A stretch of DNA of 64,000 bases from Planococcus lenghuensis (GTDB taxonomy: Bacteria > Bacillota > Bacilli > Bacillales_A > Planococcaceae). Below the pieces are notes generated by a model. The model was not told where the DNA came from and searched no databases. It saw only the letters and a list, made by a program, of their open reading frames with translations. The stretch is taken from positions 2,212,001 to 2,276,000 of the forward strand of contig NZ_CP019640.1 of the NCBI RefSeq assembly GCF_001999905.1, in the 5' to 3' direction. The position numbers and the translations under genes are program-made. This document shows, piece after piece, positions 1-64,000 of this stretch; position 1 is the first letter of the stretch, and each line of letters opens with the position of its first letter.

Positions 1-688
1 CTTCTTCCACAATCGCCGCCTTCACTGCAATTCCCTTCGCCAGGTGCGTCTCCAATTCCTTGTCCGGCATCGCGCTGAATTGCCGGATCTTCAGCAATTC
101 TTCCAGCCAGCCGGGATTTGAAATGAATGCATGCTTGATGACTTCGGCCATTCCGGACCGGACTTCCCCTTCCGGTAGCGTAGCAAGAGTCCGGGTCTCA
201 TATAAGACAGCAGCCGGCTGATAAAAAGTGCCGATCATGTTTTTACCGGATGGATGATTGATAGCGGTTTTACCCCCGACCGCTGAGTCATGTGCCAGAA
301 TGGTCGTCGGGCATTGGAAGTACACAATGCCGCGCATAAACGTTGACGCTGCAAACCCAGCTACATCCCCTGCCGCTCCGCCTCCAAAGGCGATAAGCAC
401 GGATTTGCGCGAACAATTATTTTCCAACAGGAAAGAATGAATCGCCATGAATGTATCTGCGTTCTTTGCTTGTTCACCCGCTGGTATTTTAAGCACTCTT
501 AGATCGAGTCCTCCTAACGCATCGAGGAGCAGGCTGCCATGATGGCTCCATGCCTGTTCATCAGCAACGACCGCGATTTTATCGGCGCCATTGAGCAGTG
601 GTCTGTATTCGTCCTTGAACTGCTGGTATGCACCGTGCCCAATATGTACCCGGTAATCAGGCGCTGTATTTACTTCGACTGTTTGCAT
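1..688 (-). CDS. aroB: 3-dehydroquinate synthase (partial, 3' end outside window)
   Basis: Second step of the shikimate pathway: NAD- and metal-dependent cyclisation of DAHP to 3-dehydroquinate in the cytoplasm. About 229 residues are present from the ATG at 688. The NAD-binding glycine motif FGGGAAGDVAGF and the TTILAHDSAVGGKTAINH metal/substrate segment are both visible, typical of AroB. The reading frame stays open to position 1, so the C-terminal third lies off the left edge. It starts 3 nt after the aroC stop and is surely co-transcribed with it. The MQTVEV start matches the short N-terminus usual for the family. Confidence 0.95.
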   Translation of the reverse strand, partial: MQTVEVNTAPDYRVHIGHGAYQQFKDEYRPLLNGADKIAVVADEQAWSHHGSLLLDALGGLDLRVLKIPAGEQAKNADTFMAIHSFLLENNCSRKSVLIAFGGGAAGDVAGFAASTFMRGIVYFQCPTTILAHDSAVGGKTAINHPSGKNMIGTFYQPAAVLYETRTLATLPEGEVRSGMAEVIKHAFISNPGWLEELLKIRQFSAMPDKELETHLAKGIAVKAAIVEE

Positions 689-691
689 TCA

Positions 692-1864
692 TCAGAACCC
701 CTTCGTGTACGCCCGGTAATCAGCCACATTTTTTTGCAGGCGTGGCAGCTGATCCGCATCAAACTGCTCGAGCAGCGCATTGGCCACTTCCCAAGCGACA
801 ACGTGTTCCGCCACGACTGAAGCAGCTGGTACAGCGCAGCTGTCTGAGCGTTCAATGCTTGCTTTGAACGGTTCTTTCGTTTCGATATCCACACTTTCAA
901 GCGGTTTATAAAGCGTCGGGATCGGCTTCATGACGCCCCGGACGATGATCGGCATCCCGGTCGTCATGCCGCCTTCAAATCCGCCAAGATTATTGGTTCT
1001 GCGCGTGTAGCCATCTTCCTCAGACCAAAGAATTTCATCATGGACCTGACTGCCCGGCCGTCTGGCCATTTCAAAACCAAGTCCGAATTCCACACCCTTG
1101 AAGGCATTGATGCTCATGACAGCCTGTGCAATTTTCGCGTCAAGCTTCCGGTCATAGTGAACATAACTTCCAATCCCTGCCGGCATACCTTCAACGATCA
1201 CTTCGACGGTGCCACCGATTGAATCGCCTTTCTTTTTCGTTTCATCGATCAATGCAGTCATTTTCGCTGACGCTTCCGGATCTGCACAATATACCGGATC
1301 ATTTTCGATGATCTTCCGCAGTTCAGCAGCGGTCTTGCCATGCGCTTTCTGCACGTCCGCCTGAATGCCACCGATTTCTGTCACATGCGCGACAATTGAG
1401 ATACCGAGTTCTGCCAGCACTTGTTTGGCAACAGCACCGACCGCTACGCGCACGGTTGTCTCCCGCGCAGAGGACCGCTCAAGCACATTTCGCAAATCGC
1501 GGTGGCCGTATTTGATGCCGCCGTTCAAATCGGCGTGGCCTGGACGTGGCCGGGCAATCTGCCGCTTCACTTCTTCATCACCTTCGACCGGTTCAATCCC
1601 CATGATGTTTGTCCAGTGCTTCCAGTCATCATTATGGACGACGAGCGCCACCGGTGAGCCAAGGGTTTCCCCATGCCGGACACCGCCTGCAATATCTACT
1701 GTATCTTTCTCAATCTGCATCCGTCTGCCGCGGCCATGGCCGCCTTGCCGGCGTTTCAATTCCCGGTTGATCATTTCTGCTGTCAATGGCAGCTGGGCCG
1801 GTAATCCTTCGATAATGGCCGTTAGCTGTGGTCCGTGTGATTCTCCTGCTGTAAGGTATCGCAT
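692..1864 (-). CDS. aroC: Chorismate synthase
   Basis: FMN-dependent elimination of phosphate from EPSP to give chorismate, the precursor of aromatic amino acids, folate and menaquinone. The 390-residue product opens with [13 protein letters not shown], the signature N-terminus of chorismate synthase, and contains [13 protein letters not shown] and [13 protein letters not shown], also characteristic. An in-frame start 18 nt upstream exists, but the ATG at 1864 has a GGGGGA ribosome site 8 nt away and matches the family. aroB follows directly. B. subtilis has cheR between aroC and ndk; here that interval is 300 bp without a gene. Confidence 0.96.
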
Positions 1865-2126
1865 GGCACTTTCCCCCTTCAACTCACTAAAGCTAAATTG
1901 TATGATTACTACTATATCATAATCCGACGGGGCGACAATACCGCATCCCCATTAAAAAACTGCCTAAACTGAACTCCCCCGCAATTCTGTGAATTTATGT
2001 AAGTCACCTGAAATGAATGATGTTCATCCGTATTTTTCCATCAGCTGAATTTAATACGTTCCTTCTTCAATTATTACTGATCTTTACCCGCACCGCTTCG
2101 GCTGCCCCGGAAGAGATAAATGGAAA

Positions 2127-2155
2127 TAAAAAAAGACAGCCGGAGCTGCCTTTTT
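2127..2155 (-). terminator. Intrinsic terminator of the ndk transcript
   Basis: On the minus strand GGCAGC-TCCG-GCTGTC forms a short stem with one G-U pair, followed by a run of seven T. It lies just beyond the ndk stop and separates ndk from aroC. The rest of 1865-2126 shows no gene; it presumably holds the aroCB promoter. Confidence 0.75.
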
Positions 2156-2164
2156 ATACGCTTA

Positions 2165-2611
2165 TTAGTCGATCCAGCTTCCGATCGTCTTTTCGTAGGA
2201 TACAAGCTCTTCTTCTTTGAAGAACAAGCCAATTTCACGCTCTGCGCTTTCAGGAGAATCTGAACCATGAATCATGTTTTTTCCGACAGTTACAGCGAAG
2301 TCGCCGCGGATTGTGCCAGGAGCTGCATCTTTCGGATTCGTTGCCCCCATCATCTGACGGGCAGTTGCAATCACATTCTCACCTTCCCATACCATTGCGA
2401 AAACGGGGCCCGACGTGATGAACTCAACAAGCTCGCCAAAGAATGGGCGTTCTTTATGTTCTCCATAATGCTGTTCCGCTAATTCCTGTGAAATCTGCAT
2501 GAGCTTAGCTCCTGCAAGCTTATAGCCTTTTTGTTCGAAACGGCCGACGATTTCGCCGACTGCGTTGCGCTGGACACCGTCCGGCTTAACCATCAAAAAT
2601 GTTTTTTCCAT
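2165..2611 (-). CDS. ndk: Nucleoside diphosphate kinase
   Basis: Transfers the gamma-phosphate of ATP to nucleoside diphosphates through a phospho-histidine. The 148-residue protein starts [16 protein letters not shown] and has the active-site segment [16 protein letters not shown], with the catalytic His at about residue 115; length and motif are canonical. The start at 2611 was chosen over an in-frame start at 2632 because the family begins at MEKTF and an AGGGAGTG-type ribosome site precedes it. It follows hepT in the same orientation, as in B. subtilis. Confidence 0.96.
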
Positions 2612-2695
2612 ATTCAACACTCCCTTAATCAAAACTTAGGCATTTAGCCCACCGTAAAAAATACTATCATGACCCATCGGATTGTCAACTGAAAT

Positions 2696-3670
2696 CTAGA
2701 ACTTCCGCTTGCCGATGAAAAATGCAAGATCACGAAGCGCTTTCTTTGACGGAATATCGGGCAGGGCCGCCAATTCCCGAAGCGCCTTCTGTAAATAGCG
2801 GTCACTCAGCTCTTTTGAGCGCCGAATGCCGGCACTCTCCCGCACTTCCTCCACTACATCAAGCCGCTGCCGGTCGGTCAATTCTTCTCCCAGCGTCCGC
2901 TGAAGCAATGCCTGCAGTTTCTCATCGTCCCGGGCAAACAAAATCGGCAATGTGATATTGCCTTGCAGAAAATCGCTGCCAGCCGGTTTGCCGAGCTCTG
3001 CGTCAGAAGCCGTGAAATCCAGCACATCATCAATGATCTGAAAAGACATGCCGATGAAATAACCGAACCGGCGAAGATGAGCTACTGTCGCCGGATCTGC
3101 TCCGGCGGCCAGCCCGCCAAGTTCGCAGCTCGATGAAATGAGCAGCGCCGTTTTCCGCTTAATGCGCCGCAGGTAGCTCCGCAAATTCTGATCCAGCTGA
3201 CTCTTATCCTCGATCTGAATGATTTCTCCCCGGCATACTTCAATGATCGCTTTTGCCAGCACTTCATGGAGTACCGGGTTCCGGACAGCGGCCGCATGTT
3301 CCAGCGCCCGGGCGAACATGAAATCTCCGGTGTACATTGCAACCCGATTATTCCACTGGGCTTTAACCGTCGGCTCCCCGCGCCGCACTTCCGAATCATC
3401 TATCACATCATCATGGACGAGTGACGCCATATGGATCAGTTCAAGTGGCACCGCCACATTTCGGACCGTTGCCGCATCGTAATCGCCAAATTTGGCGGCA
3501 AGCAGCACAAAAACAGGGCGGATACGTTTCCCTCCGGCCTGCAGCAGGTGAAGAGAAGCATCGTTTAATAAGTGGGAGGATGACTGGACTGCCTGTTCTA
3601 ATTCTTTTTCGATGATCTCAAGTTCCGGTCTGAGATCGGAATAAAGGATTCTCAGCTTCACTTTTTCCAC
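2696..3670 (-). CDS. hepT: Heptaprenyl diphosphate synthase component II
   Basis: Catalytic subunit of the two-part trans-prenyltransferase that makes the C35 side chain of menaquinone-7 at the membrane. The 324 residues include the GGKRIRP substrate-binding motif (about 46-52) and both Asp-rich motifs, DDVID (87-91) and DDVLD (214-218). The best start is a GTG at 3670 with a GAGAAGG site 8 nt upstream; another GTG three codons in cannot be excluded. It needs HepS (4399-5172), encoded two genes upstream, and is transcribed after menG, which completes the same quinone. Confidence 0.95.
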   Translation of the reverse strand: MEKVKLRILYSDLRPELEIIEKELEQAVQSSSHLLNDASLHLLQAGGKRIRPVFVLLAAKFGDYDAATVRNVAVPLELIHMASLVHDDVIDDSEVRRGEPTVKAQWNNRVAMYTGDFMFARALEHAAAVRNPVLHEVLAKAIIEVCRGEIIQIEDKSQLDQNLRSYLRRIKRKTALLISSSCELGGLAAGADPATVAHLRRFGYFIGMSFQIIDDVLDFTASDAELGKPAGSDFLQGNITLPILFARDDEKLQALLQRTLGEELTDRQRLDVVEEVRESAGIRRSKELSDRYLQKALRELAALPDIPSKKALRDLAFFIGKRKF

Positions 3671-3688
3671 GACTACAACCTTCTCCCG

Positions 3689-4393
3689 CTAAATTGGATT
3701 TTTGAATCCGATATGAAGAGCTGCTGCCCCTCCGCTGTATGGCTTATACTTGATTTCCTGAAAGCCGACCGAAGCAAACAGCCGGGCCAGACCTTTCATA
3801 TCCGGAAAAGCCTTCGCCGATTCCTGAAGCCATGAATATTCTTTGTAGCTTTTGGCGAACAGCTTGCCGAATGCCGGCATAATAAAGCGGAAATAAAGAC
3901 GGAATACGGGTCTGAACAGCCGGCTCTCAGGCTGGCTGGTCTCAAGACACGCAATCATCCCCCCGGGTCTCAGCACCCGGTGCATTTCTGCAAGCGCTTG
4001 CCTGTAATCCGGGACATTGCGCAGCCCGAAGCCGATGGTAACGAAATCAAATGAATTGTCCGGAAATGGCAATTGCATGGCATTTCCATGAACAAGTTCA
4101 ACTTGCGGCATGTCTTTCGTCTTCTCAACGCCGACATTCAGCATGTTCCGGCTGAAATCCAAACCGACCACCCGGCCAGCCGGCCCGGCTGCTTCTGCAA
4201 GCGCAATGGTCCAGTCCGCGGTTCCGCAGCAAACATCCAGCGCAGCGGCACCTTCGGGAACCTGCATTTTTTCCATTGCATCTTTTCGCCAGCGCACATG
4301 CTGCTGGAAAGAGATGACTGAGTTCATCTGGTCATAATTCCCTGATATTTTTTCAAACACTTCGTGCACACGTTGTTCTTTCGTCTTTTGCAT
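3689..4393 (-). CDS. menG: Demethylmenaquinone C-methyltransferase
   Basis: SAM-dependent methylation of demethylmenaquinone, the last step of menaquinone synthesis (UbiE/MenG family). The 234-residue product has the class I methyltransferase SAM loop [11 protein letters not shown] near residue 55 and the family segments [25 protein letters not shown] and [16 protein letters not shown]. The ATG at 4393 is preferred to an in-frame GTG at 4402 because AAGGG lies 8 nt upstream. It sits between hepS and hepT, so tail synthesis and ring methylation are expressed together. Confidence 0.95.
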
Positions 4394-4398
4394 GTCCC

Positions 4399-5172
4399 TC
4401 ACCCTTCGCGTATCAATTGCTCCATTTTACGGTGCGGCAGCACGCGGTTGAGCAGAAAGCTTTCCAGCTCCTTCTGGAGCGGCTGCTGCTTGGCCAGATG
4501 AACCACTTCGCTATAGAGCGTATTCACCTTCTCGTGCAGCCATTGTTCAGCTGTCAGCATACTGCCTGTCGCCTTGGCCAATACGTTCAGAAGAGGGCTT
4601 CTGCCACCGGACTTTAGCAACTCGAGTTCGCTTTCATATCGCAGCAGGCTGAGGGCACGGATTGCCAACCGTTCATAGGATCCGTAGCTATAAAACTCAT
4701 AAAAGGTCCGGATCAGGCCAGCTTCGATTTCTCCAACCGCGATTTCGATGTCTGTCGGCCGCCATGGAAGGCTCTCATATAAAGAAGCCTTGTTTTCGCT
4801 GATTTCTGCAATTGCGCTTGACAGCTGCCGGACCAAATCGATATTTTTCAGACGGGCCAGCACTTGATAATACACGCCGCTATAGTAATCGCCTGCCAGT
4901 ACCGTCAGCTGCTGTTCGAGGTTGGCTGCTCCGTTTTCCTCTACATGTTCATGCGCGTCGAGTGCAGCCTGGACAATCGATACCGTTTTTGATGATGCTT
5001 CCGTCTCGGAAGACCAGTATTCCCCGTTTAAGTAGGGAAGCAGCAAAAAGAACAGCCGAGTCCGTTTCACTGCAGGACCTGCCGTGAACTTCTCGAGTGT
5101 CCGATGATGAACAAGTTCCATGATGCGGACTTGTTCCAATGTGATTTTTTCATCTATTTGCTGTTCATTCAT
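4399..5172 (-). CDS. hepS: Heptaprenyl diphosphate synthase component I
   Basis: Non-catalytic, mostly alpha-helical subunit that sets chain length in heptaprenyl diphosphate synthase together with HepT. It is recognised from the [16 protein letters not shown] segment and its position before menG-hepT. The ATG at 5172 (257 aa) is preferred because GGAG lies 9 nt upstream. The next in-frame ATG at 5202 has no ribosome site and lies close to a TATACT sequence (5209-5214 on this strand) that could be a -10 element. The stop is 5 nt before the menG start. Confidence 0.9.
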
Positions 5173-5249
5173 GCCTGCTTGCTCCAATCGTGAATGCGCC
5201 ATGTTTCATAGTATACCACAGCGCACGCGGACCATTCACTTCAGCGGAT

Positions 5250-5471
5250 TCATTTTTTACCTTCGCTTTCGATGAGACCGTAAGCTGTATGAATCTCCGC
5301 TTTTCCCCGGATTTTCATAGCTGATGTGTGTTCCGTGAATTGCGCGATCATTACTTCGCCTCTGTCCAGTTTTTCGGAATGATGGAATTTTGTATCCGTT
5401 CCCCGGGTCAGCCCGATGACGTTTACGCCGTCTTCTGCAGCTTTTATCACAATATATTCACTCTGTGCCAT
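5250..5471 (-). CDS. mtrB: trp RNA-binding attenuation protein (TRAP)
   Basis: TRAP forms an 11-subunit ring that, when loaded with tryptophan, binds spaced GAG/UAG triplets in the trp leader and related mRNAs, giving transcription attenuation and translation repression. The 73-residue product carries [20 protein letters not shown] and [22 protein letters not shown], close to the B. subtilis protein. The ATG at 5471 was chosen from the family N-terminus ([11 protein letters not shown]); longer frames upstream overlap folE. It follows folE by 17 nt, the usual mtrAB arrangement. Its target trp leader is not in this window. Confidence 0.95.
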
Positions 5472-5488
5472 CTTATCACCTGCCCGTA

Positions 5489-6067
5489 TCAGTTCATTTG
5501 AATGTAAGAGATCACTTCTGACCGTTTGATTGCATCTTCTTCGAGTACACCGCGGGCTGCAGCAGTCACTGTTTTGCTTCCCGGTTTTTTCACACCGCGC
5601 ATGGTCATGCACATATGTTCCGCTTCGACCATTACATACACACCTTTGGCCCCAAGCGTATCCATCACAGCGTCAGCAATGGTGGTCGTAATCCGCTCCT
5701 GCAGTTGCGGGCGCTTTGCAATGCTTTCAACAGCCCTTGCCAATTTGCTCAGTCCAGCCACTGTGCCGTTTTGGGGAATATAGGCAATATGCGCTTTCCC
5801 GAAAAACGGCACCAGATGATGCTCGCACATCGAATAAAAAGGGATATCTTTAACCAGCACTAACTCTTCATGTTCTTCATGAAAGACGGTTCTGAAATAA
5901 TCGCGTGGATCTTCCTGAAGACCGGAAAAAATCTCCTCATACATCTTTGCCACCCGTTTGGGGGTATCCAGCAATCCTTCACGGGCCGGATCTTCACCGA
6001 CTGCCTCCAGAATCATAGAAACGGCTTGCTCTATTTTCTTTAAATCCATTCCTGACACAGTCTTCAT
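5489..6067 (-). CDS. folE: GTP cyclohydrolase I
   Basis: First enzyme of folate synthesis (GTP to dihydroneopterin triphosphate), called mtrA in B. subtilis. The 192-residue protein has the zinc ligands in [18 protein letters not shown] (Cys81, His84) and [11 protein letters not shown] (Cys153), plus the [20 protein letters not shown] segment. The start at 6067 has GGAGGAA 7 nt upstream and gives the usual length; the frame runs further but upstream residues do not match the family. It leads the folE-mtrB-hepS-menG-hepT-ndk series. Confidence 0.96.
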
Positions 6068-6262
6068 TACTGTTTCCTCCTGAAACACAAATTCATACTG
6101 AATCGTAGCATATGTATGATCCTTTAGCAAAATAGCCGACTGCAAAAGGACTTAAAAAAAGCACCGGTTTCTCTCCGTCGCCCTGGAAGCATTGCTGGCC
6201 CTGACCGGATGCAGACCCAAAAAATGATTTTCCCACTGATTGCATAGCGGAATATGAATTAC

Positions 6263-6300
6263 AAAAAGAATGGCCTTTGCGCGTCTTGCCGCAAAGACCA
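6263..6300 (-). terminator. Intrinsic terminator downstream of hbs
   Basis: On the minus strand GGTCTTTGCG and CGCAAAGGCC pair around a six-base loop and are followed by ATTCTTTTTG. It lies about 25 nt after the HU stop codon and insulates hbs from folE. The rest of the 6068-6322 interval should hold the folE promoter. Confidence 0.85.
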
Positions 6301-6322
6301 TCCTTTATGTAGGCATTGAAAA

Positions 6323-6595
6323 TTATTTTACCGCGTCTTTCAGCGCTTTTCCTGGTTTGAATGCAGGAATTTTGCTGGCTGCGATTTCGATTTCCTCACC
6401 TGTTTGCGGGTTGCGTCCTTTACGGGCTGCCCGTTCACGGACTTCAAAGTTCCCGAAACCAATCAGGGAAACTTTATCACCCTCTGTCAGTGCATTCTGG
6501 ATTGTATCGAATGTTGCATCGACTGCACTTGCTGCATCTTTACGGGAGATGCCTGCCGCTTCTGCAACAGAGTTCACCAATTCTGTTTTGTTCAT
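6323..6595 (-). CDS. hbs: DNA-binding protein HU
   Basis: Nucleoid-associated histone-like protein that bends and compacts DNA as a dimer. The 90-residue product begins [20 protein letters not shown] and contains the [24 protein letters not shown]-binding arm, the textbook HU pattern. The ATG at 6595 has an excellent AGGAGGTGA site; an in-frame GTG nine bases upstream overlaps that site and is rejected. In B. subtilis spoIVA separates hbs from yphF, but here there is only a 160-bp gap. Confidence 0.97.
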
Positions 6596-6655
6596 GTCAT
6601 TCACCTCCTCTCAAAGAGATACAAATCTGAAGACCTGATAAAAGAGTATCATAAC

Positions 6656-6690
6656 CAAAAACCCGCCGCAACAACATTTGCGGCGGGTTT
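6656..6690 (-). terminator. Intrinsic terminator after the yphF-like gene
   Basis: A perfect 10-bp stem, ACCCGCCGCA (6661-6670) with TGCGGCGGGT (6679-6688), is followed on the minus strand by TTTTTGG. It would end transcription from yphF before hbs. The stretch between it and the hbs start must contain the hbs promoter. Confidence 0.85.
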
Positions 6691-6756
6691 CCAAAAATAA
6701 GAAAAAGTAACATCCTTTTGTCACGGCATTTTCTTTCTTCAGTGCTGAAAGACTGG

Positions 6757-7473
6757 TTAATTTTCATTTTCGGTGAGGAAAACAGGCTCTCCTTCTTCAT
6801 TGACGGTATACGGAAGCGAGTAAGCCGGCACAATCGGACTATCATCATACAGCAGGAACCGGATGTCTTCGCCCGGTGTTACTTCCCCTTCGTATTCCTG
6901 CAGTTCCGTGAAAAGATCCATCGAATAATCCACATAGAAATCACCGGCCCCGGTGACGACGATCGGTAGATTGCGGCCGCTGTAAGGGCTCGTTACTTCC
7001 GCAGCGCCTTCGAGTCCCATTGCCTCATAACTGGGCCGGTACACATTATCCGTCACTACACTGGCAATCGGCACATAGCCGTTTATGCCTTTTCGGACGT
7101 TCAGCGAACGGAGCTGCTCTGCCAGCTGGAGATCGACAAGTTTAACGGTCGGTACGTTTTCCACGTCCATCAGGACATATTGATAAACGCCGCCTTGTTC
7201 AAATGCATTGGACGGAATTTCAGGCAGGTAAGCCGGTACAATTTTCGAAAAATCGATCGGATACTTGATATACTGATCCACATCTGCATCGCGGTTCCTG
7301 ATCGGGATCAGTCCGCCTGAATTCTCCCGGAAGCGATCGACCGCTTCCTGCACGGAGTTCAGCTGTTGCTCATACGGAATATTCGTGCCCTCCCGCTCGC
7401 TTGATGGGAACAGACAGCCCGATAATAGCACACTGACCGTTGCCAGAAGCAGGACCAGAGCTAATTTTTTCAT
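6757..7473 (-). CDS. yphF: YphF-like lipoprotein
   Basis: Predicted lipoprotein of 238 residues. The N-terminus MKKLALVLLLATVSVLLSGC is a lipoprotein signal with a lipobox ending at Cys20, so the mature protein should be anchored to the outer face of the membrane. The body has no motif I recognise; it is acidic and ends in a Glu/Asn-rich tail. Identity as YphF rests on position between yphE/gpsA and hbs. The start at 7473 places the signal at the N-terminus. B. subtilis yphF lies beside spoIVA, but its role is not known to me. Confidence 0.75.
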   Translation of the reverse strand: MKKLALVLLLATVSVLLSGCLFPSSEREGTNIPYEQQLNSVQEAVDRFRENSGGLIPIRNRDADVDQYIKYPIDFSKIVPAYLPEIPSNAFEQGGVYQYVLMDVENVPTVKLVDLQLAEQLRSLNVRKGINGYVPIASVVTDNVYRPSYEAMGLEGAAEVTSPYSGRNLPIVVTGAGDFYVDYSMDLFTELQEYEGEVTPGEDIRFLLYDDSPIVPAYSLPYTVNEEGEPVFLTENEN

Positions 7474-7486
7474 ATTATTCACCTCA

Positions 7487-7687
7487 TTAATTGCCGGTCG
7501 GTCCACTGAATACGATGAACGCCGACAGGATGCAGCCAATGATAAGCAGACCATACGCAGTCAGTGCCGTAACGAACTTCAGTACACCATTATTAATTTT
7601 GTATCTGCTGAGATAGATCAGTCCCATGGAAAGCATCAGAAATCCCATTCCGATGAAGGCAATCCACATTTTATCGAGAGAGGTCAT
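7487..7687 (-). CDS. yphE: DUF2768 small membrane protein (YphE-like)
   Basis: A 66-residue protein that is almost all membrane: one hydrophobic segment at about residues 8-25 (WIAFIGMGFLMLSMGLIYLS) and a second at about 39-61. This matches the two-helix DUF2768 family represented by B. subtilis YphE. It lies between gpsA and yphF, 13 nt before the lipoprotein gene, suggesting joint expression of two envelope proteins. No function is known to me. The ATG at 7687 follows a GGCGG-type site. Confidence 0.75.
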   Translation of the reverse strand: MTSLDKMWIAFIGMGFLMLSMGLIYLSRYKINNGVLKFVTALTAYGLLIIGCILSAFIVFSGPTGN

Positions 7688-7730
7688 GTTCTAGCCGCCT
7701 TTCGCTCAATTTCAGTCAACAGTATAGCAC

Positions 7731-7767
7731 AGAAAAAGAAGGGACGCGGCAACGCGCTCCCTTCTTT
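7731..7767 (-). terminator. Intrinsic terminator after gpsA
   Basis: AAGAAGGGACGCG and CGCGCTCCCTTCTT form a long stem with a tight loop. On the minus strand it ends in TTTTTCTG. It separates gpsA-der from yphE-yphF. Confidence 0.85.
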
Positions 7768-7775
7768 TGTGACAA

Positions 7776-8798
7776 TTAAAGCAAGTCGATCATATCTTCC
7801 ATTTCGTCTTTTTTCACACGGTCCATCAGGCCTTCCGCCGCTTTCTCCACGGGCACCTGTTCAAACAGCACCGAGTAGAGCGCTGCTGTGATCGGCATTG
7901 GCACGCCGACTTTCTGCGACAGCTGATAAGCGGCTTTCGTCGTCCGGATTCCTTCGACAACCATGCCCATCGATGCTTCGACTTCCTCCACGGTTTTGCC
8001 TTTGCCGAGCATATTGCCTGCCCGCCAGTTCCGGGAATGCGGGCTTGTGCAAGTGACGATCAAGTCACCGACACCGGAAAGCCCTGAGAACGTTAACGGC
8101 GTGGCGCCTAGTTTCACGCCGAGCCGGGCAATTTCCGCAAGCCCCCGCGTGATCAGGGCCGCTTTCGCGTTATCTCCATAGCCGAGTCCGTCCGTCAGTC
8201 CGGCTGCAAGCGCAATGATGTTCTTTAACGCTCCGCCAATCTCCACTCCTACGACATCGGTGTTCGTGTAGACCCGCAGGAACTGGTTCATGAACAGGTC
8301 CTGCACGCGCTTTGCTGCTTCCTTGTCCTCTGAGGCGGCCGTAATGGTCGTCGGATGCTCTTTGGCCACTTCTTCTGCATGGCTCGGTCCAGACAGCACG
8401 ACAATCGCTTTCAGCTGCTCAGTTCCGACTTCTTCCCGAATCATTTCACTGATGCGCTTGTGGGTATCCGGCTCAATACCCTTGGAAACGTGGATGAACA
8501 ACGCAGACTTATCCATCCCGCCGCTGATTTCTGCACACACTTCCCGGATGGCTTTCGATGGCACCGCAATAACGAAGGTTTCTGAATGCCGGATCGCATG
8601 CTGTAAATCACTTGTTGCTTTCAGCGTTCCCGGCAGCCGGAAACCCGGCAGGTATCTTTCGTTTGTTCCGCTGTTCAGTTCATCAGCCTGGTCGGCACGA
8701 TGCGTCCATAAGAGCACATCATGCCCGTTCAGCGTCAGCACGTAAGCCAGCGCCGTTCCCCAGCTGCCAGCTCCAAATACTGTGACTTTTTCCATCAT
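7776..8798 (-). CDS. gpsA: NAD(P)-dependent glycerol-3-phosphate dehydrogenase
   Basis: Reduces dihydroxyacetone phosphate to sn-glycerol-3-phosphate for phospholipid and teichoic acid backbones. The 340-residue protein has an N-terminal Rossmann motif (VFGAGSWGTALA, about residues 7-18), GGALKNIIALAAGLTDGLGYGDNAKAA with the catalytic Lys, and SGVGDLIVTCTSPHSRN, all diagnostic. Two adjacent ATG codons (8798 and 8795) follow GGAGGAG; either could be used. It follows der in the same direction and is ended by a strong terminator. Confidence 0.96.
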   Translation of the reverse strand: MMEKVTVFGAGSWGTALAYVLTLNGHDVLLWTHRADQADELNSGTNERYLPGFRLPGTLKATSDLQHAIRHSETFVIAVPSKAIREVCAEISGGMDKSALFIHVSKGIEPDTHKRISEMIREEVGTEQLKAIVVLSGPSHAEEVAKEHPTTITAASEDKEAAKRVQDLFMNQFLRVYTNTDVVGVEIGGALKNIIALAAGLTDGLGYGDNAKAALITRGLAEIARLGVKLGATPLTFSGLSGVGDLIVTCTSPHSRNWRAGNMLGKGKTVEEVEASMGMVVEGIRTTKAAYQLSQKVGVPMPITAALYSVLFEQVPVEKAAEGLMDRVKKDEMEDMIDLL

Positions 8799-8811
8799 GC
8801 TCTCCTCCTTC

Positions 8812-10122
<1,311 letters not shown>

Positions 10123-10162
10123 AATACATAACACCCTTCCAGCTTCAGATAGTTCTATTATA

Positions 10163-10203
10163 CACAAAAAGCGGCGGAACAATGGAATGCCCGCCGCTTT
10201 CTG
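10163..10203 (-). terminator. Intrinsic terminator after the S1-domain gene
   Basis: AAAGCGGCGG (10168-10177) pairs with CCGCCGCTTT (10191-10200), and on the minus strand the stem runs into TTTTTGTG. It lies just after the rpsA-like stop codon and upstream of der. Confidence 0.82.
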
Positions 10204-10225
10204 GGTATGAAGTTAAGAAGTCCGT

Positions 10226-11371
10226 TTATTCTGAACGGAATCCTTTAAGCTTATCACCGATTACATCGCTGATGGAGAAGCCGGATGATTCTTCCGGCAT
10301 TTCATAATCCTGGTTATCCGGCTCTGCATTGCGGTCTTGAAGTTCCTTGATGCTGAGCGACAGGCGCTTGTCCTGTTCGTTGGCGTCAAGTACTTTCACT
10401 TCCACTTCCTGACCTTCTGTCAGCACTTCCTGCGGTGTACCGATGTGCTTATGTGCAATCTGGGAAATGTGCACGAGGCCTTCCACACCCGGAAGCACTT
10501 CGACGAACGCGCCGTAGCTGACAAGCCGTTTAACGGTGCCTCTGCGCACAGAACCTTTCGGCATTCTCTCTTCGATGTTGTCCCATGGCCCTGGCAGCGT
10601 TTCCTTGATGGACAAGGAAATGCGCTCGGCATCGCGGTCGACGGATAATACTTTAACCCGTACTTCCTGGCCTTCCTTCACAACGTCTGATACTTTTTCA
10701 ACATGCTCGTACGACAGCTGGGAAATATGGACAAGTCCGTCCACGCCGCCAAGATCGACGAATGCACCAAATGAAGCGATCCGTTGCACTTTACCGGTCA
10801 GCACATCCCCGGCATGGATATTTTCCAGCACTTCCGTCTTATGCGCTTCTTTTTCTGTTTCCACAACAGCCCGGTGAGACAGAATCAGGCGGTTGTTCTC
10901 CTTTTCCATCTCCACGATTTTAAACGTGAGCGTCCGGCCCTTATAATCATCGAATGATTCGACAAAATAGTCTTCAACCAGCGATGCCGGCACGAATCCG
11001 CGCACGCCCAGATCGACGACCAGTCCGCCTTTAACGACATCTTTCACTTCCGCTTCGATGATTTCACCGGATTCGAATTTCGCTTCCAGGTCAGTCCATG
11101 CCTGTTCGGCATCCACTTTCCGTTTTGAAAGAACGAAATTCTCATCTTCCACTTTCGTAATGAGTAGTTCCAGCTGATCGCCTTCCTGGACTGAATCTGA
11201 TGCTTTTTCGATGTGGAGACTGGACAGTTCGCTGATCGGCACGACGCCATCAAACGGCGCTCCGTCGATTGTGACAGTTACAGCTTTATCTTCCACTTTG
11301 ACAACTGTTCCTGTGACCCGGTCTCCCACTTGAAAGTCACGGTTTTCCATCATGTTCATTTCCTCTGACAT
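10226..11371 (-). CDS. rpsA: S1 RNA-binding domain protein (30S protein S1 homologue, YpfD-like)
   Basis: RNA-binding protein of 381 residues with four S1 OB-fold repeats, each recognisable from a GDxVxGxV...GAFVxL/V...GLVHISQ pattern (for example at about residues 15-85, 100-170, 185-255 and 270-340). This is the four-repeat Firmicutes form, shorter than the six-repeat S1 of enteric bacteria; its role on the ribosome in this group is less certain. The ATG at 11371 has a GAGGAGG site. It follows plsC and cmk in a series also seen in B. subtilis (cmk-ypfD). Confidence 0.93.
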
Positions 11372-11434
11372 AGTAGCCCTCCTCAAAAACTTTCCATGTC
11401 TTATTTTATGCGAATTCTCTAATAAAAACAAAAG

Positions 11435-12028
11435 TTATCCCTTAGAATTCTCATTTTCATCCAAAATTCTTTGAATCTCCTGCATAATCGCTGCTGTGAC
11501 TTCTTCGGCAGATGCTTTGCGTTCCCGGAACGGCGCCATGGCGAGCGGCTGGCCAAAAATAACTTTCACCCGGCGCAACGGCTTATACTGCCCGATAATC
11601 GCACATGGAACTACATCCGCATCTCCGCGAAGCGCAAAAAAACCAGCGCCCGCAAGCCCTTTTCCGAGTTTCCCATCCTTGCTTCGCGTACCTTCAGGGA
11701 ACATGCCGACGACTTCTCCGCTTTTCAGCAGCCGGAGTGCCGTCCGCATCGCCTCCCGGTCACTCAGCCCCCGTTTCACCGGAAATGCATTCACTTTCGG
11801 CAGCAGCCCCTTTAGTACCGGAGCCGCAAACAGCTCTGCTTTTGCCATAAAATTAACCGGGCGCGGCGTAGCGACTCCCAGCGCCAGCGGATCAAAATTA
11901 TGCGTATGATTCGCACATACCAATACACCGGCATCCTTTGGAAAATGCTCCGTTCCCCGGATATCCAACCGGTAAAGCGGCTTAACGATAGAAGCGACGA
12001 CTCCTCTGGCGAAATGATAGAATTCCAT
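11435..12028 (-). CDS. plsC: 1-acyl-sn-glycerol-3-phosphate acyltransferase
   Basis: Adds the second acyl chain to lysophosphatidic acid to make phosphatidic acid at the cytoplasmic membrane. The 197-residue product has the acyltransferase motifs NHTHNFD (His41, Asp46), FPEGTRS (about 110-116) and the VKRG segment between them. The first 25 residues are moderately hydrophobic and may dip into the membrane. It starts 1 nt after the cmk stop, so translation is likely coupled to cmk. Confidence 0.93.
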   Translation of the reverse strand: MEFYHFARGVVASIVKPLYRLDIRGTEHFPKDAGVLVCANHTHNFDPLALGVATPRPVNFMAKAELFAAPVLKGLLPKVNAFPVKRGLSDREAMRTALRLLKSGEVVGMFPEGTRSKDGKLGKGLAGAGFFALRGDADVVPCAIIGQYKPLRRVKVIFGQPLAMAPFRERKASAEEVTAAIMQEIQRILDENENSKG

Positions 12029-12029
12029 G

Positions 12030-12701
12030 CTAGTTCAGCCTCTCTTTCGCCAGTCCGATAATTCGGGATGCCACTTCCGGCACTGTCAGGGATGTCGTAT
12101 CGATCAACACGGCATCTTGTGCCTGAACGAGAGGGGATTCTTTCCGCTCCGAGTCCATCCGGTCCCGCTTTTCAATTTCCATCTTCAGCACATCAAGCGG
12201 CGTCCGGATGCCGCGCGTCCGATTTTCCTCAAATCGTCGCTGCGCCCGTTCTTCAGCAGAAGCGATCATGTAAACTTTCAGTCCGGCATCCTGCAGTACA
12301 CGGGTGCCGATATCCCGCCCGTCCATGACCACGCCCCGCCCTTCTGCGAGCTCTTTCTGCAGCTGGACCATTTGTTCCCGGATTTCCCGGTGTGCAGCCA
12401 CTTCCGAGACGGATTTTGTCACTTGGTCAGTGCGGATTTCTTCAGTCACATCCTGTCCATCGAGGTAGACGCGCTGCCCCTGTTCACCGGGTTCAAGCCG
12501 GATATCCACATTTTTCAGCAGTGCTGACAGCGCCTCCCCGTCTGTGAGATCAGCTCCGGCCGTCAATGCTTTTAAGGTAGCTGCCCGATACATTGCACCT
12601 GTATCTATGTATATGAATCCCAGCTGTTCGGCCACAATTTTCGCTACCGTACTTTTTCCGGCAGCGGCTGGTCCGTCAATCGCAATTTGCATTGTTCTCA
12701 T
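12030..12701 (-). CDS. cmk: Cytidylate kinase
   Basis: Phosphorylates CMP and dCMP with ATP. The 223-residue product starts MRTMQIAIDGPAAAGKST, with the P-loop at about residues 10-18, and carries the TGAMYRAATLKAL and VVMDGRDIGTRVLQDAGLKVYMIASAEERAQRR segments typical of Cmk. The ATG at 12701 was chosen over 12692 because GAGGTGA lies 9 nt upstream. It heads the cmk-plsC-rpsA series. Confidence 0.95.
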   Translation of the reverse strand: MRTMQIAIDGPAAAGKSTVAKIVAEQLGFIYIDTGAMYRAATLKALTAGADLTDGEALSALLKNVDIRLEPGEQGQRVYLDGQDVTEEIRTDQVTKSVSEVAAHREIREQMVQLQKELAEGRGVVMDGRDIGTRVLQDAGLKVYMIASAEERAQRRFEENRTRGIRTPLDVLKMEIEKRDRMDSERKESPLVQAQDAVLIDTTSLTVPEVASRIIGLAKERLN

Positions 12702-12740
12702 AAAAACTGTCACCTCATCCATTCAAGTCACTTCATTTTA

Positions 12741-12777
12741 TCATAAAAAAGAAAAGTTCCGGGAACCAGAACTTTTC
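12741..12777 (-). terminator. Intrinsic terminator after prsW
   Basis: GAAAAGTTC (12751-12759) and GAACTTTTC (12769-12777) pair around CGGGAACCA, and the minus strand continues TTTTTTATG. It isolates prsW from cmk. Confidence 0.83.
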
Positions 12778-12817
12778 AGGGAAGCACGAAATTTATTCAT
12801 GACCTGCAACCGGCTGG

Positions 12818-13498
12818 TTACGGAATGAGCGGCGGCCGGTCATGGTAATGATCGATCGTGAGCTGGTGGGCCTGTTTAACTTTCCGCAGAGCGAACCACC
12901 ACAAAAACAGCATGAACGGAATGATCAGTTCGAGCCTTGAGTTTTCCAGAAACAGAATTGAATTATACAGGATATGCAGTGAAAGCGGTCCGAACAGCCC
13001 GATTGCCAGCCAAATTTTTATATTGAGTTTTCCTGGCCATTTCGCTTTTCCAAAGTAAAACCCCATGACCACACCGAATAACGCATGGCTTGAAACAGGC
13101 AGAAACGCCCGGAAAAACGCCGCATCGATGCCGAACTCAAGCAGATACAGCACATTTTCCACAGTGGCAAATCCAAGCGCGATGCTGGTGCCGTACAGGA
13201 TTCCGTCATTCGGCACATCGAACTCCACGTGGCGGTAGATGACCAGCAGCAGAATCAGCCATTTAAAAAACTCTTCGACTGTGCCTGTAAACAGTACATC
13301 CTGAACATAGGCATGCTGAAACACCTGTTCTTCTGCAAACACATATTGAACAAACAAAATCGGAAAGGTTAAAATAGCACCATAGATGAAACAATGAAAC
13401 AGCAGCCGCGATGGCTCTTTCATGAATTCTGTCCGCAAATAGAAATAACTGAAGAGAGCCAGGCTCGGTGCAATCGCGACCGAGAGGAGAATGAGCAT
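12818..13498 (-). CDS. prsW: PrsW-family intramembrane metalloprotease
   Basis: Multi-pass membrane protease. In B. subtilis PrsW makes the first cut in anti-sigma factor RsiW. The 226-residue product has about seven hydrophobic segments, the EEFFKW glutamate motif (Glu75-Glu76), ATVEN (111-115) and the SSHALFGVVMGFYFG His motif, the conserved triad of the family. The ATG at 13498 has AAGGAG 7 nt away; a GTG six bases upstream is too close to that site. The gene is divergent from ansA. No SigW/RsiW pair is in this window, so its substrate here is unknown. Confidence 0.9.
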   Translation of the reverse strand: MLILLSVAIAPSLALFSYFYLRTEFMKEPSRLLFHCFIYGAILTFPILFVQYVFAEEQVFQHAYVQDVLFTGTVEEFFKWLILLLVIYRHVEFDVPNDGILYGTSIALGFATVENVLYLLEFGIDAAFFRAFLPVSSHALFGVVMGFYFGKAKWPGKLNIKIWLAIGLFGPLSLHILYNSILFLENSRLELIIPFMLFLWWFALRKVKQAHQLTIDHYHDRPPLIP

Positions 13499-13577
13499 AA
13501 GCACGCTCCTTCACTTAAGTTCTTTTCAGTATAACACGTGGAGCACCGGACAAATGACGTCTTTCAGGAGGAAATCA

Positions 13578-14540
13578 ATGAAAAAGAAAATTTTGCTGAT
13601 TCATACAGGCGGCACCATTTCCATGCACACCCAAGAGAGTTCCGGAGCAGTCATGCCGGGCGATCAGAATCCGATGATGGCAGAAAGAGAAAAATTTGAG
13701 GATCATGCCGAGATTTTCGAAGAAGAGGTTTTCAATTTGCCTTCACCGCATATTACACCGGCCGAAATGTTTTCCATCCGCCAGCTGATCAACAGTTACC
13801 GCCGAATCCGGGACATTGATGGCGTGGTCATCACTCATGGCACCGATACACTGGAAGAGACCGCTTATTTTTTGGATCTCACTCTGGAATCGGAGCTTCC
13901 GGTGATCCTGACCGGCGCCATGCGGACATCAAACGAAATCGGCTCTGATGGCGTCTACAATCTCATCAGTGCCCTCCGCGTCGCTGCGGATCCCGAGGCG
14001 GCAGGGAAAGGTGTACTGGTCGTGCTGAATGATGAGATTCACACAGCACAGAACGTCACAAAAACACATAGCAGCAATGTCTCGACATTCCAGAGCCCAC
14101 AGTACGGCCCGATCGGCATCGTGACAAAAAATGCGGTCCGGTTCCATCACAGCCCAATGCGCCAGGAATATTACAACGTTGAAGCGATTACAAAAAAGGT
14201 CATGCTGCTAAAAGTGTTCGCCGGCATGGATGGCGATATTGTCGATTCAGCGATCGACCTGGCATACGATGGAATTGTCCTGGAAGGCCTGGGTCAAGGA
14301 AATGTTCCGCCGGCCCTTTTGCCGGCAGTGCGGCGGGCGATCAGTCATGATATTCCCGTCGTTCTTGTTTCCCGCTGTTTTAATGGCATCGCCCAAGCCG
14401 TTTACGCATACCCCGGCGGCGGGCGCATGCTTCAGGAAGAAGGCGTCATCGTCGCTCATGGTCTCAGCGGCCAGAAAGCCAGGCTAAAGCTGCTGATCGG
14501 GCTGTGCAACGGCTCAGACATCCGTCGCATCTTTTCCTGA
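13578..14540 (+). CDS. ansA: Type I asparaginase
   Basis: Hydrolyses asparagine to aspartate and ammonia. The 320-residue protein has the two catalytic threonine motifs of the family: HTGGTIS at residues 9-15 and THGTDTLEETAYFL near residue 85, followed by LTGAMRTSNEIGSDG. It has no signal peptide, so it is the cytosolic type. The ATG at 13578 follows AGGAGG at 5-6 nt. It is the first plus-strand gene in the window and faces ypdA across a hairpin-rich intergenic region. Confidence 0.94.
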   Translation: MKKKILLIHTGGTISMHTQESSGAVMPGDQNPMMAEREKFEDHAEIFEEEVFNLPSPHITPAEMFSIRQLINSYRRIRDIDGVVITHGTDTLEETAYFLDLTLESELPVILTGAMRTSNEIGSDGVYNLISALRVAADPEAAGKGVLVVLNDEIHTAQNVTKTHSSNVSTFQSPQYGPIGIVTKNAVRFHHSPMRQEYYNVEAITKKVMLLKVFAGMDGDIVDSAIDLAYDGIVLEGLGQGNVPPALLPAVRRAISHDIPVVLVSRCFNGIAQAVYAYPGGGRMLQEEGVIVAHGLSGQKARLKLLIGLCNGSDIRRIFS

Positions 14541-14578
14541 ACGGAAGATGGCGCCGGGATTTGAAATTGATAAACACC

Positions 14579-14783
14579 AAAAGAAGCTGTCCTAAAAGGT
14601 CATGAAAAATGACTTTGCGGGACAGCCTTTTTTTATTCAAAAGAAGTAGCTGAGTCTCAGTCTGGCGGACACTTCCTCTGGTTACTTTCGAAAAAAGCGG
14701 GCTTCAAAAAAACAGGGAGAGAAAACCGATTGGTTATTCTCTCCCTGTTTTTAATTTAGGAGGCTTTTTGGACAGCTCCTTTT
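14579..14783. repeat. Inverted-repeat-bounded intergenic element (MITE-like or IS-end relic)
   Basis: The 14-base ends AAAAGAAGCTGTCC (14579-14592) and GGACAGCTCCTTTT (14770-14783) are inverted repeats with one mismatch, enclosing 205 bp with no open frame. Inside, the left end also folds locally: GCTGTCC with GGACAGC near 14620, with AAGGTCAT/ATGACTTT nested, and a T run that could terminate ansA. I see no clear target-site duplication. It could be a miniature transposable element or simply two terminators whose outer parts happen to match. Confidence 0.45.
14704..14756. terminator. Bidirectional terminator between ansA and ypdA
   Basis: AACAGGGAGAG (14711-14721) pairs perfectly with CTCTCCCTGTT (14739-14749), with T-rich sequence on both strands. 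It serves the convergent ansA and ypdA transcripts. Confidence 0.85.
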
Positions 14784-14784
14784 A

Positions 14785-15762
14785 CTAACTTTCATTCAGA
14801 TTCCTCTTTCTAGCTATTGCGTCTGCAATTTGGCCACCATGGAATCTGCCATTTTCGATGAAAATTTCGTTTGCGTTATTTCCGGCTGCAATCACACCGG
14901 CGATAAACAGATTGTCCACTCCGGTCTCCATCGTTTCTTCGTCATGAAGCGGTCTGCCGGTTGTTTCATCGATCCCGATTCCCATTTCTTTCAGGAAGCG
15001 GTGATCCGGATGATAGCCGATCATGGCAAATACAAAGTCATTCGGAACAGTCAACCGGTCGCCCGCAACTGACAGGATGGCTTCGCTTTCTGTAATTCTC
15101 TCGACTTCCGAGCAGAAATGCATTCCGATTTCACCTTTTTGCACCAATCCGTCAAATTCAGGAAGGATCCATGGTTTCACACTGCTGGAATACTCTTCCC
15201 CGCGGTATGATACGGTCACACGCGCCCCGCTTTTATGGAGCTCGATTGCTGCGTCGACCGCGGAATTCTTACCGCCGATCACAAGGACATCCTGCTCAAA
15301 ATACGGATGTCCCTCCTTGAAATAATGCTTGACCTTCGGCAGATCCGCCCCTTGCACCGGAAGTGGATTCGGATGATCGTAATAGCCGGTGGCAATGATC
15401 ACATACGGCGTCCGGTAACTGCCTTTCGCCGTTTTGACGGTAAACAGACCGTCTGACTTCCGGACAGTCTGGACTTCTTCATACGCACGCACATCCAATG
15501 CTTTCCGCTTTACTACTTCTCGGTAATAGACAAGTGCCTGGCTGCGCTTCGGCTTCCGGTTTTCTGTGATAAACGGGATATCTCCAATCGACAAGCGCTC
15601 GCTCGTGCTAAAAAACGTCTGGTGGGTCGGATAATGATAAATTGCATTGACAATATTTCCTTTTTCAATAATGACCGGCTTCAGACCGATGTCCTGGACA
15701 GCGATCGCTGCCGCAAGTCCGCACGGGCCTCCGCCGATCACGATGGCATCTGCCGTCTCCAT
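14785..15762 (-). CDS. ypdA: Bacillithiol disulfide reductase YpdA (Bdr)
   Basis: FAD- and NADPH-dependent reductase that keeps bacillithiol reduced. The 325-residue protein opens with an FAD-binding GGGPCGLAAAI motif that contains Cys14, the conserved position in YpdA. A second nucleotide motif, VIGGKNSAVDAAIEL, and the C-terminal GVIAAGNNANEIFIENGRFHGG follow. The overall fold is thioredoxin-reductase-like without a CxxC pair. The ATG at 15762 has a GGAG site. Presence implies bacillithiol as the main low-molecular-weight thiol. Confidence 0.93.
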   Translation of the reverse strand: METADAIVIGGGPCGLAAAIAVQDIGLKPVIIEKGNIVNAIYHYPTHQTFFSTSERLSIGDIPFITENRKPKRSQALVYYREVVKRKALDVRAYEEVQTVRKSDGLFTVKTAKGSYRTPYVIIATGYYDHPNPLPVQGADLPKVKHYFKEGHPYFEQDVLVIGGKNSAVDAAIELHKSGARVTVSYRGEEYSSSVKPWILPEFDGLVQKGEIGMHFCSEVERITESEAILSVAGDRLTVPNDFVFAMIGYHPDHRFLKEMGIGIDETTGRPLHDEETMETGVDNLFIAGVIAAGNNANEIFIENGRFHGGQIADAIARKRNLNES

Positions 15763-15797
15763 TCAATCAGCTCCTGTTTCTTGCATTATTTCTTTTA

Positions 15798-16571
15798 TTA
15801 TTCTGCGCCAGCAGCTTCAGTCGTCGGCCGGATGGTCAGCAGATGAAATTCCGCTTCAGCTCCGAGGCGCAACGGCAGCTGCGTCGTACCATAGCCGTTT
15901 GAAATAAGCCGGATGACGCCATTGGTCGTTTCAGTCTTCCCTTTTTCATAAAGCCCATATTTCCCCAGCCGGATTTGACCGCCATGGGTGTGGCCTGCAA
16001 CCATAAGATGGACAGGATAACGGTTCTGAACATGATCAAAGATTTCCGGCGTATGGGACAGGAATATCACGGTATCCTGCTCATCAACACCCTTGAACGC
16101 TTCCTGTAATCCATTCCGTTTGAATGCAAAATAATCAAACGATATCAGTTTCAGGTGAGGATTTCCGAACAGATTGACTGATTCGTTCTCTAAAATGGTC
16201 ACTCCTGTCTCGGCGAACATGCGCCGCAGTTTCTGTTCCCGCAGCTCTCTGTCATTATTGCCCCAGATGAAATATGCAGGAGCCATGGCTGCAAGCACTT
16301 CCAGATTGTGCCGAACCCGCTCAGGAGGCACTCCGCCTTCTGCCAGATCTCCGCCAATGATGATTATATCAGGCGTTCCTTCAGCAAATCCGGGCTGGAG
16401 TTTCCGCCGGTGGATATCTGAAATGAACAGCATCCGAAAAGGCTCAAACTGCCGGGGGGCCTTCAACTCAAAAACTTCATATTTCTGGGTGGCGTGAAAC
16501 GCATTCCAGAACATACGGGCAAGGAGGCCCGTTCCGCCGGCAATGATTGTCAGCGCAATTCTCTTAAACAT
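15798..16571 (-). CDS. ypbG: Membrane-anchored metallophosphoesterase (YpbG-like)
   Basis: Calcineurin-like phosphoesterase of 257 residues. Metal-binding motifs are in order: SDIH (51-54), GGDLAEGG (73-80), GNNDRE (104-109), SHTPE near 172, and GHTHGGQ (193-199). An N-terminal hydrophobic stretch (IALTIIAGGTGLLARM) looks like a membrane anchor. This is the YaeI/YpbG type; substrates of that group are not settled. It lies 35 nt upstream of ypdA on the same strand with no terminator between them, so the two may share a transcript. Confidence 0.85.
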   Translation of the reverse strand: MFKRIALTIIAGGTGLLARMFWNAFHATQKYEVFELKAPRQFEPFRMLFISDIHRRKLQPGFAEGTPDIIIIGGDLAEGGVPPERVRHNLEVLAAMAPAYFIWGNNDRELREQKLRRMFAETGVTILENESVNLFGNPHLKLISFDYFAFKRNGLQEAFKGVDEQDTVIFLSHTPEIFDHVQNRYPVHLMVAGHTHGGQIRLGKYGLYEKGKTETTNGVIRLISNGYGTTQLPLRLGAEAEFHLLTIRPTTEAAGAE

Positions 16572-16590
16572 CTCTAATCTCTCCTAAGCA

Positions 16591-16620
16591 AAAAAAGGTA
16601 AAGCGTCGCTTTACCTTTTT
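16591..16620 (-). terminator. Intrinsic terminator after the CBS-domain gene
   Basis: AAAAGGTAAAGCG and CGCTTTACCTTTT form an almost loop-free palindrome with T runs on both sides. It ends minus-strand transcription from the CBS gene before ypbG. Confidence 0.8.
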
Positions 16621-16625
16621 ACCTG

Positions 16626-17255
16626 TTAATCTTCAGTTATGTCAAGCACACGGAACCCGGCTTTGCCCAGTTCTTTCAGAAAACGGTCGATGTTGTTCTT
16701 TTTCTCAACTTTCAACACGATTCGCCGGACAAGCTTATCAGTCTCATCGAATGTAACAAGCGAGATGACCGACTCATGAAATTTATCGATGATATCGGCT
16801 AGCCGTGCAATCCGGCCTTCAGTTTCAGCGGAAGTAAATGAAATCCGGACCCCTTTCCGCTGATTGCCGAATGCGCTTTGCAGCTGGTTCATCACATCAT
16901 AACGTGTCACAATTCCAAGGAATTCGGTTCCGTCAACCACTGCAATGATCGGAAAATTGTTCAATTTCAGAAGGGCTTCTTCGTATACCGCATTGACAGT
17001 CAAATGAACGTCCTGATTGACCAGAATATCTGCCGCCCGTACCGTCTTCAAGAACTCCTCTTTGTCCAGGCCGGATTCAAAATGCGCCCGGTATGCATGA
17101 TACCAAGTGAAAATTCCTTTGTATTTATTTCCTTCAACTACCGGGAGGGCATCGATCTGATGCTTTTCCAGCAACTCGATTCCTTTTTGAACCGAATCAG
17201 CCGGCGAGAGCTTAAAACACTTCTCCCGCTTGACCATTACACTTTTCACAAACAT
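16626..17255 (-). CDS. CBS-domain protein with C-terminal ACT-like region
   Basis: Cytoplasmic protein of 209 residues, probably a nucleotide sensor. Two CBS units are readable: residues about 1-55 (VMVKREKCFKLSPADSVQKGIELLEKHQIDALPVV) and about 75-125, ending FLGIVTRYDVMNQL. The C-terminal 70 residues (GRIARLADIIDKFHESVISLVTF...LVRRIVLKVE) look like an ACT fold. Such CBS pairs bind AMP/ATP or c-di-AMP, but the ligand cannot be told from sequence. It follows ypbE with 71 nt between them and has its own terminator. Confidence 0.8.
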   Translation of the reverse strand: MFVKSVMVKREKCFKLSPADSVQKGIELLEKHQIDALPVVEGNKYKGIFTWYHAYRAHFESGLDKEEFLKTVRAADILVNQDVHLTVNAVYEEALLKLNNFPIIAVVDGTEFLGIVTRYDVMNQLQSAFGNQRKGVRISFTSAETEGRIARLADIIDKFHESVISLVTFDETDKLVRRIVLKVEKKNNIDRFLKELGKAGFRVLDITED

Positions 17256-17326
17256 CTAAATCGCCTCCAGTTATCACTGCTAGCCCATTGTCTGTCATGG
17301 ATTGGTATTATTGTTTGCTGATTTTT

Positions 17327-17965
17327 TCAATTCGGCAGCACAAGCGTTTCACCAATCGACAGATCCGGTGTATTCATGCCGTTCGCCTGCATAATCCGGT
17401 CGACTGCTGTACTCGTGCCGTAATAACTGATTGCAATCCGGTAAAGTGTTTCACCTTTTTGAACAGTATGTATTTGCTGGGGCGCATCCGGTTCTTCAGG
17501 TTCCGGCTCCGCAGGTTTTTCCGGAGCAGGCTCTTCCGCCGGCTCCACTTCCTGCACAGCTTCAGGTTCCTCTTCCGTTATTTCTGCCGCCGGTTCAGCG
17601 GCTGGTTCTTCCGGCGCTTCCTCAGCAGGCTCTTCATCCGGAATAACAAGGGGCGTGATCGGTTTGGCATTTTCCTGAAAGCTTACCTCATTACTGCTGC
17701 TGACGCTGATTTGTTTTTCCTCGTCAGGGCTATAGATAACAGCGACGTACAAAAAGACAGCGAACACAGGAAGAAAGATAAAGACAAAAAACAAAACAGA
17801 CAGAAGACGTCCGCCTCTGCTCGCCCCTGCATTTCGCTGCTCATGATTCGCTGCGGATCCTTTTCCAGCTTGCCGGCGGGCAGTCCGCGACGGCGATTTT
17901 TTAGTATCCATAGGCGTCGGCGGCTGATATCTGTCAATCGGTTTTCGGTACTTTCGGTTCCCCAT
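17327..17965 (-). CDS. ypbE: LysM-domain membrane protein (YpbE-like)
   Basis: Bitopic membrane protein of 212 residues: basic cytoplasmic N-terminus (1-52), one transmembrane helix at about 53-75 (LLSVLFFVFIFLPVFAVFLYVAVIY), a long Glu/Pro/Ala-rich linker (about 110-160), and one C-terminal LysM domain (HTVQKGETLYRIAISYYG...IGETLVLPN). The LysM should bind peptidoglycan outside the cell and the acidic linker would span the wall. Position beside recQ matches B. subtilis ypbE. The role is unknown. The linker is low complexity and may vary in length between strains. Confidence 0.85.
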   Translation of the reverse strand: MGNRKYRKPIDRYQPPTPMDTKKSPSRTARRQAGKGSAANHEQRNAGASRGGRLLSVLFFVFIFLPVFAVFLYVAVIYSPDEEKQISVSSSNEVSFQENAKPITPLVIPDEEPAEEAPEEPAAEPAAEITEEEPEAVQEVEPAEEPAPEKPAEPEPEEPDAPQQIHTVQKGETLYRIAISYYGTSTAVDRIMQANGMNTPDLSIGETLVLPN

Positions 17966-18044
17966 CTATTTTGCTCCTATCTAATCTGATAGTTCTATTA
18001 TGACGAAAAATATCCCGGTTGTAAATGCCAGCATAGTCAAAAAA

Positions 18045-19465
18045 TTACGGCAGCAGTCTGCTTAGCCGCTGTTGCCAGTGCAAACTTTCCGATTCTTCCG
18101 ACTCAGTTGTTCTCAACGGATATGGCTCATAATCAATGCCGCACCAGAGGCAGCAATTCTCTGGATGTTCCTGTAATTGCTGGTCAAAATATCCGAGAAT
18201 ATACGCCCGAAGACATTTTCCGCTCTCTGCAAGACCCGTCATACTGGCGGCTCTCATCAATTTATCTTCAGCCAGCCGTTCAATTTGAACAATGGTTTGT
18301 TCGGGTGTCATCCGGCCCAGCCAATATCGGATGACGCGGTAGGAAGTTTCCCGGACAATGCCGGCTTCCACTAAATCCACCCGGCCGGCACTGTCTGAAG
18401 CAACCGCTTCGATTTCATGCCGGGTCGGCAGCTCATCAATCAGCAGCGCCTGCATCAGCTTTTCATCACCGGGAGCCATCAGGAGTGTCGCCAGTGCCGG
18501 GAGCCCGTCCCGGCCAGCCCGACCGACTTCCTGTACGAATTCTTCAATTGCAGTCGGAATCTGAAAATGAATGACGTGCCGGACGTTCGGCACATGAATT
18601 CCCATGCCGAACGCATTCGTTGAGCAGACCCAATTGATTTCCCCGTTCTGGAATTGCTGCTGAATGAAGATCCGGTCCTGTTGTTCCATTCCGCCATGGT
18701 AGAAAGCTGCCGGCAGTCCGTTATCCGTCAGAATTCCGGCCAGTTCCTCCGCTTTCCGGCGGGTACCTGCATAGACAATACCGGGCCCTTCATACGTTTC
18801 AGCAAATGCCAGCAGCCATTCCCGTTTTTCTTCCCCGTCCCGGAAATTTTTTAAGTCATATGCGATATTTTTTCGGTCCATCGGATGGATATAGATGACC
18901 GGATCATCCAGCTGCAGGTAGTGCCGGATATCCTGTTCCACTTTTTTGGTCGCAGTCGCTGTAAGAGCGAGCACTTGCGGCGCACCGAGCGCCGGAAGCA
19001 CTTCGGCAATCCGCAGGTAATCCGGGCGGAAATCGAATCCCCATTGCGAAATGCAATGTGCTTCATCCGCTACAACCAGGGCAATTGTGATTCGCTGCAA
19101 TCGGCGGATCACTTGCGGTTGCAGCAGCATTTCAGGAGATATGAAAATGAACCGGTAGTCGCCGATCGCCTGCCAGATCTGCTCTTTTTCTTCCGCTTTT
19201 AAAAATGAATTAATCGCCACGACGCTTTTTTCACCCATTTTTTTCAGCTGGGCGACTTGATCCTGCATCAATGACAATAAAGGTGACACAATCAGCACAC
19301 TGCCTGGGAGCACGTGACCGGGAAGCTGGTAACAGAGCGACTTGCCCATGCCGGTGGGGAGCAATGCCAGCACATCGCGGCCGTTCAGCACTTCGCTGAT
19401 TATTTCCTTTTGCCCGGTACGGAAAGATCTGTAGCCGTATTTGTCTTCCAGCAATTGTTCAAGGT

Positions 19466-19469
<4 letters not shown>
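18045..19469 (-). CDS. recQ: RecQ-family ATP-dependent DNA helicase
   Basis: 3'-5' DNA helicase of the short RecQ/RecS type, 474 residues. The P-loop LLPTGMGKS is at about 36-44, DEAHCISQWGFDFRPDY at 135-151, and the helicase C core has GTRRKAEELAGIL and VQEVGRAGRDG. The zinc-binding tail is reduced (CLRAYILGYFD then CCLWCGIDY). There is no HRDC domain, so this is the shorter Bacillales paralogue (YpbC/RecS) rather than full RecQ. Its ATG overlaps the ypbB stop by 4 nt, so the two are translationally coupled. Confidence 0.93.
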
Positions 19470-20853
<1,384 letters not shown>

Positions 20854-20859
20854 TAGTCT

Positions 20860-20888
20860 GCCGGAAGCATGGTGCTTCCGGCTTTTCT
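20860..20888 (+). terminator. Intrinsic terminator of fer
   Basis: GCCGGAAGCA (20860-20869) and TGCTTCCGGC (20873-20882) form a perfect 10-bp stem with a TGG loop, followed by TTTTCTT. Confidence 0.9.
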
Positions 20889-20963
20889 TATGACCTGTCA
20901 TAGCAACCCATACACTCAATAAAGAACAAGCAGAATAATGCCTGGACACTGATTATTCCCCAG

Positions 20964-20990
20964 CAAAAAAAGCCGGTTTCCCGGCTTTTT
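20964..20990 (-). terminator. Intrinsic terminator of ribU
   Basis: AAGCCGG and CCGGCTT pair with a four-base loop, with A/T runs on both sides. It lies after the ribU stop on the minus strand and may also catch read-through from fer. Confidence 0.85.
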
Positions 20991-21019
20991 ATATTTCTTC
21001 GTTATTGTTCATAAATTGT

Positions 21020-21601
21020 TCACTGACTGTATAACGCGCGCTGCTTTTCAATCCATGGCTGCATGCTTTTGAACAAGAGTATAACGGCCGCGGTCAGCAG
21101 GAGGCCTTTAATAACATTGAATGGCAAGATTCCGAGTACAACACTTTCAATAAGTGCGCTCCCTGTCATTTCCGGCATATTCAGAAAATACGTATACATC
21201 GGCAGGAAGACGTAAAAGTTTAGAATACTCATGCCGACAGCCATCGACAACGTGCCGGCTACAAGACCAAAACCAAGGCCGCGCAGACTGGACGCTTTCC
21301 GGTAGATTGCATAGACTGGCAGAATGAAAAGCAGACTCGTTGTAAAATTTGCCAAATGCCCGACCGGAACGCCTGTAGGGCTGCCGGATAGCAGCCAGTC
21401 CAGCACATTTTTGAATGCAGCAACCAGGATGCCGGCTGCCGGTCCCATCGTAATTGCAGCAATCAGCGCCGGCACATCACTGAAATCCACTTTCAGAAAT
21501 GACGGCAACGCCGGAAGCGGAAAATTAAACAGCATCAGGATGAACGAAATGCTCGATAACATTCCAATGACCAGCATCGACTGCAGTTTCTTGTTTCTCA
21601 T
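21020..21601 (-). CDS. ribU: Riboflavin ECF transporter substrate-binding subunit RibU
   Basis: Membrane S-component that captures riboflavin and works with a shared EcfA/EcfA'/EcfT energising module, not encoded here. The 193-residue protein has five to six hydrophobic helices and typical RibU segments: FPLPALPSFLKVDFSDVPALIAAITMGPAAGILVAAFKNVLDWLLSGS and PVGHLANFTTSLLFILPVY. An FMN riboswitch precedes it (21745-21879) with a terminator hairpin before the start, so expression should fall when FMN is plentiful. The ATG at 21601 has GAGGAGAGAGG upstream. Confidence 0.94.
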   Translation of the reverse strand: MRNKKLQSMLVIGMLSSISFILMLFNFPLPALPSFLKVDFSDVPALIAAITMGPAAGILVAAFKNVLDWLLSGSPTGVPVGHLANFTTSLLFILPVYAIYRKASSLRGLGFGLVAGTLSMAVGMSILNFYVFLPMYTYFLNMPEMTGSALIESVVLGILPFNVIKGLLLTAAVILLFKSMQPWIEKQRALYSQ

Positions 21602-21655
21602 AATCCTCTCTCCTCACTTGATTCATCAAGAAGAAAGGCTCGAACTGTATCCGCC

Positions 21656-21689
21656 CAAAACAAAACCCTTAAGCTAAAACGCTTAAGGG
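21656..21689 (-). terminator. Expression-platform terminator of the FMN riboswitch
   Basis: CCCTTAAGC (21666-21674) and GCTTAAGGG (21681-21689) form a stem followed on the minus strand by TTTTGTTTTGGG. It lies between the aptamer and the ribU start, as expected for a transcription-off switch. Confidence 0.85.
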
Positions 21690-21744
21690 AGAACAGGCAC
21701 ACTGAATTCAGCATGCCGGATTGGAAAAACGGCATACATCCGCA

Positions 21745-21879
21745 CCTTCACCTTCTCCCATCCAGACTGTACTGTCGGCTTTGGAATCGCACCAAATCCT
21801 GCCTTGCGGCTCGCGGGCTGATGAAGCAGAACCTGCTCCAATTACCGCCGGTAGGGAATTGCACCCTGCCCCGAAGATG
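21745..21879 (-). promoter_or_regulatory. FMN riboswitch (RFN element) controlling ribU
   Basis: On the minus strand the region opens with ATCTTCGGGGCAGGGTG, continues through AATTCCCTACCGGCGGTAAT and AGCCCGCGAGCC, and closes with GATTTGGTGCGATTCCAAAGCCGACAGT and CAGTCTGGATGGGAGAAGG. These are the conserved strands of the six-stem RFN aptamer, in the right order and spacing. Binding of FMN should favour the downstream terminator. Confidence 0.96.
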
Positions 21880-21930
21880 AATCGACTATTTTTTTAACCG
21901 CTTCCGCGGTGTAATTATCTTAATCTTAAA

Positions 21931-21980
21931 TAAAAATGGAAGCCCTGTAAACAGAAATGCTTACAGGGCTTCCATTTTAT
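21931..21980. terminator. Bidirectional terminator upstream of the riboswitch
   Basis: ATGGAAGCCCTGTAA (21936-21950) and TTACAGGGCTTCCAT (21961-21975) are a perfect 15-bp inverted repeat with T runs on both strands. On the minus strand it ends the sigX-rsiX transcript before the ribU leader. Confidence 0.9.
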
Positions 21981-22042
21981 TTTCAAACCTGCCGTCCGGC
22001 CGGACGGCAGCAGAACGGTTTTTGAAACTGCCCGAACTTTCA

Positions 22043-23254
22043 TCATGGAATCCATAGCACTTTGTTCGGTGCAACCGGTGGTTCAAGCGGCAGTGAGAGA
22101 TCATAATTCATCCAAGTGTCCTGCAACACATTCACCACCCTGACTTCATTGCCGAATGAGCCGGCTGTCAGTGCAAGGCTTTCAAAAAGTCTGGCGATTT
22201 CCGTCTCATCGAGAAGAGAAAGATCCAGCGGCTCAGCAAATGTGACAATCACTGTTCCCGCCTGTTCCTCTACTGCGTATGCAATGTCCTCCGGAATCGG
22301 AGATGCCAGCAGATCGCTCGGTGCTTCCTGAAGTGCGGTGAGCGCTTCAACAGCAGAACTATAGCCGGAGCCGTAATCCGGCGCCAAGTACATTTCCCCG
22401 TTTGCTGCCGTGAAGACAAAATAAGCTGCGCCTTCAACCCCGCCGGTTATCGGCTCCACAGGTCCGATCGGGTCAATTTCCGCCTGCTCACCTGTTTCTG
22501 TTATCACTTCAATCTGCTCGGCCTCCCGGAAGGTTTCCTGCAGACTCGCCATATAGACGGAAGCAGTGGCTGATGAAAGCCCGAACTCGTGATCAGCCGG
22601 CAGCTCATGCACGACTGTTCCGTCTTCTGATGCAATCGTGCCGGGATACGGATGATAATCATCGAATCCCAGCGCTTCTTCATCCACTTCAGCTGCAAAG
22701 GCATTATACAAGGCAGCAATTTCCGGCTCCGTGCCGTCGAGCAGCTCGGACGGAACAAGCACTGAAACCGGAACAACAAATGCTTCGGTTGTCAGTCCGA
22801 GTGACAGTAGTTCATAACCTTCCAAGTCTCCAGGATAGACGGCTGTGCGAACGTCCTCTGCCAATGGAGCCATTTCCGCACTTTCTGCCATTCCTTCTCC
22901 TTCAGCTGTCGCCGCTTCTTCAACTGCTTCCTCTTCCATTACAGCCTCTTCCTCAACGGCCGCTTCTTCACCGCCGTTATCGAGGGCAGCCTCTTCTTCC
23001 ACAAGTTCCGCTTCTTCCATTCCGGCCGTTTCAAAATTGGTTTCCCGGCCGAGGAAAGAAGCCAACAGGATGCCCAAGGTCAGGAATGCCGCTGCCGCAA
23101 CGACAGCGGGCATCCAATGCGTCTGCCTTTTTGGCGGTTTTGTTTCTCTTTGAAGCCGCCTTTGAACTTCTTCTTTCGGCCGGTGGTCTTCAATTTTCGG
23201 AAATTCCCGGAGCAGCTGTTCAATGCGATCGTCATCCCATTCATTATGTGCCAT
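22043..23254 (-). CDS. rsiX: Membrane anti-sigma factor, RsiX-like
   Basis: Probable regulator of the adjacent ECF sigma factor. The 403-residue protein has a short basic cytoplasmic part (1-50), one transmembrane segment at about 48-67 (MPAVVAAAAFLTLGILLASF), then a Glu/Ala-rich low-complexity stretch (about 78-125, repeated EEEAV/EEAA units) and a large extracytoplasmic domain. The plan matches B. subtilis RsiX. The ATG at 23254 has AAGGGG 8 nt upstream, and the start overlaps the sigX end by 11 bp. The acidic stretch is unusually repetitive and may differ between strains. Confidence 0.75.
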   Translation of the reverse strand: MAHNEWDDDRIEQLLREFPKIEDHRPKEEVQRRLQRETKPPKRQTHWMPAVVAAAAFLTLGILLASFLGRETNFETAGMEEAELVEEEAALDNGGEEAAVEEEAVMEEEAVEEAATAEGEGMAESAEMAPLAEDVRTAVYPGDLEGYELLSLGLTTEAFVVPVSVLVPSELLDGTEPEIAALYNAFAAEVDEEALGFDDYHPYPGTIASEDGTVVHELPADHEFGLSSATASVYMASLQETFREAEQIEVITETGEQAEIDPIGPVEPITGGVEGAAYFVFTAANGEMYLAPDYGSGYSSAVEALTALQEAPSDLLASPIPEDIAYAVEEQAGTVIVTFAEPLDLSLLDETEIARLFESLALTAGSFGNEVRVVNVLQDTWMNYDLSLPLEPPVAPNKVLWIP

Positions 23255-23777
23255 CCGAGCCACCCCTTTCGCCCGCGTTCATTTTTTCACGCAGCACTTT
23301 AATTCCCCGATGCTGGACGGTTTTCACTTTCCCTTCTGTCCAGCCGAGCGCTTCCGCGGTTTCCGCAATGGACAAATCCTGAAAAAAACGCAGGAGGATG
23401 ACCATTTTCTGATCGCCTGTGCATTGATCCAGCATTTCATATAAATACTGTTTATCTTCGTTCAGTTCCGTCACTTCTTCCGGCATTCGTTCCGCAGAGA
23501 CGAGTTGCTGTGTCTCCCAGTCAAAAAAATCCTGGGCGTGGCGTTTGCGCACTGCCATCTTTCTGAAATGGTCGATCGCGACATTTTTGGCAATCGAAAA
23601 AAGCCAGGTCTTCTCCGAGCTTTTGCCTTCAAAGCGGTCATAAGCCCTGAACACCCGTATATACACTTCATGCATCAAATCTTCTGCAATGTGCCGGTTT
23701 TTCACGAGATAAACAAGAAATTGAAACACGTCTTGATGATACTCATCATACAGCCGGTGAAAAACGGAGTCATTCAT
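23244..23777 (-). CDS. sigX: ECF RNA polymerase sigma factor, SigX-like
   Basis: Extracytoplasmic-function sigma factor of 177 residues. Sigma region 2 covers about 8-75 (LYDEYHQDVFQFLVYLVKNRHIAEDLMHEVYIRVFRAYDRFE, then KTWLFSIAKNVAIDHFRK) and region 4 about 110-165 (DQKMVILLRFFQDLSIAETAEALGWTEGKVKTVQHRGIKVLRE). Position next to resE and the ECF-type sequence before it (23800-23828) support SigX. In B. subtilis SigX controls cell-surface charge genes. It overlaps rsiX, giving coupled translation. Confidence 0.88.
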   Translation of the reverse strand: MNDSVFHRLYDEYHQDVFQFLVYLVKNRHIAEDLMHEVYIRVFRAYDRFEGKSSEKTWLFSIAKNVAIDHFRKMAVRKRHAQDFFDWETQQLVSAERMPEEVTELNEDKQYLYEMLDQCTGDQKMVILLRFFQDLSIAETAEALGWTEGKVKTVQHRGIKVLREKMNAGERGGSDGT

Positions 23778-23799
23778 GCACTCCCTCCGTTCAGTGGAT

Positions 23800-23828
23800 T
23801 AGTCGTACAGCCAGCCGCTTTAGTTACA
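23800..23828 (-). promoter_or_regulatory. Candidate SigX-type autoregulatory promoter
   Basis: On the minus strand TGTAAC (23823-23828) and CGACTA (23800-23805) are separated by exactly 17 nt. That fits the ECF consensus (AAC in -35, CGAC in -10) reported for B. subtilis SigX. It sits 23 nt before the sigX start and overlaps the resE stop codon. Spacing and hexamers are read directly; use by this sigma factor is inferred. Confidence 0.65.
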
Positions 23829-25605
23829 GCTTTTTAAGCGGCAGTATAAAAGAAAATACGGTTCCTTCTCCAAGCGCACTTTCTGCAAAGATTTTCCCAT
23901 CATGCGCAATAATAATGTTACGGGCAATCGCCAAGCCAAGACCGGTTCCGCCTTTTCCGCGGGTCCTCGCTTTATCGGCCTTATAAAACCGTTCGAAAAC
24001 ATATTCCAGATCCTCAACTGTTATGCCAATGCCGTTATCAGCAACCGCCACTTTCGCAAAGCCCTGTTCCTTCGTGACGCTTATTGTCACGTCTCCCCCC
24101 TGCGGCGTATGCCGAATAGCATTATCAATCAAGTTGGTCATCACTTGCTCGATGCGGTCTTCATCCATCTCGGCAATCACTTGATCACTGAGCGGCGAAT
24201 TGAATGATAGTCTGACTTCCTGCTCGCGGGCCGCTTGGGCGAATTTCATCGTCATTCGCTCGATCGCCGGTTTCACCGCCACCGGGTTGCGGTACAGCCG
24301 CATATGGCCGGACTCCAGACGGGCCAGGTCCAACAGATCCGAAACGAGCCGGCCCATGCGGTGTGATTCTTCGTAAATGATTTTCGTCACTTCCCGCCGT
24401 TCTTCTTCCGTCTCGACAATATCATCCATAATTGCCTCCGAGTAGCCCTGCAGCATCTGAACCGGCGTTCTTAATTCATGCGAGACATTGGCGATGAAAT
24501 CCGAACGGAGCTTTTCCAGCCGATGCTGTTCTGTCATATTACGGAGAACCGCCACAGCGCCCCGGACCGACTCTCCGCTGTAGAGCGGACTGATTGTGAT
24601 GGCATAATAGATGCCTTCCATTTCCAGCTCTTCATCCAATTCTTCTTCCTGCTCCAGTACATAATCGAGCATGTGGAGCATTTCAGATGGCATCAGGAAT
24701 TCCTCGTCTGCCCCGCGGCTGTAAAACCATTCCCGGATCAGCTGGTCTGCCGGCGGATTGCTGACAAGGATGGTGCGGTCCTGATTGAACGTGATTACCG
24801 CATCCGTCATGGAAGTCAGGATACTCGACAATTGTTCTTTTTCCTGGCTGATCACTTCCAAGTGATGCTTCAGCTGTCTGCCCATCTGATTGAACGCTAC
24901 AGCAAGCTGTCCGATTTCATCATTCGATGTCGCCCGCACTTTCGTTTCGAAATTACCTTTTGCGAGTTCCATCGCACCTTCCCGGATCTTCCGGAGCGGT
25001 GATGTGATTCGGGTGGACAGGAAAAATGCGAAAATCGTCGTCAGAATGAAGGCGATGAATGCAGATAAAAAGACGGTATTCGTCGTTTCTCTTGTCGTCT
25101 GCTGCATCACATCCAGCGACTGATAGATGAAAACCGTCCCGTGAACGGCTTCTTCCGCTTCCAGCGGACTGGCAAGCACAATGAATGATTCCAGCATGTT
25201 CTCATCCTGAAGCGATGGCAGAATCAGTTCTTTTACGACGGTCTGGTCAGTCTCGAACACTTCCTGAAATGCCGGTTCTTCCAATATCAGCTCACGTGTC
25301 CGCTCACTGTTCAGTCCTTCATGAATGTAGTATGTCACTTCATCCGGCTGCTGCGCAACCACCACATTGGTATCTTCATCCAGAATACTCGGAATCACTT
25401 CAAATGCCATCGATTCCCCTTCATGTTCCCGGAACAGTTGGGCGATGGTTTCCGCCTCCTGTGTGAGTGATTCCCGAATCTGCTCACTATGATAATTCTC
25501 CAGGAATTCAAGCTGCAAAACAGTTGCAATGAACAGAACAAACGAAACGAGAAGCAATATGGTTAACCACAGCTTCCCGACTACGCTATTCCATATTCTA
25601 TTCAT
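23824..25605 (-). CDS. resE: Sensor histidine kinase ResE
   Basis: Membrane kinase that with ResD controls aerobic/anaerobic respiration and cytochrome genes. The 593 residues contain a first transmembrane helix (about 8-30), an extracytoplasmic sensing region to about 165, a second helix (about 170-195), HAMP (to about 250), a PAS-like region, the H-box [21 protein letters not shown], and N, G1 and G2 boxes ending [19 protein letters not shown]. The ATG at 25605 follows GAGGT; a TTG twelve bases upstream is less likely. It overlaps resD by 8 bp. Confidence 0.93.
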
Positions 25606-26314
25606 TGACGACCTCAAATTTATAGCCGACGCCCCAGACGGTCACAATCATCTTGGCGGCTGATTCAGAAACCCGGTTCAGTTTCTCCCGCAATCGCTTC
25701 ACGTGCGTATCCACTGTCCGCAGATCCCCAAAAAAATCATAATGCCAGACTTCTTTGAGCAAATGCTCCCGATCAAACACTTTGTCCGGTGATTTCGCAA
25801 GAAAATACAGCAATTCGTATTCTTTCGGCGTCAAGTTCACTTCTTTGCCGTCTGCTGTCACGCGGTGTGCATCGTGATCGATGGTGAGGTGCGGAAACAC
25901 GACCAGCTCTTTTGAAACCGCCGTTCCTGCTACAGGCACGGAGCCTGCTGAGCGGCGCAGAAGCGCTTTGACCCGGAGCACGACTTCCCGCGGGCTGAAC
26001 GGTTTGACAATATAGTCATCCGCGCCGGTCTCAAATCCCTGCACGCGGTTCGCTTCTTCCCCTTTTGCCGTCAGCATGATGATCGGCGTCGTTTTCTTTT
26101 CACGCAATTCCTCCGTCACTTCAATTCCGTCTTTCTCCGGCATCATAAGATCCAGCAGGATGCAGTGGTAGTCTTTTGCAAGCGCCATCTCCAAGGCTTC
26201 AGCTCCGTCTCCGGCTTCTTCGACTGTATAGCCTTCCCGTTCCAAGTAAATTTTCAGCAGACGACGAATTCGTTCTTCATCATCCACAACCAGTATCGTA
26301 ATTTCTTCAGACAT
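25598..26314 (-). CDS. resD: Response regulator ResD
   Basis: OmpR-family DNA-binding regulator, 238 residues. The receiver domain (about 5-120) has acidic pocket VVDDEE, phospho-acceptor Asp in LLDLMMPEKDG, and the LTAKGEE/KPFSPRE conserved Thr and Lys. The C-terminal winged helix (about 140-238) ends RTVDTHVKRLREKL...VWGVGYKFE. The ATG at 26314 has GGAGGGG upstream; the longer frame has no support. A terminator between resC and this gene indicates that resDE can be transcribed alone. Confidence 0.95.
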   Translation of the reverse strand: MSEEITILVVDDEERIRRLLKIYLEREGYTVEEAGDGAEALEMALAKDYHCILLDLMMPEKDGIEVTEELREKKTTPIIMLTAKGEEANRVQGFETGADDYIVKPFSPREVVLRVKALLRRSAGSVPVAGTAVSKELVVFPHLTIDHDAHRVTADGKEVNLTPKEYELLYFLAKSPDKVFDREHLLKEVWHYDFFGDLRTVDTHVKRLREKLNRVSESAAKMIVTVWGVGYKFEVVNE

Positions 26315-26373
26315 GATTTCCCCTCCAACTTTCAGCTCATACCTGTATTTTACATGAACCAAGATAAAAATAA

Positions 26374-26406
26374 ATGAAAAGCCTTTTCCCGGAAAGGAAA
26401 AGGCTT
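26374..26406 (-). terminator. Terminator between resC and resD
   Basis: AAGCCTTTTCC (26379-26389) and GGAAAAGGCTT (26396-26406) pair with a six-base loop, then TTTTCATTTATTTTT on the minus strand. It splits resABC from resDE, probably with partial read-through. Confidence 0.8.
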
Positions 26407-26412
26407 CAAGGA

Positions 26413-27597
26413 TTAAGCATAGGAATGGAGGCCGGCAATGATCAGGTTCACGGCAACCAGGTTGAACATGATGATCGCAAAACCGATAACGGCAAGCCAG
26501 GCTGATTTTTCACCCTGCCAGCCTTTGCCAAGCCGCAGGTGCAGGTAAGCAGCATAGAACAGCCATGTGATGAGTGCCCATACTTCTTTCGGATCCCATC
26601 CCCAGAACCGGCCCCAGGCTTCCTGCGCCCAGATCATCGCGAAAATCAGCGCGCCGAGTGAGAACACCGGAAAACCGATGATCACGGAACGGTACCCTAC
26701 TTCGTCCATGAGCTGGGAGTTGGTGTTCCGTACCAGCGGCTGCACCATTTCAGCAATGCGGCGTCTGGCGATCAGCCGGACGAACCAGTACAGCAGGGTG
26801 CCGATCAGCAAGGACCAAACAACAGTTGTCAGTTTCGCGCCATTGATAATTGCAGGCACTTCAACGAACGGTTCCAGCACACCTTGTGTCACGGCCACTG
26901 ATTCGTTCATGCCGAACAAGGCCGGCATTTCATAAACAACGGAATCTTCCGCGCCTTCTTTGTTCACATAATTGAATTCCGCTTCATACCCGGTCAGGTT
27001 AAAGTAAGAGCTGACCGCTACGAAACCAAGAACCAGGAACAGCGTATACATGAGAACTTCCAGCCAAAGCCGCTGCTTCGACTTTTTCTTCATGTCGATG
27101 TTCTTCAGCAAATAGATCAATCCCGCTCCCGCTGAAATCGCAAGGATTCCTTCCGCGATGACCACTGTAGAGACATGGATCGGAAGCCAGTAGCTCTGGA
27201 GCGCCGGGATGAGCGGGCTGATGTCCCGCGGGAACATGCTGGCATACGCAATGATCAACAATGCAACAGGCAATACGATCATGCCGAGTGCAGCCGTGCG
27301 GTAAAGGAAATAGATCAGGATGAACCCGCCGACCAGCATCATGCCGAACGCCGCTGTAAATTCAAACATATTACTGAGCGGAATGTGCCCGGAGGCCATC
27401 CATCTTGTGAAGAAAAACCCTAAATTCGCAAGAAAACCGAGAACAGTGACCGTGATGGCCACTTTCCCCCATCGGTTCTCAGACGTGTATTCCCCTTGCT
27501 TATTCCCCCGGACGGCACCGCCGAACAGCAGGGTGCCGATCAAATAGGCAAAAAAAGCCGCAAGCAGCAGATTGCTGCTCAAATCAACTAACGTCAT
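26413..27597 (-). CDS. resC: Cytochrome c biogenesis protein ResC (CcsB/CcsA type)
   Basis: System II haem transporter/ligase subunit that delivers haem to apocytochrome c outside the membrane. The 394-residue protein has about eight hydrophobic segments and the WWD-like haem-handling motif [33 protein letters not shown]. Conserved His residues flank it. The ATG at 27597 has AAGGTGAG 7 nt upstream and overlaps the resB end by 14 bp; the GTG twelve bases upstream is not favoured. Confidence 0.93.
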
Positions 27598-29254
27598 ACT
27601 GTTTCTCACCTTCCTTTTTCGCCGGACTGCCGGCTTCCTGCTGATCTGTGTATCCCGGAAGAGAGGCAGTCTCTGTCATCTGATCCAGCTCTTTTTTAAG
27701 CGCGAACCAGTTTTTGTTGGTATGGGCCGCTACGAGGAGCGTACCGTCCGGCTTTTCCTGAATCCAGATGCGCCGGTGATTAAAGTACATACCCTGGGTT
27801 ACACCGATCATGAAAATGATTCCGCCAAGTATGAGAATCGGCAGCGTTTCATCTTTCCGGACAGTCAGCCCGGAAACATTTCGTGTATCGGCACTTTGGA
27901 ATGTGAGCTTGTATTCATTGTCGCCGAATGGCTCGATCGTCTCCCGGATCACAATAAAGCTCGTTTCCCCTTCAGGGGTTTCCGGCGTTGTCATCCGGAC
28001 CAGAAAGCCCGGATTGTTCGGAATCGGAGTCGCTGTCTCCGGTGCACCGTTTTCGGCGAATCCGGAGAAATCAGGATAATAACCGAGCAATTCGACTGTT
28101 GATCCATCTTCCAGCTCATACACACGCTGAGGATTGTCCAGATCAACCGTCAGTTCTCCCCGTGATTCCTCTGTTTCTTTATTGGTCAGCGCAAATGTCA
28201 TCGATTTCAGCTCATTCAGCCGGAAGTCCATCTGATAGACAGCATATCCATCGAATTTGAGCGGCTCATTGACCTGAATGGGATATTCCTTGACCTCCTC
28301 CAGGTTTTCCGTTGAACCAGGCGGACTGCCTTCCGGCACTTTGTAAAGGATTGAATTCGTCTGATAGTTTTTCACGACTGTCCCGACTTCATTTAATGCA
28401 TCCTCGAAAACCTGTTCATCGCCTTCTCCTGAATAAGTCTCAACCTTGAAACTTTCACTGGCCAGATAATAGCCATCTGCCCCAGGGATCGCCCGCGTTT
28501 CCCCTTCCCGGATCCACATCTGTTCATCAACATAGAAACCTGGAAGCATACGGAACATCACCCCGATCAGGAAGATGATAAGGCCGATATGATTCACATA
28601 AGGACCCCACCGGGAAAAACGGCCTTTTTCCGCCAGCAATCCGTTTTTATCGGTTCTGACGTTGTAGCGCATATCTTTCAGTTTCTTTTCCGCCTGTCGG
28701 AGCGCGTCGGGGCTTCCTGATGTACCAGCACCAAAAAGACGCTGCCGCTTCATGAAACTTTCATGCCGGAGCACACGCTGCTTTTTCAGCGATTTATACA
28801 GCGGAACCCCGCGGTCGAGGCTGGCGATGATCAGCGAGATGCCGAGCATGCCGATAAGTGCCTGAAACCAATAAGAGCTGTACAGGTCATGAAATCCAAG
28901 AAAATGATAAATGCTGCCAAAAGTTCCATAGACATCCGCATAGTACTCCCGCACTGCATCTGCTCCCTGGCTGTATGCCGGAGTGAACAGCTGCTGGGGC
29001 AGAATGGTGCCGATCGATGCCGCCACCAGGATAGCGATGATGATTCCAATCCCGACTTTGACGCTCGAGAAAAAATTCCAGATTTTATCAACCACTGATT
29101 TATTGTACGTCTGGGACCGGCGCGCCGTTCCTTCATACCGCATATCAGCCAGTTTCTGGTGTTTTTCTTTTTCTGTCAGCGGTCTGCCGCAGGATGCACA
29201 CAGATTCGTTCCAGGCGGATTTTGGTGTCCGCACTGACACTTGATCTTTTCCAT
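27584..29254 (-). CDS. resB: Cytochrome c biogenesis protein ResB
   Basis: Partner of ResC in system II cytochrome c maturation, 556 residues. It has an unusual N-terminal zinc ribbon ([26 protein letters not shown], four Cys), then three transmembrane helices in the first half, a large extracytoplasmic domain, and a fourth helix near residue 500 ([19 protein letters not shown]). The [21 protein letters not shown] segment is typical of ResB. The ATG at 29254 has AAGGAG upstream. It starts 13 nt after the resA stop. Confidence 0.93.
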
Positions 29255-29267
29255 CCGAAAAATCTCC

Positions 29268-29801
29268 TTATTCAGGTTTAATGCTTTCCATGAAACCTGC
29301 AATCTCTTCCTCGGTCATTTCTCTCGTAATGATATCTGTAACAATCCCTTCAGAATTGATCAGAACCGTCGTCGGAAGCGGCACTACACTGTAAGCTTCC
29401 ATGACGCTTTTCGACTCATCTATTGCAACCGGAAATGTCATTCCATAGCGGTCTGCGTACGACTGCACTTCAAATTCCGACTGGTCGATGTTCACAGCAA
29501 GCACATTGACTCCCTGGTCTTTAAATACTTCATACTGGCTGTTGATCGCCGGCATTTCCCGCGCGCACGGTTTGCACCACGTTCCCCAGAAATTCAGGAA
29601 CACGCCTTCTCCGCGGTACTCAGACAGCCGGTGTTCGTTGCCATCAAGATCTGTCAGTGCAAATTCAGGTGCTTTATCACCCACTCGCAGCACGTTCTTT
29701 TCAGCAGTGGCACTGCTGAAAATTGTATAGCCAATCGCAGAAACCATGATAAGCAACAGCACCGTCCGGATAAGCGTCCGTTTCTTCTTTTTATCCGACA
29801 T
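29268..29801 (-). CDS. resA: Thiol-disulfide oxidoreductase ResA
   Basis: Extracytoplasmic thioredoxin-like protein that reduces the CXXCH disulfide of apocytochrome c before haem attachment. The 177 residues have an uncleaved signal anchor (about 8-30, LIRTVLLLIMVSAIGYTIFS) and the active site WCKPC (Cys76, Cys79). PLPTTVLINSEG holds the cis-Pro. The ATG at 29801 has GGAGGTAG upstream. It is first in resABC; a TATAAT at 29840-29845 on this strand is a possible -10 element. Confidence 0.94.
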   Translation of the reverse strand: MSDKKKKRTLIRTVLLLIMVSAIGYTIFSSATAEKNVLRVGDKAPEFALTDLDGNEHRLSEYRGEGVFLNFWGTWCKPCAREMPAINSQYEVFKDQGVNVLAVNIDQSEFEVQSYADRYGMTFPVAIDESKSVMEAYSVVPLPTTVLINSEGIVTDIITREMTEEEIAGFMESIKPE

Positions 29802-29894
29802 TCCGCTACCTCCTATGCGTTCTTGTTTCGCATCAACTCATTATAGCAAAGTTTACACGGCTTCAATTGCGGACATTTGAAGGGTTTGTGAACG

Positions 29895-30626
29895 TCAATG
29901 CTGCTTTCCGGTCTCCGCCATGACCCGGAGTTTCTTCACCTCGTGGGCTGTCAGTTCCCGCGCATCTCCCGCATTCAGTCCATGGAGAGTCAAAAACGCA
30001 AACTGCTCTCTGCGCAATTTCTGTACCGGATGTCCGATGGCTTCAAACATCCGCCGGACTTGCCGGTTCCGTCCTTCATGGATCGTGATCTGGATGATGG
30101 ATTTGTTTTGTTTCGGATCTGCTGATTGCATTTTCACGCGGGCAGGCGCTGTCATTCCGTCTTCCAGCTTGATGCCGCGTTCGAGTTTTTTAAGCTTATC
30201 GCGGTCCGGAACCCCTTTTACCCGGGCGATGTAAGTCTTATCGATTTGGAACTTCGGATGCGTCATCAGATTGGCGAATTCCCCGTCGTTCGTTAAAATC
30301 AGCAAACCTGAAGTATCGTAATCCAGCCGGCCGACCGGATAGATCCGTTCTTCGATTTCCGGAAAGAAATCCGTAACCACTTTCCGGTTTTTATCGTCGC
30401 TGACCGCTGACAGCACACCTCTCGGTTTATAAAACAAGAAGTACACTTTCTGTTCCTTCTCAAGCGCGATCCCTTCAACTTCAACTGTATCTGAATTGGA
30501 CACTTTCGTCCCCAGCTCTTTGACCACTTTCCCGTTCACCCGGACTTTGCCGTCCAATATCATCTGTTCCGCTTTTCTTCTTGATGCCACTCCTGCGTGG
30601 GCCACCACTTTTTGCAGACGTTCCAT
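29895..30626 (-). CDS. rluB: Ribosomal large subunit pseudouridine synthase RluB
   Basis: Makes a pseudouridine in 23S rRNA. The 243-residue protein has an N-terminal S4 domain (MERLQKVVAHAGVASRRKAEQMI) and the RsuA-family catalytic motif GRLDYDTSGLLILTNDG with the active Asp near residue 102. It ends GRNRQVRRMFEAIGHPVQKLRR, also typical. The ATG at 30626 has GAGGTGG upstream. In B. subtilis dacB-spmA-spmB lie between scpB and rluB; here only 89 bp separate them. Confidence 0.94.
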   Translation of the reverse strand: MERLQKVVAHAGVASRRKAEQMILDGKVRVNGKVVKELGTKVSNSDTVEVEGIALEKEQKVYFLFYKPRGVLSAVSDDKNRKVVTDFFPEIEERIYPVGRLDYDTSGLLILTNDGEFANLMTHPKFQIDKTYIARVKGVPDRDKLKKLERGIKLEDGMTAPARVKMQSADPKQNKSIIQITIHEGRNRQVRRMFEAIGHPVQKLRREQFAFLTLHGLNAGDARELTAHEVKKLRVMAETGKQH

Positions 30627-30715
30627 CCGACCACCTCATTTTCCATTATTTTTTCTTGCTGTATCGGCGAATTCAGTCACTCGCCACCAGCCACTTCAAG
30701 TCTAAGCTGTTGCTG

Positions 30716-31300
30716 TCAGACGCCGCTCTGCGCGTTCTCCCTGAACCCGGTGCTGAATAACGCGGAATCAGCATCCGCATCTTCTTCGTGCTCTTCCGGC
30801 AGCGGCGGCAATTCCTTTAAATCCTTCAAACCGAAGTAATTCAGAAACTCTTTTGTCGTCCCGTACAGAATTGCCCGGCCGGCACCCTCCGCCCGGCCGA
30901 CTTCATGAACAAGCCCTTTTGCGCTGAGCGTGCTGAGCGGTTTTTCACTTTTCACACCGCGCAAGTCTTCAATTTCCACACGGGTTACCGGTTGTTTATA
31001 AGCGATGATTGCCAGCACTTCCAGTGATGCTTGCGACAAAGACTGCACTGTCGGATTTTCCACGAGCTTCCGGATAACATCCGCGACGTCCTCTTTTGTC
31101 ACAAGCTGAAAAACTCCGGCCATTTCTTTCAGGCGGATTCCCCGGCCGGTGCTGCGGTATGCGTTTTCCAACTCACTTAGAGCCCGAATCACTTCCCCGG
31201 GCTCCGACGATGTCAGAAACGCCAGCTGCTTTGCAGTCAATCCGTCGTCACCTGCCGCAAAAAGCAGCGCTTCCGCTTTAGCCGATAAGTTCACCGTCAT
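30716..31300 (-). CDS. scpB: Segregation and condensation protein ScpB
   Basis: Winged-helix partner of ScpA in the SMC condensin that compacts and separates chromosomes. The 194-residue product has the KAEALLFAAGDDGLTAKQLA start, the LSQASLEVLAIIAYKQPVTRVEIEDLRGVKS recognition helix and the acidic tail usual in the family. It starts 23 bp inside the scpA end, so expression is coupled. GGAAGAG lies before the ATG at 31300. Confidence 0.95.
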   Translation of the reverse strand: MTVNLSAKAEALLFAAGDDGLTAKQLAFLTSSEPGEVIRALSELENAYRSTGRGIRLKEMAGVFQLVTKEDVADVIRKLVENPTVQSLSQASLEVLAIIAYKQPVTRVEIEDLRGVKSEKPLSTLSAKGLVHEVGRAEGAGRAILYGTTKEFLNYFGLKDLKELPPLPEEHEEDADADSALFSTGFRENAQSGV

Positions 31301-32048
31301 CTTCCCACTCTTCCTTTCTCAGCAGCACTGTCAGGTCCATAAAATTCCGTTCCTGCTCGACTGCGATCACTTGCCGCTTCATCAGCTCCAGGAGCGACAG
31401 AAACGACACGACCAGCACCGTCCGGTCACCTTGCGGAAACAAATCGGAAAACGCACAGGCACCGCTGTGACGTTTAAGTGCTGCCATCATTGAATTCATC
31501 TGCTCCTTGACTGAAACTTCCTGCCTTGCAATCCGGGTGGAGAGCGGTGTCTTCAGCTGTTTCCGCCGAAGCATTTTCTGGAACGCACCGAGCATATCAT
31601 AGACATTTGCCTCCAATTCCGCCTCGGGCGTCACTTCGGGCACGCCGAATGCCGACAGGTTCATCGGCGCTTTCGTGAAGATTGCGGCCCGGTCCGTCTC
31701 AAGTTCACGCAACGGGACAGTCGCTTCCTTATACTTCCGGTATTCCAGCAGCCGGGCAACAAGCTCTTCACGGGGATCATGTTCGTTGACATACTCATCT
31801 TCGTCTTCGAATTCCGCCTGCACCGGCAGCAGCATTTTACTTTTGATTGCGAGTAAGGTCGCGGCCATTACAAGGTATTCACTTGCTTCGTTCAGTTCCA
31901 GGACTTGCATCGCCCGGACGTGCTCCATATACTGACCGGTGATCTGTGCGACCGGTATATCGTAAATATCGATTTCCAAACGGTGAATTAAATGCAATAA
32001 TAAATCCAGAGGTCCTTCAAATGCTTCAATTTTCACTTCATAGGACAT
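31278..32048 (-). CDS. scpA: Segregation and condensation protein ScpA
   Basis: Kleisin that bridges the SMC heads. The 256-residue protein has the N-terminal SMC-binding region VKIEAFEGPLDLLLHLIHRLEIDIYDIPVAQIT, the EYLVMAATLLAIKSKMLLP segment and a C-terminal winged helix ending FMDLTVLLRKEEW. It is divergent from ypuF by 59 bp. The ATG at 32048 is preceded by GGTGG. Confidence 0.95.
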   Translation of the reverse strand: MSYEVKIEAFEGPLDLLLHLIHRLEIDIYDIPVAQITGQYMEHVRAMQVLELNEASEYLVMAATLLAIKSKMLLPVQAEFEDEDEYVNEHDPREELVARLLEYRKYKEATVPLRELETDRAAIFTKAPMNLSAFGVPEVTPEAELEANVYDMLGAFQKMLRRKQLKTPLSTRIARQEVSVKEQMNSMMAALKRHSGACAFSDLFPQGDRTVLVVSFLSLLELMKRQVIAVEQERNFMDLTVLLRKEEWEDDGELIG

Positions 32049-32107
32049 TGCCTATACCACCTGACTGTCAAGATATACACACCTAGTATAGTAGAAAGGG
32101 GATTAAA

Positions 32108-32608
32108 ATGCACCCGCTCCGACATCCGCTGTTCATTCGTTTCCTTGTGCACTTCAACTTTGAGCAAGACTATTTCGAATGCCATGAGGTAGGCGAGGAA
32201 TACTGGAAGATGACAGCCCCAAAAAATAAGACACATCCGCTTACCGGCTGGATTCAGCTGGCAGTCGGTATGTATCACTGGAGACGCAGCAATTATCCCG
32301 GTGCTCTGCGCTCATTTATCAGAGCGAAAGATAAATTATCCGGAAGTGACGAGTGGACGGAAGGCATTGATCGTGAAAGGCTGATCCGCCTTACTGCCGC
32401 CGCCATTGATGCTGTCACCGCCCGGGAACCTTTTGCCGCTTTTGAAATTCCGATCACCGGCCGGCAACTTCAGGAAACCCTGCATCATCAGCTCAAGCAG
32501 ACTCCACCGGTTCATGAGGATCCTTATTTTCTCATGCACAAACACCGGCTCCGGGACCGAACATCGATTATACAGCTGCGTGAACAGAAAAAAAGGCGGA
32601 ACCTTTAG
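32108..32608 (+). CDS. ypuF: DUF309 family protein (YpuF-like)
   Basis: A 166-residue cytoplasmic protein with the DUF309 signature near the N-terminus (FNFEQDYFECHEVGEEYWKM, about residues 17-36) and the following PLTGWIQLAVGMYHWRRSNYPGALRSF helix pair. His and Glu residues in that signature suggest a metal site, but no activity is known to me. The gene stands between scpA and ribT as in B. subtilis. Its stop overlaps the convergent ribT end by 4 bp inside a shared terminator. Confidence 0.82.
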   Translation: MHPLRHPLFIRFLVHFNFEQDYFECHEVGEEYWKMTAPKNKTHPLTGWIQLAVGMYHWRRSNYPGALRSFIRAKDKLSGSDEWTEGIDRERLIRLTAAAIDAVTAREPFAAFEIPITGRQLQETLHHQLKQTPPVHEDPYFLMHKHRLRDRTSIIQLREQKKRRNL

Positions 32609-32623
32609 AGTCCGCCTTTTTTT
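32588..32623. terminator. Bidirectional terminator inside the ypuF/ribT convergent ends
   Basis: AAAGGCGGA (32592-32600) and TCCGCCTTT (32611-32619) form a stem with T runs on both strands. The stem covers the last codons of both ypuF and ribT, so coding and termination signals overlap. Confidence 0.85.
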
Positions 32624-32964
32624 ATCGGGCATTTTCGGATAAATGCTTCTGTCTCTTCTGTTGCATGCATTTCTTTATCCCGCATGATCTCCTGAAGTTT
32701 CGCAATCATCTCATGGCCGATCCCTTCTCCGCGATGAGAAGGATTGACAGATACGTGATGAATGACAAAACCGCGTTCTTCCAGCTCCACGCCGACAAGG
32801 CCGACATAATCATCGTCTTCCTTCCAGAGAAACAGCTGCCAGTCCGGATTTTCTTCATACTTGTGCATGGTCTGCTGGAGCTTTTTCAAATCCCGTTCTT
32901 TTGGCATGAACGACATGAGCCCCATCGCTATTTTTTCCAACGATTTCTTGTATCGATACAGCAT
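32605..32964 (-). CDS. ribT: GNAT acetyltransferase RibT-like
   Basis: Small acetyltransferase of 119 residues with the acetyl-CoA site NPSHRGEGIGHEMIAKL (about 75-90). The N-terminus YKKSLEKIAMGLMSFMPKERDLKKLQQTMHKYE closely follows B. subtilis RibT, the last gene of the riboflavin operon. Here no ribDEAH genes adjoin it, so it is a free-standing relic of that context or works apart from it. Substrate unknown. GAGGGA precedes the ATG at 32964. Confidence 0.82.
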   Translation of the reverse strand: MLYRYKKSLEKIAMGLMSFMPKERDLKKLQQTMHKYEENPDWQLFLWKEDDDYVGLVGVELEERGFVIHHVSVNPSHRGEGIGHEMIAKLQEIMRDKEMHATEETEAFIRKCPIKKGGL

Positions 32965-33041
32965 AGTGGAATCCCTCTTTTTTAACTTGAGAAAATTTGT
33001 ATTATCTTACTATAAACCGCAATAATATTCAGCAAATACGT

Positions 33042-33149
33042 TCAGCCGCCTGTTGGAATATTATCCGCGAATAGTACCCAATACAATATACCCCAAATAA
33101 CAGCCATCGTCAAAATGAACACAAAAAGAGCAATATTGGATCGCTTCAT
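33042..33149 (-). CDS. Small single-helix membrane protein (35 residues)
   Basis: Short frame read directly: MKRSNIALFVFILTMAVIWG, then ILYWVLFADNIPTGG. A basic tip is followed by one hydrophobic helix (about 6-27) and a short outside tail. The ATG at 33149 is preceded by GGTGGGAGAG at good distance, and the gene fits between ribT and pdp on their strand. I do not recognise a family. A proper ribosome site, a clean helix and a positive-inside start make it likely to be real, though it is short enough to arise by chance. Confidence 0.6.
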   Translation of the reverse strand: MKRSNIALFVFILTMAVIWGILYWVLFADNIPTGG

Positions 33150-33191
33150 GCGCTTGTCTCTCCCACCTGTTTCATATACCGCCTGTTTGAA

Positions 33192-34496
33192 TCAGGCAGT
33201 CACAATTTCAAGAATCAGTTCCGGTGCCGGGACATTTTCGTCGGAAATGATGATGTTTTCCTCCAGCGTTTTCATCGCTTCCTGTACATCTTCCGTATTG
33301 GCAAAGATCGTTGCGAGTGATTCCCCTGCTTCCACCCGGTCCCCGACCTTCTTCCGGAGCATAAGGCCGACAGCCAGGTCGATCTCTGATTCCTTTGTTG
33401 CCCGGCCCGCACCAAGGAGCATAGCTGCAGTACCGACTTCATCTGCGATAATATCCGCAACCCAGCCGCTCTGTTTCGCCTGCACTTCGAATGTATAGTC
33501 AGCCTGAGGCAGTAGAGCCGGATCATCTGCAATCCTCGGATCGCCGCCTTGACGTTCCACGAATTGGCGGAACACTTCAAGAGCACGGCCGCTTGCGATG
33601 GCTTCTTCCAGCATACCTCTCGCTTCATCAAGCGTTTCCGCCTTGCCGCCAAGCACGACCATCTGACTGCCCAGAACGAGACACAGCTCGGTCAGATCAC
33701 GAGGGCCGGTTCCTTTCAGCGTATCGATCGCTTCCTGCACCTCCAGTGCATTGCCGATCGCAAAACCAAGCGGCTGGCTCATGTCTGATATGATCGCCAT
33801 TGTCTGACGGCCGGTACCGTTCCCGATTCCAACCATCGCGCGTGCCAGTCGCTCTGCATCTTCCGGCGTTTTCATGAATGCACCGTCTCCTGTTTTCACA
33901 TCCAGCACAATGGCATCTGCACCAGCTGCAATTTTCTTACTCATAATAGAGCTTGCGATGAGCGGGATGCTGTTGACGGTCGCCGTCACATCCCGAAGTG
34001 CATACAATTTCTTATCTGCCGGCGTCAGGTTGCCGCTTTGTCCGACCAGAGCCAATTTCAGCTCGTTTACTTGTGCCGCAAATTGTTCGGGTGTCAATTC
34101 AACGTGGAAGCCGCTGATCGCTTCTAATTTATCAATCGTGCCACCTGTATGACCAAGGCCGCGTCCGCTCATTTTGGCAACCGGGACACCGCATGCCGCT
34201 ACAAGCGGACCGAGCACCAATGTAGTTGTATCGCCGACACCCCCAGTGGAGTGTTTATCGACTTTGATGCCTTCGATCGCCGACAGGTCAATCTGATCAC
34301 CGGATTCAACCATCGCCATCGTCAGCTCCGCCCGTTCCGCATCAGTCATGTCCTCGAAAAAGACCGCCATCAGAAATGCACTCATCTGGTAATCCGGAAT
34401 ATCGCCTTTCGTATATCCTTCAATCACAAACCGGATTTCACTTGGCGTCAATTCTACGCCATCCCGTTTTTTCTCAATCAAATCTACCATTCTCAT
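33192..34496 (-). CDS. pdp: Pyrimidine-nucleoside phosphorylase
   Basis: Phosphorolysis of thymidine, uridine and deoxyuridine to base and (deoxy)ribose 1-phosphate. The 434-residue protein has [15 protein letters not shown] (about 79-93), the phosphate-binding family signature, and [20 protein letters not shown]. The ATG at 34496 is used; a second ATG two codons in is possible. It follows deoB by 17 nt, so its product ribose 1-phosphate is passed to phosphopentomutase made from the same transcript. Confidence 0.95.
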
Positions 34497-34513
34497 ATTC
34501 AGCTACCGCCTTT

Positions 34514-35698
34514 TCAACGAAGTTTTTCCATAAAGCTTGTTCCAAATTCAGGGGGAGCCACTGAAAAATTATCAGCGATGGTTGCTCCGATGTCCGCAAA
34601 TGTCCGTCGAAGCCCTAAATCTCCGCCTGAAGTAAAGCGCGGCGAATAGGCAAGAAGGGGCACATATTCGCGTGTATGGTCTGTACCTTCAAAAGTCGGG
34701 TCATTTCCATGATCCGCTGTGATGATAAGGAGGTCTTCTTCTCCCAGCTGTTCCGTTACTTCCGGCAGCCGCCGGTCGAAAGCTTCAAGCGCTTCGGCAT
34801 ATCCCCGGGCATCTCTTCTGTGTCCATATACCGCATCGAAATCAACAAGGTTAAGGAAACTGAGGCCTGAAAAATCCTGGCCGACCGTTTTCACCAGTTT
34901 GTCCACACCGTCCATGTTATCTGTCGTGCGGGTTGCATCCGTCACACCTGCTCCGTTGTAAATATCATTGATCTTACCGAGCGCAATGACATCAAAGCCC
35001 CCATCCTGCAATTCATTCATGACCGTGCGGCTGAATGGAGCCAATGCGTAATCATGCCGGTTCGATGTCCGCTTGAATGCTCCCGGCTCTCCGATGAACG
35101 GGCGGGCAATCACCCGGCCGACAAGGTATTCCGGTTCAAGTGTCAGCTCACGCGCAATTTCACAGATACGGTACAATTCATCGAGCGGTATAATTTCTTC
35201 ATGCGCAGCAATCTGCAGCACCGGATCCGCGGAAGTATAAACGATAAGCGCACCGGTCTTCAAATGCTCTTCACCGAGTTCATCGATGATGGCAGTGCCG
35301 CTTGCCGGTTTATTGCCGATGACTTTCCGGCCGGTCCGCTCTTCGAGTTTCTGAATCAGGTCTTGCGGGAACCCTTCCGGATATACTTTGAATGGCGTAT
35401 CGATGTTAAGCCCCATGATCTCCCAATGGCCGGTCATCGTATCTTTGCCGACAGACGCTTCCTGCATTTTGCCAAAATGGGCTGTGGGCTGATCCGCAGG
35501 TGTCACACCCTGTACCGGCACGATATTCGCCAGGCCCATCCGTTCCAGATTCGGCAGTGCGAGGCCGCCCGCTGCTTCTGCTGTATGGCCCAGCGTATTT
35601 GCTCCAATGTCACCGAATGCCTCGGCATCCGGCGCTTCGCCGATACCGACCGAATCGAGCACTACGAGGTGAATCCGTTCGAAAGGTTTTCTTGTCAT
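34514..35698 (-). CDS. deoB: Phosphopentomutase
   Basis: Interconverts (deoxy)ribose 1-phosphate and 5-phosphate, feeding nucleoside sugars to the pentose phosphate route. The 394-residue alkaline-phosphatase-fold protein begins [19 protein letters not shown], with metal and phospho-acceptor residues, has [13 protein letters not shown], and ends with [24 protein letters not shown]. It is called drm in older Bacillus literature. It is transcribed with pdp and lies 62 nt after xerD. Confidence 0.96.
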
Positions 35699-35760
35699 TC
35701 TTAATTCCTCCTTTTTGCCTAAACTAAGTCTATCACAATCTCCCGCAAGAAGTCAGACCT

Positions 35761-36663
35761 CTATGCCCGCGGATGAAATTGGGCATACACATCTTTCAAT
35801 CTTGTCTTGGAAACATGCGTATAGATCTGTGTTGTTGAAATGTCTGCATGCCCCAGCATTTCCTGAACCGAACGCAGATCAGCCCCGTTCTCAATCAGAT
35901 GCGTTGCAAACGAGTGCCGGAGCGTATGCGGTGTCAGTTCTTTTTGGATACCCGCTTTTTGCGCATAATGCTTCAGGAGCTTCCAGAATCCCTGTCTTGT
36001 AAGCCGGCTGCCGCGCTGATTGACAAATAAGGCATCCGTCCGGCTGCCTGGTTTCAGCAGCTTGAACCGTCCATCTTCCATATAATCCTGACAGGCCCGC
36101 AACGCCGCCTGTCCAAGCGGAATAATCCGTTCCTTTCCGCCTTTTCCTGTGCACTTAACAAATCCCATTGTCAAATGCACATCCCCTGCATCCAGCCCGA
36201 TGCATTCACTGACCCGCATGCCACTTGCATACAGCAATTCAAGCATCGCCAGATCCCGGCTGCCGTTCGGTTTTGCTGTATCCGGGACTTCGAGAAGCGC
36301 ATTCACTTCTTCGACAGACAGTACATTCGGCAATTTCTTTTCCATCTGCGGCATCTCCAAGTGGACAGTCGGATCATGATCCGCCACCCGTTCCCGGACC
36401 AGAAATTGATGGAATGAACGAATCGATGAAATGTGCCGAGCGATCGTGCGGGTCGTTTTGGAAGATTCCCGCAAATGCTTCAAGTAATTGAGAATATGTA
36501 CCCGTTCCACGCGGCCGATCGACTCCAGCTGTTCCACTTCCTTCAAGTAAACAAGGTAGCTTTTTAAATCCCGCTCATAGGAAGTGAGTGTGTTATCCGC
36601 CAGCTGACGCTCCACGCGGAGAAAATGCAAATAATCCGCCAGCGCATCCCATGCCTGTTTCAT
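35761..36663 (-). CDS. xerD: Site-specific tyrosine recombinase XerD
   Basis: Resolves chromosome dimers at dif together with a second Xer protein. The 300-residue product has an N-terminal SAM-like core-binding domain (about 1-90) and the catalytic set: Arg in YASGMRVSE, Lys in [22 protein letters not shown], and [15 protein letters not shown] with the Tyr nucleophile. The ATG at 36663 follows GGAGG by 9 nt. It is the older ripX locus beside fur, and is housekeeping, not a phage integrase. Confidence 0.94.
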
Positions 36664-36796
36664 AACCGGTTTCCTCCCCACAATTTAAATTAATGACCGC
36701 CGCATAACCATTTTTGGCTCTAATTCTGTTTATGTACACCGTTCAAAGTCTCTCCTTTGCAAATCAGCAATGCCTGCTTCTATCCGCATTCCAGCC

Positions 36797-36833
36797 TATT
36801 AAAAAAAGATAGCTCATATTGTCAGCTATCTTT
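36797..36833 (-). terminator. Intrinsic terminator of fur
   Basis: AAAGATAGCT (36805-36814) pairs with AGCTATCTTT (36824-36833), then seven T on the minus strand. The upstream arm lies in the last codons of fur, so stop codon and terminator overlap. Confidence 0.85.
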
Positions 36834-37307
36834 TGAATTCCCTTTATGATCGATCGATTCTTCTGCCCGGTTATCCGAACAGCGCCAGCAAATCCCGTGA
36901 AACGTCAGCCGATGATCCTTGACCAGAAAGTTCCAGCGCTTTTCAACGACTGTTTCCACCTCTTCCAGTAAATCTTCCTGGATTTCATCCACAGCGCCGC
37001 ATTCCATGCAGACGAGATGGTGGTGGAAATGAGCCGCGCCTTCTTTCCGAAGGTCATAACGTGAAACGCCATCACCGAAATTTATTTTGTCGACCACTTT
37101 CAATTCAGTTAGTAATTCAAGTGTCCGGTAAACAGTCGCCAATCCAATTTCCGGCGCCTTGTCTTTCACAAGAAGATAAACATCTTCCGCACTGAGATGA
37201 TCCTGTTCGTGTTCAAGCAGGACCCGCACAGTCGCTTCCCGCTGAGGAGTCAGTTTATAACTCGACGCATGAAGCTGCTTTTTTATCCGGTCAATTCTGC
37301 CTTCCAT
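36822..37307 (-). CDS. fur: Ferric uptake regulator family repressor Fur
   Basis: Metal-dependent repressor of 161 residues. It has the winged-helix recognition segment GLATVYRTLELLTELKVVDKI (about 55-75), the metal-sensing run HFHHHLVCMECG and a C-terminal CWRC zinc pair. The position between xerD and nudF matches B. subtilis fur, though zur or perR paralogues cannot be fully ruled out from motifs alone. The ATG at 37307 has GGGAGGG. Its promoter region has a 22-bp operator-like palindrome, suggesting control by itself or PerR. Confidence 0.9.
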   Translation of the reverse strand: MEGRIDRIKKQLHASSYKLTPQREATVRVLLEHEQDHLSAEDVYLLVKDKAPEIGLATVYRTLELLTELKVVDKINFGDGVSRYDLRKEGAAHFHHHLVCMECGAVDEIQEDLLEEVETVVEKRWNFLVKDHRLTFHGICWRCSDNRAEESIDHKGNSKDS

Positions 37308-37333
37308 AAGACGCCCTCCCTCAACCTGCCTTT

Positions 37334-37363
37334 ATTATAACAAAAGGCATCCGAATTATTCAA
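37334..37363 (-). promoter_or_regulatory. Promoter of fur
   Basis: On the minus strand TTGAAT (37358-37363) and TATAAT (37334-37339) are separated by 18 nt, 27 nt before the fur start. This is a good SigA-type match. Confidence 0.65.
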
Positions 37364-37373
37364 GAGTGAGAAC

Positions 37374-37395
37374 GATTATTGATTAAATCATTATC
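37374..37395. promoter_or_regulatory. Operator-like palindrome upstream of fur (Fur/PerR-box type)
   Basis: Read on the minus strand, GATAATGATTTAATCAATAATC is an imperfect palindrome related to the Fur consensus (GATAATGATTATC-type repeats). It ends 10 nt before the -35 of fur. A nearby run of ATAATTATT sequence makes the assignment less sure. Known Bacillus fur genes are controlled by PerR or Fur at such sites. Confidence 0.45.
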
Positions 37396-37409
37396 AATTA
37401 ATAATTATT

Positions 37410-37961
37410 CTAATTATCAGTTGCAATCTCCTGTTTAGCCCATAATACGGCAAACGCTGTTTTTGCATCGTATATTCGGCCATCCTGCATCATCTGTTCC
37501 GCTTCTTCCATCGTTACTTCCAGCAATTCAACAAACTCATCTTCATCCGGCGCAGCGCCCTGCTCTGTTTTCTTCAGTTCTTCTGCGGCATACAAATGAA
37601 TCACTTCATCCGCAAAACCGGGTGATGTTGAAAACGACTGGATATGGCGGAAAGATCCTGCCGTGTATCCCGTTTCCTCTTCGAGCTCCCGCTTGGCGGA
37701 TGCGGCTGGTTCTTCTCCTTTTTCCAATTTCCCCGCCGGAATCTCAACAATCGATCGCTCCAGTGCTTTGCGGTATTGTTCAACCATGACGAGTTTATTG
37801 TCCGGCGTGATGGCGATAACCGCAACAGCTCCCGGATGCTCCACAAGTTCCCGCTTTGACTGCTTGCCATTTGGCAGTGTGACGTCATCCACTTTCAGAT
37901 TTATAATCTTTCCCTCATAGATCCGCTCTGAATGAACGGTCTTTTCTTCAAACTTCTTCAT
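37410..37961 (-). CDS. nudF: ADP-ribose pyrophosphatase (Nudix hydrolase)
   Basis: Hydrolyses ADP-ribose and related nucleotide sugars to AMP and ribose 5-phosphate. The 183-residue protein has a complete Nudix box, GKLEKG-E-EPAASAK-RELEEETGY (about 76-98), on an ADPRase-type scaffold beginning EEKTVHSERIYEGKIINLKVD. GGGGAGA precedes the ATG at 37961. It is divergent from yqkF. B. subtilis has spoIIM between this gene and fur; it is missing here. Confidence 0.92.
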   Translation of the reverse strand: MKKFEEKTVHSERIYEGKIINLKVDDVTLPNGKQSKRELVEHPGAVAVIAITPDNKLVMVEQYRKALERSIVEIPAGKLEKGEEPAASAKRELEEETGYTAGSFRHIQSFSTSPGFADEVIHLYAAEELKKTEQGAAPDEDEFVELLEVTMEEAEQMMQDGRIYDAKTAFAVLWAKQEIATDN

Positions 37962-38043
37962 GGGTGTCTCCCCTTTTCGGTTGAGATTATATTCGCGAAA
38001 AGTATACCATATTCTTAACGAGAAGCTGGGAGGCGAAATAGTT

Positions 38044-38946
38044 ATGAAAGTTCAACCATTAGGCAAGAGTGAACTGGAAGTGAGCGAAATTGCATTCGGC
38101 TGCATGTCATTGCCGGAAAACAGCCAAGAAGCCGAGGTCATCATCGATGAAGCGGTATCACTCGGCATTAATTATTTTGATACGGCAGATTTATATGGAC
38201 ACGGGAAAAATGAAGAACTGGTCGGCCGGGCTCTGAAAAAACACCGGGACCGGATTGTGCTTGCCACCAAAGTCGGCAATGAATGGAGTCCGGAAACCGG
38301 GGATGTCAGCTGGAATCCCACGAAATCCTACATAACGGGTCAGGTCAAGGAAAGCCTGCGGCGGCTCGGCACCGATACCATCGATTTATACCAGCTGCAC
38401 GGCGGCATGATTGAAGATAATGCAGAAGAGACCGTAGAAGCTTTTGAACAATTAAAGCGGGAAGGCCTGATCCGGGCATACGGCATTTCATCCATCCGCC
38501 CGAATGTCATCCGCCGGTTCCTTGACATGAGTGCCATCGATTCGAACATGATGCAGTACAGCCTGCTCGACCGGCGCCCGGAAGAGCTGCTGGATGAAAT
38601 CCATGCAGCCGGCGTTTCAGTTGTCACCCGGGGCACGTTGGCAAAGGGGTTGCTGACAGGGGAAGCCCTTGAACGTGCAGCTCTGCAGGACGGCTACCTG
38701 TCCTACAGCAAAGATGAACTATTTGGGACGTTGAAGGAATTGTTGTCAGTGCACAGCAACCTCCACGCGCTTGCGCTGCACAGTGTACTGTCCCACGACG
38801 CAGTCACAAGTGTCGTCGCCGGTGCGAGCTCGCGCCAGCAGCTTCGCGACACCATCCAAGCATACAAAACACCCGTCAGCGCCGAGCAGATCACGGAAGC
38901 CAAATCACTGACGAAAGCAGACCGGTATGATAAGCACCGGGACTAG
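38044..38946 (+). CDS. yqkF: Aldo/keto reductase (YqkF-like)
   Basis: NADPH-dependent oxidoreductase of 300 residues on a TIM barrel. The catalytic tetrad is visible: Asp in NYFDTADLYGHGKNE (with Tyr following), Lys in VLATKVG and His in DLYQLHGG. The C-terminal VVAGASSRQQLRDTI is the cofactor phosphate loop. Substrate unknown. The ATG at 38044 follows GGGAGG; the frame extends upstream without a start that fits. It is convergent with yqkE. Confidence 0.88.
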   Translation: MKVQPLGKSELEVSEIAFGCMSLPENSQEAEVIIDEAVSLGINYFDTADLYGHGKNEELVGRALKKHRDRIVLATKVGNEWSPETGDVSWNPTKSYITGQVKESLRRLGTDTIDLYQLHGGMIEDNAEETVEAFEQLKREGLIRAYGISSIRPNVIRRFLDMSAIDSNMMQYSLLDRRPEELLDEIHAAGVSVVTRGTLAKGLLTGEALERAALQDGYLSYSKDELFGTLKELLSVHSNLHALALHSVLSHDAVTSVVAGASSRQQLRDTIQAYKTPVSAEQITEAKSLTKADRYDKHRD

Positions 38947-38957
38947 TCCTGAATCCC

Positions 38958-39002
38958 GTAAAAAAACCGGCACGCAGCCTCATAGGCTGTGTGCCGGTTT
39001 TG
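38958..39002. terminator. Bidirectional terminator between yqkF and yqkE
   Basis: ACCGGCACGCAGCCT and AGGCTGTGTGCCGGT form a 15-bp stem (one wobble) with a CAT loop and T runs on both strands. Confidence 0.88.
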
Positions 39003-39008
39003 CATTCA

Positions 39009-39218
39009 TCAGAACTTGCTGCCCTGGTCACCGTAGCGGTCGAGCAATTCTTCGAACGACAGGTTCTTTTCACGCTGCTTGCGCTCGAATTGCCGTTTCG
39101 CTTCCGCTTCTTCCACACGCTGCCGTTCTTCCTGCTGAAGCTCTTTTTTGGTGTTCTGCAGTTTTGCGAGAACGTCCTCTGAAAAGACGCCGTTTGTTTC
39201 TTCCCGTTTTTTTGCCAT
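39009..39218 (-). CDS. yqkE: DUF3886 family small protein (YqkE-like)
   Basis: A 69-residue, highly charged protein, almost wholly one alpha helix or coiled coil (KKELQQEERQRVEEAEAKRQFERKQREKNLSFEELLDRYGDQGSKF). The SFEELLDRYG ending is the mark of the DUF3886/YqkE family. The ATG at 39218 has AAGGAG 8 nt upstream; the ATG at 39224 is too close to it. It starts 12 nt after the thiolase stop and is probably translated from that mRNA. Function unknown. Confidence 0.78.
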   Translation of the reverse strand: MAKKREETNGVFSEDVLAKLQNTKKELQQEERQRVEEAEAKRQFERKQREKNLSFEELLDRYGDQGSKF

Positions 39219-39230
39219 TTCCATATCTCC

Positions 39231-40415
39231 TTACGGGCGTTTTACAACGGTTGCCACGCCTTGGCCACCGCCGATACATAATGTGGCAAGGCCGATTTTC
39301 GCATCCCGTTTCCGCATTTCGTGCAGAAGTGTCACGAAAATGCGCGCTCCGCTTGCACCGATCGGGTGACCAAGCGCAATGGCGCCGCCGTTGACATTCA
39401 TAATATCATGATTCATCTTTAGTTCGCGATCAACTGCAATCGACTGGGCCGCGAATGCTTCATTCGCTTCAATGAGGTCGATATCTTTCAATTCGAGGTC
39501 TGCTTTCTTCAGCGCTTTGCGCACCGCTTCAACCGGGCCGATTCCCATGACAGCCGGGTCCACGCCTGCACTGCCGTTGGCAATGACTGTTGCAAGCGGT
39601 GTCAGTCCCAGTTCTTCCGCTTTCGCTTTTGACATAACGACAACTGCTGCCGCACCGTCATTGATGCCGGACGCGTTGCCCGCTGTGACACTGCCCTCTT
39701 TTTTGAACGCCGGCCGCAATTTGCCGAGCGATTCGGCAGTAGTGCCGCGCCGCGGATATTCATCGGTATCGAATACGACAGGATCTCCTTTACGCTGCGG
39801 AATTTCCACCGGCACGATTTCATCCTTGAATTTGCCGGCATCAATGGCTGCCGCCGCCCGTTCCTGGGAACGCGCTGCGAATGCGTCCTGTTCTTCACGC
39901 GAGATACCATAGCGGTCGTTCAGATTCTCAGCTGTCACACCCATGTGGTAATCGTTGAAAGCACAAGTCAGCCCTTCCGACAGCATCGTGTCGACAACTT
40001 CCTGATTACCCATCCGGAATCCTTCCCGGGCTTTTGGCAGGATATACGGCGCCTGGCTCATATTTTCCATGCCGCCTGCCACAATCACATCCGCATCCCC
40101 TGCGATGATTGCCTGCGTCGCCAAGTGTACGGCTTTCAAGCCGGATCCGCATACTTTATTGATCGTCATCGCCGAAACCGTCTCCGGCAGCCCTGCTTTC
40201 AACGCCGCCTGCCTCGCCGGATTTTGTCCGAGCCCCGCCTGCAGCACGTTGCCCATAATGACCTCATCCACCTGATCCGCCGCAATGCCGGCCCGCTCGA
40301 TGGCTGCCTTGATGGCCACAGCGCCCAGTTCAGAAGCCGATACATCTTTCAGCGCGCCAAGGAATGAACCCGTCGCCGTTCTGACAGCGCTTACAATAAC
40401 CACTTCATTTGACAT
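39231..40415 (-). CDS. Acetyl-CoA C-acetyltransferase (thiolase)
   Basis: Condenses or cleaves acetoacetyl-CoA. The 394-residue protein has the nucleophile Cys89 in [15 protein letters not shown], the GHPIGASG His350 and the second catalytic Cys380 in CIGGGQG, all in expected places for the biosynthetic/degradative thiolase II class. AtoB, ThlA, MmgA or PhaA-type names cannot be told apart here. It faces away from the HMG-CoA-lyase-like gene across a 76-bp divergent promoter region; together they suggest acetoacetyl-CoA handling in leucine or ketone-body breakdown. Confidence 0.93.
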
Positions 40416-40491
40416 GATATTTCCCCCTCATTCCATAATTCAGTTGCTCATCCGATCCCTCCATCGCTAAAATAGAAGCAGGAGGGATGAT

Positions 40492-41400
40492 ATGTTCAGT
40501 TTACCAAACAAGGCAACAATTATCGAGGTCGGACCGCGGGACGGGCTTCAGAATGAGTCACGCACAGTACCGACTGAAGCGAAACTGGCATTCATTGCAG
40601 CGCTTCAGGCTGCGGGAATCCAGGAAATGGAGTTGGCCTCATTCGTTTCACCGAAATGGGTTCCCCAAATGGGCGATGCCCGGGATATCCTTGCCCAGGC
40701 GCCGAAATCCGGCCGGCAGATCGTCTTAACGCCGAATGCGAAAGGCATTGACCGGGCACTCGCCGCAGGAGCAGAAGCCATCGCGGTGTTCGTCGGTGTC
40801 AGCGACTCATTCAATAAAAAAAACATCAACAAAACAACGGATGAAAGCATGACGGCCCTGGAGCCGCTGATCCGGAACCTGAAAGATGAAGGCATTTTTG
40901 TCCGTGCCTGCATCTCGACCGCCTTTTACTGTCCGTACGAAGGGGCGATTGATCCGCAGGCGACACTCTCTCTTTGTAAGCGCTTCATTAAACTAGGAGT
41001 GGATGAATTGAGCGTCGCCGATACGATCGGCATGGCCAATCCGAAAGAAAGCTACAGTCTGTTCAAGCTGTTGCGGGATGAATTCCCGGGTACGCTGGTC
41101 GCCGCGCATTTCCATGACACACGAAGAATGGCCATCGCCAATATTGTGGCTGCTCTTCAGGCCGGCATCGACCGGTTTGATACATCCGCCGGCGGTCTTG
41201 GCGGCTGTCCGTTCGCACCGGGTGCCACCGGAAATGTCGCGACTGAAGATGTTGTTCACATGCTGCACCGGATGGGGATCGATACCGGTATTGACGAAGA
41301 AAAATTAGCTGAGGCCGTTCAAGTCATCGAACCGCATGTATCCAAATCCATTTTGACCGGCATGTACACACTGTATAAGAACAGATCCGAGGCGACTTGA
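40492..41400 (+). CDS. Hydroxymethylglutaryl-CoA lyase family protein
   Basis: Probably cleaves HMG-CoA to acetoacetate and acetyl-CoA in leucine catabolism. The 302-residue TIM barrel begins with EVGPRDGLQNE (metal Asp and catalytic Arg), has the metal ligands His206 and His208 in AAHFHDT, and the flexible loop AGGLGGCPFAPGATGNVATED with catalytic Cys239. After HFHDT it reads RRMAIAN instead of the common YGQALAN, a small departure. The ATG at 40492 follows GGAGGG. The next gene begins directly at its stop codon. Confidence 0.9.
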   Translation: MFSLPNKATIIEVGPRDGLQNESRTVPTEAKLAFIAALQAAGIQEMELASFVSPKWVPQMGDARDILAQAPKSGRQIVLTPNAKGIDRALAAGAEAIAVFVGVSDSFNKKNINKTTDESMTALEPLIRNLKDEGIFVRACISTAFYCPYEGAIDPQATLSLCKRFIKLGVDELSVADTIGMANPKESYSLFKLLRDEFPGTLVAAHFHDTRRMAIANIVAALQAGIDRFDTSAGGLGGCPFAPGATGNVATEDVVHMLHRMGIDTGIDEEKLAEAVQVIEPHVSKSILTGMYTLYKNRSEAT

Positions 41401-42342
41401 ATGAAACGATCACTTCTCTGGGCAGCCGGCTCCGTACCTGCCATTTTGAGTGCGGCAGCTGTTGCGCTCGGCTTCTCGGTGTCCAACCGGGTGATGTATA
41501 TCCGAAAAAAAGACGAAGAGTTGATTTTGCAGCGGGAAATCGGTGCGAAGCGGCTCGATGAAGCCTGGTATGGAGCCGTTCGAAAAAGCGAGCAATGGGT
41601 GGAATCCGCGAACGGCTACCGGCTCAAGGCGGTCTTCCTTGAACCGCATGACACCGACCACTATGTCATCATCTCGCATGGCGTCACTGAAAATAAAGTG
41701 AATTCCTTCAAATTCGCCCGCATGTTCGAACGGCTTGGCTTCAACTCTGTCGTTTATGATCAGCGGCGTCACGGGGAGTCCGGCGGGCGGACAACCAGCC
41801 TTGGCCATTATGAGAAATTTGATCTTGAAGCCGTCGTGCATGCGCTGAGAATGCATGCAGGGGATCATGTCCGGTTTGGCATACACGGGGAATCGATGGG
41901 CGCCGCTACCCTTCTCCTCTATGCCGGAAGTGTGGAAGATGCGGCGGATTTTTACATCGCGGACTGTGCTTTTTCAGACGTGTCCGAGCAGCTGCTGCAT
42001 GTGATCCGCACGACAACCCCACTCCGTTCACGGCTCTCCGTCCGGCTCGGCAGCCTGTTCCTGAAATTCCGGGACGGCTATACGCTGGAGACCATTTCAC
42101 CGCGGGAAGCGGTCCGGGCGATCGAAAAGCCGGTCTTATTCATCCATACTGCCAAAGATACATTTGTGCCGCCTTGGATGTCCGAAGAACTGTACCGGCT
42201 GAAATCCGGCGATAAGGAACTGAAAATCTTTGAGTCGGGCAAGCACGCCCAGGCCTTCAACAGCAATCCGGCGGCATACGAGGAAACTGTAGCGAAGTTC
42301 CTCGAGAAATATCAATTGAAAACACAAAAAGCACTCCAGTGA
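41401..42342 (+). CDS. yqkD: Alpha/beta hydrolase with N-terminal membrane anchor (YqkD-like)
   Basis: Serine hydrolase of 313 residues. A hydrophobic helix at about 5-25 anchors it, the HGVTENKVNS oxyanion segment is near 93, the nucleophile elbow GIHGESMGAA places Ser165, and the Asp and His follow in HTAKDTFVP and SGKHAQAF. It resembles B. subtilis YqkD, whose gene lies near yqkE and yqkF there too. Substrate unknown. Its ATG touches the TGA of the lyase gene, so the two are coupled. Confidence 0.82.
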   Translation: MKRSLLWAAGSVPAILSAAAVALGFSVSNRVMYIRKKDEELILQREIGAKRLDEAWYGAVRKSEQWVESANGYRLKAVFLEPHDTDHYVIISHGVTENKVNSFKFARMFERLGFNSVVYDQRRHGESGGRTTSLGHYEKFDLEAVVHALRMHAGDHVRFGIHGESMGAATLLLYAGSVEDAADFYIADCAFSDVSEQLLHVIRTTTPLRSRLSVRLGSLFLKFRDGYTLETISPREAVRAIEKPVLFIHTAKDTFVPPWMSEELYRLKSGDKELKIFESGKHAQAFNSNPAAYEETVAKFLEKYQLKTQKALQ

Positions 42343-42360
42343 CGGAGTGCTTTATTTTTT
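42328..42360. terminator. Bidirectional terminator between yqkD and yneF
   Basis: AAAGCACTCC (42328-42337) and GGAGTGCTTT (42344-42353) form a perfect stem. The plus strand continues ATTTTTT and the minus strand TTTGTG. It overlaps the last codons of yqkD and the stop of yneF. Confidence 0.87.
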
Positions 42361-42591
42361 GGTCGGTTTTTTATTTGTAGAAGCTCTATTCATTTGCGTC
42401 ATCATTTGATTGATCTTCTTCTGCGATGGTTTCTGTCCCATCTGCATCATCATGATCCGAAGCATATCTTCATTGATCGGCGGATTTTCTTCAAGATATT
42501 TCATCATATACCGGCGGGCAATAAAGAACCCGAGCGCAACGCCGCCTATAAGCGCGAGTACGATCAGCAGAATCCAAACCCATGTATCCAA
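42352..42591 (-). CDS. yneF: UPF0154 membrane protein YneF
   Basis: A 79-residue protein with one N-terminal transmembrane helix (about 3-25, [21 protein letters not shown]) and a charged cytoplasmic tail with the family segment [37 protein letters not shown]. It starts at TTG (42591) with GGGAGG 8 nt before; no ATG is available. It lies downstream of tkt as in B. subtilis. Function unknown. Confidence 0.88.
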
Positions 42592-42681
42592 CTAAGCAAC
42601 CTCCCTACTGTGCAAAACTCGTTTGTAGCACCAAGAGAGATTATACACTAAATCCTTATGGCGTGCCAGATGTTGAAACGA

Positions 42682-42716
42682 ATAAAAAAACCGGAAGCTC
42701 ATGTAAGCTTCCGGTC
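42682..42716 (-). terminator. Intrinsic terminator of tkt
   Basis: ACCGGAAGCT (42690-42699) and AGCTTCCGGT (42706-42715) form a perfect stem followed by seven T on the minus strand. Confidence 0.88.
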
Positions 42717-42726
42717 TGCCGATCGA

Positions 42727-44727
42727 TTACTCGGCCAAGAGATTTTTCACTTTCCGGACGATGTTCGCTTTCGTAAATCCGAGTTCCTGCTGAATGATTC
42801 CACCCGGTGCACTTGCACCGTAACGATCGATCATCAGCACGTCGCCTTCATCGCCGATATACTTGTGCCAGCCAAGAGAGATTCCCATTTCGACTGCAAG
42901 CCGCTTCTTGATGCTTTTTGGAATTACAGATTCTTTATAGTCAGCATCCTGCTGTTCGAACCGGTCCCACGATGGCATGGACACGACGGAAACTGCAATG
43001 CCCTCTTCCTGAAGCTGCTGCTGCGCTTCCACAGCCAGACTGACTTCCGATCCGGTTGCCAGGATCAGCGCTTCCGGCTCATCAACGCCGGAAACGACAT
43101 AGGCGCCTCTGTTTACACCTTCAGCACTGCGTTCACCTGTCTTTTCGAGGACAGGAAGATCCTGCCGGGAAAGGACAAGCATCGTTGGATGGCTTTTCGC
43201 ATTGATCGCCACATCCCACGCCGCTTTTGTTTCATTGGCATCCGCCGGACGGATCAGTGATAGATTCGGGATGGCGCGAAGCGCGGCCAGGTGTTCCACC
43301 GGCTCATGAGTCGGGCCGTCTTCCCCGACAGCCACGCTGTCATGAGTGAATACATACGTGACAGGCAGTCCCATCAATGCTGACAGCCGGATTGCCGGAC
43401 GGGCATAATCACTGAACACAAAGAATGTGCCGCCGAATACGTGCAGTCCGCCGTGCAGCGCCATTCCGTTTAAGGCTGCCGCCATGGCGAATTCACGCAC
43501 ACCGAACCAGATGTTGCGTCCTTCCGGTGTATCCGGCAGGAAGTCACCCGCCCCTTTAATCGTCGTCTTGTTGGAACCGGCCAAGTCAGCACTGCCTCCG
43601 AAGAATGAAGGCACAGTTTTTGCGATGGCATTGATCATGTCACCGGATGACGCACGCGTCGCTTGCTTCTTCCCCGCTTCATAAGTCGGGAATTCAGCAG
43701 CGTAATTTTCCGGAAGATCGCCATTGATCGCCGCTTTCAGCTGATTGCCGAGTTCCGGATACTCCCGCTCATAATTGGCAAGCAGTTCATTCCATGCCGC
43801 TTCAGCCTGACCGCCAAGCTTCTCAGTCGCCTCATTGAATGTGCTGTACACTTCATCGGGCACATAGAAATCTTCTTCGAATGTCCAATTGTAATACTCT
43901 TTTGCCAGCTTCATCTCATCTTCGCCAAGCGGCGCCCCGTGGACATCCGATTTGCCTGATTTATTCGGCGCCCCGTAACCGATGACGGTTTTCACTTCAA
44001 TCAGCGTCGGCTTATCTTCAGACATTTTCGCATTGGCGATCGCATCATTCAGCGCTTCAAGGTCATTACCGTCATCGACGCGAAGGTAATTCCAGCCGTA
44101 TGACTCGAACCGCTTTTTCACGTTTTCAGAGAAACTCATCTCAAGGTCGCCGTCGAGTGAAATGTCATTGCTGTCATACAGCACGACAAGCTTATTAAGC
44201 TGCAGGTGACCTGCGAGTGAAATGGCTTCAGAAGCGACGCCTTCCATCAAATCCCCATCGCCGCAAAGCGCGTATGTACGGTGGTCAACAACATCGTATC
44301 CTTCTTTATTGTACGTTGCTGCCAGATGCCGTTCAGCCATCGCCATTCCGACGGCCATGCCGATTCCCTGACCGAGCGGTCCTGTCGTCGCTTCCACGCC
44401 GACTGTATGACCATATTCCGGGTGGCCCGGTGTTTTCGAATCCCACTGGCGGAAATTCTTGATTTCATCAAGCGGTAGTCCGTATCCGGACAGGTGGAGC
44501 AGGCTATATAGCAGCATGGACCCGTGGCCGGCTGACAGCACAAAGCGGTCGCGGTTGAACCACTGCGGGTTCGACGGATTGTGGTGCATATGTTTTGTCC
44601 ATAGTGAATAAGCCATCGGTGCGGCACCCATCGGCAAGCCGGGATGACCGGAATTCGCTTTTTCTATTGCATCAATGGAAAGTGTGCGGATCGTAGTGAC
44701 CGCTAACTGATCTCTCTCGTTTGACAT
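42727..44727 (-). CDS. tkt: Transketolase
   Basis: Thiamine-diphosphate enzyme of the pentose phosphate pathway that moves two-carbon units between sugar phosphates. The 666 residues include the TPP-binding motif [38 protein letters not shown] (near 155-195), [34 protein letters not shown] in the first domain and [16 protein letters not shown] in the second. The ATG at 44727 with GAGAGG nine bases before it gives the normal N-terminus [20 protein letters not shown]. Confidence 0.96.
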
Positions 44728-44814
44728 TGTAACAATCCTCTCTGTATCAAAGTTTCCTTCACTCTCTAGTTTAGTCAAGAATCGCATTAAATACAAAGAA
44801 AAAAAGAATAAGCA

Positions 44815-45048
44815 TCAGTTAAGATACTTATTCTCGCGCATATTTCTTACTTTATCGGGAGTTACATCATTACCGTTCGGGTCAATAACTTTCACATTTT
44901 CAATGGTATTTCGCATGGTTGAACGGAACACCTTCAGATATTCTGCGCGAAGGCTGGACTGTTCTTTCGCTTCTTCCTGCGACAGACCGACGGATTTGGA
45001 CTTTCTGGACAGCTCACTGATGCGGTTTAATTTTTCTTTTGAAAGCAT
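44815..45048 (-). CDS. ynzC: DUF896 family protein YnzC
   Basis: A 77-residue protein with the DUF896 pattern: ISELSRKSKSVGLSQEEAKEQSSLRAEYLKVFRSTMRNTIENVKVIDPNG. The first 50 residues are a helical hairpin and the tail is flexible. In B. subtilis ynzC is the last gene of the SOS-induced yneA-yneB-ynzC operon, and the order is the same here. AAGGTGG lies before the ATG at 45048. Function unknown. Confidence 0.87.
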   Translation of the reverse strand: MLSKEKLNRISELSRKSKSVGLSQEEAKEQSSLRAEYLKVFRSTMRNTIENVKVIDPNGNDVTPDKVRNMRENKYLN

Positions 45049-45105
45049 GTCTTTCCACCTTCCTTCTGCACTTCATACAATACAGAAAAAAGGCAGGATC
45101 TGCAA

Positions 45106-46073
<968 letters not shown>

Positions 46074-46093
46074 AATTCCATGTCCCCTTTTTT

Positions 46094-46178
46094 AGAATGT
46101 ATGTTCGTTCGGAATATATGTTCTCATGTTATGACGAACGTCTGTTTTTGTCAAACGATTTTTTCGAACCTATGTTTG
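46094..46178. promoter_or_regulatory. LexA-binding (SOS) boxes between yneA and lexA
   Basis: The Bacillus SOS box is CGAACnnnnGTTYG. Two strong matches are CGAACCTATGTTTG (46165-46178) and CGAACGTCTGTTTT (46135-46148). Two weaker copies with the same spacing are AGAATGTATGTTCG (46094-46107) and GGAATATATGTTCT (46111-46124). The first overlaps the lexA -35 and the second lies wholly in the spacer of the yneA promoter. Confidence 0.85.
46126..46154 (-). promoter_or_regulatory. Promoter of yneA-yneB-ynzC
   Basis: On the minus strand TTGACA (46149-46154) and TAACAT (46126-46131) are spaced by 17 nt, with a LexA box filling the spacer. Confidence 0.75.
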
Positions 46179-46204
46179 CATTTCAAAGCCCAAGTTGCTA
46201 TACT
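46176..46204 (+). promoter_or_regulatory. Promoter of lexA
   Basis: TTGCAT (46176-46181) and TATACT (46199-46204) are spaced by 17 nt. The -35 overlaps the last bases of the LexA box at 46165-46178, consistent with autorepression. Confidence 0.75.
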
Positions 46205-46247
46205 TGGCGTATACACGTTCGGGTATACCCCAATTGGAGAGGTGATT

Positions 46248-46871
46248 ATGGTGAAGAAGGTATCAAAACGTCAGGAAGATATTTTGACGTTCATCAAAGA
46301 AGAAGTTCGCGCAAAAGGATATCCGCCTTCGGTGCGGGAAATCGGGGAAGCCGTCGGTCTTGCCTCCAGTTCGACCGTCCACGGACATCTGGCACGGCTT
46401 GAAAGCAAAGGGCTGATCCGCCGCGACCCGACAAAACCGCGGGCGATAGAAGTGATCAGTCCGGAAGACACATTCATTGAACGGAGCCCCGTTCTGCATG
46501 TTCCGCTTATCGGGAAAGTCACAGCCGGCCTGCCGATTACTGCCATTGAAAACGTTGAAGAATACTTCCCGCTCCCTCAATCATACGGCGCGGATGATGA
46601 CCACATTTTCATGCTGGAAATCGTCGGTAACAGTATGATCGAAGCTGGGATCCTGGATGGTGATTATGTCATCGTGCGACAGCAGCAGACAGCTGATAAC
46701 GGCGATATCGTCGTAGCCATGACAGCGGAAAACGAAGCTACAGTGAAACGGTTCTTTAAAGAAGACACATATTTCCGCCTGCAGCCGGAAAATTCCTCAA
46801 TGGATCCGATCATTGTAGAAGACGTATCCATTCTGGGGAAAGTCACAGGCGTATATCGCCACATACATTAA
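46248..46871 (+). CDS. lexA: SOS transcriptional repressor LexA
   Basis: Repressor of DNA-damage genes that cleaves itself when RecA is activated. The 207-residue protein has an N-terminal winged helix (about 1-65, with [24 protein letters not shown]), the scissile Ala93-Gly94 in GKVTAGLP, catalytic Ser129 in VGNSMIEAG and Lys167 in ATVKRFF. The ATG at 46248 follows GGAGAGGTG; a second possible start (GTG) is the next codon. Transcribed away from yneA. Confidence 0.96.
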
Positions 46872-46884
46872 ATAATACATGAAC

Positions 46885-46916
46885 AAGCTGAGGGGTTCCG
46901 CCCTCAGCTTTTTTAA
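46885..46916 (+). terminator. Intrinsic terminator of lexA
   Basis: AAGCTGAGGG (46885-46894) and CCCTCAGCTT (46901-46910) form a perfect stem with a six-base loop, followed by TTTTAAT. Confidence 0.9.
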
Positions 46917-46977
46917 TGGATTGAACAGGAAACGGATAAGGTATACATATACCAAATAAGCAAAAGGAGGAAGCGGC

Positions 46978-47214
46978 ATGCATGATCTGGACAGCGGCGA
47001 CAGAAAACCCGCACAGGATCCGACACCCAACGAGCCTTCACGGAAACGGAGCCTCTATGGCTGTCTCGGAGCCATCCTGCTACTTGTCTTGATCTTGGTA
47101 TTGTTTGGTGCATGCGCATTAATCGGCGGTGAAGAAGAGGAAGCGCAGAACACATACCTTGCTTCTATTAAAAATGAAGTTGCAGTTTTCGTTGCTAGAG
47201 AATATATCGCTTAA
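46978..47214 (+). CDS. Hypothetical small membrane protein
   Basis: A 78-residue protein I do not recognise. Residues 1-26 are polar and charged, about 27-50 form one hydrophobic helix (YGCLGAILLLVLILVLFGACALIGG), then a short acidic run (EEEEAQN) and a mixed tail. A Cys in the helix is not in a proper lipobox. AAAGGAGGAAG before the ATG is a very strong ribosome site, so it is likely translated. Degenerate copies of its 3' half follow at 47282-47515. Confidence 0.65.
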   Translation: MHDLDSGDRKPAQDPTPNEPSRKRSLYGCLGAILLLVLILVLFGACALIGGEEEEAQNTYLASIKNEVAVFVAREYIA

Positions 47215-47281
47215 TGTTTATCCGATTTGCTTAACAGCAATTTGAAAATGAGCATGTCAATTACAATCAGACCACATTAGA

Positions 47282-47515
47282 GTGAGCTGGTTGCAGTTTT
47301 TAAATTTCGACAAAAAACATTTGGACGAACCCGAGAATGAACATACGGAGCACTTCGGCCGCTTGGGGCACCTGCATTAATCAGCGGCTAAGAGGAGGAA
47401 GCGTAAAATCTATACCTTGCTTTCACCGGAAGCGAAGTTGCAGTTTTTGATTTTTGGCAAGAGATGATTGGATAGATCAGCTATGAATTTACGATGCGCT
47501 TCGGCCGCTTGGGGC
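47282..47515 (+). pseudogene. Decayed tandem copies of the end of the preceding gene
   Basis: From 47368 the frame reads APALISG-stop-EEEA-stop-NLYLAFTGSEVAVF, colinear and without indels with ACALIGGEEEEAQNTYLASIKNEVAVF of the gene at 46978; about three quarters of bases agree by hand. A further fragment at 47290 (VAVFKFRQKTFG) parallels VAVFDFWQEMIG at 47437, and each is followed about 55-65 bp later by CTTCGGCCGCTTGGGGCA (47353-47370 and 47499-47516). The repeat period is about 147 bp. In-frame stops show that the copies are not functional as full proteins. Confidence 0.65.
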
Positions 47516-47524
47516 ATGGCTTTC

Positions 47525-47559
47525 AGCAAGGAGCCGGAAAGAGCAACCGTCTCCTTGCT
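47525..47559. other. Hairpin in the lexA-glnA variable region
   Basis: AGCAAGGAG (47525-47533) and CTCCTTGCT (47551-47559) pair perfectly around a 17-base loop. There is no T run, so it is not a simple terminator. It follows directly on the decayed repeats and may belong to a dispersed intergenic element. Confidence 0.4.
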
Positions 47560-48197
47560 AAGCCTAGTCCACGGACGCGCCGGCGTTTAGTTCTGCTAAT
47601 GACAGTGGTCAGTCAATCCATGTAGTTCTTTAGTTAGCAAATTGGAAAAGTGGGCGAATTTCTCGGCCTAAAAATAATTCAGGTCATATCCAAAAAGCGT
47701 GCGAGCATCATAGCTTACTGCAATGTCTTTTTACCACTGTTTTTAGATAAATCTGGTTTTTCCTGATCGTTTTTTCACATTATCACTTGTTCGCCGACTA
47801 TCACTTAAGAAAGGCCTAACATTCTCACTTTCTAAAGCTCTTAGATACCACGTAAAAAACTAATTTCTGCAGCACAGACCGCTGCAACTCCTGTGAGTTT
47901 GCGAAGTGACGAAATCCGCTCAAGGCACAGTATCGAGTTAGTTCGTCGCGAGCACACGGAAAGTGCAGCGGGAAGGCTGGAGATGCATAGCTCTTTTCAG
48001 TAACAAAGCAAACCAGCAGCAGGTGTACTCGAATTCTCGGAGTACACCCGCTGCTGGTTCTAACGAAAGAGCATAATTGCTGATCTCTTCTGCTACGTAT
48101 GAAGTACCCAAGTTGCAAAATGTTACCGGAATGAAAACCGGTTGTCCTGTTCACCGCATGCATCTCTTAAAAACGACTAAAATGTAATTATGCACAT
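47560..48197. other. Stretch without a convincing gene, containing a long hairpin
   Basis: About 640 bp between the repeats and the phosphatase gene. The only sizable frame (47825-48163, minus) is Cys/Arg/Ser-rich with no ribosome site or domain and looks non-coding. The main structure is at 47990-48072: AACCAGCAGCAGGTGTACTC (48011-48030) pairs with GAGTACACCCGCTGCTGGTT (48040-48059) with one mismatch, enclosed by GCTCTTT/AAAGAGC. No T run follows. It may be an untranslated RNA or an extrachromosomal-element relic. Confidence 0.45.
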
Positions 48198-48851
48198 TCA
48201 TCTATCGATATCCCGTTCATCGGTTTCAATATGAACAAGTTCCTTCACTTCCCCACCCGCCGATACTTTCAGCCCCGTGAGGTATCTGCCGTATACGGCG
48301 CCCGTATCGATGTACCAGGCATTGCTTTGGGGGTCGAATCCCGGCTTTTCCTGCGGTGTGTGGCCGACAACTTGCATCTTGCCCAGATTCTTGAGCTGAC
48401 TTCGGTTCCAAAGAATCCCTTCTGCCGTTCCTTCGTTAAACGGATCCTGCGCATGTTTTGCGATTCCGGCATGACTTACGAACAATACATCATTTTCCCA
48501 GAACAGCGGCAGTCGACGGATCCACGCTACATCCTGTTCGATATCCCGTCCTGCCGCTGCATACTGGCCGATTGTGCCGGTACCTCCCTGCCGCAGCCAA
48601 TTGTAATTCGGCGGGCTTCTGAAATGCTCGGTCATCTCGAAATCATGATTACCTTTTACAATGACAACTTGGCCAGGAAGAGTTTCCGTAAGACTTCTGG
48701 CCAGCTCCACCGTTTCCGGCGCATGGTTCCCCCGGTCAACTAAATCGCCGATCAGGATCAAAAATTCTTTCCCCGGATTCCAATACCGATCGAGCATTTG
48801 CCTGAACGTAAAATAACAGCCGTGCACGTCTCCGACGATGAAGTACTCCAT
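48198..48851 (-). CDS. PPP-family serine/threonine phosphatase-like metallophosphoesterase
   Basis: A 217-residue phosphoprotein-phosphatase-type enzyme with all metal motifs: GDVHG (7-11), GDLVDRG (35-41), GNHD (67-70), then SHAG near 137 and VGHTPQEKP near 172. It resembles PrpA/PrpE-type bacterial enzymes that act on phosphoproteins or dinucleoside polyphosphates; the substrate is not clear. The ATG at 48851 is preferred because GGGGGAGG is directly upstream and the family begins near MEYFIVGDVHG. It lies at the edge of the variable region. Confidence 0.85.
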   Translation of the reverse strand: MEYFIVGDVHGCYFTFRQMLDRYWNPGKEFLILIGDLVDRGNHAPETVELARSLTETLPGQVVIVKGNHDFEMTEHFRSPPNYNWLRQGGTGTIGQYAAAGRDIEQDVAWIRRLPLFWENDVLFVSHAGIAKHAQDPFNEGTAEGILWNRSQLKNLGKMQVVGHTPQEKPGFDPQSNAWYIDTGAVYGRYLTGLKVSAGGEVKELVHIETDERDIDR

Positions 48852-48928
48852 ATCCTCCCCCTGCCTTTCCATGCCGATATATCTTCTGTATACCACAGAA
48901 AGGCCGCAGCAAATAGCCGCAGCCTTTC

Positions 48929-49288
48929 TTATATCACCTGATCGTGCACAAAGTAAGAAGACAGTTTCGTTCTCACATGTCCTCTGTACCCTTCAAGCGG
49001 AATATCCAGTTGCGTCAGTAACCGATGCGCATTAACCCAGGCGCTCATTTCCGCTGTCACCCGATAGGAATCATCATGAAGCCATTTTTCGTGGTCAAGC
49101 CGGTGCTCCAGGAAATCGATCAAATGGCCGATTTCATGCGCGAGTGCAAACACAGCTTCCGCTGTCACTTCCCGCGGAATAGTTATTATCATTTTTGTGC
49201 TGAAACTGATACGCCGTGTATCATCAAATACGATCGTACAGCCCCGCTCTTCTGCGTATTGGATTAATTTATTATATGCTTCTTCCAT
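48929..49288 (-). CDS. ImmA/IrrE-family metallopeptidase
   Basis: A 119-residue zinc peptidase-like protein with ALAHEIGHLIDFLEH (His51, Glu52, His55) and a third ligand candidate in RVTAEMSAW (Glu80). In phages and ICEs such proteins cleave cI-like repressors, but no repressor gene is adjacent and none is seen in the window. It could be a stray mobile-element gene or a chromosomal regulator. It precedes the phosphatase gene by 77 bp on the same strand. The ribosome site is weak. Confidence 0.8.
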   Translation of the reverse strand: MEEAYNKLIQYAEERGCTIVFDDTRRISFSTKMIITIPREVTAEAVFALAHEIGHLIDFLEHRLDHEKWLHDDSYRVTAEMSAWVNAHRLLTQLDIPLEGYRGHVRTKLSSYFVHDQVI

Positions 49289-49415
49289 TTTTCAACTTCC
49301 CCGGCTGCCTTATTAATTAAACGTGCCATTTGGCAGCGTACAATCCATTTTACACACATTTTTATAAATTAGAAGTCCATTGCATCAAGCTGTCATAACC
49401 GGCTGGATTCCACTG

Positions 49416-49468
49416 CAAAAACGAAGACCCGCTAAAGCTCGACTGCTTCTGCGGGTCTCCGTTTTTGT
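49416..49468 (-). terminator. Intrinsic terminator of the 49475-49720 gene
   Basis: ACGAAGACCCGC (49421-49432) and GCGGGTCTCCGT (49451-49462) pair with one mismatch, then TTTTTGC on the minus strand. Confidence 0.8.
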
Positions 49469-49474
49469 CAGTTC

Positions 49475-49720
49475 TTATTCGACTTCTATCATTTCCGGTC
49501 TGACTTTCAAGCTTTTCGCCACATCTTCAATTAAATCTTTCATATCCTGGTAATTGGCTTTGAAAAAATCCAAGCCTTTCTTTAATGGTTCATAATCTCT
49601 GACCAGCTTGCCATGCTTATCGAAACAGTGGACCTCACTGACTCTGATTAAGTCGCCGAATGCATTGGGAACTTCGTAGTCATCCCCCAATAACAGCACT
49701 TCTACTTTTCTGATTTCCAT
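49475..49720 (-). CDS. Hypothetical protein
   Basis: An 81-residue soluble acidic protein (MEIRKVEVLLLGDDYEVPNA... ending SLKVRPEMIEVE). I see no signal, helix of membrane type or known motif. The start at 49720 follows GAGGGGGG at a normal distance and a proper terminator follows the stop, so it is a plausible monocistronic gene. The predicted fold is mixed alpha/beta. Confidence 0.6.
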   Translation of the reverse strand: MEIRKVEVLLLGDDYEVPNAFGDLIRVSEVHCFDKHGKLVRDYEPLKKGLDFFKANYQDMKDLIEDVAKSLKVRPEMIEVE

Positions 49721-49753
49721 CAGTATTCCCCCCTCATATCCATAATAATACAA

Positions 49754-50064
49754 AACCGGCTGAATTTCTTCACTTTTTCAAAAATAAACTCCAACTTTTT
49801 TCTCATTTTTTCATTTTGAAATATTTTTCAATGTCCCGATATTGTCTTTAGCTGTTGACCGGTCCAGCGCCTTCACTTTTAAAGGGACGAAATATTGCTA
49901 TGGAAAGTTGCTGTAGATAATAAATACCTCCATAGCCAAAAGCGTGTTGCACTGAAATTTAATAATAAAACGCGCGTCAAGAATGCAGGAATCCGCGTAT
50001 CCCACCCACAGCCTCTAAAGCCGACCATCCAACCGGCTCCCTTCAGCTCCCTTGTCTGGGCATA
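49754..50064. other. AT-rich intergenic region, no gene seen
   Basis: Frames here are short, have no ribosome sites and encode nothing recognisable. An 8-bp inverted repeat, GCTATGGA (49897-49904) with TCCATAGC (49929-49936), is the only structure noted. The left part is A/T-rich and probably contains the promoter of the gene ending at 49475. Confidence 0.5.
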
Positions 50065-50108
50065 AAAAAAACAAAGGCGCCGGTCCAGCAGTCCGGGCGC
50101 CTTTGTTG
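50065..50108 (-). terminator. Intrinsic terminator of the 50170-50508 gene
   Basis: ACAAAGGCGCCGG and CCGGGCGCCTTTGT pair with one bulge, with eight T on the minus strand after the stem. Confidence 0.83.
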
Positions 50109-50169
50109 TGCATCTCAGTATATGATTCACTTTGTGAATTGCCTGATTGAATGAAGGTTTTTTCAACCT

Positions 50170-50508
50170 TTATTGCGCAGATCCGCTATCAGGATATGGC
50201 TTTGTAATATCCATCGCATAAATCCCAACGTTGTTTACGAGCAAATCCCGCACGGCATAGATGGGTCTGTTGTTTTTCTTCGTCTCCTCTATGTATCCGT
50301 TTACGAGATCCTGCAAGTACGCGCCAAGCGACTCAGTGCCTACTGCTTCCTTTACATCCGTTTGACTCTGGAAAGCCTGCTGGAAATAGATATGTGCAAT
50401 TTCAATAGCGGAGACTTCCCCTTCATCCGACTGGGTTCCCACCACCTGATAAAAGTTTCCGTATTCGTCAGTGACCAGATCACCGGCCATTATTCCCTTC
50501 ATGCTCAT
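50170..50508 (-). CDS. Hypothetical protein
   Basis: A 112-residue protein without a family I recognise. It begins MSMKGIMAGDLVTDEYGNFYQVVGTQ, suggestive of a small beta-barrel of DUF-type stress or antitoxin-like proteins, followed by a helical half (SLGAYLQDLVNGYIEETKKN) and a hydrophobic patch near the end. The ATG at 50508 follows GAAGGAGG by 8 nt, a strong site; upstream in-frame codons are leader. The terminator downstream supports it as a real transcript. Confidence 0.62.
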   Translation of the reverse strand: MSMKGIMAGDLVTDEYGNFYQVVGTQSDEGEVSAIEIAHIYFQQAFQSQTDVKEAVGTESLGAYLQDLVNGYIEETKKNNRPIYAVRDLLVNNVGIYAMDITKPYPDSGSAQ

Positions 50509-50689
50509 AACTTTAGCCTCCTTCAGTAATTTATAAATTCGATAAGCCGATGCATTCACTGCAAGTCTTGTTGTTGCTGCATGGCATTGTCAGGGGCAGT
50601 ATCCTAATTTATCCCCTTTGCTTTCTAGTTATACAGGAAAAATTCCCTGTATTCCAGTAATACAGTATACCTTGGCAGTCGAAAGATGG

Positions 50690-50830
50690 AGAAACTGCAT
50701 GGACAGCAAACCTTTCATTTACGTCAACCGACTCCTTGAACGGCTACGACATTGACGAAACAATGATAAATATATACAGCCACGTCTTGAAGAAAATGAA
50801 AGGTTCTTCGCTGAATAAACCGAAATTTAT
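50690..50830 (+). pseudogene. Relic of a tyrosine-type integrase C-terminus
   Basis: The sequence TFHLRQPTP (50720-50746, one frame) resembles the HDLRH-THA active-site box of phage integrases. After a frame change, ETMINIYSHVLKKMKGSS (from 50757) resembles the STTMNIYSHVLKKM end that carries the catalytic Tyr. Everything between and before is missing. No ribosome site or start fits. Read as a decayed, frameshifted integrase tail; the match is by eye and short. Confidence 0.45.
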
Positions 50831-50899
50831 TTGGAGAACTTTTTGGACAAATTCCAGACGTGTCCATATTCTGCCCGGAAGTCTTCACTCTTCACCACG

Positions 50900-50934
50900 A
50901 AAAAACCGCTGGAGCTTTAACGCCCCAACGGTTT
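50900..50934 (-). terminator. Intrinsic terminator of glnA
   Basis: AAACCGCTGG and CCAACGGTTT pair (one mismatch) around AGCTTTAACGCC, with six T on the minus strand after it. Confidence 0.83.
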
Positions 50935-50940
50935 CCCCAC

Positions 50941-52281
50941 TTAATACATTTTTAGGTACTGCTCGCGCTCCCATGGGTGCACAGCGGTTCTGAACATATC
51001 CCACTCAATTTCTTTCGCTTCCACAAAGTTCTTGAAGATGTGGTTGCCAAGTGAGTTTTTGATGACTTCATCTTTTTCAAGTTCGTTCAGAGCTGCTAAG
51101 AGTGTGCCTGGCAGATCTTCGATGCCTACTGCTTCGCGCTCTTTTTTATTCATTGTATAAATATTACGGTCAACCGCTTTCGGAGCATCCATTTTTTTCT
51201 TGATACCATCAAGTCCTGCAGCCAGCAGCACAGACATCGCAAGGTATGGATTGGCAGCCGGGTCGACTGAACGGACTTCCACACGCGTGGAAAGGCCGCG
51301 GGAAGCCGGCACACGGATCAATGGGCTACGGTTCTGGCCGGACCAAGCGATATAGCAAGGCGCTTCATAGCCCGGAACGAGACGCTTGTATGAATTCACC
51401 AATGGATTGGTAACCGCAGTGAAGCCTTTCGCGTGCTCCATGATGCCGCTGATGAATTGATATGCGTTCTCGCTCAGCTGCATGCCGTTTTCATCATTCT
51501 CATCCAGGAATGCATTCTCATTGCCTTTGAATAATGACAAGTTCATGTGCATACCGGAACCGTTAACGCCGAACAGCGGCTTTGGCATGAATGTTGCATG
51601 CAGGCCATGCTGGCGGGCAATCGTCTTAACAACGAGTTTGAATGTCTGGATCTGGTCACACGCAGTGACAGCATCCGCATATTTAAAGTCGATTTCATGT
51701 TGTCCCGGAGCTACCTCGTGGTGGGAAGCTTCCATTTCAAAGCCCATTTCTTCCAGTTCAAGCACGATATCGCGTCGGCAGTTCTCGCCGAGATCAACCG
51801 GTGCCAAGTCGAAATAGCCGCCATGGTCATTCAATTCAAGTGAAGGTTCTCCCTGATGATCAAGCTTGAACAGGAAAAACTCCGGTTCTGGTCCGAGATT
51901 AAAATTAGTGAAGCCCAGCTCCTTCATTTCTTCAAGGGTACGTTTCAGGTTCGCACGCGGGTCCCCGGCAAATGGCGTGCCATCTGGATTATAGACGTCA
52001 CAGATCAGTCGGGCTACTTTTCCTTTACCGGTGATCCATGGGAATACAACCCATGTATCGAGATCCGGATACAGCAGCATATCCGACTCTTCGATGCGGA
52101 CGAATCCGTCGATTGACGATCCATCGAATGACATTTTATTATCGAGTGCTTTATCAAGCTGGGAAATTGGAATTTCTACGTTCTTGATGGTCCCGAGAAT
52201 ATCGGTGAACTGCAAGCGGATAAAGTTTACTCCTTCTTCTTTCACAAGCCTTACAATGTCTTCTTTTGAATACTTACTCAT
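50941..52281 (-). CDS. glnA: Glutamine synthetase type I
   Basis: ATP-dependent amidation of glutamate, and in Firmicutes also a sensor that controls GlnR and TnrA when feedback inhibited. The 446-residue protein has the DGSSIDGF and [11 protein letters not shown] metal segments, [12 protein letters not shown] and [13 protein letters not shown]. It is the alpha-type, without the adenylylation Tyr region of enteric GlnA. The ATG at 52281 matches MSKYSKEDI; a GTG twelve bases before overlaps the AGGAG site. It follows glnR by 45 nt. Confidence 0.96.
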
Positions 52282-52326
52282 TCGTCTGTTCACACTCCTA
52301 GGTTTAATTATGTAGCCCGTTGTCCA

Positions 52327-52707
52327 TCAATGATAGAAACGGGATAAATCCCCTTGTCTGACTGAACTGCGGCGGCTTTGCGAATTCATCATCTCAATCC
52401 GCAGGAAATCGCGCAGCTCTTCGTCTGTCATCTGTTTCATTTCCGGAGCGGCAAGCGGAGGCTGCACTTGCATATCAAAAATCTTGCGGATTCCCGCCAG
52501 ATTGATGCCCTGCTCGAGATATTCTTTGATTTCCAGCAGCCGGTCCACATCGTTCAAGGAAAACATCCGCTTATTGCCGGAAGTGCGTGCCGGTGTAATT
52601 AACTGCTGGTCCTCGTAATGCCGGATCTGACGAGCTGTCAGACTGGTCAGTTCCATCACAATGCTGATTGGAAGAATCGGCATCGTGCGCCGGACTTCTT
52701 GACTCAT
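52327..52707 (-). CDS. glnR: Nitrogen repressor GlnR
   Basis: MerR-family repressor of glnRA, active with feedback-inhibited glutamine synthetase. The 126-residue protein has the N-terminal MerR helix-turn-helix LTARQIRHYEDQQLITPARTSGNKRMFSLNDVDRLLEIKE and a C-terminal sensing tail (ELRDFLRIEMMNSQSRRSSVRQGDLSRF). The ATG at 52707 has GAGGTG six bases before; the GTG nine bases upstream overlaps it. A GlnR box lies upstream at 52774-52790. Confidence 0.95.
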   Translation of the reverse strand: MSQEVRRTMPILPISIVMELTSLTARQIRHYEDQQLITPARTSGNKRMFSLNDVDRLLEIKEYLEQGINLAGIRKIFDMQVQPPLAAPEMKQMTDEELRDFLRIEMMNSQSRRSSVRQGDLSRFYH

Positions 52708-52739
52708 ACTTATCACCTCTATACAATGTTCACCCTTTT

Positions 52740-52768
52740 ACCTTACACGATGTAAAATCGGTTGTCAA
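52740..52768 (-). promoter_or_regulatory. Promoter of glnRA
   Basis: On the minus strand TTGACA (52763-52768) and TAAGGT (52740-52745) are spaced by 17 nt. The -10 is weak. It lies 33 nt before the glnR start and just downstream of the GlnR box. Confidence 0.55.
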
Positions 52769-52773
52769 ACTAA

Positions 52774-52790
52774 TGTTAGGAAAATTAACA
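52774..52790. promoter_or_regulatory. GlnR/TnrA operator
   Basis: TGTTAGGAAAATTAACA is a perfect TGTTA-N7-TAACA palindrome, the consensus site for GlnR and TnrA. It lies between the ynbB stop and the -35 of glnR, so glnRA should be repressed in nitrogen excess. Confidence 0.9.
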
Positions 52791-52797
52791 AATTAAA

Positions 52798-54027
52798 TCA
52801 AACCAATTGCTTGTCGATCAAATCCTGCACAGCTTTTGTTACAGCAATCTTCACATGCTCGTATGTCAGCCCCCCCTGCACAAATGCAGTATAAGGCGGA
52901 CGAATCGGACCATCCGCAGTCAGTTCAATCGAAGATCCTTGGACGAAAGTTCCTGCTGCCATAATGACATCATCCGCGTAACCCGGCATATAAGCTGGTA
53001 CCGGACGGTAATGCGCATTAACCGGTGAATTTGCCTGGATCGCCTGGCAAAATGCCACCATTTGATCCGCTGTGCCGAACGAGACCGACTGGATCAGGTC
53101 CGTCCGGGCCGCTTTATAATGCGGACTGGTTTCCATTCCCATCCCGTTTAGCAATGCAGAAGTGAAAATGGCGCCTTTCATTGCCTGTGCAACCACGTGC
53201 GGAGCCAGGAAAAAGCCTTGATACATATCCGCCAGGGTATTCAGTGAAGCCCCCGCTTCTCCTCCTATACCCGGTGACGTCATCCGGTACGCACATTTTT
53301 CAATAAGATCCCGTCTTCCGGCAATATAGCCGCCAATCTTAGCCATACCGCCCCCGGGATTCTTAATAAGCGAACCGGCCATCAGATCTGCACCGGCTTC
53401 AATCGGCTCGCGGGTCTCCGCAAACTCCCCGTAGCAATTATCGACGAAGACGATCACGTCTTTTTTCAGCGCCCGCACCCGCCGGATCATCTCTTCAATT
53501 TCGTTGACAGTGAAAGACGGACGCGTTGAATAGCCGCGTGATCGTTGAATCGCTACAACTTTCGTCCGGGAAGACATGGCTGTTTCAACAGCCGGCCAGT
53601 CAACAGCATCGTTTTTCAACTCCGTGTGCTGATATGTGATTCCGAAATCCGCCAATGAACCGGTGTCTTTTTCACCGCCGGATACGATGGAAGCAAGGGT
53701 ATCATATGGTTTTCCTGTAATATACAGCAATTCATCCCCCGGACGCAGAACACCGAATAAACTGATGGTGATCGCATGCGTGCCGGAGATGATCTGAGGG
53801 CGGACGAGCGCCGACTGGGCACGAAAAACATCTGCATAGACCCGTTCAAGCGTATCTCTCCCTTCATCGTCGTATCCATAGCCGGAAGAAGGATTGAAAT
53901 GATAATCGCTCACTTGGTTTTTCTGAAAAGCCGTCAGTACTTTCGCCTGGTTTTCAAGTGCAATCGCATCTGCATAACCAAGCTGCGGACGGATGAGTTG
54001 TTCAGTTTCCTGGATGAAATTCTGCAT
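52798..54027 (-). CDS. ynbB: Methionine gamma-lyase family (aluminium-resistance-type) protein, YnbB-like
   Basis: PLP-dependent enzyme of the Cys/Met metabolism fold, 409 residues. It has the substrate loop NPSSGYGYDDEGRD, the PLP phosphate region RPQIISGTHAI, DNCYGEFAETREP with the PLP Asp, and the Lys in LMAGSLIKNPGGGMAKIGGYIAGR. Old annotations call it aluminium resistance; the substrate is not known. It precedes glnR as in B. subtilis, but there hflX (ynbA) comes first, and here a channel gene is divergent instead. Confidence 0.87.
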   Translation of the reverse strand: MQNFIQETEQLIRPQLGYADAIALENQAKVLTAFQKNQVSDYHFNPSSGYGYDDEGRDTLERVYADVFRAQSALVRPQIISGTHAITISLFGVLRPGDELLYITGKPYDTLASIVSGGEKDTGSLADFGITYQHTELKNDAVDWPAVETAMSSRTKVVAIQRSRGYSTRPSFTVNEIEEMIRRVRALKKDVIVFVDNCYGEFAETREPIEAGADLMAGSLIKNPGGGMAKIGGYIAGRRDLIEKCAYRMTSPGIGGEAGASLNTLADMYQGFFLAPHVVAQAMKGAIFTSALLNGMGMETSPHYKAARTDLIQSVSFGTADQMVAFCQAIQANSPVNAHYRPVPAYMPGYADDVIMAAGTFVQGSSIELTADGPIRPPYTAFVQGGLTYEHVKIAVTKAVQDLIDKQLV

Positions 54028-54147
54028 GATGTTCTCCTATCTGATCGTTAAAAAATTTTGCCTGCTGCAATACTTGAAATCATAGCAGATTCTGCTACAA
54101 TTCAGTAGTTGCTTAACATTACAATTATTGGGTGGAGGAATGTTGCC

Positions 54148-54756
54148 GTGGCATGGGAAGTGCTCAGCATCATTGGGACAGTGGCGTTCGCTGTTTCAGG
54201 TGCATTTATCGCAATGGAAGAAAAGTATGATATTTTCGGTGTTTATATATTAGGCATCATTACGGCCTTTGGCGGCGGCGCAGTCCGCAACCTGCTGATT
54301 GGCGTTCCTGTTTCTGCTTTATGGGAGCAGGAGATGATGTTTCAAATTGCACTTCTCGCTATTACTGCTGTCTTCCTGTTTCCAAATAACCTGCTGCGGC
54401 ATTGGACGCGCTGGGGCAATCTATTCGATGCAGTCGGGCTGGCCGCATTTGCCATCCAGGGAGCCATTTACGCTGTGGAACTAAACCTGCCTCTCCCGGC
54501 GGTTATCGTAGCAGCCGTATTGACCGGCTCCGGCGGCGGAATGATCCGTGACGTGCTGGCCGGACGTAAACCGCTGGTACTGCGGTCGGAAGTATATGCT
54601 GTCTGGGCGGCACTGGCCGGCCTCTTAATCGGATTGGAAGTGATCCGCACCGATACTGGGCTCTTGTTGCTGTTTGCCTTCATCACAGTTCTCCGGATAC
54701 TTTCTTATATGCTGAAATGGCGTTTACCGTTCCGCCAAATCACAACACAAACGTAA
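54148..54756 (+). CDS. TRIC/UPF0126-type membrane channel protein
   Basis: A 202-residue membrane protein with about seven hydrophobic helices and two internally repeated glycine motifs, GIITAFGGGAVRNLLIG and VLTGSGGGMIRDVLAG, the mark of the bacterial TRIC (UPF0126, YadS/YvgT) family, thought to conduct monovalent cations. The start is a GTG at 54148 with GGTGGAGG about 9 nt upstream; an ATG at 54140 is out of frame. Divergent from ynbB. Confidence 0.85.
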   Translation: MAWEVLSIIGTVAFAVSGAFIAMEEKYDIFGVYILGIITAFGGGAVRNLLIGVPVSALWEQEMMFQIALLAITAVFLFPNNLLRHWTRWGNLFDAVGLAAFAIQGAIYAVELNLPLPAVIVAAVLTGSGGGMIRDVLAGRKPLVLRSEVYAVWAALAGLLIGLEVIRTDTGLLLLFAFITVLRILSYMLKWRLPFRQITTQT

Positions 54757-54790
54757 AAAGAAGCTGCCGGCTGCCGGCAGCTTCTTTTTC
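54754..54790. terminator. Bidirectional terminator between the channel gene and the rhodanese gene
   Basis: AAAAAGAAGCTGCCGG pairs with CCGGCAGCTTCTTTTT around CTG, a perfect 16-bp stem with T runs on both strands. Confidence 0.9.
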
Positions 54791-55093
54791 TTATTTCGTG
54801 ATCGTCTCGCCGTTCCAATCGAGCATACCGCCCTCAACGTTCGTAACGTCAAAACCTTCGCTCTCGAGATAGGCACAGGCTTGGGCGCTCCTTCTGCCGG
54901 AACGGCAAATAATGGCGTACGATTTACCGGTTTCCAGTTCGTCGGTCCTCACTGGCACTGTCCCCAGTGGAATATGGACAGCACCGGGAATTATGCCATA
55001 CATGACTTCTTCATCTTCCCGGACATCGATGATGTGGACAGTCTCTCCAGCTTCCAGCTGTTCCAGAAGCTCGTCAGCTGTTACAGATTTCAT
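54791..55093 (-). CDS. Rhodanese-like domain protein
   Basis: Single rhodanese domain of 100 residues. The N-terminal segment [31 protein letters not shown] and the active-site loop [15 protein letters not shown] (Cys63) are complete, so sulfurtransferase or persulfide-handling activity is possible. The ATG overlaps the hfq stop by 4 bp (ATGA), so the two are coupled. In B. subtilis this gene is not between hfq and the following genes; functional tie to Hfq is unproven. Confidence 0.88.
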
Positions 55094-55341
55094 TTCGTTT
55101 CCTCCTGCTTCGCCGCTTCCTGCTGATGGTTCAGCTGAATCGGCCGAGCCGGTACAAAAGTGGAAATGGCGTGCTTGTAGATCAATTGTTGCCGACCATC
55201 CGTTTCCAGCAGCACCGTGAAGTTATCGTATGACTTCACCAGGCCTTTCAGCTGAAATCCATTTGTCAAAAAGACGGTTACATGGATATTGTTCTTTCTT
55301 AACTGATTCAAAAATACATCCTGCATGTTGGCAAGTTTCAT
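55090..55341 (-). CDS. hfq: RNA chaperone Hfq
   Basis: Sm-like RNA-binding ring protein of 83 residues. Sm1 ([23 protein letters not shown]) and Sm2 (IYKHAISTF) are both present with the KHAIS motif. The start [25 protein letters not shown] follows Bacillus Hfq. A short Gln/Glu-rich tail ([11 protein letters not shown]) follows the core. It lies 11 nt downstream of the miaA stop. Confidence 0.95.
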
Positions 55342-55352
55342 TCCCGTACCCC

Positions 55353-56306
55353 CTAGTTTTTCTCTGCCTCTTTTTGGGCCTCAATCATAGATATTCGACT
55401 GCTCCGCCGATTCTCCTTTAAAAAACCTTCAACTTCCGCAACTATTTTTTCAGTTGGCTGCAAGGCATCAGTCCAGTATACCGGCAGTTTGTTACGGAAA
55501 TAAGTGAATTGCCGCTTGGCGTAATTGCGGGAATTCTTTTTCAGTAGCCGGATCGCTTCCTCCAGCTGTTGTTCTCCTGACAGATACGGAAATAATTCTT
55601 TGTAGCCGATCGCCTTCGCTGCCTGTGCAGCTGTAAGCTTCCGGTCAACGAGCATCTCGGCCTCTTGCAGAAGTCCGTTTGCCAGCATGTCATCCACACG
55701 GAAATCAATCCGTTCATACAGGATGGACCGCGGCAAATCGAGTCCAATAATCGCTTCGTTATAAAGCGGAACATTCCCTTTCGTGGTTTCCGGCCGGCCG
55801 CCTGTCAGCAGAATTTCAAGTGCCCGAAGCACGCGGCGGGTATTATTCGGGTGAATTGCAGTATCGGGATCCAATCCAGTCAGCTTTTTATGCATGTGTG
55901 CCGGGCCTTTCTGTTCCAACTCCTCATAGAGAGCTTCCCGGAGAGCGGGATCGGTTTTATCTTCGGCGAACCGGTAGTCGAACAGCACCGCCTGAATATA
56001 CAGCCCGGTGCCGCCGACAATGATTGGCAGCTTGCCTCGCGAATGGATCTCATCGATTTTTTCGCGCACGAGCCGCTGATAATCCGCTACGGAAAACGAT
56101 TCAGCCGGATCCAGAATATCCAGCAAGTGATGAGGTATTCCCGCCATTTCATCCGGAGATATCTTCGCGGTGCCGACATCCAGCCCTTTATAGACCTGCA
56201 TGGAATCTCCGCTGATGATTTCGCCACCCAGCCGGTTGGCAAGCGCCAGGCTCAATGCCGTTTTCCCTGAAGCTGTCGGACCTACAATCGCCAGCACGTC
56301 AGGCAT
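55353..56306 (-). CDS. miaA: tRNA dimethylallyltransferase
   Basis: Adds a dimethylallyl group to A37 of tRNAs reading UNN codons. The 317-residue protein has the P-loop [12 protein letters not shown] (about 8-19), the [16 protein letters not shown] segment, and a [18 protein letters not shown] core. It supplies the substrate for MiaB, encoded at 62223-63767. The ATG at 56306 is favoured over a GTG at 56309; it overlaps the end of the hydrolase gene by 8 bp. Confidence 0.95.
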
Positions 56307-57219
56307 CACGCTTCATCCAATCGGCAATGATTTCATAGTATCGCTCCCTATGCAATTCATTGAGCAATTCATGCCGCGCGCCTTCCCCTAAGAAGACTGT
56401 CACGTCTTCGGCACCGGCATCCGCCAATTGCTTCGCTGCCATGAACACGCCTTCTCCCAGGTTCCCGACCGGATCGGCGGAACCGCTGACGAAGAAGATC
56501 GGCAATCCACTGCGGACTTTGCGCACTTCCCTGGGATTGTGGATGATGAAGATACCGTCAAACAAATCGACGAAGAATTGATTGGTCGGGATGAAGCCGC
56601 ACAGCGGGTCGGCAATATATGACTGCACGACTTCCGGATCCCGGGACAGCCAGCCAAAACCGGCATCCGCTTCCGGGAACTGGGCGTTGAACTGACCGAA
56701 CATGACCGATGTCAGCAAATGGTTCCGATCCTGCGGTCCGAATGTGCGGGCCATCGATTTTGCATACCCGCGCGCAACATGTCCCTGGTATTTCACATTA
56801 CCGCCTGAACCGGACAGCACCACCCGTTCGACCGAATCGCTGTAGAGCTGAATGTAGCGGCGGGCGACATAGGACCCCATACTATGACCAAAAAGAATAA
56901 ACGGCAATTTATCCAGTTTTTCCTGCCCGGCAAGCACAATTTGCCGGGCATCCTGCACGAGCCGTTCAAATCCGTTCTGCTCTGCTATAAATCCGAGTTT
57001 TCCGTTTCGTTTCGCTGTGCGGCCATGGCCTCGCTGGTCATGGCCCGTAACGGCATAACCCTGACGCGCAAGAAAGCGCGCGAAGTCATCGAACCGACCG
57101 ATATGCTCTGCCATCCCGTGCAGTAAGTGTACATGCCCGATGGGGGATTTTGGGATCCACGTCACCATATACACTTTATGTCCATCATCCATTTCGAGAA
57201 ATTCCTCTGTTCTTTCCAT
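56299..57219 (-). CDS. Alpha/beta hydrolase, lysophospholipase/monoacylglycerol-lipase type
   Basis: Serine hydrolase of 306 residues. The [20 protein letters not shown] oxyanion region, [11 protein letters not shown], the nucleophile elbow [11 protein letters not shown] (Ser113), Asp in SGSADPVG and His in GARHELLNE make a full Hydrolase_4 set. No signal peptide, so probably cytosolic or membrane-associated. It lies between mutL and miaA; substrate unknown. The gene overlaps miaA, implying co-translation. Confidence 0.87.
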
Positions 57220-57276
57220 TCACTTGCCCCTTTCCAAAAACCAAGAATTCGATCAGCTTTACTTCTCTCTTCCTTG

Positions 57277-59172
57277 CTACATGACCCGTTTAAACATTTT
57301 TTCCAAGTCATAGGAAGTGAAATGCACAATGACAGGCCGGCCGTGCGGGCATGTGAATGGCTGTTCCGCGGCTTTTAGATCGACAAGCAGCCGTTCCATA
57401 TCCTGCTTCTGTAAATAATGATTTGCTTTAATCGACCGCTTGCAGCTCATCATAATCGCCGCTTCTTCCCGCAGTTTTTTCACATCGGCTTTCCGGTCTG
57501 TAAGTACTTGTTCAATGAGATCTTCCACCACTTCCTGTTCGAATCCAGCCGGAAACCATGTCGGATGCTCCCGCACAATAAACGATGTATCTCCGAATTC
57601 TTCCAGATAAACGCCGTTTTCTTCAAGCACGTCCAGCGATTCTCTTAGCCGGTATGCTTCATCCCGGCTGTAATGGAACGTCAATGGCAATAGAAGAGAC
57701 TGCCGTTCATCCCGGTCCACTTGCCCGACTTTTTCCCGGTAGAATTCGTACTTGATCCGCTCCTGTGCTGCATGCTGATCAATGAGGTAAAAGCCATCAC
57801 TGCTCTGTGCGACGATGTATGTTCCATGGATCTGACCGACGACTTCCAGTTCAGGAAATTGTTCTTCGGCTGGTTCCGGATCTGTCGACCAATCCGCCTG
57901 TGGTTCAGCGGCCGGTTTCGGTTCCTGCCGTCCCTCCCTTCCGGCTGCCTCGGCAACCGGTTCCGCTCCAATCATCGGATTCGGCATAGCGTCGCTTTCC
58001 TTCCGTGCCGCTTCCACGGCTGCTGCAGGTTCTGCCTGACGCCAGGTTGCAGCTGCAGGAGATTGCGTTTCAGCATTTTCTTTTGGGACCGGGCGTTCCT
58101 TGACCCGGTCAGCGGATTTCCATATATCTAGCTGATCAGACTTCTTCTCTTGCCGCACAGCCGGTTTCTTTTCAACCGCTGGAGCCCGGACCGCGGATCG
58201 GATTGCCGTTCCGATCGCCTGTTCAATAAGCTGCATCAGTTCGCCTTCCTTACTGAGCCGGATCTGTTGCTTGGATGGATGGACATTCACATCCGTCAAA
58301 TAAGGATCTCCTTCAATATTGAGCACCACAATCGGATGGCGGTCAATCGGCAAAAACGTGTGATACGCCTTTTGCACCGCCCGCGCCGCCGCATACTGCT
58401 TCACCCACCGGCCATTGACGAACACCGAGATGTAGTTTTTATTCGCCCGTGTGATTTCCGGCAGAGATGCATAACCGGTTACCTTGTAATCGTGCGTTCC
58501 TCCTTCAAACGGCACCATTTTCCGGGCAACCTGCATGCCGTAAATATCGGCCAGCACCCGGCGGATATCGCCGCTCCCCGCTGTCTCCAGCAGCACTTTT
58601 CCGCCATGGACGAGCCGGAATGACACCGCCGGACAGCTCAGCGCAAAGCGGTTCATCAAATCGATGACATGGCCAAGCTCCGTCTGAAGGGTCTTCATAT
58701 ATTTCAAGCGGGCCGGCGTATTGAAAAACAGCTGTTCGACCGCGATGTCTGTGCCTTTCCGGAGGGAAGCCGCCCGCTCTTCCGTTATCGTGCTTCCTTC
58801 AGAACGGATGAGCGTGCCGCTCTCGCCATCTGACGTGTGCAACATCACTTTGGAGACGGAGGCGATACTTGCCAGTGCTTCCCCGCGGAATCCGAGTGTG
58901 CGGATCCGGAACAAGTCGTGCTCGTTGGTGATCTTACTCGTCGCATGCCGGGCGAATGACAGCACGGCATCTTCCCGGTCCATGCCGGAACCGTTATCGA
59001 TAACCTGCACCCGCATCAGCCCCGCTTCTTCAAGCAGCACTTCCACGACTGTTCCGCCGGCATCCAATGCATTCTCCACCAATTCCTTCACGACCGAAGC
59101 CGGCCGTTCGACGACTTCACCGGCCGCGATTTTATTGGACAGCGGTTCATCCATCAATCGGATATATCCCAT
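57277..59172 (-). CDS. mutL: DNA mismatch repair protein MutL
   Basis: Links MutS to strand incision. The 631-residue protein has the GHKL ATPase domain ([25 protein letters not shown] and DNGSGMD, then [16 protein letters not shown]), a variable Pro/Glu/Ala linker (about 340-430) and the C-terminal endonuclease domain with [12 protein letters not shown] and the ACKRSIKAN-like [12 protein letters not shown] and TCPHGRPV zinc motif. It is therefore the nicking form that does not need MutH. It starts 14 nt after the mutS stop. Confidence 0.96.
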
Positions 59173-59186
59173 AATCCCACCTCCTC

Positions 59187-61706
59187 TCAGCTCTTCAATT
59201 TCTGCTGCAGATCGTTCAGCAGCTGCATCGCCTGCAGCGGGGTCATTTCCGCAATCCGGGCCGCTCCGACTGCCTCGGCCACCGCTGCAGCCCTTTCACC
59301 GGCCGGATCGAATAACGATAATTGTTCCGGTTCTGCAGTAGGTGCTTCATGCCTGGCTGCTTCGAATTCCCGCAGGAGTCCGTGTGCCCGTTCAATGATC
59401 GGAGCCGGCAGTTCCGCCAATTCGGCAACGTGGATACCGTAACTCTTATCCGCGGGCCCTTGCTTCATCTTATGGAGGAATACCACTTTCCCGGATTGCT
59501 CCATTGCGGATGCGTGAATGTTGGACAGCCGGTCCAGGCTGTCTTCCAGTGACGTCAATTCATGATAATGCGTCGAAAATAACGTGTTGGCCCCAATTTC
59601 CTTATGAATATACTCGATCATCGCCTGTGCAAGCGCCATGCCGTCATAGGTGGAAGTGCCGCGACCGATTTCATCGAACAGCATCAGACTTCGGTTCGTG
59701 GCATGCGTAATGGCGTATTGTGACTCCATCATTTCCACCATGAATGTGCTCTGGCCGCTCGTTAAATCATCCGCTGCACCAATCCGGGTGAAGATCTGAT
59801 CGGTGATCGGCAAATCCGCTGATTCCGCCGGAACATAACTGCCGATTTGTGCCATGACTACCGTCAATGCCACCTGTCGCATGTACGTGCTCTTCCCGGA
59901 CATATTGGGCCCGGTGATCAAGAGCATATTGCTCGTTTCCGTCAATGTGCAGTCGTTCGGCACGTAACCTTGCCGGTTCAGCATTTTCTCGACGACGGGA
60001 TGTCGCCCTTCCTCAATTGAAATCGCCGTCCCGTCATTGAATGTCGGCCGCACAAACCGGTACTTTTCCGCCACTGCCGCAAAACTGATCAGAACATCCA
60101 GCTCACTCAATGCAGCGGCCAGTGTCTGGATGCGTGAAATATAGGCTTTCGTCTGTTCCCGGATTTCTGTGAACAGCTGGTACTCGAGCGCCAGACTTTC
60201 TTCTTCCGCTGTCAGGATCAAGCTTTCTTTTTCCTTCAGTTCCGGTGTGATATACCGCTCGGCGTTGGCGAGCGTCTGCTTGCGCTCATAGCGCTCAAGA
60301 TCAGCCAGATGCAGATTCGACTTCGTGACTTCAATATAATATCCGAATACCCGGTTATAGCCGATTTTCAGTGATTTGATGCCGGTTTTCTGCCGCTCTT
60401 CCTGCTCCAGCTGCGCGATCCAGTCCTTGCCGTTTCGGGAAGCGTAGCGGTAATTATCCAGCTGTTCGGAGAAGCCATCCCGGATCACGCCGCCTTCTTT
60501 TGCAGAGAGCGGCGGTTGGTCGCTGATTGCTGTCAGCAATTCCGCCACTTCCTCGCAGCGGTCCAACCGGCGGCTGAAGGCAGCCAGCGATTCATTTTCC
60601 GACTCTTCAAGCTGCCGGATAATTTCCGGCACTTTGCTGAGTGAACTGCGGAGCTGCGCCAAATCCCGTCCGCTTGCGCTGCCGAATGCAATCCGGCCGG
60701 ACAGGCGTTCCAGATCGTACACTTCTTTCAGCAATTCAATGAGCGCATCCCGGGTAAAGAATTCAGCTGTCAATGCAGCAACCAGTTCCTGCCGCGCTTC
60801 GATCGGTCTCCGTTCCGCCAGCGGCTGATGGAGCCATTGCTTCAGTTTCCGGCTGCCCATCGCCGTTGCGGTTTCATCGAGCAGCCATAATAGCGTTCCT
60901 TTCCGGCCGTCTCCCCGGATCGGTTCCACAAGTTCCAGGTTGCGGCGGGAATGAAAATCAACTGACAGCAATCGGGTATGTTCAATATGCCGGAATGGCT
61001 GGATGTGAGTGAGCGACTGTTTTTGCGTGCGGTTCACATACGCCAGCAATAGACAGGCACTGCCTTTCAATTCCTCCGGACACATCACCAGCAATTGGTC
61101 ATCCACATCGGAACCGGCAACGCTTTCCAGCGACAGAATCAGCTCCTGTGCCATTCCGTTCAACAGCAGCTGCAATTGTTCGGAGACGACCAGCTCCCGA
61201 ATCCGAAGCGCCCGCACTTCTTCGACCAATTCTTTTTCACCGCCCGTGATATGGCGGATGGAGGCTTCTCCCGTACTGATGTCGACATATGCAAGGCCAT
61301 AGCCATCCGGTGCCTGCTCAGCGGCTCCGAGAAATAAATTCGAGCCGGACTCCACTTCTTTTCCTTCGGTATGCGTGCCCGGGGTAATCAGCCGGACGAC
61401 TTCCCGCCGGACCATGCCTTTTGTCTGTTTGGCGTCTTCCATCTGTTCGCATACCGCCACTTTATGGCCTCTTGCAATAAGCTGGTCGATATAGCCGGAG
61501 GCGGAATGGTACGGCACACCGCACATCGGAATCCGGCCGTTCGCACCGCCATCGCGGCTCGTCAGCGTGATTTCAAGCAATTGGGACGCCTGCAGCGCAT
61601 CGTCAAAAAACATCTCATAAAAATCGCCGAGACGGAAAAACAGAAACGCGTCCTGGTAATCGGATTTCACTTGCAAGTATTGTTGCATCATTGGTGTATA
61701 TGCCAT
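59187..61706 (-). CDS. mutS: DNA mismatch repair protein MutS
   Basis: Mismatch recognition protein of 839 residues. The N-terminal mismatch-binding motif is [17 protein letters not shown]; the ATPase domain has [14 protein letters not shown] (near residue 605), [18 protein letters not shown] and STHYHELT. The C-terminus carries the usual clamp/MutL contact region and ends in a Gln/Lys helix. It is slightly shorter than B. subtilis MutS (858). The ATG at 61706 opens [14 protein letters not shown]. Confidence 0.96.
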
Positions 61707-61750
61707 ATTACGACCTCTTTCAGCTTCCTCGTGTACTTTCTCATTATAGC

Positions 61751-61790
61751 AAAAACGAAAAAAGCCGGAAGAGCTTCACTCTTTCGGCTT
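61751..61790 (-). terminator. Intrinsic terminator of miaB-ymcA
   Basis: GCCGGAAGAG (61764-61773) and CTCTTTCGGC (61779-61788) pair with a five-base loop and one mismatch, then TTTTTTCGTTTTTGC on the minus strand. It sits between ymcA and mutS where B. subtilis has cotE. Confidence 0.85.
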
Positions 61791-61797
61791 AAGTATA

Positions 61798-62220
61798 TTA
61801 GTTTTTCTTAACTGCACTGGCTACTTTCGAGCCGGTCTCCCCTGTCAGCACGTTGCCGCCGGTTGATTCGATGATCTGATTCGTCACTTGGTTGGCGATC
61901 CCGTTTGATACCATCTGCAAAATATCATTTACATCCGCCTGGGACTGCTTGAATTCCTGGACGATCGGAATCGCATCGATTTCTTCTTCAACTTTCCGGA
62001 TTTTTTCTTCCACCAATTGCAATGCGCGTTCCTTGCCGTATTGCTGGAAGTTTACCGCCTGCTTCTGAAGACTTTTCAGGCTGGCGATTTTTTCGCGCAC
62101 GGCCTGGTTTTCATTGATCTGTGCTTCTGCGCGCTTGAAGAATTCCACTTCTTCTGTTTCAGCGATCATATTCGCCAATTCCCGCGCTTTTGAAACGATT
62201 TCCGCTTTTGTATATGGCAT
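61798..62220 (-). CDS. ymcA: RicA/YmcA family regulator
   Basis: Member of the YlbF/YmcA (Com_YlbF) family, which with YaaT and YlbF forms the Y-complex that directs RNase Y and supports biofilm, competence and sporulation control in B. subtilis. The 140 residues are helical (KARELANMIAETEEVEFFKRAEAQINENQAVREKIASLKSLQKQAVNFQQYGK) with a longer C-terminal tail than usual. It starts 2 nt after the miaB stop, so its ribosome site lies within miaB. Whether it forms an iron-sulfur complex here is not shown. Confidence 0.9.
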   Translation of the reverse strand: MPYTKAEIVSKARELANMIAETEEVEFFKRAEAQINENQAVREKIASLKSLQKQAVNFQQYGKERALQLVEEKIRKVEEEIDAIPIVQEFKQSQADVNDILQMVSNGIANQVTNQIIESTGGNVLTGETGSKVASAVKKN

Positions 62221-62222
62221 GT

Positions 62223-63767
62223 TCAGACACCCACTTTTTGGTCTGCTGGGGCTTCTGCCAATTCACCATCCAGCGACCATGTTTTTGCTGCCGTAACTTT
62301 CACTTTCACAATCTGTCCGATGACAGACCGCGGAGCCGTGAAGTTCACCAGTTTGTTCTTATCTGTATATCCGGCAAGCACATCCGGATTTCTCTTGCTT
62401 TCGCCTTCTACGAGCACTTCCACTATCTGCCCTTCATATGCCTTCATCGATTTGGCGGCATATTCACCGACGAGTGCGTTCAACCGCTGAAGGCGCTCTT
62501 TCTTCACTTCCATCGGTACATTGTCCTGCATGCGGGCGGCCGGTGTGCCTTCACGCGGTGAGTAAATGTACGTATAGGCCATTTCAAAGCCGATTTCCCG
62601 GTACAGTGACAGCGTTTCTTCAAACTGTTCGTCTGTCTCGTTCGGGAAGCCGACGATGATGTCGGTTGTCAGCGTGGCGTTCGGCATCGCTTCCCGGATC
62701 TTGCGCACGAGTTCAACATAATGCTCCCGCGTGTACTTCCGTGCCATGATTTTCAACACATCCGATGAACCTGACTGCACCGGCAGATGGATGTGATCAA
62801 GGAGGTTGCCGCCTTTAGCCAGCACCTCAATCAGTTTATCATCAAAATCCCTCGGATGGCTCGTTGTGAACCGGACACGCGGAATGTCGATCTTCCGCAA
62901 ATCGTCCATCAGTTCACCGAGCCCGTAGGTGATGTCCGGCAGATCTTTGCCGTACGCATTCACATTCTGTCCGAGCAATGTAATTTCCTTATAGCCTTGG
63001 GAAGCCAGATGCCGCACTTCCTGGATGATGTCTTCCGGCCGGCGGGACCGTTCTTTCCCGCGCGTGTACGGAACGATGCAGTACGTGCAGAATTTATCGC
63101 AGCCGTACATGATATTGACCCAGGCCTTGATGGCGCCTTTGCGCACTTTAGGCAAGTTCTCGATGACGTCGCCTTCTTTGGACCATACTTCGACGACCAT
63201 CTCTTTTGATAAATAAGCCTCATTAAGGATTTGCGGCAGGCGATGAATATTATGCGTACCGAAAATCATATCCACTTGGTGATAGGTTTTCAGGATTTTA
63301 TTGACGACCGATTCTTCCTGGGACATGCAGCCGCACACACCGATCAGAAGGTCCGGTTTCTCTGTCTTCAGATGTTTCAGATGGCCGAGTTCCCCGAATA
63401 CTTTGTTCTCGGCATTTTCCCGGATGGCGCACGTATTCAGCAAAATCACATCCGCATCATCCACTGTATCGGTTGCCGTATAGCCAAGCTGCATGAAAAT
63501 TCCGGCCATCACTTCCGTGTCATGTTCATTCATTTGGCAGCCGTACGTACGAATATAAAACTTCCGGCCATTGCCCATATCAGCGAACAATGGATCGATC
63601 GCGAAGTTATCCACATATGCCACGTCTTCTTTCCCGCGCTTTTTAGCGTCTTTCAGGGAAGGCGGCACATAGACGCTTTGGAAATACTGGCTATAGTCTT
63701 TTTCTTCTTTTGGTTTTGAAGGAGTGGCCTTTACTTGGCTCTCTTGGAGTCGCTGTTCCTCGTTCAC
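62223..63767 (-). CDS. miaB: tRNA-i6A37 methylthiotransferase MiaB
   Basis: Radical-SAM enzyme that adds a methylthio group to i6A37 in tRNA. The 514 residues have an extended N-terminus (about 65 residues), the N-terminal cluster domain ([20 protein letters not shown]), the radical SAM motif [15 protein letters not shown], and a C-terminal TRAM domain. It is a GTG start at 63767 with AAAGGGG upstream. Together with miaA (55353-56306) it makes ms2i6A. Confidence 0.95.
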
Positions 63768-63882
63768 TGTTAAAAACCCCTTTCGTCCATTGCTCTATTA
63801 TACTGAATCAGCCGTCTGTGACACAAGGCATGAAGCCGAATCGCTCTGCCACATAACCGGTTCGTGCATAAATTCGACAAAA

Positions 63883-64000
63883 TCAGGGAGCAAACGGGTA
63901 ATCTTCGTTGATATAAATCCGTTCGAATGACACCGCTTTGCCGCTCGCATCATCGAGTTCTGTGTAAAAACCGCTCAAGACGCCGCGGCCCTGCTTCGGC
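63883..64000 (-). CDS. C-terminal fragment of an unidentified protein (partial)
   Basis: The reverse strand is open from the right edge to a TGA at 63883-63885, ending GVLSGFYTELDDASGKAVSF then ERIYINEDYPFAP. Nothing in these 38 residues identifies a family. It is upstream of miaB on the same strand, with about 115 bp between that probably hold the miaB promoter. Confidence 0.55.
   Translation of the reverse strand, partial: PKQGRGVLSGFYTELDDASGKAVSFERIYINEDYPFAP

Follow-up and report, generated by a model that had tools for sequence, protein, structure and literature searches.

In Planococcus lenghuensis, the gene of an ECF sigma factor, sigX, starts a few dozen nucleotides downstream of a sensor kinase gene, resE, and a sequence resembling a SigX-dependent promoter reaches into the last codon of the kinase. 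Is this sequence a promoter by which SigX activates its own gene, and does it separate the sigma operon from the res genes? We addressed these questions in a 64,000-nt stretch of the chromosome (hereafter the window, whose first letter is position 1) by comparing the locus with its counterparts in related bacteria.

Organization of the resE-sigX-rsiX locus

The relevant features of the window, all on the minus strand, are the following:

26378..26407, minus strand: terminator-like hairpin after resC and before resD, 13-bp stem with a T-rich tail (hairpin scan)
25598..26314, minus strand: resD, ORF of an OmpR-type response regulator (response-regulator models; start read as ATG)
23824..25617, minus strand: resE, ORF of a sensor histidine kinase (HisK_sensor, HAMP, HisKA and HATPase_c)
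23823..23828, minus strand: −35 element TGTAAC, which holds the resE stop codon TAA (23826-23824); NG(A/C/T)AAC is kept in all 126 SigX loci of the family
23806..23822, minus strand: 17-nt spacer with a G+C of 0.53, in which the −35 element is not followed by a run of two or more T
23798..23805, minus strand: −10 element CGAC (23805-23802, read directly) and conserved extension TAAT
23781..23788, minus strand: sigX ribosome-binding site GGAGGGAG (read directly)
23244..23777, minus strand: sigX, ECF sigma factor of 177 aa (NF007220, 264.8 bits against a cut-off of 260; Sigma70_r2 and r4)
22043..23254, minus strand: rsiX, probable anti-sigma factor of 403 aa (homology and position)
21934..21977, minus strand: terminator-like hairpin after rsiX, 20-bp stem with a T-rich tail (hairpin scan)

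The sigX product passes the curated equivalog cut-off of NCBIfam model NF007220 and falls below that of a second SigX model, NF007217 (210 versus 239 bits). The ORF that follows probably encodes RsiX. Its product gave no match in Pfam and NCBIfam profile searches, and blastp aligned it with the ORF located after sigX in Planococcus-type relatives (44% identity over 410 aa in L205, 40% over 401 aa in L203) and in more distant loci (27% over 406 aa in L233, 28% over 427 aa in L269), while the B. subtilis-type loci L171 and L173 yielded short, weak matches and nothing more. We chose the ATG at 23254 as the start of rsiX, where the ORF list starts at a GTG (23263), so that rsiX overlaps the end of sigX by 11 nt. 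The res names rest on gene order and on the initial annotation because only general models match these products: among the 25 NCBIfam matches listed for each, no kinase model for resE and no response-regulator model for resD exceeds its cut-off. The order sensor kinase, sigX, anti-sigma factor is present, the last of these being recognized by homology and position only.

Direct reading of the minus strand from 23828 to 23800 gives TGTAAC-N17-CGACTA immediately 5′ of the sigma factor gene, which confirms the letters and coordinates reported in the initial annotation, as well as its observation that the −35 element covers the end of resE. At the resE end the letters are CTG TAA C; TGTAAC is followed at a distance of 17 nt by CGACTAAT, and further on come a strong ribosome-binding site and the sigX ATG (23777), with 46 nt between the resE stop codon and the sigX start. 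TGTAAC and CGAC, 16 to 17 nt apart and a short distance 5′ of sigX, agree with the SigX consensus.

Conservation of the promoter upstream of sigX

We searched 151 sampled genomes of the family, which yielded 126 SigX orthologues at E ≤1e-50, all with upstream DNA; weak ECF homologues (L027-L030 and L166-L170) were left out of the SigX counts. The pattern NG(A/C/T)AAC-N16/17-CG(A/T)C lies just 5′ of sigX in 126 of the 126 loci, the −10 element being CGAC in 125 and CGTC in one. The strict form TG(A/T)AAC-N16/17-CGAC occurs within the last 90 nt in 120 of 126 loci, whereas 100 rounds of dinucleotide shuffling gave 0.04 on average and never more than 1. As for control stretches, 90 nt further upstream gave one match in 126, and neither the opposite strand of the last 90 nt nor a 90-nt stretch inside sigX gave any. 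In 125 of 126 loci, 22-30 nt separate the end of CGAC from the start of sigX, the start codons being picked by a script favouring a ribosome-binding site. For both the strict-form and the start-distance figures, promoter positions are independent of where resE ends. Many of these loci come from close relatives (several genera contribute 15-16 sampled species), and the 126 are therefore not 126 independent tests. Among the named loci, taken as the 80 best out of 452 confirmed ones, the motif is found in 80 of 80 (CGAC in 75, CGTC in five); this includes all 67 that do not duplicate a family locus, as the other 13 do. It is also found with 14 of 16 SigX matches outside the family, one of these 16 (L181) being identical to named locus L265. 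From this comparison of promoter sequence and conservation, a sigma factor of the stress response very probably uses the site as a genuine promoter to activate its own gene. These data would extend the SigX autoregulatory loop of B. subtilis to a neighbouring family, in which its phylogenetic footprint is clean.

Beyond the two hexamers, the four bases following CGAC in the 126 family loci are TAAT in 56, AAAT in 43, TACT in 10 and CAAT in nine, TAAT or AAAT together accounting for 99; the window has TAAT. The 17-nt spacer is nothing odd in itself, being present in nine of 126 family loci, 28 of 80 named loci and all four B. subtilis-type loci. The other 117 family loci have 16 nt, among them the sister species, the other sampled member of the genus (L002), whose −35 element is CGTAAC. 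Spacer composition sets the window apart: the family mean G+C is 0.26, a value above 0.5 is reached in four loci including that of the window, and the T-rich spacer start of most relatives is missing. Because its 17-nt spacer is G+C-rich and devoid of the T-run typical of relatives, the window copy of the promoter may be weak. For regulon searches, these alignments define a refined promoter consisting of TG(A/T)AAC, usually a T-rich spacer start, and CGAC with TAAT or AAAT as its most common continuation.

Some loci depart from this picture. Two orthologues in other families (L182 in G250 and L184 in G376) have good SigX scores, and neither the motif nor a ResE match was found in the 1.5 kb upstream; in these genomes sigX seems to have been relocated, with its promoter altered or lost. 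The CGTC variants occur in Sporosarcina (L226, L227, L231 and L237, the last identical to L146) and in Bacillus (L277), possibly reflecting a shift in sigma specificity. Finally, 14 of 19 genera of the family have a SigX orthologue at E ≤1e-50, and none was found in the sampled genomes of g6, g7, g10, g16 and g17, an apparent loss of sigX.

Transcriptional insulation from the res genes

The initial annotation considered the sigma operon to be wired out of the res cluster by its own promoter. Our results point the other way. In the window, the hairpin scan lists no terminator on the minus strand at the resE-sigX junction, and the terminator-like hairpins follow resC and rsiX instead. Their stems are the longest found on the minus strand in a scan that returned 12 sites in 7.3 kb versus 7.9 expected. 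As judged from detectable hairpins, sigX in the window is less insulated from the res genes than in many relatives, the opposite of being wired out.

The comparison with relatives brings out this difference. The B. subtilis-type loci L171-L174, so called because they score 410-417 bits against NF007217, whose cut-off the B. subtilis control sequence exceeds, share with the window the order resE-sigX-rsiX, TGTAAC-N17-CGAC and a short distance to the sigX start. Their resE, however, ends 142-156 nt 5′ of the −35 element, with a terminator in between in four of four loci (0-1 in shuffled sequences), whereas in the window the resE stop codon lies inside the −35 element and the scan found no terminator. 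Terminators located between the end of resE and the −35 element were likewise detected in 41 of 54 gapped named loci (0-3 in five shuffled rounds) and in 31 of 59 gapped family loci (1-4 in shuffled sequences), versus three of 64 compact loci, with energies of −9.9 to −10.3 kcal/mol (0-1 in shuffled sequences). The closest counterparts of the window in this respect are eight compact Planococcus/Planomicrobium loci (L201-L207 and L223), in all of which the resE TAA lies inside TGTAAC; seven have a 16-nt spacer and L202 one of 17 nt, compared with 17 nt and no T-run in the window.

These counts cover, for gapped loci, the DNA from 20 nt before the stop codon to the −35 element and, for compact loci, a fixed stretch around the junction. 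Fifty-four of the 80 named loci were scanned, leaving out 16 with a gap below 13 nt, six with a gap above 700 nt and four with no ResE end. The controls are simple base shuffles, and the scan addresses hairpins, not Rho-dependent or processed ends. A gap does not imply a detectable terminator, since an earlier terminator scan found none in the gapped loci of g14 (16 loci), g5 (five), g15 (one) and g3 (one). At least one of these, L014 of g15, displays a hairpin and T-run by eye, and the detector thus misses some.

With no terminator found between resE and sigX, a resDE transcript should continue into sigX. A missing hairpin alone does not demonstrate read-through, but insulation was probably lost in the lineage of the window, which would leave sigX with two inputs. 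We consider it highly likely that the site is an autoregulatory promoter of sigX-rsiX, that terminator-bearing intergenic DNA has been lost, and that read-through from resDE provides a second input. We infer the following scheme, from the signal and the use of the site by SigX to the transcription start, the past loss of DNA and the read-through. Envelope stress would free SigX from RsiX, and SigX-RNA polymerase would bind TGTAAC/CGAC and start transcription just 5′ of the sigX ribosome-binding site, raising the amount of sigX-rsiX mRNA in a positive loop restrained by the RsiX made along with SigX. In the lineage of the window, the DNA between resE and sigX, terminator included, would have been lost up to the edge of the promoter, so that resE now takes its stop codon from the −35 element and transcription from resDE probably continues into sigX-rsiX. 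Basal, ResDE-linked read-through and a stress-induced promoter would then both supply sigX.

Could read-through instead provide most of the sigX mRNA, under SigA/ResD control, with the SigX promoter playing a minor part? The lack of a terminator from resE to sigX, where hairpins follow only resC and rsiX, the 46 nt from stop to start and the unusual spacer of the window promoter are all compatible with such an arrangement. Yet all 126 family members retain the promoter, which thus looks selected even where genes are packed, and we regard a predominance of read-through as rather unlikely, although it is the most serious of the competing explanations. A SigA promoter just upstream was also considered. 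TGGAGA-N18-TATACT (23872-23843) matches 9 of 12 positions, and was rejected because the same scan yields 11 sites versus 6.9 expected; by eye, this stretch differs in the relatives inspected.

More tentatively, and with less than even confidence, loss of the resE terminator in compact lineages may have made an envelope-stress sigma operon part of the ResDE transcription unit, with oxygen or nitric-oxide signalling setting the basal level of SigX and RsiX while the −35 element doubles as the stop codon of the kinase. The series of loci running from insulated to fused resE-sigX offers a direct test of whether respiratory signalling enters envelope stress control upon loss of the terminator.

Sigma factor specificity of the promoter

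Under the preferred reading of an autoregulatory promoter, SigX itself would recognize the site. In B. subtilis, SigX polymerase transcribes sigX, according to one report (PMC5126115). The P. lenghuensis genome contains 17 matches to sigma-70 region 2, and a CGAC-type site next to the start is found only at sigX. The SigW gene of the same genome (L282; TIGR02948, 319 versus 243 bits) carries TGAAAC-N16-CGTA upstream. This SigW autoregulatory type resembles the sigX promoter in its TG(A/T)AAC −35 element, in a −10 element beginning with CG and in its location 5′ of its own sigma gene, but differs from it by CGTA in place of CGAC; the −10 element hence distinguishes sigX from sigW within one genome. 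Another sigma-70 region-2 match (L291) is preceded by TGAAAC-N17-CGTC, and yet another (L286) by a less well matching GGAAAC-N17-CGAC some 268 nt 5′ of its region 2.

The identification of the site as a SigX-type autoregulatory promoter, made in the initial annotation, is upheld by its presence in all 126 family orthologues, by the 120 strict matches set against 0.04 in shuffles, and by the different −10 element of sigW. A real promoter driven by SigW or some other ECF sigma factor, with sigX merely downstream and not autoregulated, would fit the many sigma factors of this genome and the overlap between ECF binding sites and regulons in B. subtilis, as described in another study (PMC3498285). 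This possibility is improbable given that the promoter accompanies sigX across families and that its CGAC is unlike the CGTA of the SigW type, and our sequence comparisons leave autoregulation by SigX well supported.

Relationship between the promoter and the end of resE

Comparison of the loci also separates the promoter from resE. It is still in place where resE ends 1.4-2.3 kb away (L241, L245, L257, L271 and L278; maximum 2336 nt), and in loci with no ResE match, namely four named loci (3 kb upstream) and six loci of other families (1.5 kb upstream). The promoter thus follows sigX rather than resE. The end of ResE could be determined in 123 of the 126 family loci, all but L010, L099 and L104, which have 222-694 nt of upstream DNA. 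The resE stop codon lies inside the −35 element in 52 of these 123 loci, either as the TAA of (T/C)GTAAC (34) or as the TGA of TGAAAC (18), and the resE frame passes beyond the hexamer in two. Conservation of TGTAAC as coding sequence for the end of ResE is consistent with the 34 loci in which the TAA of the hexamer is the stop codon and the last residue is M, L, V or A, but we reject it as having next to no chance of being correct because the hexamer persists where resE is distant or not found, is read in the other frame in the 18 TGAAAC loci and is overrun in two.

The overlap between stop codon and −35 element occurs in seven of 14 genera, and at least 12 changes are required to explain its presence or absence on a quick SigX tree. 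This tree has 132 rows, does not include L242 and L249, and gives weak support to 41 of its 122 inner branches. We favour the interpretation that the DNA between the two genes was shortened in repeated steps until the promoter halted the process, the −35 element then supplying the stop codon. The promoter is ordinary in kind, and what is notable about this locus is the compact overlap and the missing insulator. We found no description of a resE stop codon overlapping a −35 element among the titles and abstract openings listed in literature searches, and make no claim that none exists.

Genome-wide occurrence of the motif and candidate SigX targets

The pattern has one match in the window, and at least one match turns up in 12 of 100 shuffles of these 64 kb. 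The genome-wide scan for TGTAAC-N16/17-CGAC proposed as a check in the initial annotation could be run, but proved uninformative for the bare pattern, with 15 matches versus 21 for a reversed-pattern control. Such a count, not above its control, cannot support the promoter claim, and position and conservation carry the case. A chance match, which these two counts would allow, is ruled out for all practical purposes by positional conservation (126 of 126; strict form, 120 versus 0.04).

The refined motif TGWAAC-N15/17-CGACWA gave 14 matches genome-wide versus six in the control. One of the 14 is sigX itself. Five others (L302 and L306-L309) are identical copies inside ORFs of 316-463 codons; as the one copy tested, L302, encodes an IS605-type TnpB with a Cas12f1-like TNB domain, they probably belong to a repeated element. 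By eye, in an inspection that covered the motif matches alone, four of them (L300, L303, L305 and L311) precede genes with exported-looking starts. Three of these lie shortly 5′ of lipoprotein-like starts (G000:C1; L300 at 1626656, L303 at 2046243 and L305 at 2627715). The L303 frame is closed by a stop some 34 codons in. For L300, no counterpart of the protein was detected in the second sampled genome of the genus, and the motif is absent from the relatives inspected, L313-L315.

The fourth, L311 (also L318; G000:C1, about 3544341-3544368), has TGTAAC-N16-CGACTAA before a gene for a secreted or membrane protein with no Pfam match. The motif is absent from a weak relative, L320. Both sampled genomes of the genus have the gene, and its sole orthologue in the genus (L319 in G001) keeps the promoter, making L311 a candidate SigX target.
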